Assembly (NCBI GenBank): GCA_902727985.1
Contig: CACVAY010000038.1
Coordinates: 1 to 38,978, forward strand
Direction: 5' to 3'
Source: an uncultured Thiotrichaceae bacterium
GTDB lineage: Bacteria > Pseudomonadota > Gammaproteobacteria > Thiotrichales > Thiotrichaceae
Length of the DNA stretch: 38,978 nucleotides
Shown here one piece after another: positions 1 through 38,978 of the stretch (its first letter is position 1; each line of letters starts with the position of its first letter). The notes under the pieces are model-generated. The model saw only the letters and a list, made by a program, of their open reading frames with translations, did no database searches and was not told the origin of the DNA. The position numbers and the translations under genes are program-made.

Positions 1-9
1 TGGCTGGGC

Positions 10-1230
10 TTAGTTCTCTATTCTGATGGCAAAAATCAAGTCCATGACATTGGTCCCTGTGACTCCTGTTGATATCAAGTCGCCACTAGCGTCTAGAAAA
101 GTACCAGCATCTGCTTTTGCAAGAGAGGTTGTTGCATCTACATTTTCGGCTTCACCTCTTGTTATCGTCTCGCTATCAACTAAAGCGCCAGTGTCTTCGG
201 TCATGCCATCTGTGCCATCTGTACCCGCCGCTAATAAATAGCATCCTGAGGTATTTTGCATATGTTTAGCAGCAGCAAGTGCAAGATGCTGGTTTCTGCC
301 ACCTCTACCTGGATTTTCTGGAAGGTTTACGGTGGTTTCTGCTCCCCAGATAAACAGGGTGTTTGGGGTGTCGATGATTTTCTTAACGCAGGCTTCGGCG
401 GTTTCTAACGCATCGTTTTCTACAATGGCGTTATGTATTACGACATTGAAGCCAGCTTTTTTTGCACTATCTCCTGCGGTGTTTCTGGCAATAAGATTCG
501 AGGCAATAACCTTGTAACTAAAGTCAGGTGAAGGTGTTGCAGGGTTAAATCCTGTTAGGCGACTTCGCCATCGTTCAGGTAATGATTCTGGAATCTGGAG
601 TGCTGATGCAGGAGGAAATAATAAGCCAGAGCCAATAATGCAAACATCATCTAATGGAACGTCAGAGATTAAGAGGCAATGTACTTGCGTTGCTTTTATA
701 TATCGCCATAAACCTCCGGCCTTGATGGTTGAGGCGGATTGGCGCACAGCATTAATTTCATCAATAGAGTAGCTGTTGCTTAACATCCAGCGTGTCATCT
801 CTTGAAACGTGTCGAAGTCCCATGTGGCTTGCAGTTGTTCCACTAAACTGGATGCTCCACCTGATATGAGAAATAGCAGTGGAGTAGTTCCCTCTGCAAC
901 AAAATCGATAAGGGCTTTCCCCGCATCCAGACTTGATTGATCCGGGATGGGATGGCTGGCTTCAATAATGGTGACTTTTTTCTCATCCCAATGACAGGTA
1001 TCAGCATGTCCCCATTTGGTGATGAGTAATGCTTTTCCAATATTTGCATTCGGTATAGCAGTAAAAGCTCCTTCAAGCATACTCTCTGCGGCTTTCCCGA
1101 TAGCAACGATATTGATGGAGCCAGTTGCAAGTAGTTTGCTATTGCTCTCTGAAAGTGCGTTTTGCACAGCTTGTTTGCCGATGACTGAATGTAGTGCATC
1201 GTCGAAAATGGTAAGTAATGTGTTTTTCAT
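10..1230 (-). CDS. Glycerate 2-kinase (MOFRL family, GckA/TtuD-like)
   Basis: Probably phosphorylates D-glycerate to 2-phosphoglycerate with ATP in the cytoplasm, linking glyoxylate/tartronate-type carbon to glycolysis. The protein is about 406 aa from the start chosen here. The N-terminal part has the ISGGASSL nucleotide-site motif of the family. The C-terminal MOFRL domain shows GRGGRNQ and AAGTDGTDG, both hallmarks of this kinase family. The reading frame is open 22 codons further upstream, but the segment beginning MKNTLL at 1230 matches the usual family N-terminus, so that ATG is preferred; the Shine-Dalgarno sequence there is weak. The gene ends 10 bases from the window edge and is complete. 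No partner gene of a glycerate pathway is visible, so the physiological substrate source is unknown. Confidence 0.88.
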   Translation of the reverse strand: MKNTLLTIFDDALHSVIGKQAVQNALSESNSKLLATGSINIVAIGKAAESMLEGAFTAIPNANIGKALLITKWGHADTCHWDEKKVTIIEASHPIPDQSSLDAGKALIDFVAEGTTPLLFLISGGASSLVEQLQATWDFDTFQEMTRWMLSNSYSIDEINAVRQSASTIKAGGLWRYIKATQVHCLLISDVPLDDVCIIGSGLLFPPASALQIPESLPERWRSRLTGFNPATPSPDFSYKVIASNLIARNTAGDSAKKAGFNVVIHNAIVENDALETAEACVKKIIDTPNTLFIWGAETTVNLPENPGRGGRNQHLALAAAKHMQNTSGCYLLAAGTDGTDGMTEDTGALVDSETITRGEAENVDATTSLAKADAGTFLDASGDLISTGVTGTNVMDLIFAIRIEN

Positions 1231-1317
1231 AATCTTCGTATTGTTGCTTGCTAGAGATATCGAAAGCAAACAGTTTTTTGTATAAACAACAAGCAATTGA
1301 TGTTTTTTTTACTTTTT

Positions 1318-1456
1318 TTGACAACCGAACTGAAAATGCCGCGTATTATATTCCAGAAGCTGAGATTTAGCCCTTCTCAGTTCTATAGAGCATGGATAGC
1401 TAAAATTATAAGACTCGCAAAAAACCCCCCCTTATTTCTAAGCTGGGGTTTTTTTG
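1318..1456 (+). ncRNA. Candidate small RNA with promoter-like start and strong terminator
   Basis: The gap between the divergent glycerate kinase and DUF72 genes has a perfect TTGACA at 1318-1323, a TATTAT at 1344-1349 (20-bp spacer, longer than ideal), a small CTGAG/CTCAG hairpin at about 1360-1380, and a strong intrinsic terminator at 1419-1455. No convincing ORF lies between them. The arrangement would give a transcript of about 100 nt. It does not match a small RNA I recognise. It could instead be the promoter and leader of the DUF72 gene, with the terminator acting as an attenuator. Confidence 0.3.
1419..1455 (+). terminator. Intrinsic terminator, probably bidirectional
   Basis: A run of six A and four C (1419-1428) pairs with GGGG followed by six or more T (1445-1454), with a 16-nt loop. 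Because both flanks are A/T tracts, it could work on either strand. No annotated gene ends directly upstream on either strand, which supports a short unannotated transcript here. Confidence 0.7.
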
Positions 1457-1539
1457 TGTCTGTCATAAATGGATTATGGACATGAACAGGTTTGCTATGA
1501 TGCAAGTTTTTTCACTGTGGATGTTTTAAGAAAATTATC

Positions 1540-2382
1540 ATGCGTTACTACATTGGACTGCCTGAGTGGCGACATCCTGATTGGTATGCAGAAGGGAAAA
1601 ACCCCAAAAAACCCTTAAATATCTACGCCAGACATTTTACAGCGGTAGAGGGCAATACTTCCTTTTACGCACTGCCGAGTGTTGAAAATATTAGTGCGTG
1701 GAATGCGGCGGTTCCAGAGGGTTTTAAGTTCTGCTTCAAATTTCCCAAAACAATTACCCATGACCAGCAATTGCGACATTGTTCGCAGGATGTAAAAACG
1801 TTTCTTGAACGTGTCGCGCCATTGGAATCTAAGCTTGGTATTTTATGGTTGCAGATGAGGTCCTCATTTAGCGTGCAGTATTTGCCGAATCTAAGGTCAT
1901 TTCTCGATGCATTGCCTGAGCAGTTTAACTATGGGATTGAAGTAAGAAACCATAGTTTTTTTGCAAAAAATGAAACGGAGCGCGCCTTTAACCAGCTGCT
2001 AATAGAATATGATGTGAATCGAGTGATGTTTGATACTCGTATTTTTTTTGCTAACGCTTCTCAAGACGCTGATAGTCAAGATGCGCTGAAGAAAAAACCA
2101 CGTATGCCACTGCATGTCATTGCGACCTCTGATAAGCCCATGTTGCGTTTTATTGCGCCAATGGAGATCACTTTGGCTGATGTGGCTTTAGATCAATGGG
2201 CAAACAAGGTTATTGAGTGGGTTGATGAAGGAAAAACGCCCTATCTTTTTTTTCATAGCCCTAATAATCATCTAGCTCCTCAGCTGGCACTTTTGTTTTC
2301 ACAAAAAGTGGCAAAGCTCAGGCCGGACATGAAGCCGATCAGTTTGTGGAATCAACAGCCGCAACAAAACACACTTTTCTAG
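1540..2382 (+). CDS. DUF72 family protein (YecE-like)
   Basis: A 280-aa protein of the widespread DUF72/YecE family, which has a TIM-barrel-like fold and no settled biochemical role. Family features visible are the N-terminal YYIGLPEWRHPDW, the VEGNTSFYALPS segment, FKFCFKFPKTITHD, and the C-terminal YLFFHSPNNHLAP segment. Length is normal. It stands alone on the plus strand, between a terminator and the oppositely oriented zinc-ribbon gene, so it is probably monocistronic. The start ATG fits the family N-terminus. Confidence 0.85.
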   Translation: MRYYIGLPEWRHPDWYAEGKNPKKPLNIYARHFTAVEGNTSFYALPSVENISAWNAAVPEGFKFCFKFPKTITHDQQLRHCSQDVKTFLERVAPLESKLGILWLQMRSSFSVQYLPNLRSFLDALPEQFNYGIEVRNHSFFAKNETERAFNQLLIEYDVNRVMFDTRIFFANASQDADSQDALKKKPRMPLHVIATSDKPMLRFIAPMEITLADVALDQWANKVIEWVDEGKTPYLFFHSPNNHLAPQLALLFSQKVAKLRPDMKPISLWNQQPQQNTLF

Positions 2383-2421
2383 TTTTAGCGTACTGCGTTT
2401 TAGATAAAAAGTTAGAGTCTT

Positions 2422-2619
2422 TTATGCAGTCTCGTCTACGTTATCTTCAGGCCTAAAAACAGATACGTTTTTATCCATCTTACGACGTGAAAATGAATGC
2501 TTACATGCTGCGCAGAGATATTTTTCATCAATGTGTAATAGTTTTCTTTCGATAAATGAGCGATTGACTCTATGTATTTCAAAGTTGCCACAGTACGGGC
2601 AATATTTTTTAGTTTTCAT
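2422..2619 (-). CDS. Small zinc-ribbon protein of unknown function
   Basis: A 65-aa protein with two CxxC knuckles (C7-P-Y-C10 and C36-A-A-C39), spaced as in a compact zinc ribbon. The stretch between them is rich in Arg/Lys and hydrophobic residues (HRVNRSFIERKLLHI), and an acidic tail follows. This looks like a genuine small protein rather than a shadow ORF: the cysteine pairs are precise and nothing else is coded here. It might bind nucleic acid or act as a small regulator, but no function can be assigned. It converges on the DUF72 gene. Confidence 0.6.
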   Translation of the reverse strand: MKTKKYCPYCGNFEIHRVNRSFIERKLLHIDEKYLCAACKHSFSRRKMDKNVSVFRPEDNVDETA

Positions 2620-2773
2620 GGTGGTTTACTTATTATCTAATTATTACCAGCTAGCGCTCAAAGATCTTTGCCTTTTTGAATACAGCTGAGGATATAACTC
2701 ACTCACATTGACGCTATCCTAATTCTAACGGTGGCAGAGTAAAGGTTTAGCTTAATATTTGATCAATATGGAT

Positions 2774-2820
2774 GGGGGGTTTTCCAATACATTTATATTG
2801 AATTTTTGAGAAACCCCCAT
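2774..2820 (+). promoter_or_regulatory. Possible sigma-32 type promoter and hairpin ahead of hslVU
   Basis: TTGAAT at 2798-2803 followed 11 bases later by CCCCAT at 2815-2820 resembles the heat-shock promoter pattern (CTTGAA, CCCCAT); the spacer is slightly short. It lies just upstream of hslV, a classical heat-shock gene. The same region contains an 8-bp complementary pair, GGGGGTTT near 2774-2782 with AAACCCCC at 2811-2818, which overlaps the proposed -10 element. Confidence 0.4.
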
Positions 2821-2853
2821 ACATATTTTAGTACCTCAAATGTGGAGCAAAAC

Positions 2854-3390
2854 GTGGAACAATATCGTGGTACCACTATTCTTTCGGTAAGAAGGGATGG
2901 TCATGTTGTAATTGGTGGCGATGGCCAAGTCACTTTAGGCAATACTGTAATGAAAGGTAATGCCAGGAAAGTCAGACGTTTATATAATGATCAAGTGATT
3001 GCAGGTTTTGCAGGTGGCACGGCTGATGCCTTCACTTTATTTGAGCGATTTGAAGGTAAGTTGCAAACACATAATGGTAATTTAGTTCGCGCTGCGGTCG
3101 AACTTGCTAAAGATTGGCGTACTGATCGCATGCTGCGAAAGCTTGAGGCTTTACTTGCGGTGGCAGATAAAGATAGTTCGCTCATCATTACGGGGAATGG
3201 TGATGTCATCGAACCCGAAGATAATTTAATTGCAATTGGTTCTGGTGGCCCATTTGCGCAGTCAGCCGCAAAAGCATTGCTTGATAATTCTGAGCTTACA
3301 GCGCGTGAAATTGTTGAGAAAAGCCTCCATATCGCTGGTGATGTTTGTATTTACACCAACCACAATCTGACTATTGAGGAATTATCCTAA
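2854..3390 (+). CDS. hslV: HslV, ATP-dependent protease peptidase subunit
   Basis: Peptidase subunit of the HslUV (ClpYQ) heat-shock protease; it forms a double hexamer capped by HslU rings and degrades misfolded and regulatory proteins in the cytoplasm. About 178 aa. The N-terminus [16 protein letters not shown] places the catalytic threonine in the TTILSVRR motif after a short leader, as in other HslV proteins; [23 protein letters not shown] follows in family order. The start is taken as GTG 2854 because GGAG lies six bases upstream and the product matches homologues; the frame is open further upstream from a TTG at 2806, but that region overlaps the promoter-like sequence. Its stop codon overlaps the hslU start by one base. 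Confidence 0.95.
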
Positions 3391-4733
3391 TGTCTATGAC
3401 TCCCCGTGAAATTGTTCAAGAGCTTGATAAACATGTTGTTGGTCAAGCCAATGCGAAACGTGCAGTCGCGATTGCTTTGAGAAACCGCTGGCGTCGACAG
3501 CAATTAGATGATGGTTTGCGTCAAGAAGTGACTCCAAAGAATATTTTAATGATTGGCCCGACGGGTGTGGGTAAAACCGAAATTGCACGTCGTTTGGCGA
3601 ATATTGCTGATGCGCCATTTGTAAAAGTGGAAGCGACCAAGTTTACTGAAGTGGGCTATGTCGGTAAGGAAGTGGATTCGATTATTCGTGACCTGGCTGA
3701 TATGGCGATTAAACGTACCCGTGAATCAGAGGTAAAGAAAGTAAAATTTCGCGCTGAGGATGCAGCAGAAGATCGTATTCTGGATATTCTTTTACCGCCA
3801 ATGAAATCAACTCAAGCGGATGATGGTGAGTGGTTGGCTGATAATAAGAAGCCTGAAGAGAATGCGACGCGCCAGAAGTTTCGTAAGAAACTCCGTGAAG
3901 GTGATTTAGATGATAAAGAAATAGAAATTGATATCGCTGCGAGTGTCCATGGTGTTGAAATTATGACACCTCCTGGTATGGAGGATATGGCAAATCAATT
4001 GCAAGGTATGTTTCAGTCGTTGGGTAAAGAAAAGACCAAAAAACGCAAAATGAAAATCAGTGAAGCGTTGAAAGTACTGGTTGAAGAAGAGGCCAATAAG
4101 ATGGTCAATGAGGAAGATCTTAAATTGCAGGCACTAGAAAGTGTTGAGCAAAACGGTATTGTTTTCATTGACGAGATTGATAAAGTTGTTCGCAAAGGTG
4201 AATCCAGCGGTGCTGAAGTTTCTCGTGAAGGGGTGCAGCGTGATTTGCTACCATTGATTGAAGGTAGCACAGTGAGTACAAAATACGGCATGATCAAAAC
4301 GGATCACATTTTGTTTATTACTTCTGGTGCATTTCATGTCGCAAAACCATCCGACCTCATTCCCGAATTACAAGGGCGCTTACCTATTCGCGTAGAAATG
4401 AATGCGCTGACTGCGAATGATTTTGAACGTATTCTGACAGAACCAGATGCCTCTTTAACAGAGCAATATGTCGGTTTGTTGGGTACGGAAAATGTGACGC
4501 TCAGTTTCACTGAAGATGGTATTAAGCGTATTGCGGAGACGGCATTCAAAGTGAATGAAACCACGGAAAATATCGGCGCTAGAAGACTCCATACGGTGAT
4601 GGAACATTTGCTGGAAAATATCTTGTTTGAAGCGCCAGATGGCGAAAGTAAGGTCATTATCGATGCGCAACAAGTCGATGATAAAATGGGCGTACTTGTG
4701 GAAGATGAAGATCTTAGCCGATATATACTTTAG
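3390..4733 (+). CDS. hslU: HslU, ATPase subunit of the HslUV protease
   Basis: AAA+ unfoldase that feeds substrates into HslV. The 447-aa length is usual for the family. Walker A is GPTGVGKT near residues 56-63 and Walker B is VFIDEID near 257-263. The intermediate (I) domain fills roughly residues 110-240 and is charged, as expected. The sensor/arginine region includes [14 protein letters not shown], and sensor 2 is [16 protein letters not shown]. The protein ends in LSRYIL, the conserved C-terminal tail that docks into HslV. It is coupled to hslV by a one-base overlap and followed after 11 bases by the DUF971 gene. Confidence 0.97.
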
Positions 4734-4744
4734 GATACGCAGAA

Positions 4745-5110
4745 ATGACACCAATAAATATTACACTTAACCAAAAATCCCGCATTCTTGAAATTACTTG
4801 GCCAGATGATGAAGTGCATCAGCTGAGTTGTGAATACTTACGAGTTTCTTCACCTTCAGCAGAGGTACAAGGTCATGGACCAGGGCAGGAAAAACTCCAG
4901 CTTGGTAAAGAGAATGTCAATATCAATGCCATTGAGCCAGTTGGTAACTATGCGTTGAAGTTGGTGTTTGATGATAACCACGATAGTGGTTTGTTTAGTT
5001 GGAGTCTATTGCGTGAAATGGGCGACAATAAAGACGCTAATTGGGCAGAATATTTACGTAAATGTGATGAGGCTGGCTATGAACGTAAGGAAGAAGGTCA
5101 GGTAATCTAA
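4745..5110 (+). CDS. DUF971 protein (gamma-butyrobetaine hydroxylase-like N-terminal domain)
   Basis: A 121-aa stand-alone DUF971 domain. The family pattern is clear: an initial I-x-L-x-x-x-S-R-x-L-x-I-x-W-x-D segment, then LSCEYLRVSSPSAEVQGHG, and GNYALKLVFDDNHDSGLFSW. The domain is known as the N-terminal part of gamma-butyrobetaine hydroxylases and as a separate small protein in proteobacteria, often beside hslU as here. Its job is not established. AGGA lies upstream of the ATG, and its stop overlaps the hisI start by one base, so it is co-translated with both neighbours. Confidence 0.88.
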   Translation: MTPINITLNQKSRILEITWPDDEVHQLSCEYLRVSSPSAEVQGHGPGQEKLQLGKENVNINAIEPVGNYALKLVFDDNHDSGLFSWSLLREMGDNKDANWAEYLRKCDEAGYERKEEGQVI

Positions 5111-5508
5111 TGTCTGACAAAGAGACGCTTCAAGGGGTGTTGGATAAGGCTAAGTTCAATCAAGATGGTCTTATCCCCGCGATTGCTCAACAGCACGACA
5201 CGAAAGAGGTGTTGATGATGGCATGGATGAATCGTGAGTCCATTGAAGAGACGTTATCAACTGGGCGTGTTTGTTATTGGTCACGTTCACGTCAACAATA
5301 TTGGCGTAAAGGGGAATCCTCAGGGCAAGTACAGGTTTTAAAGGATCTGTACTTTGATTGTGACTATGACACTGTGTTATTGAGTGTCGATCAGACAGGC
5401 CCTGCATGTCATACTGGTCGCCGACATTGCTTTTTTTATAAAGTTGTTGATGAAAATGTGATCATTAATTCCAAGCCAATGATCGACCCTAAAGAATTAT
5501 ATAGATAA
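5110..5508 (+). CDS. hisI: Phosphoribosyl-AMP cyclohydrolase
   Basis: Third step of histidine biosynthesis: opens the adenine ring of phosphoribosyl-AMP. The 132-aa protein is the monofunctional form, lacking the HisE pyrophosphohydrolase domain found fused in enterobacteria. Motifs seen are VLMMAWMNRES, CYWSRSRQQYWRKGESSG, and the zinc/magnesium region DCDYDTVLLSVDQTGPACHT with the later cysteine in RRHCFF. It sits outside any his operon, coupled to DUF971 by a one-base overlap. No hisE is visible in the window. Confidence 0.95.
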   Translation: MSDKETLQGVLDKAKFNQDGLIPAIAQQHDTKEVLMMAWMNRESIEETLSTGRVCYWSRSRQQYWRKGESSGQVQVLKDLYFDCDYDTVLLSVDQTGPACHTGRRHCFFYKVVDENVIINSKPMIDPKELYR

Positions 5509-5548
5509 ACTCAAGTTAGTATTAATTTACACTCGATGAGGTTTGACG

Positions 5549-5782
5549 ATGCTAAAAAAGATCCTGATTGGCTTTATTCGAGGGTATCAACTATTCCTTA
5601 GTCCGATGCTGGGGAGTAACTGTCGCTTCTATCCTTCCTGTTCCCACTACAGCAAAGAAGCCATTGAAAAAAAAGGTGTTCTTAAGGGGGTATGGTTGTC
5701 AATTAGACGCATTTCCAGATGCCATCCCTGGAGTGAAGGAGGTTATGACCCTGTTCCTGAAGACCAAGAGCTTCATAAGTAG
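5549..5782 (+). CDS. yidD: YidD, membrane protein insertion efficiency factor
   Basis: A 77-aa peripheral membrane protein that helps YidC-dependent insertion. It shows the N-terminal amphipathic region [19 protein letters not shown], the cysteine motif [10 protein letters not shown], and the C-terminal RCHPW-GGYDPVP signature. The ATG at 5549 is preferred over a TTG two codons earlier because GAGG lies seven bases upstream of it. Usually yidD sits between rnpA and yidC; here it is at the end of the hslVU-hisI block, away from those genes. Confidence 0.93.
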
Positions 5783-6192
5783 ATTATTTTTCCTTCCTGT
5801 TCTTCTACACCACCCTTTCACTATTATCTTTTCTTTAAGGAGCCGTAGATTAAATTCATTCGTCGGATAAATTGTGAATCCCATGCTGGATCTGTTGCAA
5901 TGGCACCACGTCCAGCTTTGCTCGTGTGTCGAATATGAGATATGATTTGATTGAAACTTGTGCTAGTGAACGCACTTTACTTATAACCTAGATGTTTTTT
6001 GAGTCCTGACTAGCGTTATCAGTAGTCCATTCGAGTGTTTAAACGCATAAGTTAATCATGTATATGTCATAGGGGCATGCACAAATTTGTTTTTATCAGC
6101 ACTGCAATAGTCTGGTGAATTCGCTTAGCTACTGGATAATATGGATAGCCTGCGATAATGGTTTTCATACTAAGCGATATGAGGAAGTATTC
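5783..6192. other. Intergenic gap of 410 bp
   Basis: Besides the gene remnant at 5824-5976, no convincing ORF, tRNA or terminator was seen. The right half (about 5990-6190) must contain the promoter of the GTPase cluster, but no clear -35/-10 pair could be picked by eye. Confidence 0.5.
5824..5976 (-). pseudogene. Decayed 3' end of an unidentified gene
   Basis: The minus strand reads open for 50 codons to a TAA at 5824-5826, bounded upstream by an in-frame TAA at 5977-5979. It has no start codon near its beginning. The translation looks like real protein: it contains NQIISHIRHTSKAGRGAI, then ATDPAWDSQFIRRMNLIYGS. The amino-acid usage is non-random for an otherwise geneless 410-bp gap. The ATDP-W segment faintly recalls C-termini of peptidoglycan glucosaminidases, but that is too weak to name it. 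It is most likely the remnant of a deleted gene. Confidence 0.4.
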
Positions 6193-7167
6193 TTGAGATA
6201 TAAAATAATCATTAGTGGACCTGTGGGAGCGGGAAAAACCTCAGCGATCAATGCCTTGACTGATGATAAAGCGTTGAAGACCGATGTTGCTGTTTCTGAT
6301 GTTGTTACCAGTCAAAGAAAGGATACGACAACAGTCGCATTGGATTATGGTGTTATCAAGTATGCGAACGAAGATGTGGTGCATATTTACGGGACGCCTG
6401 GTCAGGAACGCTTTGACTTTATGTGGGATATTCTTTCTGAAGGTGCCCATGGTCTAATCCTGCTATTCGATAACTGCCGTAATTATCCGTTTCGGGATCT
6501 CAAATACTATACTGAACAATTTTCTGACCTCATCGCCAAAACAGGCTTGATCGTTGGTGTGACACGCTATGATGTAACCCAAGACCCAGATGTTGAAGAA
6601 TATAAAGACTGGCTGAGAGAGTTAGAAATTAAGGCCGACGTATTTGTTGTTGATGCCAGGGTCAAAGAAGATATACATACTTTGGTTCGTCACTATTTGG
6701 ATCAAAATGCTGACATCTCAAGCTTAGGAAAACAACAGCGTGACGAGAAAAAAACTGTTGAAGCCGCTGAGGTAACAACGGTTGTTCCTCCTCTTCCTAA
6801 GACTATATTAAATGAAGAAACAGCTGCTCTCACTAAAATGCGGCTCACTGAAAAATCCATGCGCTCTGTGATGAAAATACAGGGGGTGACTGGTGCGAGT
6901 TTGGCGAATGATGTCGGGGAGTTGATTGATTCAACGATTCAGGATGATGATATTAATGAGTTTATCGCATTTATTTCTGGACTAACTCCCGCTGTCCAAG
7001 CGATTGCTGATATGGGGGAGATTCATAGAATTATGTTGCGTGGATCTAAGGATGAGAACTTAACTGTTTTTGTTGAGGCTGAGCATAGTTTGGGTGTTAC
7101 ATCTGAGCGCAAAGCTTCTGTTCCAGCAATTAGTCAGCAAATTGAAGATACATTGCAATGGATGTAA
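6193..7167 (+). CDS. MglA/Ras-like small GTPase fused to a C-terminal roadblock-like domain
   Basis: A 324-aa cytoplasmic protein. The N-terminal half is a small GTPase of the bacterial MglA-like/COG2229 group: P-loop GPVGAGKTS at residues 9-17, conserved Thr in the RKDTTT switch region near 42-47, and IYGTPGQERFDFMW at 66-78 as the G3/switch II segment. The usual NKxD is replaced by TRYD at 124-127, as tolerated in this group. After a charged linker (about 175-215), residues 216-324 look like a roadblock/LC7 domain (ANDVGELIDS, then VFVEAEHSLGV). Roadblock proteins such as MglB regulate MglA-type GTPases, so the fusion suggests built-in regulation. The start is set at TTG 6193 because GAGGAAG precedes it and the P-loop follows directly; an upstream GTG at 6115 has no ribosome site. 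Confidence 0.75.
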   Translation: MRYKIIISGPVGAGKTSAINALTDDKALKTDVAVSDVVTSQRKDTTTVALDYGVIKYANEDVVHIYGTPGQERFDFMWDILSEGAHGLILLFDNCRNYPFRDLKYYTEQFSDLIAKTGLIVGVTRYDVTQDPDVEEYKDWLRELEIKADVFVVDARVKEDIHTLVRHYLDQNADISSLGKQQRDEKKTVEAAEVTTVVPPLPKTILNEETAALTKMRLTEKSMRSVMKIQGVTGASLANDVGELIDSTIQDDDINEFIAFISGLTPAVQAIADMGEIHRIMLRGSKDENLTVFVEAEHSLGVTSERKASVPAISQQIEDTLQWM

Positions 7168-7191
7168 TTAAAAAAGGGTTACTGAAATAGT

Positions 7192-7830
7192 ATGGAACAG
7201 ATAGTACAGAATTTAAGTTCTCTTAAAGGCGTATTAGATGCCTGTTTATATAAAGATACTGAGATTGTTGCGAGTACTTTTTCAGAAGAACAAAATGTAA
7301 AAATGTCTGACTTGGGAGAGATGGTTGACCAAGTCTTTGGTGCACTCAGAGCTATCGAAAAAAGCCATGATGAAATCTATTTTTCTCTCAATGATAAATA
7401 TATTGCAGTTTATTTCTTAAATGATTCTCATTTGGCTATTCTCCTCACCGAAAAGAAAATTAACTTTCCACTGGTGCATATGGGAGTGAAGTCTGCAGCA
7501 GGCAAGTTAAAACGGATACAGGAGAAAGCAGAAAAAGAACAACAGCAGCTGTCTCAATCGGTTAATGGTCATGTTGCCAGTACGCCTGCTCATATTCCAA
7601 CGGAAGAATCCATTAAAACCCAGCTTATTCGTATCTCAACCGTTCTGATGGGGTATTTAGGCCCTGCCGCAATGCTGATTGTGGATGACCATGTTGAAGT
7701 TTGGAAACAGAAGTATGTACAAACTCCTGAAAATCTGGAATATCTTGTCATCATGCTTGAGAGTGAAATTACTTCAGATACGGATAAGGTTCAATTTAGA
7801 GACAAAGTTAGTAGCGTTATCGCAGAATAA
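7192..7830 (+). CDS. Roadblock/LC7-like protein with extra C-terminal domain
   Basis: A 212-aa soluble protein, 24 bases after the GTPase gene. Residues 1-105 resemble a roadblock/LC7 (MglB-like) fold: GVLDACLYKDTEIVASTF, DKYIAVYFLNDSHLAILLTEK, then a final helix with LVHMGVKSAAGKLKR. A Gln/Glu-rich linker leads to a second small domain (about 140-212) containing LMGYLGPAAMLIVDDHVEVW, which resembles the small GPxA domain found at the ends of some bacterial signalling proteins. The likely partner is the upstream GTPase, as a regulator or scaffold. That is inferred from the family role of MglB and from co-location. Confidence 0.65.
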   Translation: MEQIVQNLSSLKGVLDACLYKDTEIVASTFSEEQNVKMSDLGEMVDQVFGALRAIEKSHDEIYFSLNDKYIAVYFLNDSHLAILLTEKKINFPLVHMGVKSAAGKLKRIQEKAEKEQQQLSQSVNGHVASTPAHIPTEESIKTQLIRISTVLMGYLGPAAMLIVDDHVEVWKQKYVQTPENLEYLVIMLESEITSDTDKVQFRDKVSSVIAE

Positions 7831-7847
7831 AGAGACAATACGTTCGT

Positions 7848-9029
7848 ATGAATAAAATAAGAAATAAATTATTACTGGCATTAATTTTAGTGACCTTACT
7901 ACCTGCTATTCTGATTAGTGCCTACAGTTTATTCTCTACCTCCAAAGCGCTGCGTTCCAATGTGTTAGGTGATCAGCAAAACAAGGTGAGTTTGCTTCGT
8001 GAACGTATTAATAATCATGTGTCGAGTGTGCCCAGTGATCTGTTTTTCTTGAAAAACTCAAATGCTTTGGATTTGTATACGACTTCTCAGGCAGAAAGTG
8101 GAAACCATTCACAACGTTTATTGCTCACTAATTTGCGCTCAGCTTTTCGTAAATTCTCGGAACAGAAAAAAATCTACAGTCAGGTTCGTTATCTTGATAT
8201 AGAGGGTAAGGAAATTGTCCGTGTAGATCGAGCCGAGGGGAAATCAACTGTTATTTCGGACACTAAATTACAAGATAAGTCAGATCGATATTACTTTAAG
8301 GATGCGATAGCACTTGAAGAGGGTAAATTATTTATCTCTAATTTTGATCTTAATAAAGAATCTGGCGAGGTTCAAAAGCCAGTATCTCCAACTTTACGTT
8401 ATGCGACTCCTGTTTTCGATAAGGAAGGTGAGCTAAAAGGTGTCGTTGTTTTAAATGTAGATGGTAATGTGCTTCTGGGTTTGGTAGCGAAAGAGGCTAC
8501 GGGTGGACAACAGATTTTATTCACAAATACAGAAGGTTATTACTATTTTCATAATGATCCGAGTAAAGCATGGGGAGGTGCTGAGGATTTGGCGAGTGGT
8601 ATCAATATCTATAAGGATCGCCCTGATGTCGTGAATCAGCTAAAGGAGGTAAAAGCGTTGGACTATGTCGAGTCTGATCAGGAAATTCTTATTTATAACC
8701 CGATTACCATTAACAATGGGAAGAAGGTGTTGGGAAGAATGTTCAGCGTAGTTCCTAAAGATGTGCTTTTTAAACCTTTACAAAGCTATTTCTGGGTCTT
8801 CTTTGGCATTGCTTTGGTTTCATTGTTGTCTGCTTTCTTACTAGCTTCTGTGTTATCGAACTCGATTACCAAGCCATTGGTGGATTTGAAGGATAAAGTT
8901 GGCAAGCTTAGTCAGGGAGATATGGAGACTCCGATTGAAATTAAATCGAAGGATGAGGTGGGTGAGTTGGCGCATGCTGTTGAATTATTACGTAAATCAA
9001 TGAGTATTTTAATGACTCGCTCCCGATAA
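7848..9029 (+). CDS. Cache-HAMP membrane sensor lacking an output domain
   Basis: A 393-aa inner-membrane protein built like the sensory half of a chemoreceptor or histidine kinase. A first membrane helix lies at about residues 8-30. A periplasmic double-Cache-like region covers about 35-305, with YLDIEGKEIVRVDR, DRYYFKDAI and VVVLNVDGNVLLGLV. A second helix lies at about 312-336, and a HAMP domain at about 337-390 (SITKPLVDLKDKVGKL, then KSKDEVGELAHAV). The protein stops four residues or so beyond HAMP; no methyl-accepting, kinase or cyclase domain follows. The stop is followed after nine bases by a well-placed lipoprotein gene, so this is not an obvious frameshift. It presumably signals through a separate partner, perhaps the upstream GTPase/roadblock pair. 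Confidence 0.8.
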   Translation: MNKIRNKLLLALILVTLLPAILISAYSLFSTSKALRSNVLGDQQNKVSLLRERINNHVSSVPSDLFFLKNSNALDLYTTSQAESGNHSQRLLLTNLRSAFRKFSEQKKIYSQVRYLDIEGKEIVRVDRAEGKSTVISDTKLQDKSDRYYFKDAIALEEGKLFISNFDLNKESGEVQKPVSPTLRYATPVFDKEGELKGVVVLNVDGNVLLGLVAKEATGGQQILFTNTEGYYYFHNDPSKAWGGAEDLASGINIYKDRPDVVNQLKEVKALDYVESDQEILIYNPITINNGKKVLGRMFSVVPKDVLFKPLQSYFWVFFGIALVSLLSAFLLASVLSNSITKPLVDLKDKVGKLSQGDMETPIEIKSKDEVGELAHAVELLRKSMSILMTRSR

Positions 9030-9038
9030 GGAATAAGG

Positions 9039-9305
9039 ATGAAACTACCCATTCATAAGCTATTTGTTGCTATAACCATGAGCCTTGTTGTCGCTGGTTG
9101 TGGGGAAGAAGCTGAGGTGAAAAAAGAAGCACCTGTAGCCGCAGAGAACCCCATTCAAGCTGAGGAACAGGCAGTAGAGACCGAGGCGATGAATGAAGGT
9201 CTTTACGACTTAAAAAGTTCGATTAACAGTGCGATTGGAGCTTCTATTGAAGAGGATATCCGGGATGCGGTGGAAAATCAGATAGAAAAAAATAATAAGC
9301 AATAG
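9039..9305 (+). CDS. Small acidic lipoprotein of unknown function
   Basis: An 88-aa protein with a classical lipoprotein signal: positively charged start MKLPIHK, hydrophobic stretch, and lipobox VVAGC with the acylated cysteine at residue 21. The mature part is short and acidic (many Glu) and ends in a predicted helix (LYDLKSSINSAIGASIEEDI). A good ribosome site, AAGGA, precedes the ATG. It follows the Cache-HAMP gene by nine bases and probably acts in the periplasm next to that sensor. No family was recognised. Confidence 0.72.
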   Translation: MKLPIHKLFVAITMSLVVAGCGEEAEVKKEAPVAAENPIQAEEQAVETEAMNEGLYDLKSSINSAIGASIEEDIRDAVENQIEKNNKQ

Positions 9306-9419
9306 AGTGGGGGGAGGGGTCTGTCTAAGGTGACGGGTCGGGAAAAATAAGTAACGAGGCCGGTGCTAGGAGCTGTGGTTTCGTCGGAACATTGTCATAG
9401 GGATATCCAGGAGATGAAA
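9306..9419. other. G-rich spacer between lipoprotein and rhodanese genes
   Basis: A 114-bp spacer whose left part has four G-runs within about 40 bases (six G, four G, three G, three G, around 9309-9350). This could fold as a G-quadruplex in RNA or in the plus DNA strand. No clear promoter or terminator was seen. Confidence 0.3.
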
Positions 9420-10064
9420 ATGAAACAACACGCAATAGTCATGAAAGGTTTACTGCTTGCCACCTTTCTATTCGTACCATTTATTAGTAGTGCTGAAAAC
9501 AAAGTAAAAATTACCCCAGATATCCCATATGTAGATGTTCAGCACAATGGTAAAACGGTCAGGGTCGAACGTATTCAAGATACCAAGAACCGTTTAAACA
9601 ATGGTTTCTCAAAAACATCACGTGTGTGTCCTCCATTCTGTGTGAATCCCATTGAGCTTTCCCCAGGCGTTAAAACCGTTGCCGAATTAGAGGTACTGAA
9701 CTTCCTTGAGGGAGCTGTTAAGGAAAACAAAGGATTGCTCATTGACGCACGAATGCCAGAATGGTTCGAAAAGGGAACAATTCCAGGTTCAGTCAATATT
9801 CCATTCACCGTCTTGAGTAAAGGTTTTGAGAGCAAACATACGCAGAAGATTATTACCTTATTGGGGGCAAGAAAAAACGGTGAAGAGTGGGATTATGAGA
9901 ACGCCCGTGAATTGCTTATGTATTGTAATGGCATGTGGTGTGGGCAATCAGGTAAAGCAATCAAGAATTTATTGGAACTCGGTTATCCAGCAGAAAAATT
10001 AATGTGGTATCGAGGCGGTATGCAGGCATGGCAGTCACTTGGTCTAACAATAATTACACCGTAG
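9420..10064 (+). CDS. Exported rhodanese-like protein with extra cysteine pair
   Basis: A 214-aa periplasmic protein. The signal peptide is MKQHAIVMKGLLLATFLF with a likely cut after residue 25 (SSA). A single rhodanese domain spans about residues 85-212: LLIDARMPEWFEKGTIPGSVNIPF is the typical substrate-entry region. The active-site loop is YCNGMWCGQS with Cys169 as the expected persulfide cysteine and a second cysteine at 174. A further CPPFC motif (70-74) lies before the domain. Such proteins transfer sulfane sulfur or act on small thiols. ATG 9420 is chosen because GGAG lies six bases before it; ATG 9414 would sit too close to that site, and an upstream in-frame TTG/GTG region has no signal peptide. 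It is followed after 10 bases by the LysM protein gene. Confidence 0.82.
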   Translation: MKQHAIVMKGLLLATFLFVPFISSAENKVKITPDIPYVDVQHNGKTVRVERIQDTKNRLNNGFSKTSRVCPPFCVNPIELSPGVKTVAELEVLNFLEGAVKENKGLLIDARMPEWFEKGTIPGSVNIPFTVLSKGFESKHTQKIITLLGARKNGEEWDYENARELLMYCNGMWCGQSGKAIKNLLELGYPAEKLMWYRGGMQAWQSLGLTIITP

Positions 10065-10074
10065 GGGAATGATG

Positions 10075-10944
10075 ATGAATAAAAGAATACTCTCTACTGC
10101 TTTAGCTAGTCTGTTTGTTATGCAAACAGGTTTTGCAGAAAAAACGGCTCAGTCGGAACTAGATATTTTGAGTGCGGAGGCTGATGAGGCGATTGCTGAA
10201 AATACGCAAAGTAGTACCCCAATTGTAGCTGAACCCAGTATGGAAGCTATTTCTGATGCTGAAACCGATAAGTTATCGGATGCGGTGGCCAGCCAACTGT
10301 CTAAGATTTTAGGTGAGTCTAGCAGTGATGTAATTGATGCAGAAACGGAAGATAAAATCGAAAAAGTTATTTCTTCATCACTCTTAAGTGGTGCTGAAAT
10401 GAATGATATCAAGAATGCTGTGAGTTCTGCGATGACGGAGCTGAAGTCTGAAGATGGCTCAGCAATTTCAGAGGAAAAAATTGAAAACGCTACCCAGTCT
10501 ATTGATAAGTTAGTGGGATCTGAGACGAAAACGGATGCGGCGGAAGATAGCTATTTATCTTCTCTGCGCGCTGAAGCGGATGCAGTAAATGAGCCTGCAT
10601 TTAAAGAAACCTCAGCATCAGTTTCGGAAGAAGCTAAACCCGCTAAGTCTCTAGCTAAAGAAGTTCAAGCAGCAGCTGAACCAGAAAAAGCATTGACTGA
10701 AGAAAAACCTACAAAAGTATTGGTAGATGCTGTAGCAGAGCAGTCATCAACTGATGATGATACCAAAGAGTCTTTCTTGAATGCTGAATCAGTAACTGTT
10801 CTCAAAGGTGAGTCCTTGTATAAAATAGCGCTACGTGTTTATGGTAATGGTGGAATGTACGCGAGACTTTACGATGCAAATAAGGACGCTATCATTGATC
10901 CAAACTTGATTCGTGTTGGACAAACTTTAAAAGTCCCCCGTTAA
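10075..10944 (+). CDS. Exported acidic protein with C-terminal LysM domain
   Basis: A 289-aa protein with signal peptide MNKRILSTALASLFVMQTGFA. The central region (about 25-235) is strongly acidic, Ala/Ser/Glu-rich, probably helical or disordered, with no recognised domain. The C-terminal 45-50 residues form a LysM domain: VLKGESLYKIALRVYGNGG, then YDANKDAIIDPNLIRVGQ and TLKVP. LysM binds N-acetylglucosamine in peptidoglycan, so the protein is probably anchored to the cell wall with a flexible acidic arm. Three ATG codons stand in a row; the third (10075) has AGGGGA at the best distance. It shares the transcript with the rhodanese gene. Confidence 0.78.
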   Translation: MNKRILSTALASLFVMQTGFAEKTAQSELDILSAEADEAIAENTQSSTPIVAEPSMEAISDAETDKLSDAVASQLSKILGESSSDVIDAETEDKIEKVISSSLLSGAEMNDIKNAVSSAMTELKSEDGSAISEEKIENATQSIDKLVGSETKTDAAEDSYLSSLRAEADAVNEPAFKETSASVSEEAKPAKSLAKEVQAAAEPEKALTEEKPTKVLVDAVAEQSSTDDDTKESFLNAESVTVLKGESLYKIALRVYGNGGMYARLYDANKDAIIDPNLIRVGQTLKVPR

Positions 10945-11195
10945 CTATGAAGGAGCTACTCTAATGTTTTCTTGGGGTAGTGTTGAAAAAATTCCCAAGC
11001 CCCCATGAAACTACCTGGTTGAAACTATTTAGAGGTTTCCATTTGTTTTTTATGGAGGTTTTCATTTCTTTCTGTTGCGAAATTATTGAAGTCAGTTGGT
11101 TCATGTCATTATGTCGGTTTGTACAGAAAAACCTAGCTGTCATGAACATTATCGTCAATAATGCTTGATTATTTAGAATAACGAAAAGCTTTTTT

Positions 11196-13169
11196 ATGTG
11201 CGGATTTTGCGGTTTCTATACAAACCATAACGTCTCTGGGGCATTTTCTCAGGCGAAAACAATGCTGGTTTCAATGGCTGATGCGATACAAAATCGTGGC
11301 CCAGATGATGCAGGTTATTGGGTCGATGAAAAGATTGGTCTCGCGCTTGGACACCGTCGACTTTCAATACAGGACTTATCAGCAGCTGGACATCAGCCAA
11401 TGGCTTCAGCGTCTGACCGTTTCATGATGGTTTATAACGGTGAGGTCTATAACTTTAATGACATTAAAGATGAGCTTGAAGATTCAGATCTGGCGCCAAC
11501 ATGGAGAGGTCACTCCGATACTGAAATCTTGCTAGCTGGTTTTGAAGCTTGGGGAGTTGTTGAAACGATCAAACGTATGGTCGGCATGTTTGCTCTTGCG
11601 TTATACGATCGATTGGATAATAAAATGTATCTCGTCAGAGATAGAATGGGTGAGAAACCCTTGTATTTTGGTTGGCAAGGGGATAGTTTTTTATTCGGTT
11701 CCGAACTTAAAGCGCTCAAGCAGCACGCACGATGGCAGGGAGAAATAAATAGAGATGCCTTATCGTCTTATTTGCGTTTTAGCTATGTACCCGCTCCGTA
11801 TTCAATCTATCAAGACATCTATAAATTAAAACCAGGTTGCTATATTGAGATTGATCTTGACGTCTTTCAGGTCGGTTACTTGCCTGACGTACAGTCATAC
11901 TGGTCCGTTGATCAAGCTGCTGCGAATGGGATGGCTAATCCCTTTGAAGGTTCTAAAGACGATGTTGTTGATGAATTGGAGCGTCTTTTAAAGCAATCGT
12001 TACGCGGACAAATGATTGCTGATGTTCCTTTAGGGGCATTCTTATCAGGGGGGATTGATTCATCAACGATTGTTGCTCTGATGCAAGCGTTGTCTGATAA
12101 GCCAGTGAATACTTTTTCTATTGGTTTTAATGAGGAAGGTTACAACGAAGCCCTACATGCGAAAGTGGTCGCTGAGCATTTAGGTACTCAACATACTGAG
12201 TTATATGTAACTGCGCAGCAGTCCCTTGATGTCATTCCAGAACTACCCCGTTTATATGATGAGCCCTTTGCTGATCCTTCGCAGATACCAACCTATCTCG
12301 TCTCTGAATTGGCAAAACAGAAAGTCACCGTTAGCTTATCCGGTGATGCTGGTGATGAACTCTTTTGTGGGTATTCACGATACCAGCATGGTTTAGATTT
12401 ATGGGAAAAAATCAATCGTTTTCCTGATCCATTCCGTAAGCTGGTAGAAAAAATGATAGGTGTTGTTCCACCGTTTGTTTTGAATGCACTGTTTTCTTGG
12501 GCAGATCGTTATTTAACAGGAGCCGAAACGGCTGGTGATGCGGCATATAAGATGAAAGTTCTCGGGAGAGTTATTGCCTCAAACAACATTCAAGCACTGT
12601 ATCAGTTTGTCATCTCTTCATTTAAAGATCCAGACTTAGTAGTGCGTGGTGGAAAAGAAGATTTATCGGTTTTTTATGACGATAAAAATATGTCAGAACG
12701 GTTTTCTGAGAACCCTGCTCAAGGCTTTATGTATTATGATCAGCATTTATATTTGCCTGATGATATTCTCACTAAAGTTGATCGAGCTGCAATGGGAGTA
12801 AGTTTGGAAGGCAGAATCCCTATGTTAGATCATCGCATCATCGAGTTTGCCTGGACAATACCACATGAGCACCTTAATCGTGATGGTCAGAGTAAATGGC
12901 CCTTGAGGCAAGTGTTGTATAAGCATGTGCCCGAAAAATTAGTGAATCGTCCTAAAATGGGATTTGGTGTTCCGATTGACGAATGGCTTAGAAAAGATAT
13001 TAAACCTTGGGCAGAGGAATTGCTTGCTAGCGATAGAATTAAGGAGGAAGGGTATTTCAATCCTGAATTAATTCGAACAATGTGGGATGAGCACCAAGCA
13101 GGTACAAGAGATTGGAACCATCGATTATGGGCAGTATTGATGTTCCAACAATGGAATGAGTATCAGTAG
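11196..13169 (+). CDS. Asparagine synthase-type glutamine amidotransferase
   Basis: A 657-aa AsnB-like enzyme. Cys2 of MCGFCG is the glutaminase nucleophile; RGPDDAG, HRRLSIQDLS and YNGEVYN follow in the class II glutaminase domain (1-200). The synthetase domain has the ATP pyrophosphatase loop FLSGGIDSS near residue 282, then SLSGDAGDELFCGY and the RVPMLDH-like segment GRIPMLDHRI. The start is fixed by Cys2, although no clear Shine-Dalgarno sequence precedes it. Long AsnB proteins of this kind are common in surface-polysaccharide loci, where they amidate uronic acids; the O-antigen ligase-like gene downstream favours that over free asparagine synthesis, but the acceptor is not known. Confidence 0.88.
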   Translation: MCGFCGFYTNHNVSGAFSQAKTMLVSMADAIQNRGPDDAGYWVDEKIGLALGHRRLSIQDLSAAGHQPMASASDRFMMVYNGEVYNFNDIKDELEDSDLAPTWRGHSDTEILLAGFEAWGVVETIKRMVGMFALALYDRLDNKMYLVRDRMGEKPLYFGWQGDSFLFGSELKALKQHARWQGEINRDALSSYLRFSYVPAPYSIYQDIYKLKPGCYIEIDLDVFQVGYLPDVQSYWSVDQAAANGMANPFEGSKDDVVDELERLLKQSLRGQMIADVPLGAFLSGGIDSSTIVALMQALSDKPVNTFSIGFNEEGYNEALHAKVVAEHLGTQHTELYVTAQQSLDVIPELPRLYDEPFADPSQIPTYLVSELAKQKVTVSLSGDAGDELFCGYSRYQHGLDLWEKINRFPDPFRKLVEKMIGVVPPFVLNALFSWADRYLTGAETAGDAAYKMKVLGRVIASNNIQALYQFVISSFKDPDLVVRGGKEDLSVFYDDKNMSERFSENPAQGFMYYDQHLYLPDDILTKVDRAAMGVSLEGRIPMLDHRIIEFAWTIPHEHLNRDGQSKWPLRQVLYKHVPEKLVNRPKMGFGVPIDEWLRKDIKPWAEELLASDRIKEEGYFNPELIRTMWDEHQAGTRDWNHRLWAVLMFQQWNEYQ

Positions 13170-13308
13170 TAAGGTTTGTTGTTAAAACACATATTTTTTA
13201 TTAGAAGTCGCGTGTAGGGAAGGCTATTGCTGATATTGCTTAAATAATGATTTAAGTTTAAAGAATAATATTTACTTCCGTAATCGGATGATATGCTTGC
13301 GGAAAATC

Positions 13309-13348
13309 ATAGCTTTTTAGTGAGTGTCTAAGTAAAAGCTATTTTTTA
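13309..13348 (+). terminator. Hairpin with T-run after the amidotransferase gene
   Basis: ATAGCTTTT (13309-13317) is perfectly repeated in reverse complement as AAAAGCTAT (13334-13342), with a 16-nt loop and a run of six T. The stem is AT-rich, so termination may be partial. It separates the amidotransferase from the O-antigen ligase-like gene. Confidence 0.45.
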
Positions 13349-13377
13349 TAGTTATCTCTTCAACCCTAAACACAAGA

Positions 13378-14586
13378 ATGATGGGCTTGTTTATGTTAAG
13401 CAATTTAAGATCAGTATTTGTATTTATATTTGTTCTGGCGTTTAGTAGTTCGGGATATTTAGAGCTGGAGGAGACTTTTCCAGCTTTTGCAGAATACTAT
13501 TGGTTTGTATTACTGTTCGGAGCCGCACTATTTTTTCTTATTACCCAGCCAGATGAGACGCTAGGGAATTTGAGATTGGAGCATATTCTATGGTTGTTGT
13601 TCTACACCCTGACATTAGTGATTGCGTTCATATTATCTAGTAGAAGTGAAGTCGTCATGTTGTTTTTAATAACATTGGTGAAAGCTTTTTCGGCCATGAT
13701 TTTTCTTATGTTGTTAATTACCGATAAACAGTCACAAAAAGGGGCGTTATGGGCACTAGTTCTCGTTATTATTATAAGTTCGTTTAATAATGTTTACGAA
13801 TTCTTTGATGAGTCGGTGGGATGGTCTGCGATACCGGGGCGTGCTGCAGGATGGCATTTTAACCCAAATAAATCCGGAAATACCATCGTCATGAGTTTGA
13901 TTTTTGCTGGCGTGCTGGTTTCCCGAAAATTCTTTTGGCCGTTAGTTATCATCGCGACAATTGGAACTATTGTTACTTTTAGTCGAACATCATGGCTCAT
14001 ACTTTTTATTGTGGTTGCTGGTTTATCTATTATTCGTTCAGCGCCGTTAGATAAGCCACTCAACCTGCTGAACTTTAGCGCAGGTAAGTTTATCGGTATG
14101 ATAATCAGTGCAATAATTGCGGGGGGATTCATCGTTATGATCTATTCGGGGGAGGCCTATGAGATGATGAAAGGCACACCTGTCGAGGGTTATTTGAATG
14201 CGGATACTTTACATCGTATTTCCGGAGGCACTGAGGATGGATCAACGAGTGAAAGAAAACATGTTGTTATAGAAGCATTGAAGCTCGGTTTAGTGAATCC
14301 ATTATTTGGTAGTGGGTTAGGAGCATCCATTGAATGGGATGAAGCGGTTGCACCTCATAATGAGTTTGCCATGGTCTTTGCCGAGCGGGGAATGTTCGGT
14401 CTTGTCATCTATTTGTGGTTATATATTATAGTCTGGACCCAGGCAGGGAGGTATGGCAAGTTATATGTGCTGATAGTTGCTATAGCCAGTTTGGCTAGTC
14501 ATAACCATTTGGATACTCCGGCTGTACTCTTTTTCTTTGTCTTAGCGTTGTTTATTAAGGATGAAGATTTTCCTATTAAGACGTAG
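13378..14586 (+). CDS. O-antigen ligase / Wzy-like polytopic membrane protein
   Basis: A 402-aa inner-membrane protein with about ten hydrophobic segments. Features of the Wzy/WaaL superfamily are present: FNPNKSGNTI, a FSRTSWLILF motif, a periplasmic loop at about residues 245-325, and VAPHNEFAMVFAERGMFGL near the end, where the conserved His of the ligase family sits. It would join or polymerise undecaprenyl-linked glycans at the periplasmic face. It follows the AsnB-type gene by 208 bp, with a weak terminator between them. Ligase or polymerase activity cannot be told apart from sequence alone. Confidence 0.8.
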   Translation: MMGLFMLSNLRSVFVFIFVLAFSSSGYLELEETFPAFAEYYWFVLLFGAALFFLITQPDETLGNLRLEHILWLLFYTLTLVIAFILSSRSEVVMLFLITLVKAFSAMIFLMLLITDKQSQKGALWALVLVIIISSFNNVYEFFDESVGWSAIPGRAAGWHFNPNKSGNTIVMSLIFAGVLVSRKFFWPLVIIATIGTIVTFSRTSWLILFIVVAGLSIIRSAPLDKPLNLLNFSAGKFIGMIISAIIAGGFIVMIYSGEAYEMMKGTPVEGYLNADTLHRISGGTEDGSTSERKHVVIEALKLGLVNPLFGSGLGASIEWDEAVAPHNEFAMVFAERGMFGLVIYLWLYIIVWTQAGRYGKLYVLIVAIASLASHNHLDTPAVLFFFVLALFIKDEDFPIKT

Positions 14587-14590
14587 CTAC

Positions 14591-15580
14591 TCACCAAACT
14601 AGTGCAGGTTCGCGTAAAGCAGAAACTTGTTCTCGGAGTGATTGTATGTGCTCTTCCCAATAATGATCGGTATTGAACCAAGGGAAGGCTTGTGGGAACG
14701 CAGGGTCTTCCCAGCGTTGCGCAAGCCATGCGGCATAATGCACCATTCGCATGCTGCGCAATGATTCTACGAGTTGTAATTCATCGGGGTTAAATTCATA
14801 GAATTGTTCGTAGCCACATAATAAATCACCTAACCTGGCCGTCATATATTGCCTGTCCCCAGACAGGAACATCCATAAGTCCTGAATGGCAGGCCCCATA
14901 CGTGCGTCATCAAAATCCACAATAAAAGGACTGCTCTCTAGGCTAAGAATATTCCCAGGATGGCAATCTCCGTGGAGGCGTATGTTACTAATATTCGCTG
15001 TTCTTGAGTAAATATCTTGAATGTTTTGGGTGAGCTCTTGTGTCACTACGGCATAGTTATCGACAAGATATTTGGGGATTAAGCCGCTCTCAAGAATATA
15101 TTCTCTAGGGGTAATGACGTAATTTTGAAGACTCACTTCGGGACGATGAGTAAATGACTGGGTTGCTCCAAGCGCATGAATGCGTCCTAAGAAGCGTCCT
15201 AATTGTTCTAGCTGATCTGCATTATCCGTTTCAAAGGCTCGCCCTCCTTGGTAGGGAAATAAGGTAAAGCGAAAGCCTTGGTATTCATGCAGCGTTTTTT
15301 GCTGATATTCAAGAGGAGGGATGACGGGGATTTCTTCTTCTGCCAGATCTAAAGAAAACTGATGTTCTTCTAAAATGGATTCATCGCTCCAACGGTTGGG
15401 ACGATAGAATTTCGCTACAATATGCCCGCCTTCTTCAAGACCAATACGGTACACACGGTTTTCGTAGCTATTCAAAGCCAGAAACTGACCATTACAGGGG
15501 AAGTCCAAAGATTCAATGGCATCTAGCATCATGTCTGGAGAGAGTGCAGCAAAGGCTTGTTCAGCCGTTAATTTAGTCAT
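14591..15580 (-). CDS. srkA: SrkA/RdoA-type stress response kinase
   Basis: A 329-aa kinase of the aminoglycoside phosphotransferase fold (YihE/RdoA). Motifs: NSYENRVYRIGLE at the nucleotide loop, RLHGDCHPGNILSL as the catalytic loop near residue 200, and IVDFDDARMGPAIQDLWM as the metal-binding segment. In E. coli the homologue protects against stress-induced death and phosphorylates Ser/Thr in vitro. Here it directly follows, with a one-base overlap, the N-acetylglutaminylglutamine amidotransferase gene, so both are probably one transcript. Its end lies four bases from the end of the O-antigen ligase-like gene. Confidence 0.92.
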   Translation of the reverse strand: MTKLTAEQAFAALSPDMMLDAIESLDFPCNGQFLALNSYENRVYRIGLEEGGHIVAKFYRPNRWSDESILEEHQFSLDLAEEEIPVIPPLEYQQKTLHEYQGFRFTLFPYQGGRAFETDNADQLEQLGRFLGRIHALGATQSFTHRPEVSLQNYVITPREYILESGLIPKYLVDNYAVVTQELTQNIQDIYSRTANISNIRLHGDCHPGNILSLESSPFIVDFDDARMGPAIQDLWMFLSGDRQYMTARLGDLLCGYEQFYEFNPDELQLVESLRSMRMVHYAAWLAQRWEDPAFPQAFPWFNTDHYWEEHIQSLREQVSALREPALVW

Positions 15581-17352
15581 TATAGGTTATTTGTCTGTAG
15601 CCAAAATTCGAGTAGCGTTAAATGCCAAAGCTTGGAGCCTTTGATGCGAGTGAGGTGGTCTTCAGGTTTTTTTAGTAATTTTTCAACATATTTGCGATCA
15701 TAAATCCCCCGTTCTCTACAGGTCTGTGAGTTTAAAATATCTTGCATGAAATCAAGAAACTCACCGCGCACAAATTTCAGTGCAGGAACAGGGAAGTAGC
15801 CTTTTGGACGATCAATGACGCTATCTGGAATCAAGCCGCGAGAGATTTTTTTCAACACATATTTCCCCTGATCCCGCAGTTTCATTTCAGGGGGCATTTT
15901 AGCGGCAAGCTCAACAAGCTCCTGATCCAAGAAAGGAACTCGTGCTTCTAAGCCCCATGCCATGGTCATATTATCAACGCGTTTAACCGGGTCATCGACA
16001 ATTAAGGTTGTGGTATCGGCGCGTAAAACAGAGTCAATGAACTCATCAGCTTGTGGAGCTTCCAGAAGCTCACGCATGATTTCTGAGGTGTAATCCCTGT
16101 CTACAAATTCAGGGTTTAGCATCTCGCTCATTTCACTGTGTTCACGGTCAAAATAATAGGGTCTGAAGCGATCAAGCAGATCCTTATCTTTTGCCGCATG
16201 CATTTGGTGATACCAGAAATAGCCACCAAAAACTTCATCAGCGCCTTGTCCTGATTGAACAACCTTAACTTCTTGTGAGACTTGTTCTGAGAGCAGATAG
16301 AATCCAATAGCATCCTGACCAAACATAGGTTCTGCCATATTCGCTACCGCTTCAGGTAAGCGCTGCAACGTCTGCTCATTGGGAATATGCACCTTGCGAT
16401 GATTGGTGTTGAAGCGCTCTACGACGGCATCCGAGTACTCGTATTCACTACCTTTTTCTTCGGGTTGATCATCAAAGCCGATCGTGAATGTACGGATATC
16501 ATCCATGCCAATTTCATCAAGCAAGCCGACCAACAGGCTGGAATCAAGACCGCCTGATAGCAATACACCGACGGGTACATCAGCGATGTCATTACGACGT
16601 CGTACCGCAACACGCAGTGCCTCATGAATGGCTTCCGTCCACTCTTCATCATCCATCTTTTCAGCAGGGCGCGTGGCATCTAACGTCCAGTATTGCTCGA
16701 GTTTTTGGTCGCCATTCGCTGAAATCATCAAGCTGTGGCCTGGTTCGAGCTTACGAATGCCTTTTAGAATGGTGCGCGGGGCTGGAACAACAGCGTGCAA
16801 CGAAAACAGGTTGTGCAAAGCACCATTATCAATTGAAGTATCCACCGATGTAGTTAGCAAAGCCTGCATATTAGAGGCAAAGCGAATTCCGTTTGTCGTG
16901 GGCGCATAGTAAAGAGGTTTAATGCCCATACGATCACGAGCCAAAAACAACGACTTTTCTTGCATGTCCCAAATCGCCATCGCAAACATGCCCATGAGGT
17001 GCTTAACGCAATCTTTGCCCCATTCTGCATAGGCTTTAACAATCACTTCTGTATCACCAGTAGAGGTAAATTGATGGCCTTTAGCCTGTAATTCTTTGCG
17101 TAGTTCAGGGTGGTTATAGATAGTACCATTAAACACTAAGGCCAAACTGTGTTGGCGGTCGATCATGGGTTGGTGAGATTTTTCTGAAAGATCAATAATC
17201 GAAAGGCGGCGATGCCCAAAAGCTAAAGAGCCATCAGAAAAGGTACCGGCATGATCAGGGCCGCGTTTTTCCAATTTTTCCATCATGGATTGGATATGGT
17301 TTAGGTCAGGTAGACTGCCATCGAGACGATATTCGCCACAAATTCCGCACAT
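15580..17352 (-). CDS. N-acetylglutaminylglutamine amidotransferase (AsnB family)
   Basis: A 590-aa AsnB-type enzyme matching the family that makes the osmoprotectant dipeptide NAGGN. Cys2 of MCGICGEYR starts the glutaminase domain; RGPDHAG, HRRLSIIDLS and FNGTIYNHPEL follow. Family-specific stretches are SLHAVVPAPRTILKGIRKL, LLSGGLDSSLLVGLL, VKVVQSGQGADEVFGGY and VDNMTMAWGLEARVPFLD, and the C-terminus RIKGSKLWHLTLLEFWLQ. The frame is open 30 codons upstream, but the mature enzyme needs Cys2, so the ATG at 17352 with AAGGTG upstream is chosen. The usual partner, a GNAT/ATP-grasp synthetase, is absent; srkA occupies that place. Ordinary asparagine synthetase is a less likely alternative. Confidence 0.85.
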   Translation of the reverse strand: MCGICGEYRLDGSLPDLNHIQSMMEKLEKRGPDHAGTFSDGSLAFGHRRLSIIDLSEKSHQPMIDRQHSLALVFNGTIYNHPELRKELQAKGHQFTSTGDTEVIVKAYAEWGKDCVKHLMGMFAMAIWDMQEKSLFLARDRMGIKPLYYAPTTNGIRFASNMQALLTTSVDTSIDNGALHNLFSLHAVVPAPRTILKGIRKLEPGHSLMISANGDQKLEQYWTLDATRPAEKMDDEEWTEAIHEALRVAVRRRNDIADVPVGVLLSGGLDSSLLVGLLDEIGMDDIRTFTIGFDDQPEEKGSEYEYSDAVVERFNTNHRKVHIPNEQTLQRLPEAVANMAEPMFGQDAIGFYLLSEQVSQEVKVVQSGQGADEVFGGYFWYHQMHAAKDKDLLDRFRPYYFDREHSEMSEMLNPEFVDRDYTSEIMRELLEAPQADEFIDSVLRADTTTLIVDDPVKRVDNMTMAWGLEARVPFLDQELVELAAKMPPEMKLRDQGKYVLKKISRGLIPDSVIDRPKGYFPVPALKFVRGEFLDFMQDILNSQTCRERGIYDRKYVEKLLKKPEDHLTRIKGSKLWHLTLLEFWLQTNNL

Positions 17353-17405
17353 TGATTCACACCTTTGCGTGTTTTTGAAATAGGAGGACATGGTAGAATG
17401 ATTCC

Positions 17406-18773
17406 ATGACTGAAACAATCGAATCACTAAAAACACCCCCACATTCCATTGAAGCCGAGCAATCAGTGCTTGGTGGCTTAATGTTGGATAATAATGCTTG
17501 GGATCAAGTTGCCGATAAGGTGGTCGAAACTGACTTCTATCGTTACGATCATCGCCTCATATTTCGTTCTATTGTGCATCTTGCAGAGGAGAATGAACCT
17601 TATGATGTCGTCACTTTATCGAATTGGCTAAAACAGCGTGGAGACTTGGACGACGCGGGTGGTTTGGCGTATTTAGGTACCTTAGCAAAAGACACGCCAA
17701 GTGCGGCGAATATTCAAGCGTACGCAAAAATCGTGCGTGAGAAATCGATATTACGTCAACTGATTTCTGTAGGCACAGACATTGCGGAAACAGCCTTTAA
17801 CCCAGAAGAGCGTGATAGTCGGGAAATTCTGGATGAAGCAGAGCGAAAAGTCTTTGAAATTGCTGAGCAGAGTATGCGTCAGGAGCAAGGATTCCGTTCA
17901 ATCAAGAGTTTGATGAAAAATACACTGACACAAATCGAAGAGTTGGGGCAACAGCCAGATGGCGTGACAGGTGTTTCTACGGGTTATGATGATCTTGATG
18001 AGATGACCAATGGTTTGCAAAAAGGTGATTTGGTGATTGTTGCTGGTAGACCTTCGATGGGTAAAACGACTTTCTCAATGAATATTGCAGAATATGCAGC
18101 CGCGAATAATAAAGTACCAACAGCCGTATTTAGTCTGGAAATGCCGGGCGAGCAGCTGACTATGCGTTTGTTGTCATCAATGGGGCGAGTTGATCAAGGT
18201 CGTTTGCGAAATGGTCGTTTACTCGAAGAGGATTGGCCACGGATTGCAACAGCAGTGAAGTTATTTTCTGATGTCCCATTGTATATCGATGATAGTGCGG
18301 GTTTAACGCCTACTGAAGTGAGAGCCAGAGCGCGTCGTTTAGTTCGTGAACATGGAGATTTGGGGCTCATTGTTATTGATTATTTACAACTGATGCAAGG
18401 AGGCGGAAAAGCTGAAAACAGAACCAATGAAGTATCAGCCATGTCACGTTCCTTAAAAGCATTAGCGAAAGAGCTAAGTTGCCCGATCATTGTTTTATCC
18501 CAGTTAAATCGTAGCTTGGAGCAACGGCCCAATAAACGCCCGATTATGTCGGACTTGCGAGAATCAGGAGCGATTGAGCAGGATGCCGATATCATTATGT
18601 TTGTATACCGTGATGAGGTGTATAACCCAGAAAGTGAAAATAAAGGCACAGCAGAAATCATTATTGGTAAACAACGTAATGGTCCAATCGGGTCGGTACG
18701 TTTGACCTTCCTTGGTAAATACACACGTTTTGAGAACTTCTCTCCAGATGTGTTTGCCCCAGAATTCAACTAA
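17406..18773 (+). CDS. dnaB: Replicative DNA helicase DnaB
   Basis: Ring-shaped hexameric helicase that unwinds DNA ahead of the replication fork. The 455-aa protein begins with HSIEAEQSVLGGLMLDN, typical of the N-terminal domain. Walker A is AGRPSMGKTTF near residue 215; LIVIDYLQLMQGG is the Walker B region, and the RecA core continues through SQLNRSLEQRPNKRPIMSDLRESGAIEQDAD. The start ATG has no ribosome site at normal spacing: AGGAGG lies 18 bases upstream, and an in-frame TAG at 17394 rules out a longer protein. It is divergent from the NAGGN amidotransferase gene (53-bp gap) and overlaps alr by one base. Confidence 0.97.
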   Translation: MTETIESLKTPPHSIEAEQSVLGGLMLDNNAWDQVADKVVETDFYRYDHRLIFRSIVHLAEENEPYDVVTLSNWLKQRGDLDDAGGLAYLGTLAKDTPSAANIQAYAKIVREKSILRQLISVGTDIAETAFNPEERDSREILDEAERKVFEIAEQSMRQEQGFRSIKSLMKNTLTQIEELGQQPDGVTGVSTGYDDLDEMTNGLQKGDLVIVAGRPSMGKTTFSMNIAEYAAANNKVPTAVFSLEMPGEQLTMRLLSSMGRVDQGRLRNGRLLEEDWPRIATAVKLFSDVPLYIDDSAGLTPTEVRARARRLVREHGDLGLIVIDYLQLMQGGGKAENRTNEVSAMSRSLKALAKELSCPIIVLSQLNRSLEQRPNKRPIMSDLRESGAIEQDADIIMFVYRDEVYNPESENKGTAEIIIGKQRNGPIGSVRLTFLGKYTRFENFSPDVFAPEFN

Positions 18774-19861
18774 TGCGTTTACGTCCTGCCACAGTAACCA
18801 TTCATGGCTCTGCATTAAGGCATAATCTAGAGGTGGTACGAGAATATGCTCCCCACTCTAAAGTGATGCCTGCTATCAAGGCAGATGCCTATGGGCATGG
18901 TGTTGCCGAGGTTGCGAAAGCAACGGAAAGTGTTGCTGACGGTTTCGCTGTTGCCACTATTCAAGAGGCCCTACAAATTCGAGAGCAGAGTATTGATTTG
19001 CCGATTCTTGTTTTCCAAGGAGCGCAACGCTTAAAAGATCTTGAAATGGCCTTTATTCATCAACTCCGTTTGGTTGTGCATCATCAACATCAGATCGAGC
19101 TCTTGGCGCAATATTCTGTTCAGAAACAACACCAATTAGATGTGGCTCTCAAGCTTGATACGGGGATGCACCGTTTGGGCATTGTTTCTGATGATTTTCC
19201 TGATGCTTTGAGTCGGTTAGAGAGCAATGACGGCGTTAGTCAGGATATGTGGTTGATGACACATTTCGCCTGTGCCGATGATGATCAAGATAGGCTTACC
19301 ACTGACCAAATACAGCTCTTTGATCAGTTGACAGACCAGGTTCATTTAAGCAAAACCATGGCAAATTCAGCAGGGATTGTGGAATGGCCGACCTCGCATC
19401 GTGATTGGGTGCGCCCAGGTATTATGTTTTACGGTGGGAATCCGTTGTTGAAAAAATCCAGTAAAGAACTAGGTCTGCAAGCAGCCATGACTTTGAGAGC
19501 TCCTATTCTTGTGATTCGCCATCTCAAGGTGGGTGATGCAGTTGGTTATGGTTCAACGTGGCGAGCTAAAGCGCCTACGAGAGTCGGAGTTGTGGCGTGT
19601 GGCTATGCGGATGGTTATCCTCGGCATGCACCGACGGGTACACCTGTATGGGTGAATGGAAGATTCTCACAGCTTCTTGGCAGGGTTTCGATGGACCTTG
19701 TTGTTATTGATCTTAAGGATATCGAGGCAAACGCTGGTGATGATGTGGAGCTATGGGGAGAGAACAACCCTATCGATAGTGTAGCCAATTATTCTGAAAC
19801 AATAAGTTATGAATTGATGTGTCATGTCGGGCGTTTATGTCATAGAATTTTTGAACCTTAG
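18773..19861 (+). CDS. alr: Alanine racemase
   Basis: PLP-dependent enzyme that makes D-alanine for peptidoglycan. The 362-aa protein has the PLP lysine (about residue 36) in the motif AIKADAYGHG, the LKLDTGMHRLGI segment, ANSAGIVEW, RPGIMFYGGNP, and the C-terminal VGYGSTWRA and VGVVACGYADGYPR, ending with SMDLVVIDL and ISYELMCHVG. It overlaps dnaB by one base, so the two are transcribed and probably translated together, an arrangement frequent in gammaproteobacteria. Confidence 0.96.
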   Translation: MRLRPATVTIHGSALRHNLEVVREYAPHSKVMPAIKADAYGHGVAEVAKATESVADGFAVATIQEALQIREQSIDLPILVFQGAQRLKDLEMAFIHQLRLVVHHQHQIELLAQYSVQKQHQLDVALKLDTGMHRLGIVSDDFPDALSRLESNDGVSQDMWLMTHFACADDDQDRLTTDQIQLFDQLTDQVHLSKTMANSAGIVEWPTSHRDWVRPGIMFYGGNPLLKKSSKELGLQAAMTLRAPILVIRHLKVGDAVGYGSTWRAKAPTRVGVVACGYADGYPRHAPTGTPVWVNGRFSQLLGRVSMDLVVIDLKDIEANAGDDVELWGENNPIDSVANYSETISYELMCHVGRLCHRIFEP

Positions 19862-19972
19862 TTAGTATTCCCTGTCCTACAATCAAGTTTTACAGAAAAC
19901 ATCTGGTTCGTTCATCCAAAAGAGGCTGGCGAGCATAGGTGTTATATCTAAAAAGAATACTTGGAGATAATA

Positions 19973-20464
19973 ATGACAAACATATTTAAAAAGGCATTGA
20001 TAACAACATCAATCGCAGCCTCTTTACTGTTAACAGGTTGTGCATCAAACGGCAGTGGAGGCAGTGTTGGTGGCCTTAGCAATGAGCAGGCAAGCGTTTT
20101 AGCAGGATCTGTTATTGGTGGTGTTATCGGTAAACAGATGGGTAAGGGGAGTGGTAATACGGTAGCAACTATAGCGGGTGCCGTCATTGGTGGATATATT
20201 GGGGGAATGATGAGCAATAATAGCCGTCAGAGAACTAACTATGCTTTGGATAATGTTCCGAATAATCAGTCCCAAACTTGGGTTGAGCCACAAACTAATC
20301 ATCAATACACAGTAACCCCAACGAAAACCTACAATACCAATAACAATGGCCAACAAAGTGTGTGTCGTGATTATACGATGGATGCCTATATTGACGGACG
20401 TCTTGAGCAAATAAAAGGTCGAGCTTGTCGTAATGCGAATGGTCAATGGGTGAACGTTCAGTAG
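19973..20464 (+). CDS. Glycine-zipper 2TM-domain lipoprotein
   Basis: A 163-aa outer-membrane-type lipoprotein. The signal ends in lipobox LLTGC. Residues about 40-80 form the glycine-zipper hairpin: LAGSVIGGVIGKQMGKGSGN, then IAGAVIGGYIGGMM, as in the Rickettsia 17-kDa antigen family. The C-terminal half is Asn/Thr-rich, then has a small domain CRDYTMDAYIDGRLEQIKG with a cysteine pair, ending in WVNVQ. ATG 19973 is chosen because GGAG lies six bases upstream; a TTG four codons earlier is in the same frame. It is followed by a strong terminator, so it is probably monocistronic. Confidence 0.85.
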   Translation: MTNIFKKALITTSIAASLLLTGCASNGSGGSVGGLSNEQASVLAGSVIGGVIGKQMGKGSGNTVATIAGAVIGGYIGGMMSNNSRQRTNYALDNVPNNQSQTWVEPQTNHQYTVTPTKTYNTNNNGQQSVCRDYTMDAYIDGRLEQIKGRACRNANGQWVNVQ

Positions 20465-20503
20465 GCTATTACGCAAACAATAAATTCTAATAATAATAAA
20501 TCT

Positions 20504-20532
20504 GGGGGCTTTTTAGAGCCCCCTTTATTTTG
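20504..20532 (+). terminator. Strong intrinsic terminator of the glycine-zipper gene
   Basis: GGGGGCT (20504-20510) and AGCCCCC (20517-20523) form a 7-bp GC-rich stem with a 6-nt loop, followed by a T-rich run. Confidence 0.88.
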
Positions 20533-20580
20533 TCTATTTTTTAGTGATGAGGCAAGTAGGGGTTAATAACGTTCAGATAC

Positions 20581-20609
20581 AAAAAAGCCTCCATAGTGGA
20601 GGTCTTTTT
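20581..20609. terminator. Bidirectional terminator between convergent genes
   Basis: CCTCCA (20588-20593) and TGGAGG (20597-20602) form a tight hairpin with a 3-nt loop; six A precede it and five T follow it. It can serve the minus-strand LysM lipoprotein gene that ends at 20632 and back up the terminator at 20504. Confidence 0.82.
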
Positions 20610-20631
20610 ATTAGTCGTTTTAAGACTAACT

Positions 20632-21438
20632 TTATTGGAGTCTTAATTGCTGTCCAGGGTTAATTTGATAGCTTGGCGCTTGTAGGTTATTCAGACGAAT
20701 AATTTCCTTCCAGTTGACTCCAGTATTACGCATAACCTGGAAAACGGTATCGCCGCGTTGAACAGTGTATGTATTTCCATTATTGCTTGATGTATTAGAA
20801 CTACTGCCACCGCCATAGGTATTGGTAAAACTCGTGCTACCTTGATTGTGCGTATGGCTTAAACCAGATGCAGGTAATACATGTGAATGAACTTTGCCGT
20901 TATGGTCATGGTTTACAGCACCTTTTTGAGTAGGGGCCGGATTGTAGTAGGTCGTATTCGTGTTTGCCGTGTTGTCGTAGTAACTACCCGTGTTTGCGGT
21001 TGTATTTGTAGTCGTCGTTGTTGTCGTTGCTGCTGTTGTTGTTTGAGTTCCCTGGTTGTGTGTGTGGTTGGTACCAGTAGCAGGGAGAGGGTGGCAATGT
21101 CGTCTACCATTGTGCATATGGCAGTTTCCACCAGTATTGGCAGTATTTTGCGGAGGTCTGACAACATTAGTTGTTGTATTCGTGTTGCTACCACAAGGTA
21201 CACAAGTATTCGTGTTCGTATTAGAAGTGCCTGTGCCAGCATTAAAGTTATGAGAATGGCTTAGACCACCTGCAGGTAATGGATGGGTATGGGCAACACC
21301 ATTATGGGTATGAGTCGTACCTTTTGCGTCGTCAGCGCTTGCATTCTGAGCACTGGGATTCGAATTTGTGTTAGAGCAACCTGTTGCAATCAATACCGAT
21401 GCAGCCAAAGTTAGAATAATTTTTGTTTGTTTATCCAT
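20632..21438 (-). CDS. Histidine-rich LysM lipoprotein with three metal-binding-like blocks
   Basis: A 268-aa lipoprotein (lipobox IATGC, Cys21). It carries three near-identical 22-residue blocks at residues 43-64, 107-128 and 177-198, each of the form HxHNGxxHxHxLP then AxGxxHxHN, giving six histidines per block and eighteen in all. Cysteines at 79, 82, 106 and 115 lie in and near the middle block. The linkers are low-complexity Thr/Asn/Gly. A LysM domain ends the protein (about 222-268: YTVQRGDTVFQVMRNTGVNW, then QINPGQQLRLQ). The histidine pattern points to binding of Zn, Ni, Cu or Co ions at the cell surface, while LysM would hold it on peptidoglycan. Metal binding is inferred. A plausible promoter with a palindrome lies upstream. 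Confidence 0.78.
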   Translation of the reverse strand: MDKQTKIILTLAASVLIATGCSNTNSNPSAQNASADDAKGTTHTHNGVAHTHPLPAGGLSHSHNFNAGTGTSNTNTNTCVPCGSNTNTTTNVVRPPQNTANTGGNCHMHNGRRHCHPLPATGTNHTHNQGTQTTTAATTTTTTTNTTANTGSYYDNTANTNTTYYNPAPTQKGAVNHDHNGKVHSHVLPASGLSHTHNQGSTSFTNTYGGGSSSNTSSNNGNTYTVQRGDTVFQVMRNTGVNWKEIIRLNNLQAPSYQINPGQQLRLQ

Positions 21439-21471
21439 GGGGTTACGCCTGAAAGTTAGTTAGTTGGTCTA

Positions 21472-21507
21472 AGTATAGCTTTCAGAGTGTTTATTTTCCA
21501 TATGGAA
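21472..21507 (-). promoter_or_regulatory. Promoter of the His-rich lipoprotein with overlapping palindrome
   Basis: On the minus strand, TGGAAA (21495-21500) and TATACT (21472-21477) are separated by 17 bp, a good sigma-70 arrangement. The perfect 12-bp palindrome TTCCATATGGAA (21496-21507) covers the -35 element, where a repressor or activator could bind. Confidence 0.45.
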
Positions 21508-21534
21508 TATAAAAAAAAATAAACCATTGATATA

Positions 21535-22449
21535 TTAGGTGTTTAAATTATTAAGCCTTCGACGGCGCTCATCAAAATCCCAGAGAAAGGTTTGAATATT
21601 CCGGTATCGATCGTCGGGATGCTTTGCCAGCATGCACTCCAGAGAGTCTTGAAGAGGTTCGAAAGCGGTAGGCAAAAGAGGTACTTTTGCTAAGGCATGT
21701 TGTTTGATGAGGTCGAGGCTTGTACCTGCCTCAAAAGGCTTATAGAAGGTTATTAATTCATAGAGAATAATGCCAAGACTGTAGATATCTGATTGCACGG
21801 TACACACCTCACCAGCAGCATGTTCAGGACTGACATAGGAAGGCGTACAGTGTACTTCCCCCTCAGAAATATAGCCTGCATTAATTAGCCACTGATTTTC
21901 TATACCGCAATCAACAAGAATAAGCTCCTCATCACGAAACATGATGTTAGATGGCTTCAAGTCACGATGAAGCAGGCCAGCGTCGTGGAGTGATTGTAGA
22001 CAAAGCGTAATATCGCGAAACCAGTCAAGCCGTTGTTTAATACTTAGGGTGGGGTTGTGAAGCAGGGTTTCAGCAAGATTTGGACTGGGTAGATACTCCA
22101 TCAATAAATAGAAGGTACCTTTATAAAGGCCTGCATTGTCAATGCGGATAAACTTGGGGTTTTTTATTGCTCGGATTCTATCAACGGCTTCGATAAAGTC
22201 CTGTATTTGTGAGTCAGACAACAAATTTACGTCATAATGGAACTGCTTTATAACAGCAAGTTGGTAGTTTTTATTTTGTACAAGTGTAATCGTCGAATGA
22301 GAATTCGAATGGATAAGTCGTTTGAATCTCCAGCCGGGTAATGAGATCGGAGTATCCTCATAACAAGGCTGTGACGTATTTAGCCAATCGGAGGTTGAGG
22401 ACTGCATCATGTCTGTAGGATATGCCTGTAATGAGTTAATTATAGACAA
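21535..22449 (-). CDS. Divergent Hanks-type Ser/Thr protein kinase
   Basis: A 304-aa cytoplasmic protein with one eukaryotic-type kinase domain and no transmembrane segment. VIK (Lys68) supplies the ATP-anchoring lysine, HRDLKPSN (161-168) the catalytic loop, YVSPEHA the APE-like motif and DIYSLGIILYELIT the F-helix. Two departures are clear: the glycine-rich loop is replaced by IHSNSHSTITLV with no glycine, and the DFG motif reads DCG (180-182). It may still be active, since Lys, HRD, Asn and the DxG aspartate remain. The start is uncertain: TTG 22449 has no ribosome site; an ATG pair near 22410 is the alternative. It follows gspC by 37 bases. Confidence 0.8.
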   Translation of the reverse strand: MSIINSLQAYPTDMMQSSTSDWLNTSQPCYEDTPISLPGWRFKRLIHSNSHSTITLVQNKNYQLAVIKQFHYDVNLLSDSQIQDFIEAVDRIRAIKNPKFIRIDNAGLYKGTFYLLMEYLPSPNLAETLLHNPTLSIKQRLDWFRDITLCLQSLHDAGLLHRDLKPSNIMFRDEELILVDCGIENQWLINAGYISEGEVHCTPSYVSPEHAAGEVCTVQSDIYSLGIILYELITFYKPFEAGTSLDLIKQHALAKVPLLPTAFEPLQDSLECMLAKHPDDRYRNIQTFLWDFDERRRRLNNLNT

Positions 22450-22486
22450 TAACTAGCTATTTTATTGATATTTATCAAAGGGTGAC

Positions 22487-23422
22487 TTAGAAGCTTTTAT
22501 TGATGGTGACTTCTTGATTTCCGCGACGCACCGTAAAATTGATACTGCTGGCTCCCGCTAGTTGACCCATGATGGAAATACCTTTCGAAGGTGAATCGAG
22601 AACGGTACCATTGACAGAGGTGACAACATCACCAGGGCGTAACTCTAAACTGCGAAAAAGTTTACGGTTTTTACCGGGAGATAAACGAAAGCCAATGAAG
22701 TTACCGTCTTTATCGGTTGCTTCAGATGCACTGGCAATTTCGAGCAGGCGTTCAGGGTTATTTGTAATGACATCTTTTAGGGCACTTAGATCATCTGTTG
22801 GCAATTTATCAAGGCCTGCAGGGTTAACGAGGTTACTACCAACCTGACTTAATACGGGGGCTCTTGATGTCGGAGCGGCTTTGGGGAGAGATAGGTTGGA
22901 GGGTCTTGAATGGCGGCTACTTGTATTATTTGCTAGTTTGGGGAGTACTAATTCCTCAAGTTGACCATTGTGATTAAGAATAACTTTATGGGGAAGAATA
23001 TCGTGAACTTTGACGCCACTCTGGGGTTCTTGACCAATAGAAAAGACACTTTGCTTGCCTTTGGATACCTCAATAATGGCTAAACGATTATTCGTGTCTT
23101 GAAAGACAACTCCCATTAGCTTTAGATTTAAGCGTGTTCGCTTTTTTACAATGGGAGTGCGTGTTGGTTGCTTGGGTTTGACATCTGTTGACCCAAAGAG
23201 ATGCATATTGGCAATTTCTTTGCCATGATCAGGTTTTTGAGTTGCTATTTTTTGAGGCGCTGATACTGATAAAGGAGCGGGAGGGATAACAGCGGGTTTT
23301 GGGGCAAAGACCAGCCACACCAGTTTCGCTAATAAAACCCCAAGCAAAAGGGTGAGTAACAAGCTCATCCAATGAGGGAGTTTTTTTAGCAAACTGTGAA
23401 GCTGTGGGTTGTGACTAATCAT
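22487..23422 (-). CDS. gspC: Type II secretion system protein C (GspC)
   Basis: A 311-aa inner-membrane protein linking the type II secretion platform to the GspD secretin. A single membrane helix lies near residues 17-37 (MSLLLTLLLGVLLAKLVWLVF). A periplasmic Pro-rich linker follows, then the HR domain at about 90-160 (LNLKLMGVVFQDTNNRLAIIE, with VFSIGQE). The end is a PDZ-like domain at about 230-311, with FIGFRLSPGKNRKLFRSLEL, then PGDVVTSVNGTVLDSP. No other gsp gene is nearby, so the rest of the system must be elsewhere; gspC outside the main locus is known in several lineages. It follows the epimerase gene by 19 bases. Confidence 0.85.
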   Translation of the reverse strand: MISHNPQLHSLLKKLPHWMSLLLTLLLGVLLAKLVWLVFAPKPAVIPPAPLSVSAPQKIATQKPDHGKEIANMHLFGSTDVKPKQPTRTPIVKKRTRLNLKLMGVVFQDTNNRLAIIEVSKGKQSVFSIGQEPQSGVKVHDILPHKVILNHNGQLEELVLPKLANNTSSRHSRPSNLSLPKAAPTSRAPVLSQVGSNLVNPAGLDKLPTDDLSALKDVITNNPERLLEIASASEATDKDGNFIGFRLSPGKNRKLFRSLELRPGDVVTSVNGTVLDSPSKGISIMGQLAGASSINFTVRRGNQEVTINKSF

Positions 23423-23441
23423 TCATGCCTGTTTTTGTTCT

Positions 23442-24455
23442 TTATTGATAGTAGGATCGATACCATGCAATAAATTTTTGAATTCCCTCATCTAGAGGCG
23501 TATTGGGCTTGTAGCCAACATCTCTAATCAGATCCTCAACATTCGCATAGGTTGCAACAACATCACCCGCCTGAAGAGGTAGCATGTTCATTTCTGCTTT
23601 AAGCCCCAAGTGTTTCTCGATAGATTGTATGTAATCCATCAGTTCGACACAATCATTGTTACCGATATTATAAACACGCCAAGGTGCTTTACTCGTTGCA
23701 GAATCAGGTGTTTCACCAGACCAGTCTGGGTTGGGTGTTGCCGGCGTATCTAAAACGCGAATCAAACCTTCAACAATATCATCAATATACGTAAAATCAC
23801 GACGATGTTTGCCGTAGTTATAGACATCAATAGGGTTGCCTTCGGTAATAGCTTTAGCAAACTTGATCGGCGACATATCAGGACGCCCCCATGGACCGTA
23901 TACGGTAAAGAAACGTAAGCCTGTGGTTGGAATATCATATAGATGAGAATACGTATGCGCCATCAACTCATTAGATTTTTTTGATGCAGCATAAAGTGAT
24001 ACAGGATGATCGACGTTGTCATGAATTGAAAATGGCATAGATTCGTTTGCGCCATAAACCGAACTAGAAGATGCATAGACAAGATGCTTGACATCATGAT
24101 GGCGGCACCCTTCAAGGATATGGGCAAAGCCAACAATGTTGCTATCAATATAAGCTAAAGGGTTATCAATCGAATAGCGAACGCCAGCTTGTGCTGCGAG
24201 GTTAATCACTGCATCCGGTTTTTCTTCTGCAAACAACTGTTCCATAGCGGCTCTGTCTGCCATGTCGATTTGCTTGAAATTAAAGGTGCCTGTCTTTTCA
24301 GTCTCTTCAATGTGCTTTAAACGATCTTCTTTTAATGACACATCGTAGTAGTCGTTCATATTATCGATACCGATAACATCATCACCACGTTGAAGAAGAA
24401 CAATAGCGGCGTGCATACCAATAAATCCAGCTGCACCAGTGATTAATACTTTCAT
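23442..24455 (-). CDS. UDP-glucuronate 4-epimerase (NAD-dependent, extended SDR)
   Basis: A 337-aa cytoplasmic enzyme expected to interconvert UDP-glucuronate and UDP-galacturonate for surface glycan synthesis. The Rossmann motif is GAAGFIG (7-13); IDNMNDYYDVSLKEDRL is typical of the glucuronate epimerase subgroup; the catalytic residues are Ser near 130 and Tyr155-x-x-x-Lys159 (YAASK). TVYGPWGRPDM follows. Its UDP-galacturonate product would suit the AsnB-type amidotransferase and the O-antigen ligase-like gene 10 kb away, but this link is inferred. It lies 21 bases downstream of purC. Confidence 0.9.
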   Translation of the reverse strand: MKVLITGAAGFIGMHAAIVLLQRGDDVIGIDNMNDYYDVSLKEDRLKHIEETEKTGTFNFKQIDMADRAAMEQLFAEEKPDAVINLAAQAGVRYSIDNPLAYIDSNIVGFAHILEGCRHHDVKHLVYASSSSVYGANESMPFSIHDNVDHPVSLYAASKKSNELMAHTYSHLYDIPTTGLRFFTVYGPWGRPDMSPIKFAKAITEGNPIDVYNYGKHRRDFTYIDDIVEGLIRVLDTPATPNPDWSGETPDSATSKAPWRVYNIGNNDCVELMDYIQSIEKHLGLKAEMNMLPLQAGDVVATYANVEDLIRDVGYKPNTPLDEGIQKFIAWYRSYYQ

Positions 24456-24476
24456 GGGGAAATCCTGATAGGGTTA

Positions 24477-25361
24477 TTATTTTGTTAAGAGCCTTGCAAG
24501 CTCCTGATACTTTTTAGAACTGCGTTGAACGATATTATCTGGTAGATGAGGCCCAGGGGGGGTTTTATCCCAATCGAGGGTTTCCAAATAATCACGAACG
24601 AATTGTTTGTCAAAAGACGGTGGACTCATTCCAGGGCGATATTCAGAAAGTGGCCAGAATCGTGAGGAGTCTGGTGTCAATGCTTCATCAATCAGCGTTA
24701 ATGTACCCTCTGCATCCAAGCCAAACTCAAATTTAGTATCGGCAATAATGATGCCTTTTTTAAGGGCGAATTCAGCGGCAGTGGTATAGAGCTGTAAACT
24801 AATGTCTCGTATCTGTTGAGCCAAGTCTTTGCCGACCAAGTCGCACATTTCACGGAAGTTTATATTTTCATCATGGTCACCAACTGATGCTTTGGTGGAG
24901 GGGGTAAAAATAGCTTCTGGGAGTTTGTCTGCAAGTACCAAACCTTCTGGTAATTCGATGCCACAGACAGCGCCTGTTTTTTGGTAGTCTTTCCAGCCAG
25001 AACCGATCAAATAGCCGCGAACAATGGCCTCAATGGGGAGCGCCTTAAGTTTTTTGACAACCTGGCTACGTCCTTCAAGAGATACTTTTTCCTCTGCTTC
25101 CAGTGGTAGATCATCCAGTGTTAGCAGACTATTCTGGTTGGCAATGATGCCACCTAGTTGCTCGAACCAGAAATTGGAGACCGTAGTGAGAATTTTACCC
25201 TTCGCCGGAATTGCATCAGGCAGAATGACATCAAAGGCGGAAAGCCGGTCAGAGGTAACAATAAGCATATGTTGATCATCAACATCATAGATGTCTCGCA
25301 CCTTGCCACGATGGATAAGATCAAGGTGTTTGAGATCCGTTTCAAAAACAGCGTTTTCCAC
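24477..25361 (-). CDS. purC: SAICAR synthase (phosphoribosylaminoimidazolesuccinocarboxamide synthase)
   Basis: Purine biosynthesis enzyme joining CAIR and aspartate with ATP. The 294-aa protein is the longer form also seen in yeast and some proteobacteria. Motifs: HRGKVRDIYD at the N-terminus, TSDRLSAFDVILPDAIPAKG, EAIVRGYLIGSGWKDYQKTG, FTPSTKASVGDHDENI and DTKFEFGLD, then LIDEALTPDSSRFWP. It is divergent from purE across a 72-bp gap that should hold promoters for both. Confidence 0.96.
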   Translation of the reverse strand: MENAVFETDLKHLDLIHRGKVRDIYDVDDQHMLIVTSDRLSAFDVILPDAIPAKGKILTTVSNFWFEQLGGIIANQNSLLTLDDLPLEAEEKVSLEGRSQVVKKLKALPIEAIVRGYLIGSGWKDYQKTGAVCGIELPEGLVLADKLPEAIFTPSTKASVGDHDENINFREMCDLVGKDLAQQIRDISLQLYTTAAEFALKKGIIIADTKFEFGLDAEGTLTLIDEALTPDSSRFWPLSEYRPGMSPPSFDKQFVRDYLETLDWDKTPPGPHLPDNIVQRSSKKYQELARLLTK

Positions 25362-25374
25362 TAAAACTCCCGAT

Positions 25375-25404
25375 TAGGCAAATAAGTAAAATTACGGGTA
25401 TAAT
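25375..25404 (+). promoter_or_regulatory. Putative promoter of purE-purK
   Basis: TAGGCA at 25375-25380 (four of six matches to -35) and a perfect TATAAT at 25399-25404, spaced by 18 bp, lie 30 bases upstream of the purE start. No obvious PurR operator was recognised in the purC-purE gap. Confidence 0.5.
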
Positions 25405-25433
25405 ATCAGGTTTTTTTTACGATAGATCATATT

Positions 25434-25928
25434 ATGTCACAGCCCATGATTGGGGTCGTGATGGGTAGCAATAGTGACTGGAAAGTCATGTCAAAAGCCG
25501 TTGAGCAACTGGAAGCGTTCAATGTGCCACACGAATACCGTGTTGTATCCGCCCATCGAACGCCAGACTTACTTTTCGAATATGCTGCTGAAGCAAAAGC
25601 GCGTGGACTTAAATGCATTATTGCAGGAGCAGGCGGTGCAGCGCATTTGCCCGGCATGCTTGCAGCAAAAACCACCTTGCCTATTTTGGGTGTGCCCGTA
25701 CCATCTAAGAATCTAAAAGGCCTTGATTCTTTGTATTCAATTGTACAAATGCCGGCAGGTATTCCCGTTGCAACCTTTGCCATTGGTGAAGCTGGTGCAA
25801 CGAATGCTGCACTGTACGCAATTGCCATGTTGGCAAACGAATACGATGATTTAGCTGCAAAGTTAGATGATTTTCGCGAAGCACAACGCCAAAAAGCCAT
25901 GAATATGGCATTACCACCTGAAGAATAA
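25434..25928 (+). CDS. purE: N5-carboxyaminoimidazole ribonucleotide mutase (class I PurE)
   Basis: A 164-aa enzyme that moves the carboxyl group of N5-CAIR to form CAIR. Signature segments are [23 protein letters not shown] and [17 protein letters not shown], and the substrate loop [11 protein letters not shown]. Presence of purK next to it supports the two-step class I route. The gene is followed after five bases by purK. No clear ribosome site is seen before the ATG. Confidence 0.97.
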
Positions 25929-25933
25929 TCATC

Positions 25934-27079
25934 ATGATGCTACCTGGATCAACGATTGGTATGTTGGGGGGCGGACAGCTTGGACGTATGTTCATTGTTG
26001 CTGCACGAGAACTTGGTTATCGTGTCATGGTGCTAGAGCCTGACGAAAATAGCCCGGCAGGTCAGATGGCTGATCAACATTTAATTGCTGCGTATGACGA
26101 TGCTGAAGCCTTGGCTGTCATGGCTTCAGCATGTGATGTGGTAACGACTGAATTCGAAAACATTCCTGCTCACGTATTAAACACACTAGCTGAGTCCACC
26201 AAAGTTAGACCCAGTGCGAAAGCCGTTTTACTCGCGCAAGATCGTATCGATGAAAAAGCATTTATCGAAAGTTGCGGTTTGATGACAGCGCACTATGGCG
26301 TGATTAAGACGAGTTCTGATATCGCAGATGCCGTTAGCAAGATTCGTTTTCCGGCACGCTTGAAAACGGCACGCTTAGGCTATGATGGTAAAGGCCAAGC
26401 AGTTGTAAACTCAATTGAAGAAGTGCGTGACGCTTTCCAGGATATGCACACAGTAGATTGTGTATTAGAGCAGCAAGTTGATCTTGATATTGAAATATCC
26501 GTTGTATTGGCTCGAAATAGTGAAGGCGAGACCGAGTGTTTCCCTGTCGGTGAAAATATTCATAAACATGGCATTCTTCACAAAACTCTCGTGCCAGCAA
26601 GCGTCAAAGAATCCTTTATTCATGCCGCGCAAGTGGCAGCAAAACGTATTGCAGATAAATTAGAGTATATTGGAGTGCTAGCGGTTGAGTTTTTTATTAC
26701 CAAAGACGGCGAGTTGTTGGTAAACGAAATGGCTCCACGTACGCATAACAGTGGCCATTTCACGATGGATGCTTGTGAAACATCACAATTTGAGCAGCAG
26801 GTCAGAACGGTATGTGATCTACCTTTCGGCAGTACCAAGCTGTTATCTCCCGTAGTCATGATAAATATGCTTGGGGATTTGTGGGGTGACGATGTTCCTG
26901 AATGGCAAGCTATCCTTAGTGAGCCCAGTTGTAAACTTCACTTGTATGGCAAACAGCATGCACGTATAGGCCGTAAAATGGGGCACTATAATGTGCTTAG
27001 CGACCATATCGATCAGGCTGAAACGACAGCCGAAGCTATTTTCACAACCTTAGAGAAAAACCTTGAAAAAGAAAGTTGA
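25934..27079 (+). CDS. purK: N5-carboxyaminoimidazole ribonucleotide synthase
   Basis: ATP-grasp enzyme that carboxylates AIR to N5-CAIR. The 381-aa protein starts with TIGMLGGGQLGRMFIVAARELGY, followed by FENIPAHVL; the ATP-grasp core includes RLKTARLGYDGKGQ, then EQQVDLDIEISVV, GVLAVEFFITKDGELLVNEMAPRTHNSGH, and the C-terminal KLHLYGK. Its last 17 bases overlap the start of the methyltransferase gene, so the purine pair is transcribed into the downstream envelope genes. Confidence 0.96.
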   Translation: MMLPGSTIGMLGGGQLGRMFIVAARELGYRVMVLEPDENSPAGQMADQHLIAAYDDAEALAVMASACDVVTTEFENIPAHVLNTLAESTKVRPSAKAVLLAQDRIDEKAFIESCGLMTAHYGVIKTSSDIADAVSKIRFPARLKTARLGYDGKGQAVVNSIEEVRDAFQDMHTVDCVLEQQVDLDIEISVVLARNSEGETECFPVGENIHKHGILHKTLVPASVKESFIHAAQVAAKRIADKLEYIGVLAVEFFITKDGELLVNEMAPRTHNSGHFTMDACETSQFEQQVRTVCDLPFGSTKLLSPVVMINMLGDLWGDDVPEWQAILSEPSCKLHLYGKQHARIGRKMGHYNVLSDHIDQAETTAEAIFTTLEKNLEKES

Positions 27080-27665
27080 AAAACCGAGTTTAGAAAGCTT
27101 GCGTGAAGATATCGTTTTTGACACCACGTTATGCGACCAAAAACTCCGTTTACATTCAACGTGGGGCATCTTTTCCCCTCGTGAAATAGATGCAGGTACC
27201 GCGCTATTGTTGAAGTATGTTGATATTGCAAAAGATGCGGATTGTTTGGATTTAGGCTGTGGCTATGGGCCGATAGGTTTAACCGTGGCAAAGCTCGCTC
27301 CACAGGGTAAAACCCTCATGGTTGATAAAGACTTCATGGCGGTTGAATATTCGAATAAGAATGCCAAGGTCAACAATATTGATAATGCAGAAGCGATGTT
27401 AAGTAATGGTTTTCAGCATATTGAAAAGGATCGCCGTTTTGACGTGGTTATTTCTAATGTGCCCGCAAAAGTCGGTAAAGAAATGATGACCTTGATGCTG
27501 AATGACGCTAAGCGCCATATGAAGCCTGATGGGGAGATGTTTCTTGTCACGATCAATGGTTTACGTCAGTATATGAAACGGAATCTAAATGAAGTCTTCG
27601 GAAACTACAAAAAGTTAAAACAAGGTCCGGGGTATACTGTGTCATATGCGCGAAGAGAGAGATAA
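27063..27665 (+). CDS. Class I SAM-dependent methyltransferase (RsmC-like small MTase)
   Basis: A 200-aa cytoplasmic methyltransferase. FSPREIDAGTALLLKY precedes the SAM site LDLGCGYGPIGLTVAKL (motif I, about residues 60-76), then an acidic motif at VDKDF. Motif IV reads ISNVPAK, in place of the NPPF/Y found in RsmC-type N2-guanine and N6-adenine enzymes. This suggests a related but different target. The proposed start is TTG 27063, inside the end of purK, with only a weak ribosome site. Its end overlaps the pqiA-like gene by 20 bases. Confidence 0.78.
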   Translation: MKKKVEKPSLESLREDIVFDTTLCDQKLRLHSTWGIFSPREIDAGTALLLKYVDIAKDADCLDLGCGYGPIGLTVAKLAPQGKTLMVDKDFMAVEYSNKNAKVNNIDNAEAMLSNGFQHIEKDRRFDVVISNVPAKVGKEMMTLMLNDAKRHMKPDGEMFLVTINGLRQYMKRNLNEVFGNYKKLKQGPGYTVSYARRER

Positions 27666-28275
27666 GCAAAAGGCCCATCTCCGAGTTTGTGGAGAATGCG
27701 ACTTATTGCAAAAAACCCCCGAATTACAAGCAGGGCAGCTTATTCGTTGCGTGCGTTGCCAAAGCATAATAGAAAAAAAACGTTATCACTCCTTAGATCG
27801 CAGTCTTGCTTTAGTTCTCACGGGCCTCATTCTGTTTTTTCTCTCCAATATGTTCCCCCTTTTGACCCTAAAAGCACAAGGGGTTGAGTTTGATACGAAT
27901 TTAATCGCTAGTAGTATTGAGTTACTGCGCATTGACCGGCCATTTCTTGCCATTCTGGTTTTTGTGACGACGATTGTGGTACCCATGTTTAGTTTATTTG
28001 GTATGTTGTTTGTCTTTATGTCAGTAAAGATGCGTTGGCATAATGAATATGTCGGGCCTATTTTTCGTTATCTGCATAATACGCAAGTATGGGGTATGTT
28101 GGAGGTTTTCTTGTTGGCAATTATGGTAGCAGGTGTCAAGTTAGCTGATTTGGCAGAAGTTATTCCGGGTATTTCCTTATATTCATTTTTTGCTTTGATT
28201 CTGGTGTTAGCCACGTTAGGCAGTACGCTTAGCCCGGATGAAATATGGGATCATGAGCGAGAGGCGCAATTATGA
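27646..28275 (+). CDS. PqiA-family membrane protein, first half-protein
   Basis: A 209-aa inner-membrane protein corresponding to one of the two repeated halves of E. coli PqiA. An N-terminal zinc-ribbon-like CxxC pair (VCGECDLL and RCVRCQ) is followed by four hydrophobic segments, with FFLSNMFPLLTLKAQG and the loop after it typical of the family. PqiA/LetA proteins work with MCE proteins in lipid movement across the envelope. It overlaps the methyltransferase gene by 20 bases and the next pqiA-like gene follows immediately. Confidence 0.88.
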   Translation: MREERDKQKAHLRVCGECDLLQKTPELQAGQLIRCVRCQSIIEKKRYHSLDRSLALVLTGLILFFLSNMFPLLTLKAQGVEFDTNLIASSIELLRIDRPFLAILVFVTTIVVPMFSLFGMLFVFMSVKMRWHNEYVGPIFRYLHNTQVWGMLEVFLLAIMVAGVKLADLAEVIPGISLYSFFALILVLATLGSTLSPDEIWDHEREAQL

Positions 28276-28276
28276 T

Positions 28277-28909
28277 ATGAGTACACTTAATCAATGCGCG
28301 CGCGCTCAAGGCATCGTTGGATGTCAGCACTGCCATACGGTAACCAAACTACCAAAAGATATTGCTGAGAATCAATGTGTTCGCTGTCCGGTTTGTCATG
28401 CAAAGCTGGAGTCGCGGATTGCGCATAGCTGGGGTAAAACCTTGGCGTTAGTGCTGGCGGCCACATTTATGTTTATTCCTGCGAACATTTTACCGATCAT
28501 GAATGTAACCTATTTGGGAACGGGAACCCCTGATACGATTATTGCTGGTGTGATGAAGCTCTTGAAAGCAGAGATGTGGCCGTTAGCCTTAATCGTTTTT
28601 GTGGCAAGTTTTGTTGTGCCGATTATGAAAATTGTGGTGCTATTTGGGCTGTTAATAACGGTAAAGATGAAATCACAGTGGCGACCTGTTGGGAGAACAC
28701 GCCTGTTTCAAATCACAGAGTTTGTTGGGCGTTGGTCAATGGTGGATATTTTTGTGTTAGCGATTCTTGTAGCGCTGGTGCAGTTTGGTAATCTGGCTTC
28801 AGTAGATGCGGGCCTAGGTGCTTTATCCTTTGCAGCAGTAGTGGTCTTAACAATGTTTGCAGCGCATACCTTTGATCAACGTTTAATTTGGGATGCAATG
28901 AATGACTGA
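28277..28909 (+). CDS. PqiA-family membrane protein, second half-protein
   Basis: A protein of about 210 aa, the second PqiA-like half. It begins with GCQHCHTV and CVRCPVCHAKL cysteine pairs, then four membrane segments (ALVLAATFMFIPANILPIMN is the first). FQITEFVGRWSMVDIFVLAI is the conserved third-helix region of PqiA. The start is taken as ATG 28277, one base after the previous stop; the frame is open 13 codons further upstream, and ATG 28253 or 28238 is possible. The split into two genes contrasts with the fused PqiA of E. coli. Confidence 0.87.
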   Translation: MSTLNQCARAQGIVGCQHCHTVTKLPKDIAENQCVRCPVCHAKLESRIAHSWGKTLALVLAATFMFIPANILPIMNVTYLGTGTPDTIIAGVMKLLKAEMWPLALIVFVASFVVPIMKIVVLFGLLITVKMKSQWRPVGRTRLFQITEFVGRWSMVDIFVLAILVALVQFGNLASVDAGLGALSFAAVVVLTMFAAHTFDQRLIWDAMND

Positions 28910-28923
28910 ATACGAGTTAAAAA

Positions 28924-30621
28924 ATGGTTGATCAAGAGCAGTTACCAGAAGCTATCATAGAGGAAGAGTCTGGTTTTTCTCTAGTATGGGTTATCCCTAT
29001 TGTGGCAGCATTGATTGCAGGGTGGCTGGTCTTTAAAGTCTATTCTGAAAAAGGCGATATCGTTACCTTAACATTTGATAATGCGGAAGGGGTAGAAATC
29101 AAAAAAACCGTTGTTCGCTATAAAGATGTCAATGTTGGCAAAGTTATCGATATACGATTGGACAAGAGGCTTGAGAAGGTTGAGGTAAAAACTGAAATCT
29201 ACCAGTCAATGGCAAAGCATTTAGGGCCTGATACGAAGTTTTGGGTCGTTCGCCCTGTTGTTTCTGTGTCGGGGGTGAGTGGCTTGACCACACTCATTTC
29301 CGGTATCTATATAGGGATGGATCCTGGAGAAGTAGAAGGTAAAGCTCGCAAAGTCTATGAAGGTCTGAAAGTCCTACCACGCGTCACTTCTGCGGATAAA
29401 GGCGGCACTTACACGCTGGAAGCCGATACCTTAGGCTCATTAGGTGCAGGTTCCCCCGTTTATTATCGTGAAATTAATGTGGGTGAAGTAGCTAGTTATG
29501 AATTAAGTGAAGATAAAGATACGGTCAAAATCAATATTTTCATCAAAGACCCTTTTCATAAAATCATCAAGCAGAATACCCAATTCTGGAATATCAGTGG
29601 TCTGGAGATCGAGGTCTCTCCATCTGGTGGTGTAGAGGCAAGAATGGGAACATTAACCTCGCTACTTCTGGGAGGTATTGCTTTTGAAACACCACAAAAT
29701 TTGCTAGACCAAAAAGAAGCAGATGCTGATACCGAATTCTCATTATATAAAACGCGTGAAGAAGCTCGAGAGAAAACCCGTGGTGAGCAAATTTATTATG
29801 TCTTGTACTTCGACGATACTTTACGTGGTTTGGTCCTAGAAGCTCCCGTTGAATATCGGGGTATTAAAATCGGTAAAGTTGCAGATATCCGTTTACAGAT
29901 TGAAGAATATTCAGAGCAAATAAAAATCCCTGTTTTGATCTCTCTCTATGCAGAAAAGCTGTCTATTGATGGTGATCCAGTTGATGCTCAGGATGTTGTT
30001 GAACAATTGGTGACAAAAGGATTACGGGCACAGTTAACCACATCAAACTTTCTTACTGGAACGCAGTTTGTAAGTTTGGTGATCCCAGAAGATGCAGACA
30101 TGAAACCCGGTAAAATACTGGCAAGTAGTGAAAGCGGGTTGGCCTATGAAGAACTGCCTACTATGCCAGGTCTGACCAAGGTACTTGCGGAAAGTGCTAC
30201 TGAAATTATGGAAGAAATTCGTGGGACGATACAAAGCGCCAATAAGATTCTCTCCTCTCCAGAAATTGATTCATCAACGAAAGATTTAGCTAAAATCCTT
30301 GAACAGGTGAACACCTTATTGGCTGAAATAAAGCCTGAAGTCGCATCGACCATCAAAAATGTTGAAGCTATGACTGGCAAGTTAGATAACGAAACCGCGT
30401 CCGTAGTTAAACAGTTGAAAAGTACCATGAACAGAATGGATTATGCGCTTGTAGAGGCTAAGGCAACTTTGAAGAATGCGAACAGCACCTTGGACGAGGA
30501 CTCTTCTTTGCAATATGAGCTACGCTTGTTAATAGAAGAGGTGAGCGAAGCAGCAAACTCCTTCTCCGTATTGGCAGATACCATTCAGCGTAAGCCAAAT
30601 TCAGTGATTTTCGGGAAATAA
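28924..30621 (+). CDS. pqiB: PqiB-type MCE protein
   Basis: A 565-aa protein with one N-terminal membrane helix (about 17-37, VWVIPIVAALIAGWLVFKVY) and three MCE domains at about 42-130, 155-260 and 285-395; each contains the short VRYKDVNVGKV-like pattern (second: YYREINVGEV; third: VEYRGIKIGKV). The last 150 residues are helical and probably form the coiled coil of the PqiB needle. It should hexamerise into a tube spanning the periplasm for lipid transport. It follows the second pqiA-like gene by 14 bases and is followed after one base by pqiC. Confidence 0.93.
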   Translation: MVDQEQLPEAIIEEESGFSLVWVIPIVAALIAGWLVFKVYSEKGDIVTLTFDNAEGVEIKKTVVRYKDVNVGKVIDIRLDKRLEKVEVKTEIYQSMAKHLGPDTKFWVVRPVVSVSGVSGLTTLISGIYIGMDPGEVEGKARKVYEGLKVLPRVTSADKGGTYTLEADTLGSLGAGSPVYYREINVGEVASYELSEDKDTVKINIFIKDPFHKIIKQNTQFWNISGLEIEVSPSGGVEARMGTLTSLLLGGIAFETPQNLLDQKEADADTEFSLYKTREEAREKTRGEQIYYVLYFDDTLRGLVLEAPVEYRGIKIGKVADIRLQIEEYSEQIKIPVLISLYAEKLSIDGDPVDAQDVVEQLVTKGLRAQLTTSNFLTGTQFVSLVIPEDADMKPGKILASSESGLAYEELPTMPGLTKVLAESATEIMEEIRGTIQSANKILSSPEIDSSTKDLAKILEQVNTLLAEIKPEVASTIKNVEAMTGKLDNETASVVKQLKSTMNRMDYALVEAKATLKNANSTLDEDSSLQYELRLLIEEVSEAANSFSVLADTIQRKPNSVIFGK

Positions 30622-30622
30622 T

Positions 30623-31222
30623 ATGAGCAAAGTAGCAATTAACAAAATCACTTTTTATCTGTTTATGGTCATAGCATTTACCTTACAAACAGGCTGCTCA
30701 GAGATCGTCTCGGACGATGAAACGAAATTCTATGCCTTGTCGCCAGCCGATGTGGCAACCGCATCGGGTGATAGCAAACTAAAATTGGGTATTGGCCCCG
30801 TTAAAATTTCCCGTATGATCAGCCGCCCACAATTGGTGGTACGCACCGAGCAGCATCAGATTAATGTATTGGAACAGCATCAATGGGGCGGCTCCTTAAA
30901 AGAAGAAGTCGCACAGATTATTATCGACAACCTTTCCGCGAATCTTGGAACAGAGCAAGTCGAACACTTTCCGTGGAAAAAAGCCTTCAAACCGGACTAC
31001 CAAGTACGCGTACGTATTGAACGTATGGATGGCATTCCTGGTGGTGAAGTGGCATTAAAAGCACGTTGGTGGCTACGCAAAGGCAATGCGCCAACGGATC
31101 AATTAGCAGAGTTTTCAACGTATCGTGTCAAAACTAAAGATAAAAGCTATCCCGCCTATGTGGCCGCGCTAAGCAAAACATTAGAACAATTATCCACAGA
31201 AATTGCTAAATCAATTAAATAA
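30623..31222 (+). CDS. pqiC: PqiC-type auxiliary lipoprotein
   Basis: A 199-aa outer-membrane lipoprotein (lipobox LQTGC, acylated Cys near residue 26) of the PqiC/YmbA family, expected to cap the PqiB tube at the outer membrane. It has the family pattern FYALSP near the mature N-terminus, LKLGIGPVKISRMISRPQ, then WGGSLKEEVAQIIIDNLSA and the late RWWLRKG segment. It closes the operon that starts at purE; the next gene, bioD, converges on it. Confidence 0.9.
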   Translation: MSKVAINKITFYLFMVIAFTLQTGCSEIVSDDETKFYALSPADVATASGDSKLKLGIGPVKISRMISRPQLVVRTEQHQINVLEQHQWGGSLKEEVAQIIIDNLSANLGTEQVEHFPWKKAFKPDYQVRVRIERMDGIPGGEVALKARWWLRKGNAPTDQLAEFSTYRVKTKDKSYPAYVAALSKTLEQLSTEIAKSIK

Positions 31223-31269
31223 CTTACCAATCTTCCTCAGGAACCCAGACTTCAGTCGCGCATAAACAA

Positions 31270-31926
31270 TCAATCACTAATAACACTAAGCCACTCATGG
31301 CTAACTTCCTGTTGCTGATAACCAAAAGAAAAAACAGGCACATCTAGCAAATTCCTAAGGTCAGCCAAATTATCCATGCTATCAACTTCATGTTTTGGAG
31401 AGGTTTCATTCAAAATCACACAACGTAACTCCAAGCCTCGCCCCGTAATAGCTTCCTGACTCAAAAGTACCTGATTGATGATTCCCAAGCGATCATTAGC
31501 TATTAACACAATTGGCAAGTGCAAAGCTTCCGCTAAATCTGCATTTAAGCCATCACTAACCAGTGGTGAGTAAAAACCACCGGCACCTTCCACATACAAA
31601 AATTCATCATCAGCAATATTCAAACAAGCTGTTTTGAGTTGATTAACCGTCAGAGAGACATGCTCCAAAGCAGCGGCACGTACTGGAGATATCGCGGCTT
31701 GAAAACGATGCGGGCACACCAAATCAAGTTGATCAGTCACCTTGGCTGCATTTGCCAGCTTCCAAGCATCGCTTTCAGTAACATCTATAGGCCATCCTGA
31801 TTCAGCGGGTTTACGAGGAATAACGGATAAGCCACAGGCTGCCAATCCAGCTATTAAGCTCTGACCAACCCATGTCTTACCGACATCAGTATCGGTACCA
31901 GTGACAAAAATGCCTTTTCTATTCAT
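31270..31926 (-). CDS. bioD: Dethiobiotin synthetase
   Basis: Penultimate step of biotin synthesis: closes the ureido ring of DAPA with CO2 and ATP. About 218 aa. The P-loop is GTDTDVGKT; the substrate segment is RKPAESGWP, where most homologues have KPVQTG; EGAGGFYSPL is the second active-site motif, and ANDRLGIINQVLLS follows. ATG 31926 is preferred because the family N-terminus starts just before the P-loop; a GTG six codons upstream is in frame, and neither has a clear ribosome site. The gene stands alone, away from other bio genes. Confidence 0.93.
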   Translation of the reverse strand: MNRKGIFVTGTDTDVGKTWVGQSLIAGLAACGLSVIPRKPAESGWPIDVTESDAWKLANAAKVTDQLDLVCPHRFQAAISPVRAAALEHVSLTVNQLKTACLNIADDEFLYVEGAGGFYSPLVSDGLNADLAEALHLPIVLIANDRLGIINQVLLSQEAITGRGLELRCVILNETSPKHEVDSMDNLADLRNLLDVPVFSFGYQQQEVSHEWLSVISD

Positions 31927-32002
31927 TGTTGAGATTCGATTCACTTGACAAGAAAACGTAAAACAGGATTATGAGGCCAACCCTCTCACGGAACAAATAT
32001 TC

Positions 32003-32728
32003 ATGCGCATACCGCGATTTTATCAAGCAGAAATCTTTGCAGTTGGCGACACAGTAGCCTTGTCAGAAGAAAACTTTCGCCACGCAGTCAAAGTCATGCG
32101 TTTGAATGTCGATGAACCCATCATCATGTTTAATGGAGTAGCAGGAGAATATACGGCGCGAATAGCAAATGTGGCTAAGCGTAATGCAGAGATCAGTATT
32201 GAAAGCTATGACGATATAGATCGGGAGTCGCCTCTCAATATCACATTGGTACTTGCACTTATCAAGCCTGACAAAATGGACTTTGCTATCCAAAAAGCCG
32301 TTGAATTAGGCGTGAATAATATCCAGCCTGTTATCACAGAACGTAGCGTGGTAAAGCTCAAAGCAGAGCGTATGAAAAAGAAGATTCAACATTGGCAAGG
32401 CATCATTATTGCGGCTTGTGAGCAATCAGGAAGAACGGCTATCCCAACAATTCAGACAGTAGCCAATGTAGACGACTATCTGCAACAACCAACAGCAGCG
32501 ACAAGAATTACCATGTTGCCAACAAGCCATAAAAGCGTAGCGGATATTTCACCAGCCCAAAATATGGAACTGCTAGTTGGCCCTGAAGGAGGCTTCACTG
32601 ATGCAGAAGAAGCCATGTTTGTGAATCAACAGATTCAGATCATAAACTTCGGACCTCGCATCTTGCGAGCAGAAACAGCGGTGATCGCAGGCCTAACCAC
32701 CCTCCAACACCTTCATGGCGATGTTTAA
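32003..32728 (+). CDS. rsmE: 16S rRNA m3U1498 methyltransferase
   Basis: A 241-aa SPOUT-class enzyme that methylates U1498 in 16S rRNA. It begins with MRIPRFYQAE and a PUA-like region (HAVKVMRLNVDEPI); KPDKMDFAIQKAVELGVNNI and ITERSVVK follow. The SAM-binding knot includes LLVGPEGGFTDAEE and FGPRILRAETAV. Length and order are normal. It is divergent from bioD, with a 76-bp gap that must hold both promoters. Confidence 0.96.
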   Translation: MRIPRFYQAEIFAVGDTVALSEENFRHAVKVMRLNVDEPIIMFNGVAGEYTARIANVAKRNAEISIESYDDIDRESPLNITLVLALIKPDKMDFAIQKAVELGVNNIQPVITERSVVKLKAERMKKKIQHWQGIIIAACEQSGRTAIPTIQTVANVDDYLQQPTAATRITMLPTSHKSVADISPAQNMELLVGPEGGFTDAEEAMFVNQQIQIINFGPRILRAETAVIAGLTTLQHLHGDV

Positions 32729-32909
32729 AAACAACCTTTAGTGCCAAGCAGTCTTCTATCAAGCCATCTTTGGCTGGTTCTGGAGATAAATCACGTACTG
32801 TCTGGATTCTTTGTCTACACAACACAGTAAATAAACTATAAGAAAAACCAGCAGTTTTTTTTATTTGGACTACCCTAAGTCATTATTTTTTATAACCCAA
32901 GGAAGAACC

Positions 32910-33269
32910 ATGAAGAAAATACTTTTCATCTTGCTACTCTCAGCTATATCTCATTCATCATTTGCGGGCACTGGATTAAATTGCTCAGAAGACGAGGTGC
33001 TTTCTGATGAGAATCAATTGGAAGCTTGCGTCACTCAAACCAACGATGAATTAAACGCGACCTATAAGCAATTAACTGAGACTCATAAAGACGCACCTGA
33101 AAAACTAGAGGCGTTAAAATCAATGCAACTGGCTTGGATTAAAATGAGAGACGCCCAGTGCTTATTTAAAAGTATGAATTCAGCGGGCGGCGGCGGTGCA
33201 GCTATGACAGCAGTCCGTTGTGAGATCGGGATGACGATCCAGCGCGAAGAAGAATTAGCTGATCTGTAA
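32910..33269 (+). CDS. Exported LprI/DUF1311-type protein
   Basis: A 119-aa secreted protein with signal peptide MKKILFILLLSAISHSSFAG. The mature part matches the DUF1311/lysozyme-inhibitor LprI-like pattern: C-x-E-x-(n)-CVTQTNDELNATYKQL, then LKSMQLAWIKMRDAQCLF and a final CEIG. Four cysteines probably form two disulfides. The start ATG 32910 has AAGGA at good distance; the frame opens 15 codons upstream without a signal. Lysozyme inhibition is only the name-giving activity of one homologue; its role here is unknown. Confidence 0.82.
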   Translation: MKKILFILLLSAISHSSFAGTGLNCSEDEVLSDENQLEACVTQTNDELNATYKQLTETHKDAPEKLEALKSMQLAWIKMRDAQCLFKSMNSAGGGGAAMTAVRCEIGMTIQREEELADL

Positions 33270-33346
33270 AATTCACCAAAGCCAAGATAGCGGCCTATAG
33301 CGCATTTATCTTGATCAGTCTCACCGATTCATTTGTTGAATTTACT

Positions 33347-33373
33347 ATTATGTACATAAAATATGTACATAAT
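33347..33373. promoter_or_regulatory. Perfect inverted repeat with two TGTACA boxes (antitoxin operator)
   Basis: ATTATGTACAT (33347-33357) and ATGTACATAAT (33363-33373) are exact reverse complements separated by 5 bp. Each arm holds a TGTACA core, at 33351-33356 and 33364-33369, centres 13 bp apart. Paired TGTACA boxes are the known binding sites of the YefM antitoxin on its own promoter in E. coli, and the Phd/YefM-like relic starts just after this repeat. Confidence 0.65.
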
Positions 33374-33375
33374 AG

Positions 33376-33591
33376 GTGGTTTCTATCAATGTCACAGAGT
33401 TTCGTAAGCATTTACCAAGCTATTTGAATCTGGTGAAAGAAGGCAAATAGGTGTATTTGAGCTGCTACGGTAAAGTCATCGCTACAGTAGCACCAGAAGT
33501 AAATCCAGCAGAAGAAGCACGCGAAAGACTAAGTGAGTTACGCCAAACAATAGTTATTGTTGATGTAATGAGCCCCTTCGATGATATTTAG
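33376..33591 (+). pseudogene. Broken Phd/YefM-type antitoxin gene
   Basis: Reading from GTG 33376 gives VTEFRKHLPSYLNLVKEGK, then an in-frame TAG at 33448-33450, then VYLSCYGKVIATVAPEV, NPAEEARERLSEL and finally DVMSPFDDI before TAG 33589-33591. The two parts join into one full-length antitoxin of about 70 residues if the TAG is read as an amino acid. The expected ATG is also missing: GGTGG lies seven bases before an ATC at 33385, which may be a mutated start. No toxin gene follows; the next gene starts 46 bases later. Alternatively the TAG is a sequencing error. Confidence 0.72.
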
Positions 33592-33637
33592 CAATAATGA
33601 ATTGCATCTAAACACCAGAACAGGGCGTTAAGATCTC

Positions 33638-35440
33638 ATGCGACAATTAATTATCCTTCTCATGCTGTTCGTCAGCACCTCGGGCTACACCAATGATCTA
33701 AAAAATCATGCCTCCCCTTATTTAGCCATGCATGGCGATGATCCTGTGCAGTGGATGGAGTGGGGCGATGCGGCATTAGCGAAAGCGAAAAAAGAAAACA
33801 AACTCCTGTTTGTGTCGGTGGGCTACTTCGCCTGTCATTGGTGTCATGTGATGCATCGTGAGAGTTTCAAGAATAAAGCGATCGCAAAAAAACTCAACCA
33901 AAATTACATCTCGGTGAAAATTGATCGTGAATTAAATCCTGTGGTGGATAAGCGTTTGATTGAGTTTGTTACCGCGACGGTAGGCAGAGCGGGCTGGCCG
34001 TTGAGTGTGTTTATTACACCTGATGGCTATCCATTGGTTGGCGCGACGTATATCCCACCTAAGCAATTTTCGAATGCGATTGATGATTTGGCGGGGCGCT
34101 GGAAAGAGAGTCACAAGCAGTTAAGGATAGATGCAGAAGAACTCAATCTTAAGCTAAAATTTGCTCTGGAAATGCGGGAAAATGTAGGTTCTGAACGCGC
34201 GGTTGCTGACAATGTTGATACGTTTATAAAAGCGGCGATGGAAAATGCCGATGAGCTAGAAGGCGGCTTGGGAAGCAGTATGAAGTTTCCTTCCATCCCG
34301 CAGTTTCATGCGTTGCTTAAATTGAATGCCAAACATAATGACCCTGAAATTCATGAGTTTCTAAAACATACCTTAGATGTAATGGCGCAAAAAGGTTTGC
34401 ATGATGAGCTTGCGGGGGGCTTTTATCGTTATACAGTTGATCCTTCTTGGCTAACGCCGCATTTTGAGAAGATGCTTTATACCAACGCGCTCATGCCAAT
34501 TCTCTATCTGGACGCAGCAAAGCAATATGACAAGCCTTATTATAAGGACGTTGCACTCGAAACCTTACAATTTCTCATCGATGAAATGCGTGCCGAGAGC
34601 GGTGCATTTATTGCTAGCTTGTCAGCTGTTGATGATAAGAACGAAGAAGGCGGCTATTACCTTTGGACGCAGGCGGAGCTGGGAAAGATTCTTAGCAAGG
34701 ATGAGTTGAAGTTGGCGAATAAGGCATGGAATATGGATCAGCCGAATGAGTTGGTGTCGGGTAATTTGCCGATGATGAAAATGAGGATGAAGGGGTTGAG
34801 TCTGATATTCCAACAGCCCGAAGCGAAGATTACTGAGCGGCTTACGGCTCTTAAAAAAAAGCTCAAAACGCATCGTAATAAAACCCGGGTTATTCCTAAA
34901 GATAATAAAGAGCTTACCGGCTGGAATGGTCTTACCTTGGCAGGGTTTGCTAGGGCTTTGTCTACAGATAAAGCATTGCAACCTGTTGGGGATAAATTGG
35001 CAGACTTTCTCCTTCAACAATGGGATGGTAAACAGCTGAATCGTGCCCGAAAAAGCCTGCAAGAAGGTACGCTAAATGATTATGCGGCAGTGTCTTGGGG
35101 CTTGTTGGAATGGGCGAAAGCCAGTGGTAATGAGAAGGCAAAGCTTGCTGGTGAGCAAATCGCAAAGATAGCTTGGAACACATTCTACATTGATGGCAAT
35201 TGGAGAGAATCGATCAATCAGCTACTGCCTGAAGGCACAAAACAGGCGCATCTGACTGATGACCCCATGCCTTCTGCTGAAGCTTTGTTGATACGAGCTA
35301 GTTTGTTATCAGCAGATGAAGTGCTTCAGGAAAAAGCAAAAAAGGTGTTAAAGCATTCTACAAAAGCGGTTGAGGATGATCCTTATAGCTATGCCTCGCT
35401 AATTTCTATTTCATTGAGCAAGCCTCCCGTACAAAAATAA
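33638..35440 (+). CDS. Exported YyaL/SSP411-type thioredoxin-domain protein (DUF255)
   Basis: A 600-aa protein of the DUF255/SPATA20 family. After a signal peptide (MRQLIILLMLFVSTSGYT) comes the thioredoxin-like domain, about residues 20-180: NHASPYLAMHGDDPVQW, the redox-type motif C66-H-W-C69 in ACHWCHVMHRESF, and IDRELNPVVD. WPLSVFITPDGYPLVGATYIPP follows. The remaining 400 residues are an (alpha/alpha) barrel like glycan-processing enzymes, with GGFYRYTVDPSWLTPHFEKMLY. Most family members are cytoplasmic and longer (about 670 aa); this one is secreted and shortened near the end. Function is unknown in all bacteria. Confidence 0.87.
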   Translation: MRQLIILLMLFVSTSGYTNDLKNHASPYLAMHGDDPVQWMEWGDAALAKAKKENKLLFVSVGYFACHWCHVMHRESFKNKAIAKKLNQNYISVKIDRELNPVVDKRLIEFVTATVGRAGWPLSVFITPDGYPLVGATYIPPKQFSNAIDDLAGRWKESHKQLRIDAEELNLKLKFALEMRENVGSERAVADNVDTFIKAAMENADELEGGLGSSMKFPSIPQFHALLKLNAKHNDPEIHEFLKHTLDVMAQKGLHDELAGGFYRYTVDPSWLTPHFEKMLYTNALMPILYLDAAKQYDKPYYKDVALETLQFLIDEMRAESGAFIASLSAVDDKNEEGGYYLWTQAELGKILSKDELKLANKAWNMDQPNELVSGNLPMMKMRMKGLSLIFQQPEAKITERLTALKKKLKTHRNKTRVIPKDNKELTGWNGLTLAGFARALSTDKALQPVGDKLADFLLQQWDGKQLNRARKSLQEGTLNDYAAVSWGLLEWAKASGNEKAKLAGEQIAKIAWNTFYIDGNWRESINQLLPEGTKQAHLTDDPMPSAEALLIRASLLSADEVLQEKAKKVLKHSTKAVEDDPYSYASLISISLSKPPVQK

Positions 35441-35505
35441 GCGTTTCACTTGGGTTAAAAATCACTACAATATTACCTGGATCAATATGAGAGAGTGAGA
35501 CAGGG

Positions 35506-38500
35506 ATGAATAATGAACAAAAAGATATATTAGCTTTTTTTGATATTGATGCTCAGGATTTATATGAAAGCTTCGGCCAGAGAACTGTGCAAAGAGGCCT
35601 CACTTACCATAATAAGGGTCAGGTCATAGAGCTTCGAGACTTACAGTTAGCGGATCAGAGCACATCTGATTTCGTTGCAACAGGGATTGTGAAAGGTAGC
35701 AATGCTCAAGTCTATGAAACCAGAGTATTAATTAGCAATGGTTATCGGGGACTGGAGCTAAGTAGCAATTGCAGTTGTCCGGTTGGCTATAATTGTAAAC
35801 ATGGCATTGCTGTTTTTTTTACATTTGGTGGGATGATACAAAAGGCGGCTGCTGGAGATATACCCGACGACCTTAAAGAGGAAGCCGAAGATCAGGCAAT
35901 TGAACAATGGTTTGAGAGCTTAAAAGATCTGGATAAGCTTGAGTCCTCGGGAATACAGTCCACGGAGGCTGCTCTTCAAGAAAAAAAGGGCATTACACAT
36001 CATGTTGTTTATATTCTCGAATATTATCAGGGGCAATATAATCAGGAAGAAGGCTTATCCGTAAAACCCGTAAAGGCGCGTGTATTAAAAAAAGGCGGCT
36101 ATGGTCAGATTTATGGACTCAGTAGCTATGATATCAGTCCATATTCTTATAACAATCATTTATATTACGATCATCGTGATGAAGAGATTGTGGAGTATTT
36201 AGAACATTTGAATAGCGTCAATTATGATCGGATCCATCAATATATTTTGAAAGGAGAAGTTGGTTCGCTGATGCTGAAGCAAATTCTTCGCACCGGACGC
36301 TGTTTTTGGGAGTCTCAGAAAACGGCTCCGTTATCATACGCTGAGCCCCGTACTATAGAGCTTGAGTGGACTGAAGACGATGGATATTGCATGCCTCGGC
36401 TCTTCACCGAACCTGCCTTTCAACACCTGTTTCATGTGAATGATGTGTTTTATGTTGATAAGAAAAATGCACAAATGGGGACAGCAAAGCATGCTCATTT
36501 AACGAACAATCAACTGTTCGCGATGCTTTCTGTACCGCCTGTTCCGGTGAAAAAGGCAAAGGCGTTCAGTAAAAAACTACTGACTGAAATGCCTGAAGTT
36601 GATTTTCCGCTTCCCGAAAAACTAGAAGTTGAAGTCAAAGATATTGAAGGGGTAGCCCCGATATTTTGTTTGACCATTCAGGCAATGGATCAAGAAGAAG
36701 TTTACCCTGATTGGGTGCATGCACCATCACAAAAAGTGACACTGGTGCGTTTACATTTTGATTATGCAGGGCAAAGCGTCAAGCCTCATCTGCTAACAAG
36801 TTTAGACAAAACATTGCGAATTCAGCTCAAAGATAATGTTCGCTATCGCATCCAACGTGAGCTACCTAAAGAGCAAGAAGCGCTAAGCCGAATGCAGGCA
36901 GAGGGATTGAAGCCTGTTGAGTCGAGGAATCCGAACCTTGGGATAACCGACTATGTGTTGTCTGGCCAACAAGATAATAGCGAGCAAAATATTCTTCGCT
37001 GGGCGACCTTTTTCGAAGAAACCGTGGCACAGTTGCAAGCAGAAGGCTGGCAGGTGAAATTTGCAGAAGACTTCACCTTTTCACTGGATACCATTGATGA
37101 TTGGCATGCTGAAATCGAAGAGAGTGAGGATAATCAATGGTTTGAAATGAATCTTGGTTTTGAGTTGAATGGCCAACGCATGAACTTACTGCCTATGCTT
37201 GTGCAACTACTGAAAGAAAACCCTGATAAGCAAGCCTTACATGAAAACCTGAAAAACAAGCCCCATCAACTTTTCAAAATTGATGATGCGCAGTGGGTCA
37301 AAATTCCAACGACACGTATCTTACAAATACTGGATACCATTATCGAGCTCTATGATACGGATACCTTAAGCGATGGTTCATTGAAATATAGCAAGTATGC
37401 CGCTCTACATCTGAATGAACTGCTCAATGATCCCAGTATGCGTTGGAAGGGGGCTGATGAGTTACGGGTTCTGAATAATAAACTACGAGACTTTGACGGC
37501 ATTCAGCCAGCTGAATTACCAAAAGGTCTACACGCTGAGTTACGGGATTATCAAAAACTAGGGTTGGACTGGCTACAATTCCTTCGACAGTATCAGTTTA
37601 ATGGCGTGCTTGCGGATGATATGGGCCTTGGTAAAACCTTACAGATCTTAAGTAATCTATTATTAGAAAAAGAACAAGGACGTGCTGAGCATCCGAATTT
37701 GGTGATTGCACCAACGAGTTTGATGAGTAACTGGAAAAATGAAGCCAAACGGTTTACGCCAGCACTCAAGGTGCTTGTGCTACAAGGCGCGAAGCGTAAA
37801 GAGCATGTTGAGAAAATCCCTGACTATGATGTAGTGCTGACGACCTACCCCTTAATGATTCGTGATAAAGACATTTACAAGGAGCAAAATTTCCATTACC
37901 TCGTTCTGGACGAGGCGCAAGCCATCAAAAACGCGAAATCCAAAACAACGCAAATCATTTATGAGCTAAAAGCGCAACATCGTGTATGCGTTACAGGGAC
38001 TCCGATGGAAAATCATTTGGGGGAGATTTGGTCGATGTACCATTTTCTCATGCCAGGATATCTTGGAGCGCATGACCGTTTTACCCGTCTGTTCCGAACT
38101 CCCATTGAAAAAAATGGTGATCATGATCGCGGGAAGCAACTACAAACCCGTATACGCCCGTTTTTATTGCGACGAACCAAGGAATTAGTGGCAACCGAGC
38201 TGCCCGACAAAACAGAAATAGTGCGTACTGTCTCTATAACTGGCAAGCAACGCGACCTGTACGAAACGGTACGGGTCGCGATGGATAAAAAGGTTCGTGA
38301 TGCAGTCAGTGAAAAAGGTTTCGCACGTAGCCAAATCATGATTCTGGATGCCCTGCTGAAACTCCGGCAAGTCTGTTGCGACCCGCAACTCGTCAAACTC
38401 GATAAAGCCCGTAAAGTCAAAAGCTCAGCCAAAATGGAGCTGCTCATGACGCTCGTTTCTGAAATGGTGAGTGAAGGTCGCAAGATTCTCATTTTTTCGC

Positions 38501-38940
38501 AATTTACCAGTATGCTTTCCATCATCGAAAAAGCCTTAAAGAAAGAAAAAATAAGCACCACTAAATTGACAGGCCAAACCCGTAAGCGAGAAGAGGCAAT
38601 CGCGGCATTTCAGGAGGGTGATGCCCGTGTATTTTTAATCAGCCTCAAAGCAGGAGGCGTGGGGTTAAACCTTACCGCAGCGGATACTGTGATTCATTAT
38701 GACCCCTGGTGGAATCCTGCCGTTGAAAAACAGGCAACTGATCGGGCATATCGCATTGGTCAAGATAAGCCGGTGTTTGTCTACAAACTGCTTACTGAAG
38801 AAACGGTTGAAGAAAAAATATTGCAAATGCAGGAGCGCAAGCAAGCATTGGCCGAAGGGCTTTATGGTGAGAAACAAGCGGATAAAAGTTCGCTGGATCA
38901 GAGTGATTTGTTGGAGCTATTAAAGCCGTTGGATGAGTAG
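35506..38940 (+). CDS. SWIM-SNF2 family helicase-like ATPase
   Basis: An 1144-aa protein. A SWIM zinc finger lies near residues 89-99 (C-S-C, then C-K-H). A long middle part (about 130-650) has no recognised domain, apart from a bacterial-SNF2-associated character. The ATPase core is C-terminal: LRDYQKLGLDWL, Walker A DDMGLGKT near 704-711, DEAQ box (LVLDEAQAIKN) near 800, VTGTPMENHLGEIWSMYHFL, and the second RecA lobe with LIFSQFTSMLSIIE, LKAGGVGLNLTAADTVIHYDPWWNPAVE and QATDRAYRIGQ. Such proteins move along DNA or strip proteins from it; some assist transcription (RapA-like). The gene ends 38 bases before the window edge and stands alone. Confidence 0.93.
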   Translation: MNNEQKDILAFFDIDAQDLYESFGQRTVQRGLTYHNKGQVIELRDLQLADQSTSDFVATGIVKGSNAQVYETRVLISNGYRGLELSSNCSCPVGYNCKHGIAVFFTFGGMIQKAAAGDIPDDLKEEAEDQAIEQWFESLKDLDKLESSGIQSTEAALQEKKGITHHVVYILEYYQGQYNQEEGLSVKPVKARVLKKGGYGQIYGLSSYDISPYSYNNHLYYDHRDEEIVEYLEHLNSVNYDRIHQYILKGEVGSLMLKQILRTGRCFWESQKTAPLSYAEPRTIELEWTEDDGYCMPRLFTEPAFQHLFHVNDVFYVDKKNAQMGTAKHAHLTNNQLFAMLSVPPVPVKKAKAFSKKLLTEMPEVDFPLPEKLEVEVKDIEGVAPIFCLTIQAMDQEEVYPDWVHAPSQKVTLVRLHFDYAGQSVKPHLLTSLDKTLRIQLKDNVRYRIQRELPKEQEALSRMQAEGLKPVESRNPNLGITDYVLSGQQDNSEQNILRWATFFEETVAQLQAEGWQVKFAEDFTFSLDTIDDWHAEIEESEDNQWFEMNLGFELNGQRMNLLPMLVQLLKENPDKQALHENLKNKPHQLFKIDDAQWVKIPTTRILQILDTIIELYDTDTLSDGSLKYSKYAALHLNELLNDPSMRWKGADELRVLNNKLRDFDGIQPAELPKGLHAELRDYQKLGLDWLQFLRQYQFNGVLADDMGLGKTLQILSNLLLEKEQGRAEHPNLVIAPTSLMSNWKNEAKRFTPALKVLVLQGAKRKEHVEKIPDYDVVLTTYPLMIRDKDIYKEQNFHYLVLDEAQAIKNAKSKTTQIIYELKAQHRVCVTGTPMENHLGEIWSMYHFLMPGYLGAHDRFTRLFRTPIEKNGDHDRGKQLQTRIRPFLLRRTKELVATELPDKTEIVRTVSITGKQRDLYETVRVAMDKKVRDAVSEKGFARSQIMILDALLKLRQVCCDPQLVKLDKARKVKSSAKMELLMTLVSEMVSEGRKILIFSQFTSMLSIIEKALKKEKISTTKLTGQTRKREEAIAAFQEGDARVFLISLKAGGVGLNLTAADTVIHYDPWWNPAVEKQATDRAYRIGQDKPVFVYKLLTEETVEEKILQMQERKQALAEGLYGEKQADKSSLDQSDLLELLKPLDE

Positions 38941-38978
38941 TGAGCGAATAAACCAGAGGCTCAAAGGCTCCAATCCTC

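Follow-up and report, generated by a model that had tools for sequence, protein, structure and literature searches.

A candidate transmembrane G-protein signalling module built around a fused GTPase-roadblock protein in an uncultured Thiotrichaceae bacterium

Actinobacterial conservons (CvnA-CvnB-CvnC-CvnD) combine a HAMP sensor, a roadblock protein and an MglA-family GTPase in one operon, and the GTPase has been proposed to be the output (PMC4316618, PMC13343842). A motif set has been described for MglA Groups 2 and 3 (PMC4316618), and the published survey of MglA proteins left out those longer than 240 amino acids. In M. xanthus, a Ras-like GTPase (MglA, Group 1) is controlled by the roadblock protein MglB, while Rag/Gtr proteins carry a GTPase followed by a C-terminal roadblock domain and act with the separate roadblock proteins of Ragulator. 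A further kind of membrane protein joins a Tll0287 domain to HAMP and has no output domain. The accessible part of PMC12889525 describes the Tll0287 domain as a c-heme Cache domain, reports NO binding in an assay of the P. azotoformans Tll0287/sCache_heme-HAMP protein and names no cytoplasmic partner for such proteins.

Here we describe six genes, G1 to G6, in a window of 38,978 nucleotides (positions 1 to 38,978 of contig CACVAY010000038.1). Like a conservon, they encode a membrane HAMP sensor, a roadblock protein and an MglA-family GTPase in one operon. CvnA, however, is histidine-kinase-like with an HATPase domain, whereas the sensor G3 lacks a kinase module and ends 10 residues past HAMP. 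Furthermore, in the module the GTPase is fused to a roadblock, its partner bears an additional GPIA-like domain, accessory genes for exported proteins are present and the host belongs to Pseudomonadota. CvnC is a DUF742 protein, and a Pfam search gave no DUF742 match among the six module proteins. In the model proposed below, the module would work like an actinobacterial conservon, yet it is not one. An earlier, sequence-only reading of this DNA had considered it unusual for a GTPase-roadblock pair to be joined to a Cache sensor or a rhodanese; for the HAMP-sensor part this claim falls, since conservons provide a precedent (PMC13343842, PMC4316618).

Gene order and domain content

All six plus-strand open reading frames between 6193 and 10944 were confirmed, and their order and intergenic gaps (24, 17, 9, 114 and 10 bases from G1 to G6) are exactly as first read. 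The gap figures assume starts at TTG 6193 (G1), ATG 9420 (G5) and ATG 10075 (G6). GAGGAAG lies ahead of TTG 6193, and G1 homologues start at the corresponding residue; the in-frame upstream alternative, GTG 6115, is less likely. The features are as follows.

6193..7167, plus strand: G1, Ras-like/MglA-family GTPase with C-terminal roadblock, 324 aa (Pfam, AlphaFold2, Foldseek, alignment of 18 homologues)
6193..6720, plus strand: G1 GTPase domain, aa 1-176 (motifs, VIA-align)
6721..6849, plus strand: G1 linker, aa 177-219 (variable, predicted disordered)
6850..7161, plus strand: G1 predicted roadblock domain, aa 220-323 (AlphaFold2 secondary structure, Robl_LC7 in homologues)
7192..7830, plus strand: G2, 212 aa, the second roadblock protein, whose C-terminal domain is helical (AlphaFold2 mean pLDDT 79.5)
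7192..7536, plus strand: G2 predicted roadblock domain, aa 1-115 (AlphaFold2 model against PDB, VIA-align)
7603..7821, plus strand: G2 GPIA-like helical domain, aa 138-210 (hhalign, profile search)
7848..9029, plus strand: G3, membrane sensor TM-dCache-TM-HAMP with no output domain, 393 aa (Pfam, alignment of 12 homologues)
8853..8996, plus strand: G3 HAMP domain, aa 336-383 (PF00672, 40.5 bits)
9039..9305, plus strand: G4, small exported protein with conserved C-terminal helix (alignment of 12 relatives, conserved position)
9420..10064, plus strand: G5, periplasmic rhodanese-like protein, start 9414 or 9420 (PF00581, 52 bits; co-location)
10075..10944, plus strand: G6, acidic exported protein with a conserved helical region and C-terminal LysM (PF01476, 32.4 bits; alignment of relatives)

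The GTPase half of G1 matched PF03029 at 45.6 bits (cut-off 27), with Roc and Ras also above cut-off in Pfam. It contains the P-loop GPVGAGKT, Thr at motif G2, GTPGQ at motif G3, TRxD at motif G4 and DAR at motif G5; the P-loop, T46/T47, G67, P69, G70, Q71, T124, D127, D154 and R156 are invariant in 18-19 homologues. GTPGQ, Thr in place of the Arg finger, a motif G4 without Lys (TRxD-type) and DAR are features of MglA Group 3 from beta- and gamma-Proteobacteria (PMC4316618); the motif set of G1 corresponds to the one given there for Groups 2 and 3. G1 differs from this group in that it is a 324-aa protein with a roadblock domain, whereas Group 3 proteins are single-domain and the survey was capped at 240 aa, and in that a dedicated sensor, instead of a receiver-like/wHTH protein, is its neighbour. 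The Group 1 MglA of M. xanthus has an arginine finger and TVPGQ and is unfused, whereas G1 has Thr and GTPGQ and is fused; control of G1 by a roadblock protein, as in MglA/MglB, is our proposal. We found that the fused GTPases form a single clade (support 99/98), which joins stand-alone GTPases of Thiotrichales and others (support 97/88). Their closest placement is nested within Group-3-like MglA proteins, in a tree built without Group 1, 2, 4 and 5 references. The MglA-like GTPase named at the outset is probably a Group-3-like relative rather than a protein like the M. xanthus polarity MglA.

The second half of G1 is reached by a linker that is variable in the homologue alignment and has a pLDDT below 50 at aa 175-215. 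Robl_LC7 matched residues 224-290 below the Pfam cut-off (E 0.0014), with a best E of 3.2e-6 among G1 homologues, and the predicted secondary structure is H-EE-H-EEE-H. The top Foldseek matches of the G1 model were Gtr/Rag chains (9h4q_a, E 1.1e-12; 8yl2_B; 6jwp_B), while the VIA-align list was filled by Rab proteins (Z about 18) and thus left the roadblock half uncovered. As modelled, G1 has the Rag/Gtr domain order, a GTPase and then a C-terminal roadblock, a likeness that the sequence-only reading had missed, and, as with Ragulator, there is a separate roadblock partner; the difference is that the partner, G2, carries a proposed sensor-docking domain. Since the G1 GTPase is closest to bacterial MglA relatives and does not match Gtr1_RagA in Pfam at any E up to 1, the likeness is most likely convergent. 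Stand-alone roadblock homologues of the G1 domain (104-124 aa) adjoin G2 homologues, and the G1 and G2 roadblock profiles match one another weakly (hhalign probability 65%).

The roadblock fold of G2 emerged solely from structure comparison of an AlphaFold2 model with the PDB, in which VIA-align matched it to 3kye_B (Z 16.3, rmsd 1.7, 112 residues aligned) and to MglB 6h5b_B (Z 14.4, rmsd 2.4, 115 aligned). Searches by sequence were uninformative: Pfam gave noise and no real family, and the PDB sequences matched by a G2 profile were all irrelevant. The roadblock-like domains that the sequence-only reading had suspected in both proteins are therefore upheld, in G2 by this comparison (Z 14-16) and in G1 by a model with the Rag/Gtr order.

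G3 matched PF21623 at 92.8 bits, with dCache_1 below cut-off. As judged from its sequence, HAMP is its sole cytoplasmic part. The 12 aligned homologues all stop shortly past HAMP, where E-x-LR-x-S is conserved, and the absence of an output domain, already proposed for G3, holds for all full-length aligned relatives. G4 had been called a lipoprotein, which fits its lipobox VVAGC in CACVAY010000038.1 but not most of the 12 aligned relatives, which have a plain TM anchor. G5 holds two Cys motifs, CPPFC and CNGMWC. The 114-bp spacer between G4 and G5 has neither an Rfam match nor a terminator-like site, and promoter-like sites were not commoner there than in shuffles; in relatives this gap ranges from an overlap or a few bp up to 528 bp.

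GPIA-type domains beside output-less HAMP sensors

We took DUF8082 to be the Pfam family expected at the G2 C-terminus; a Pfam search of this region gave no match to it or to any other family, and a literature search under that name found nothing on the domain. Profile comparison was more informative, matching the G2 C-terminus to GPIA domains of kinase, TIR and cyclase proteins (hhalign 97.5%, E 7.5e-12), and a GPIA profile built without G2 rows matched the G2 homologue of genome G373 at 9.1e-5. At the level of sequence profiles, the C-terminal domain of G2 has homologues in a TIR protein and in Ser/Thr kinases and cyclases.

In an out-of-sample search, 28 GPIA-protein loci without a roadblock were found, and 26 of them hold an output-less Tll0287 (heme-Cache)-HAMP sensor beside the GPIA protein, against a background of 0 in 992 ORFs that was taken from one kind of locus. 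These loci are not fully independent, since most involve kinases of possibly shared ancestry. Within the family itself, five of six non-roadblock GPIA proteins also pair with such a sensor. Among G2 homologues, a sensor is adjacent in 26/32 with the GPIA-like domain and in 0/2 without it (p about 0.05); the six GPIA-bearing loci that lack an adjacent sensor are L017, L018, L121, L131, L186 and L187. G3 resembles the Tll0287/sCache_heme-HAMP proteins in being an output-less membrane HAMP sensor, and differs in that it has a dCache domain without a heme motif; variant loci hold both kinds of sensor in one operon.

We propose that the GPIA-like domain of G2 is a docking element for output-less HAMP sensors. 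The element that couples sensor to switch is likely this helical domain, which the sequence-only reading had overlooked. A general scheme may apply, to which we give an even chance: HAMP-ending membrane sensors would pass their signal in trans to separate proteins in the cytoplasm, all of which share a single docking domain of the GPIA type. In this scheme the domain is fused to Ser/Thr kinase, cyclase, TIR, ACT-like and, here, roadblock proteins, the last in control of a Rag-like GTPase. We found no description of this scheme in the literature. If true, it would supply the missing cytoplasmic partner for receptors ending in HAMP, including the heme-Cache NO-binding proteins, and would make trans-HAMP signalling directly testable.

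Recurrence of the gene set

The check proposed by the sequence-only reading, whether the six genes stay together across relatives, came out in favour: G2 lies directly downstream of the fused G1 in 26 of the 28 loci examined, with differing flanks, and two fused GTPases (L016, L019) lack it. Among the 26 G1-G2 loci, an output-less dCache-HAMP sensor comes next in 18, a rhodanese is present in 18 and a LysM protein in 19. The last two genes, whose link had been thought the weaker, are thus tied to the module more strongly than claimed. In loci without the GTPase, the sensor directly follows G2 in 8/11. Judged by gene content and order, the six genes are a recurring, putative signalling module. 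Chance clustering in a conserved genomic region might have been suspected from the flanks hslU and hisI, which are also conserved within the genus of the source organism; we rejected it, and consider it exceedingly improbable, since the gene order recurs in many genomes and the identical set sits within unrelated flanks in other genera.

The gene set is conserved in filamentous sulfur bacteria, and the taxon labels of many hosts are those of sulfur bacteria. A sequence search with G2 found it in 2 of 369 class genomes, the source genome included, and its phylogenetic breadth is therefore limited; a G2 profile search of 398 phylum genomes matched the source genome only. Related loci have a roadblock-sensor core without the GTPase, or an added heme-Cache-HAMP sensor, so inputs and outputs appear to be swappable.

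A proposed signalling route and its alternatives

We lean, by a small margin over even, towards the whole module being a transmembrane G-protein signalling system. A periplasmic ligand would bind the dCache domain of G3 and the signal would cross the membrane to HAMP. HAMP, with no attached enzyme to drive, would contact the GPIA-like domain of G2, as suggested by the repeated occurrence of this domain family beside output-less HAMP sensors. This contact would alter a roadblock assembly, presumably a heteromer, of the G2 and G1 domains, which by analogy with MglB, Ragulator and conservons might serve the G1 GTPase as a GAP, a GEF or a scaffold. The output would be GTP-bound G1 acting on some target. 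G4-G6 might be periplasmic accessories that tune or localise the sensor, or perhaps the envelope process being watched. If true, the module would be a proteobacterial counterpart of the conservon, able to tie an extracellular signal to a small GTPase, and the GTPase-roadblock order of Rag/Gtr proteins would exist in bacteria.

G1 and G2 could instead be an MglA/MglB-type polarity or envelope-positioning switch that has cytoplasmic inputs of its own; the sensor and the exported genes would then be co-regulated neighbours that give it no direct input. The six sensor-less loci would fit such a switch, as would the roadblock-G2 pairs without sensors in the same genome and a related stand-alone GTPase locus with a bactofilin and a LysM/FimV-like protein in its vicinity. 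We consider it unlikely, given the sensor directly after G2 in most fused and GTPase-less loci, the GPIA-HAMP pairing, and four g8 genomes whose fused locus is sensor-less but which encode roadblock, G2 and sensors at a second locus. Less likely again is the redox model of the sequence-only reading, in which sulfane sulfur is sensed or handled by the rhodanese, whose state is relayed through G3 to set the GTPase. The frequency of the rhodanese, the sulfur-bacterium labels of many hosts and the added c-heme Cache domain (Tll0287, so described in the accessible part of PMC12889525) speak for it, but several modules have a sensor and no rhodanese (L123, L126, L129, L194) and others a rhodanese and no sensor (L121, L131, L186, L187).

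The most serious competitor, which we regard as a real possibility but still less probable than a module acting as a whole, concerns the exported genes: G4-G6 may form an envelope or redox unit of their own, with nothing but the transcript in common with the G1-G3 switch. The rhodanese family of G5 has many paralogues outside the module, the G5-G6 pair is separate from G2 in G078, and G4 or G5 is missing from several modules. Against this, rhodaneses of the module type (identity at least 57%) nearly always adjoin G1/G2 and G6 in genera with differing flanks, and a LysM protein comes next even where the GTPase is missing (L135, L195). The tie of the periplasmic G4-G6 to the switch is genetic only.

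A continuation of the C76 roadblock pair into the C32 sensor pair over a contig break was rejected as unsupported, since C76 ends in what appears to be the end of a 5S rRNA, together with a convergent gene. The genome's own stand-alone GTPase paralogue, on C39, is adjoined by a receiver-like/wHTH protein and also by a roadblock of the Group 3 type.

Conservation and variants of the six-gene module

The six plus-strand genes (G1 to G6, 6193-10944) described in the sequence-only reading were all found in the window with the coordinates and gaps claimed for them. G1, the fused GTPase-roadblock protein, starts at a TTG codon at 6193 preceded by a ribosome-binding site (GAGGAAG), and its homologues begin at the matching residue in the alignment. 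Pfam identified a Ras/MglA-type GTPase with a weak, below-cut-off roadblock match (E 0.0014) in G1, a dCache/PF21623-HAMP sensor in G3, a rhodanese in G5 and LysM in G6; no family was assigned to G2 or G4, a small exported protein, in this search. The window's genome is 3.5 Mb, and its closest matches are records labelled Thiotrichaceae. Elsewhere in the window (20632-22449, minus strand), a His/Asn/Thr-rich LysM lipoprotein adjoins a Ser/Thr-kinase-like gene.

Loci of related genomes were compared by tblastn, ORF calling and profiles, taking near-identical copies once and including partial genes at contig ends. We found the fused GTPase in 28 loci, with G2 directly downstream in 26 (L016 and L019 being the exceptions). 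An output-less sensor (i.e., one ending after HAMP) is next in 18 of these 26 loci, while the rhodanese and LysM protein occur in 18 and 19, respectively. The module is flanked by hslU-hisI in the window's genus, by a methionyl-tRNA-synthetase-like gene in another genus (g8) and by other genes in Leucothrix. Since gene order recurs with different flanks, the module is a real set that travels as a unit, and the expectation that its genes stay together in relatives was borne out.

Its distribution is narrow. G2 is carried by 25 of 63 family genomes, was found by sequence search in only 2 of 369 class genomes (the window's own counted) and by profile, among 398 phylum genomes, only in the window's own. 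A fused locus is also present, once each, in a few other MAGs of gamma- and beta-proteobacteria (L014, L017, L018, L020, L197).

Variants of the locus
A: full module
B: G1-G2-rhodanese-LysM without sensor (L121, L131, L186, L187; L130 ends at the contig edge)
C: no GTPase; a stand-alone roadblock protein plus G2 and dCache-HAMP, with a second HAMP protein often next in line (L136, L137, L138, L188, L189)
D: roadblock-G2 pairs without sensor (own-genome contigs C11 and C76)

The second HAMP protein of variant C carries, by Pfam, a Tll0287 domain with CxxCH. Genomes of g8 with variant B have variant C at another place, and a Thiothrix locus (L015/L194) combines the GTPase with both sensor kinds. 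In the own genome, another sensor pair stands at the start of contig C32 (L235, 261-2328). Its first member is a dCache-HAMP protein without output domain that shares 35% identity with G3, and its second is a Tll0287-HAMP protein with CNICH; the assembly shows no roadblock partners adjoining this pair. In the own-genome pairs L115 (C76) and L116 (C11), the G2 homologues lack the GPIA-like domain. One family of trypsin-like/PDZ proteases adjoins the module in Leucothrix genomes and is also found near a separate G5-G6 pair (G078) and on C32.

Positions of the trypsin-like/PDZ protease
L013: 11469
L012: 6756
L193: 11021
L235: 6450

The fused GTPase and known systems

The P-loop, GTPGQ, T..D and DAR motifs of G1 are invariant or nearly so among homologues, and the GTPGQ/T..D/DAR set is that of MglA Groups 2 and 3 (PMC4316618). 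In a tree of 80 GTPases, every fused one falls in one clade (support 99/98), next to stand-alone GTPases from Thiotrichales and elsewhere (97/88; the tree holds no references from other MglA groups). The locus of the own genome's stand-alone GTPase matches the published Group 3 layout.

Group-3-like MglA locus, L114 (C39), 6883-12963
bactofilin, on the opposite strand
protein with receiver-like N-terminus and wHTH-like C-terminus
stand-alone GTPase
conserved 213-aa protein
roadblock protein
LysM/FimV-like membrane protein

The MglA survey left out proteins above 240 aa (PMC4316618) and would therefore have overlooked a G1-type fusion. In L214, L224, L227 and L054, the GTPase lies at the C-terminal end of ORFs some 500-576 aa long, behind a long N-terminal region; these ORFs may join the receiver-like protein to a Group-3-like GTPase. 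In a Leucothrix-group genome (L129, 9143-10294, minus strand), the G1 linker is an extended stretch of 'VDA' repeats, which suggests that linker length is freely variable.

In the predicted G1 model, a disordered linker joins the GTPase domain to the roadblock domain that had been proposed from sequence. Among the top Foldseek matches of the model are Gtr of yeast, in EGOC, and a Lokiarchaeal RagA-like GTPase, with both domains aligned and their relative placement uncertain (rmsd about 19 Å). GTPase-roadblock fusions are known from Asgard archaea and eukaryotes (PMC10933270); we found no description of a bacterial one in the literature searched. The domain order thus resembles Rag/Ragulator, but Pfam finds no Gtr1_RagA signature in G1, so that convergence is most likely. 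The actinobacterial conservon likewise combines a HAMP sensor, roadblock and GTPase; the module is nevertheless not a conservon, because it has no kinase module, no CvnC and a different GTPase architecture.

G2, the GPIA-type domain and output-less sensors

In the G2 model (pLDDT 79.5), residues 1-115 form a roadblock fold (Z 16.3 against 3kye_B, 14.4 against MglB), in agreement with the earlier description of G2 as roadblock-like, and residues 138-210 a helical domain. A profile of this C-terminal domain (A8) weakly matched a TIR protein and a Ser/Thr kinase carrying the GPIA motif. Homology to GPIA domains was confirmed at the profile level with hhalign (96.6%, E 5e-10; with nine GPIA domains 97.5%, E 7.5e-12). 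The GPIA-type domain is C-terminal, helical and approximately 60 aa long, with no Pfam match.

Six non-roadblock GPIA proteins occur in the family (a TIR protein, three kinases, a cyclase and a 179-aa protein), and for all except the last, an output-less Tll0287-HAMP protein is encoded one or two genes away. We then searched the class, out of sample, with a GPIA profile holding no G2 sequence, obtaining 28 loci (L294-L321). A same-strand Tll0287-HAMP protein stands beside the GPIA protein in 26, and in those called as whole ORFs its HAMP ends 2-13 residues from the C-terminus; L306 lacks such a protein, and L319 is a contig of 3 kb. No Tll0287-HAMP protein occurs among 992 background ORFs, taken from 877 kb around stand-alone GTPases. 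The out-of-sample effectors are mostly kinases, many of whose loci may share one ancestor, plus three cyclases and one ACT-like protein. Among G2 homologues, a sensor is adjacent to 26 of 32 with the GPIA-like domain versus 0 of 2 without it (Fisher p about 0.05, with three edge loci excluded). At the level of sequence, G2 combines a roadblock fold with a domain related to those that are paired with output-less HAMP sensors, and this pairing is possibly a new general principle.

The cytoplasmic part of G3 is HAMP only, with a conserved E-x-LR-x-S end in the alignment, consistent with the proposal of a membrane sensor without output domain. We infer that the G3 HAMP would contact G2, that the roadblock domains of G1 and G2 may form a heteromer, and that this assembly would control the GTP state of G1; the signal would presumably run in this direction.

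Across Ser/Thr kinases, class III cyclases, TIR and ACT-like proteins with a GPIA-type domain, an output-less Tll0287-HAMP protein is nearly always adjacent (the 28 loci; also L249, L250, L260, L261, L262). Tll0287 belongs to the c-heme Cache domains, and one member with HAMP only has been studied as an NO-binding protein (PMC12889525).
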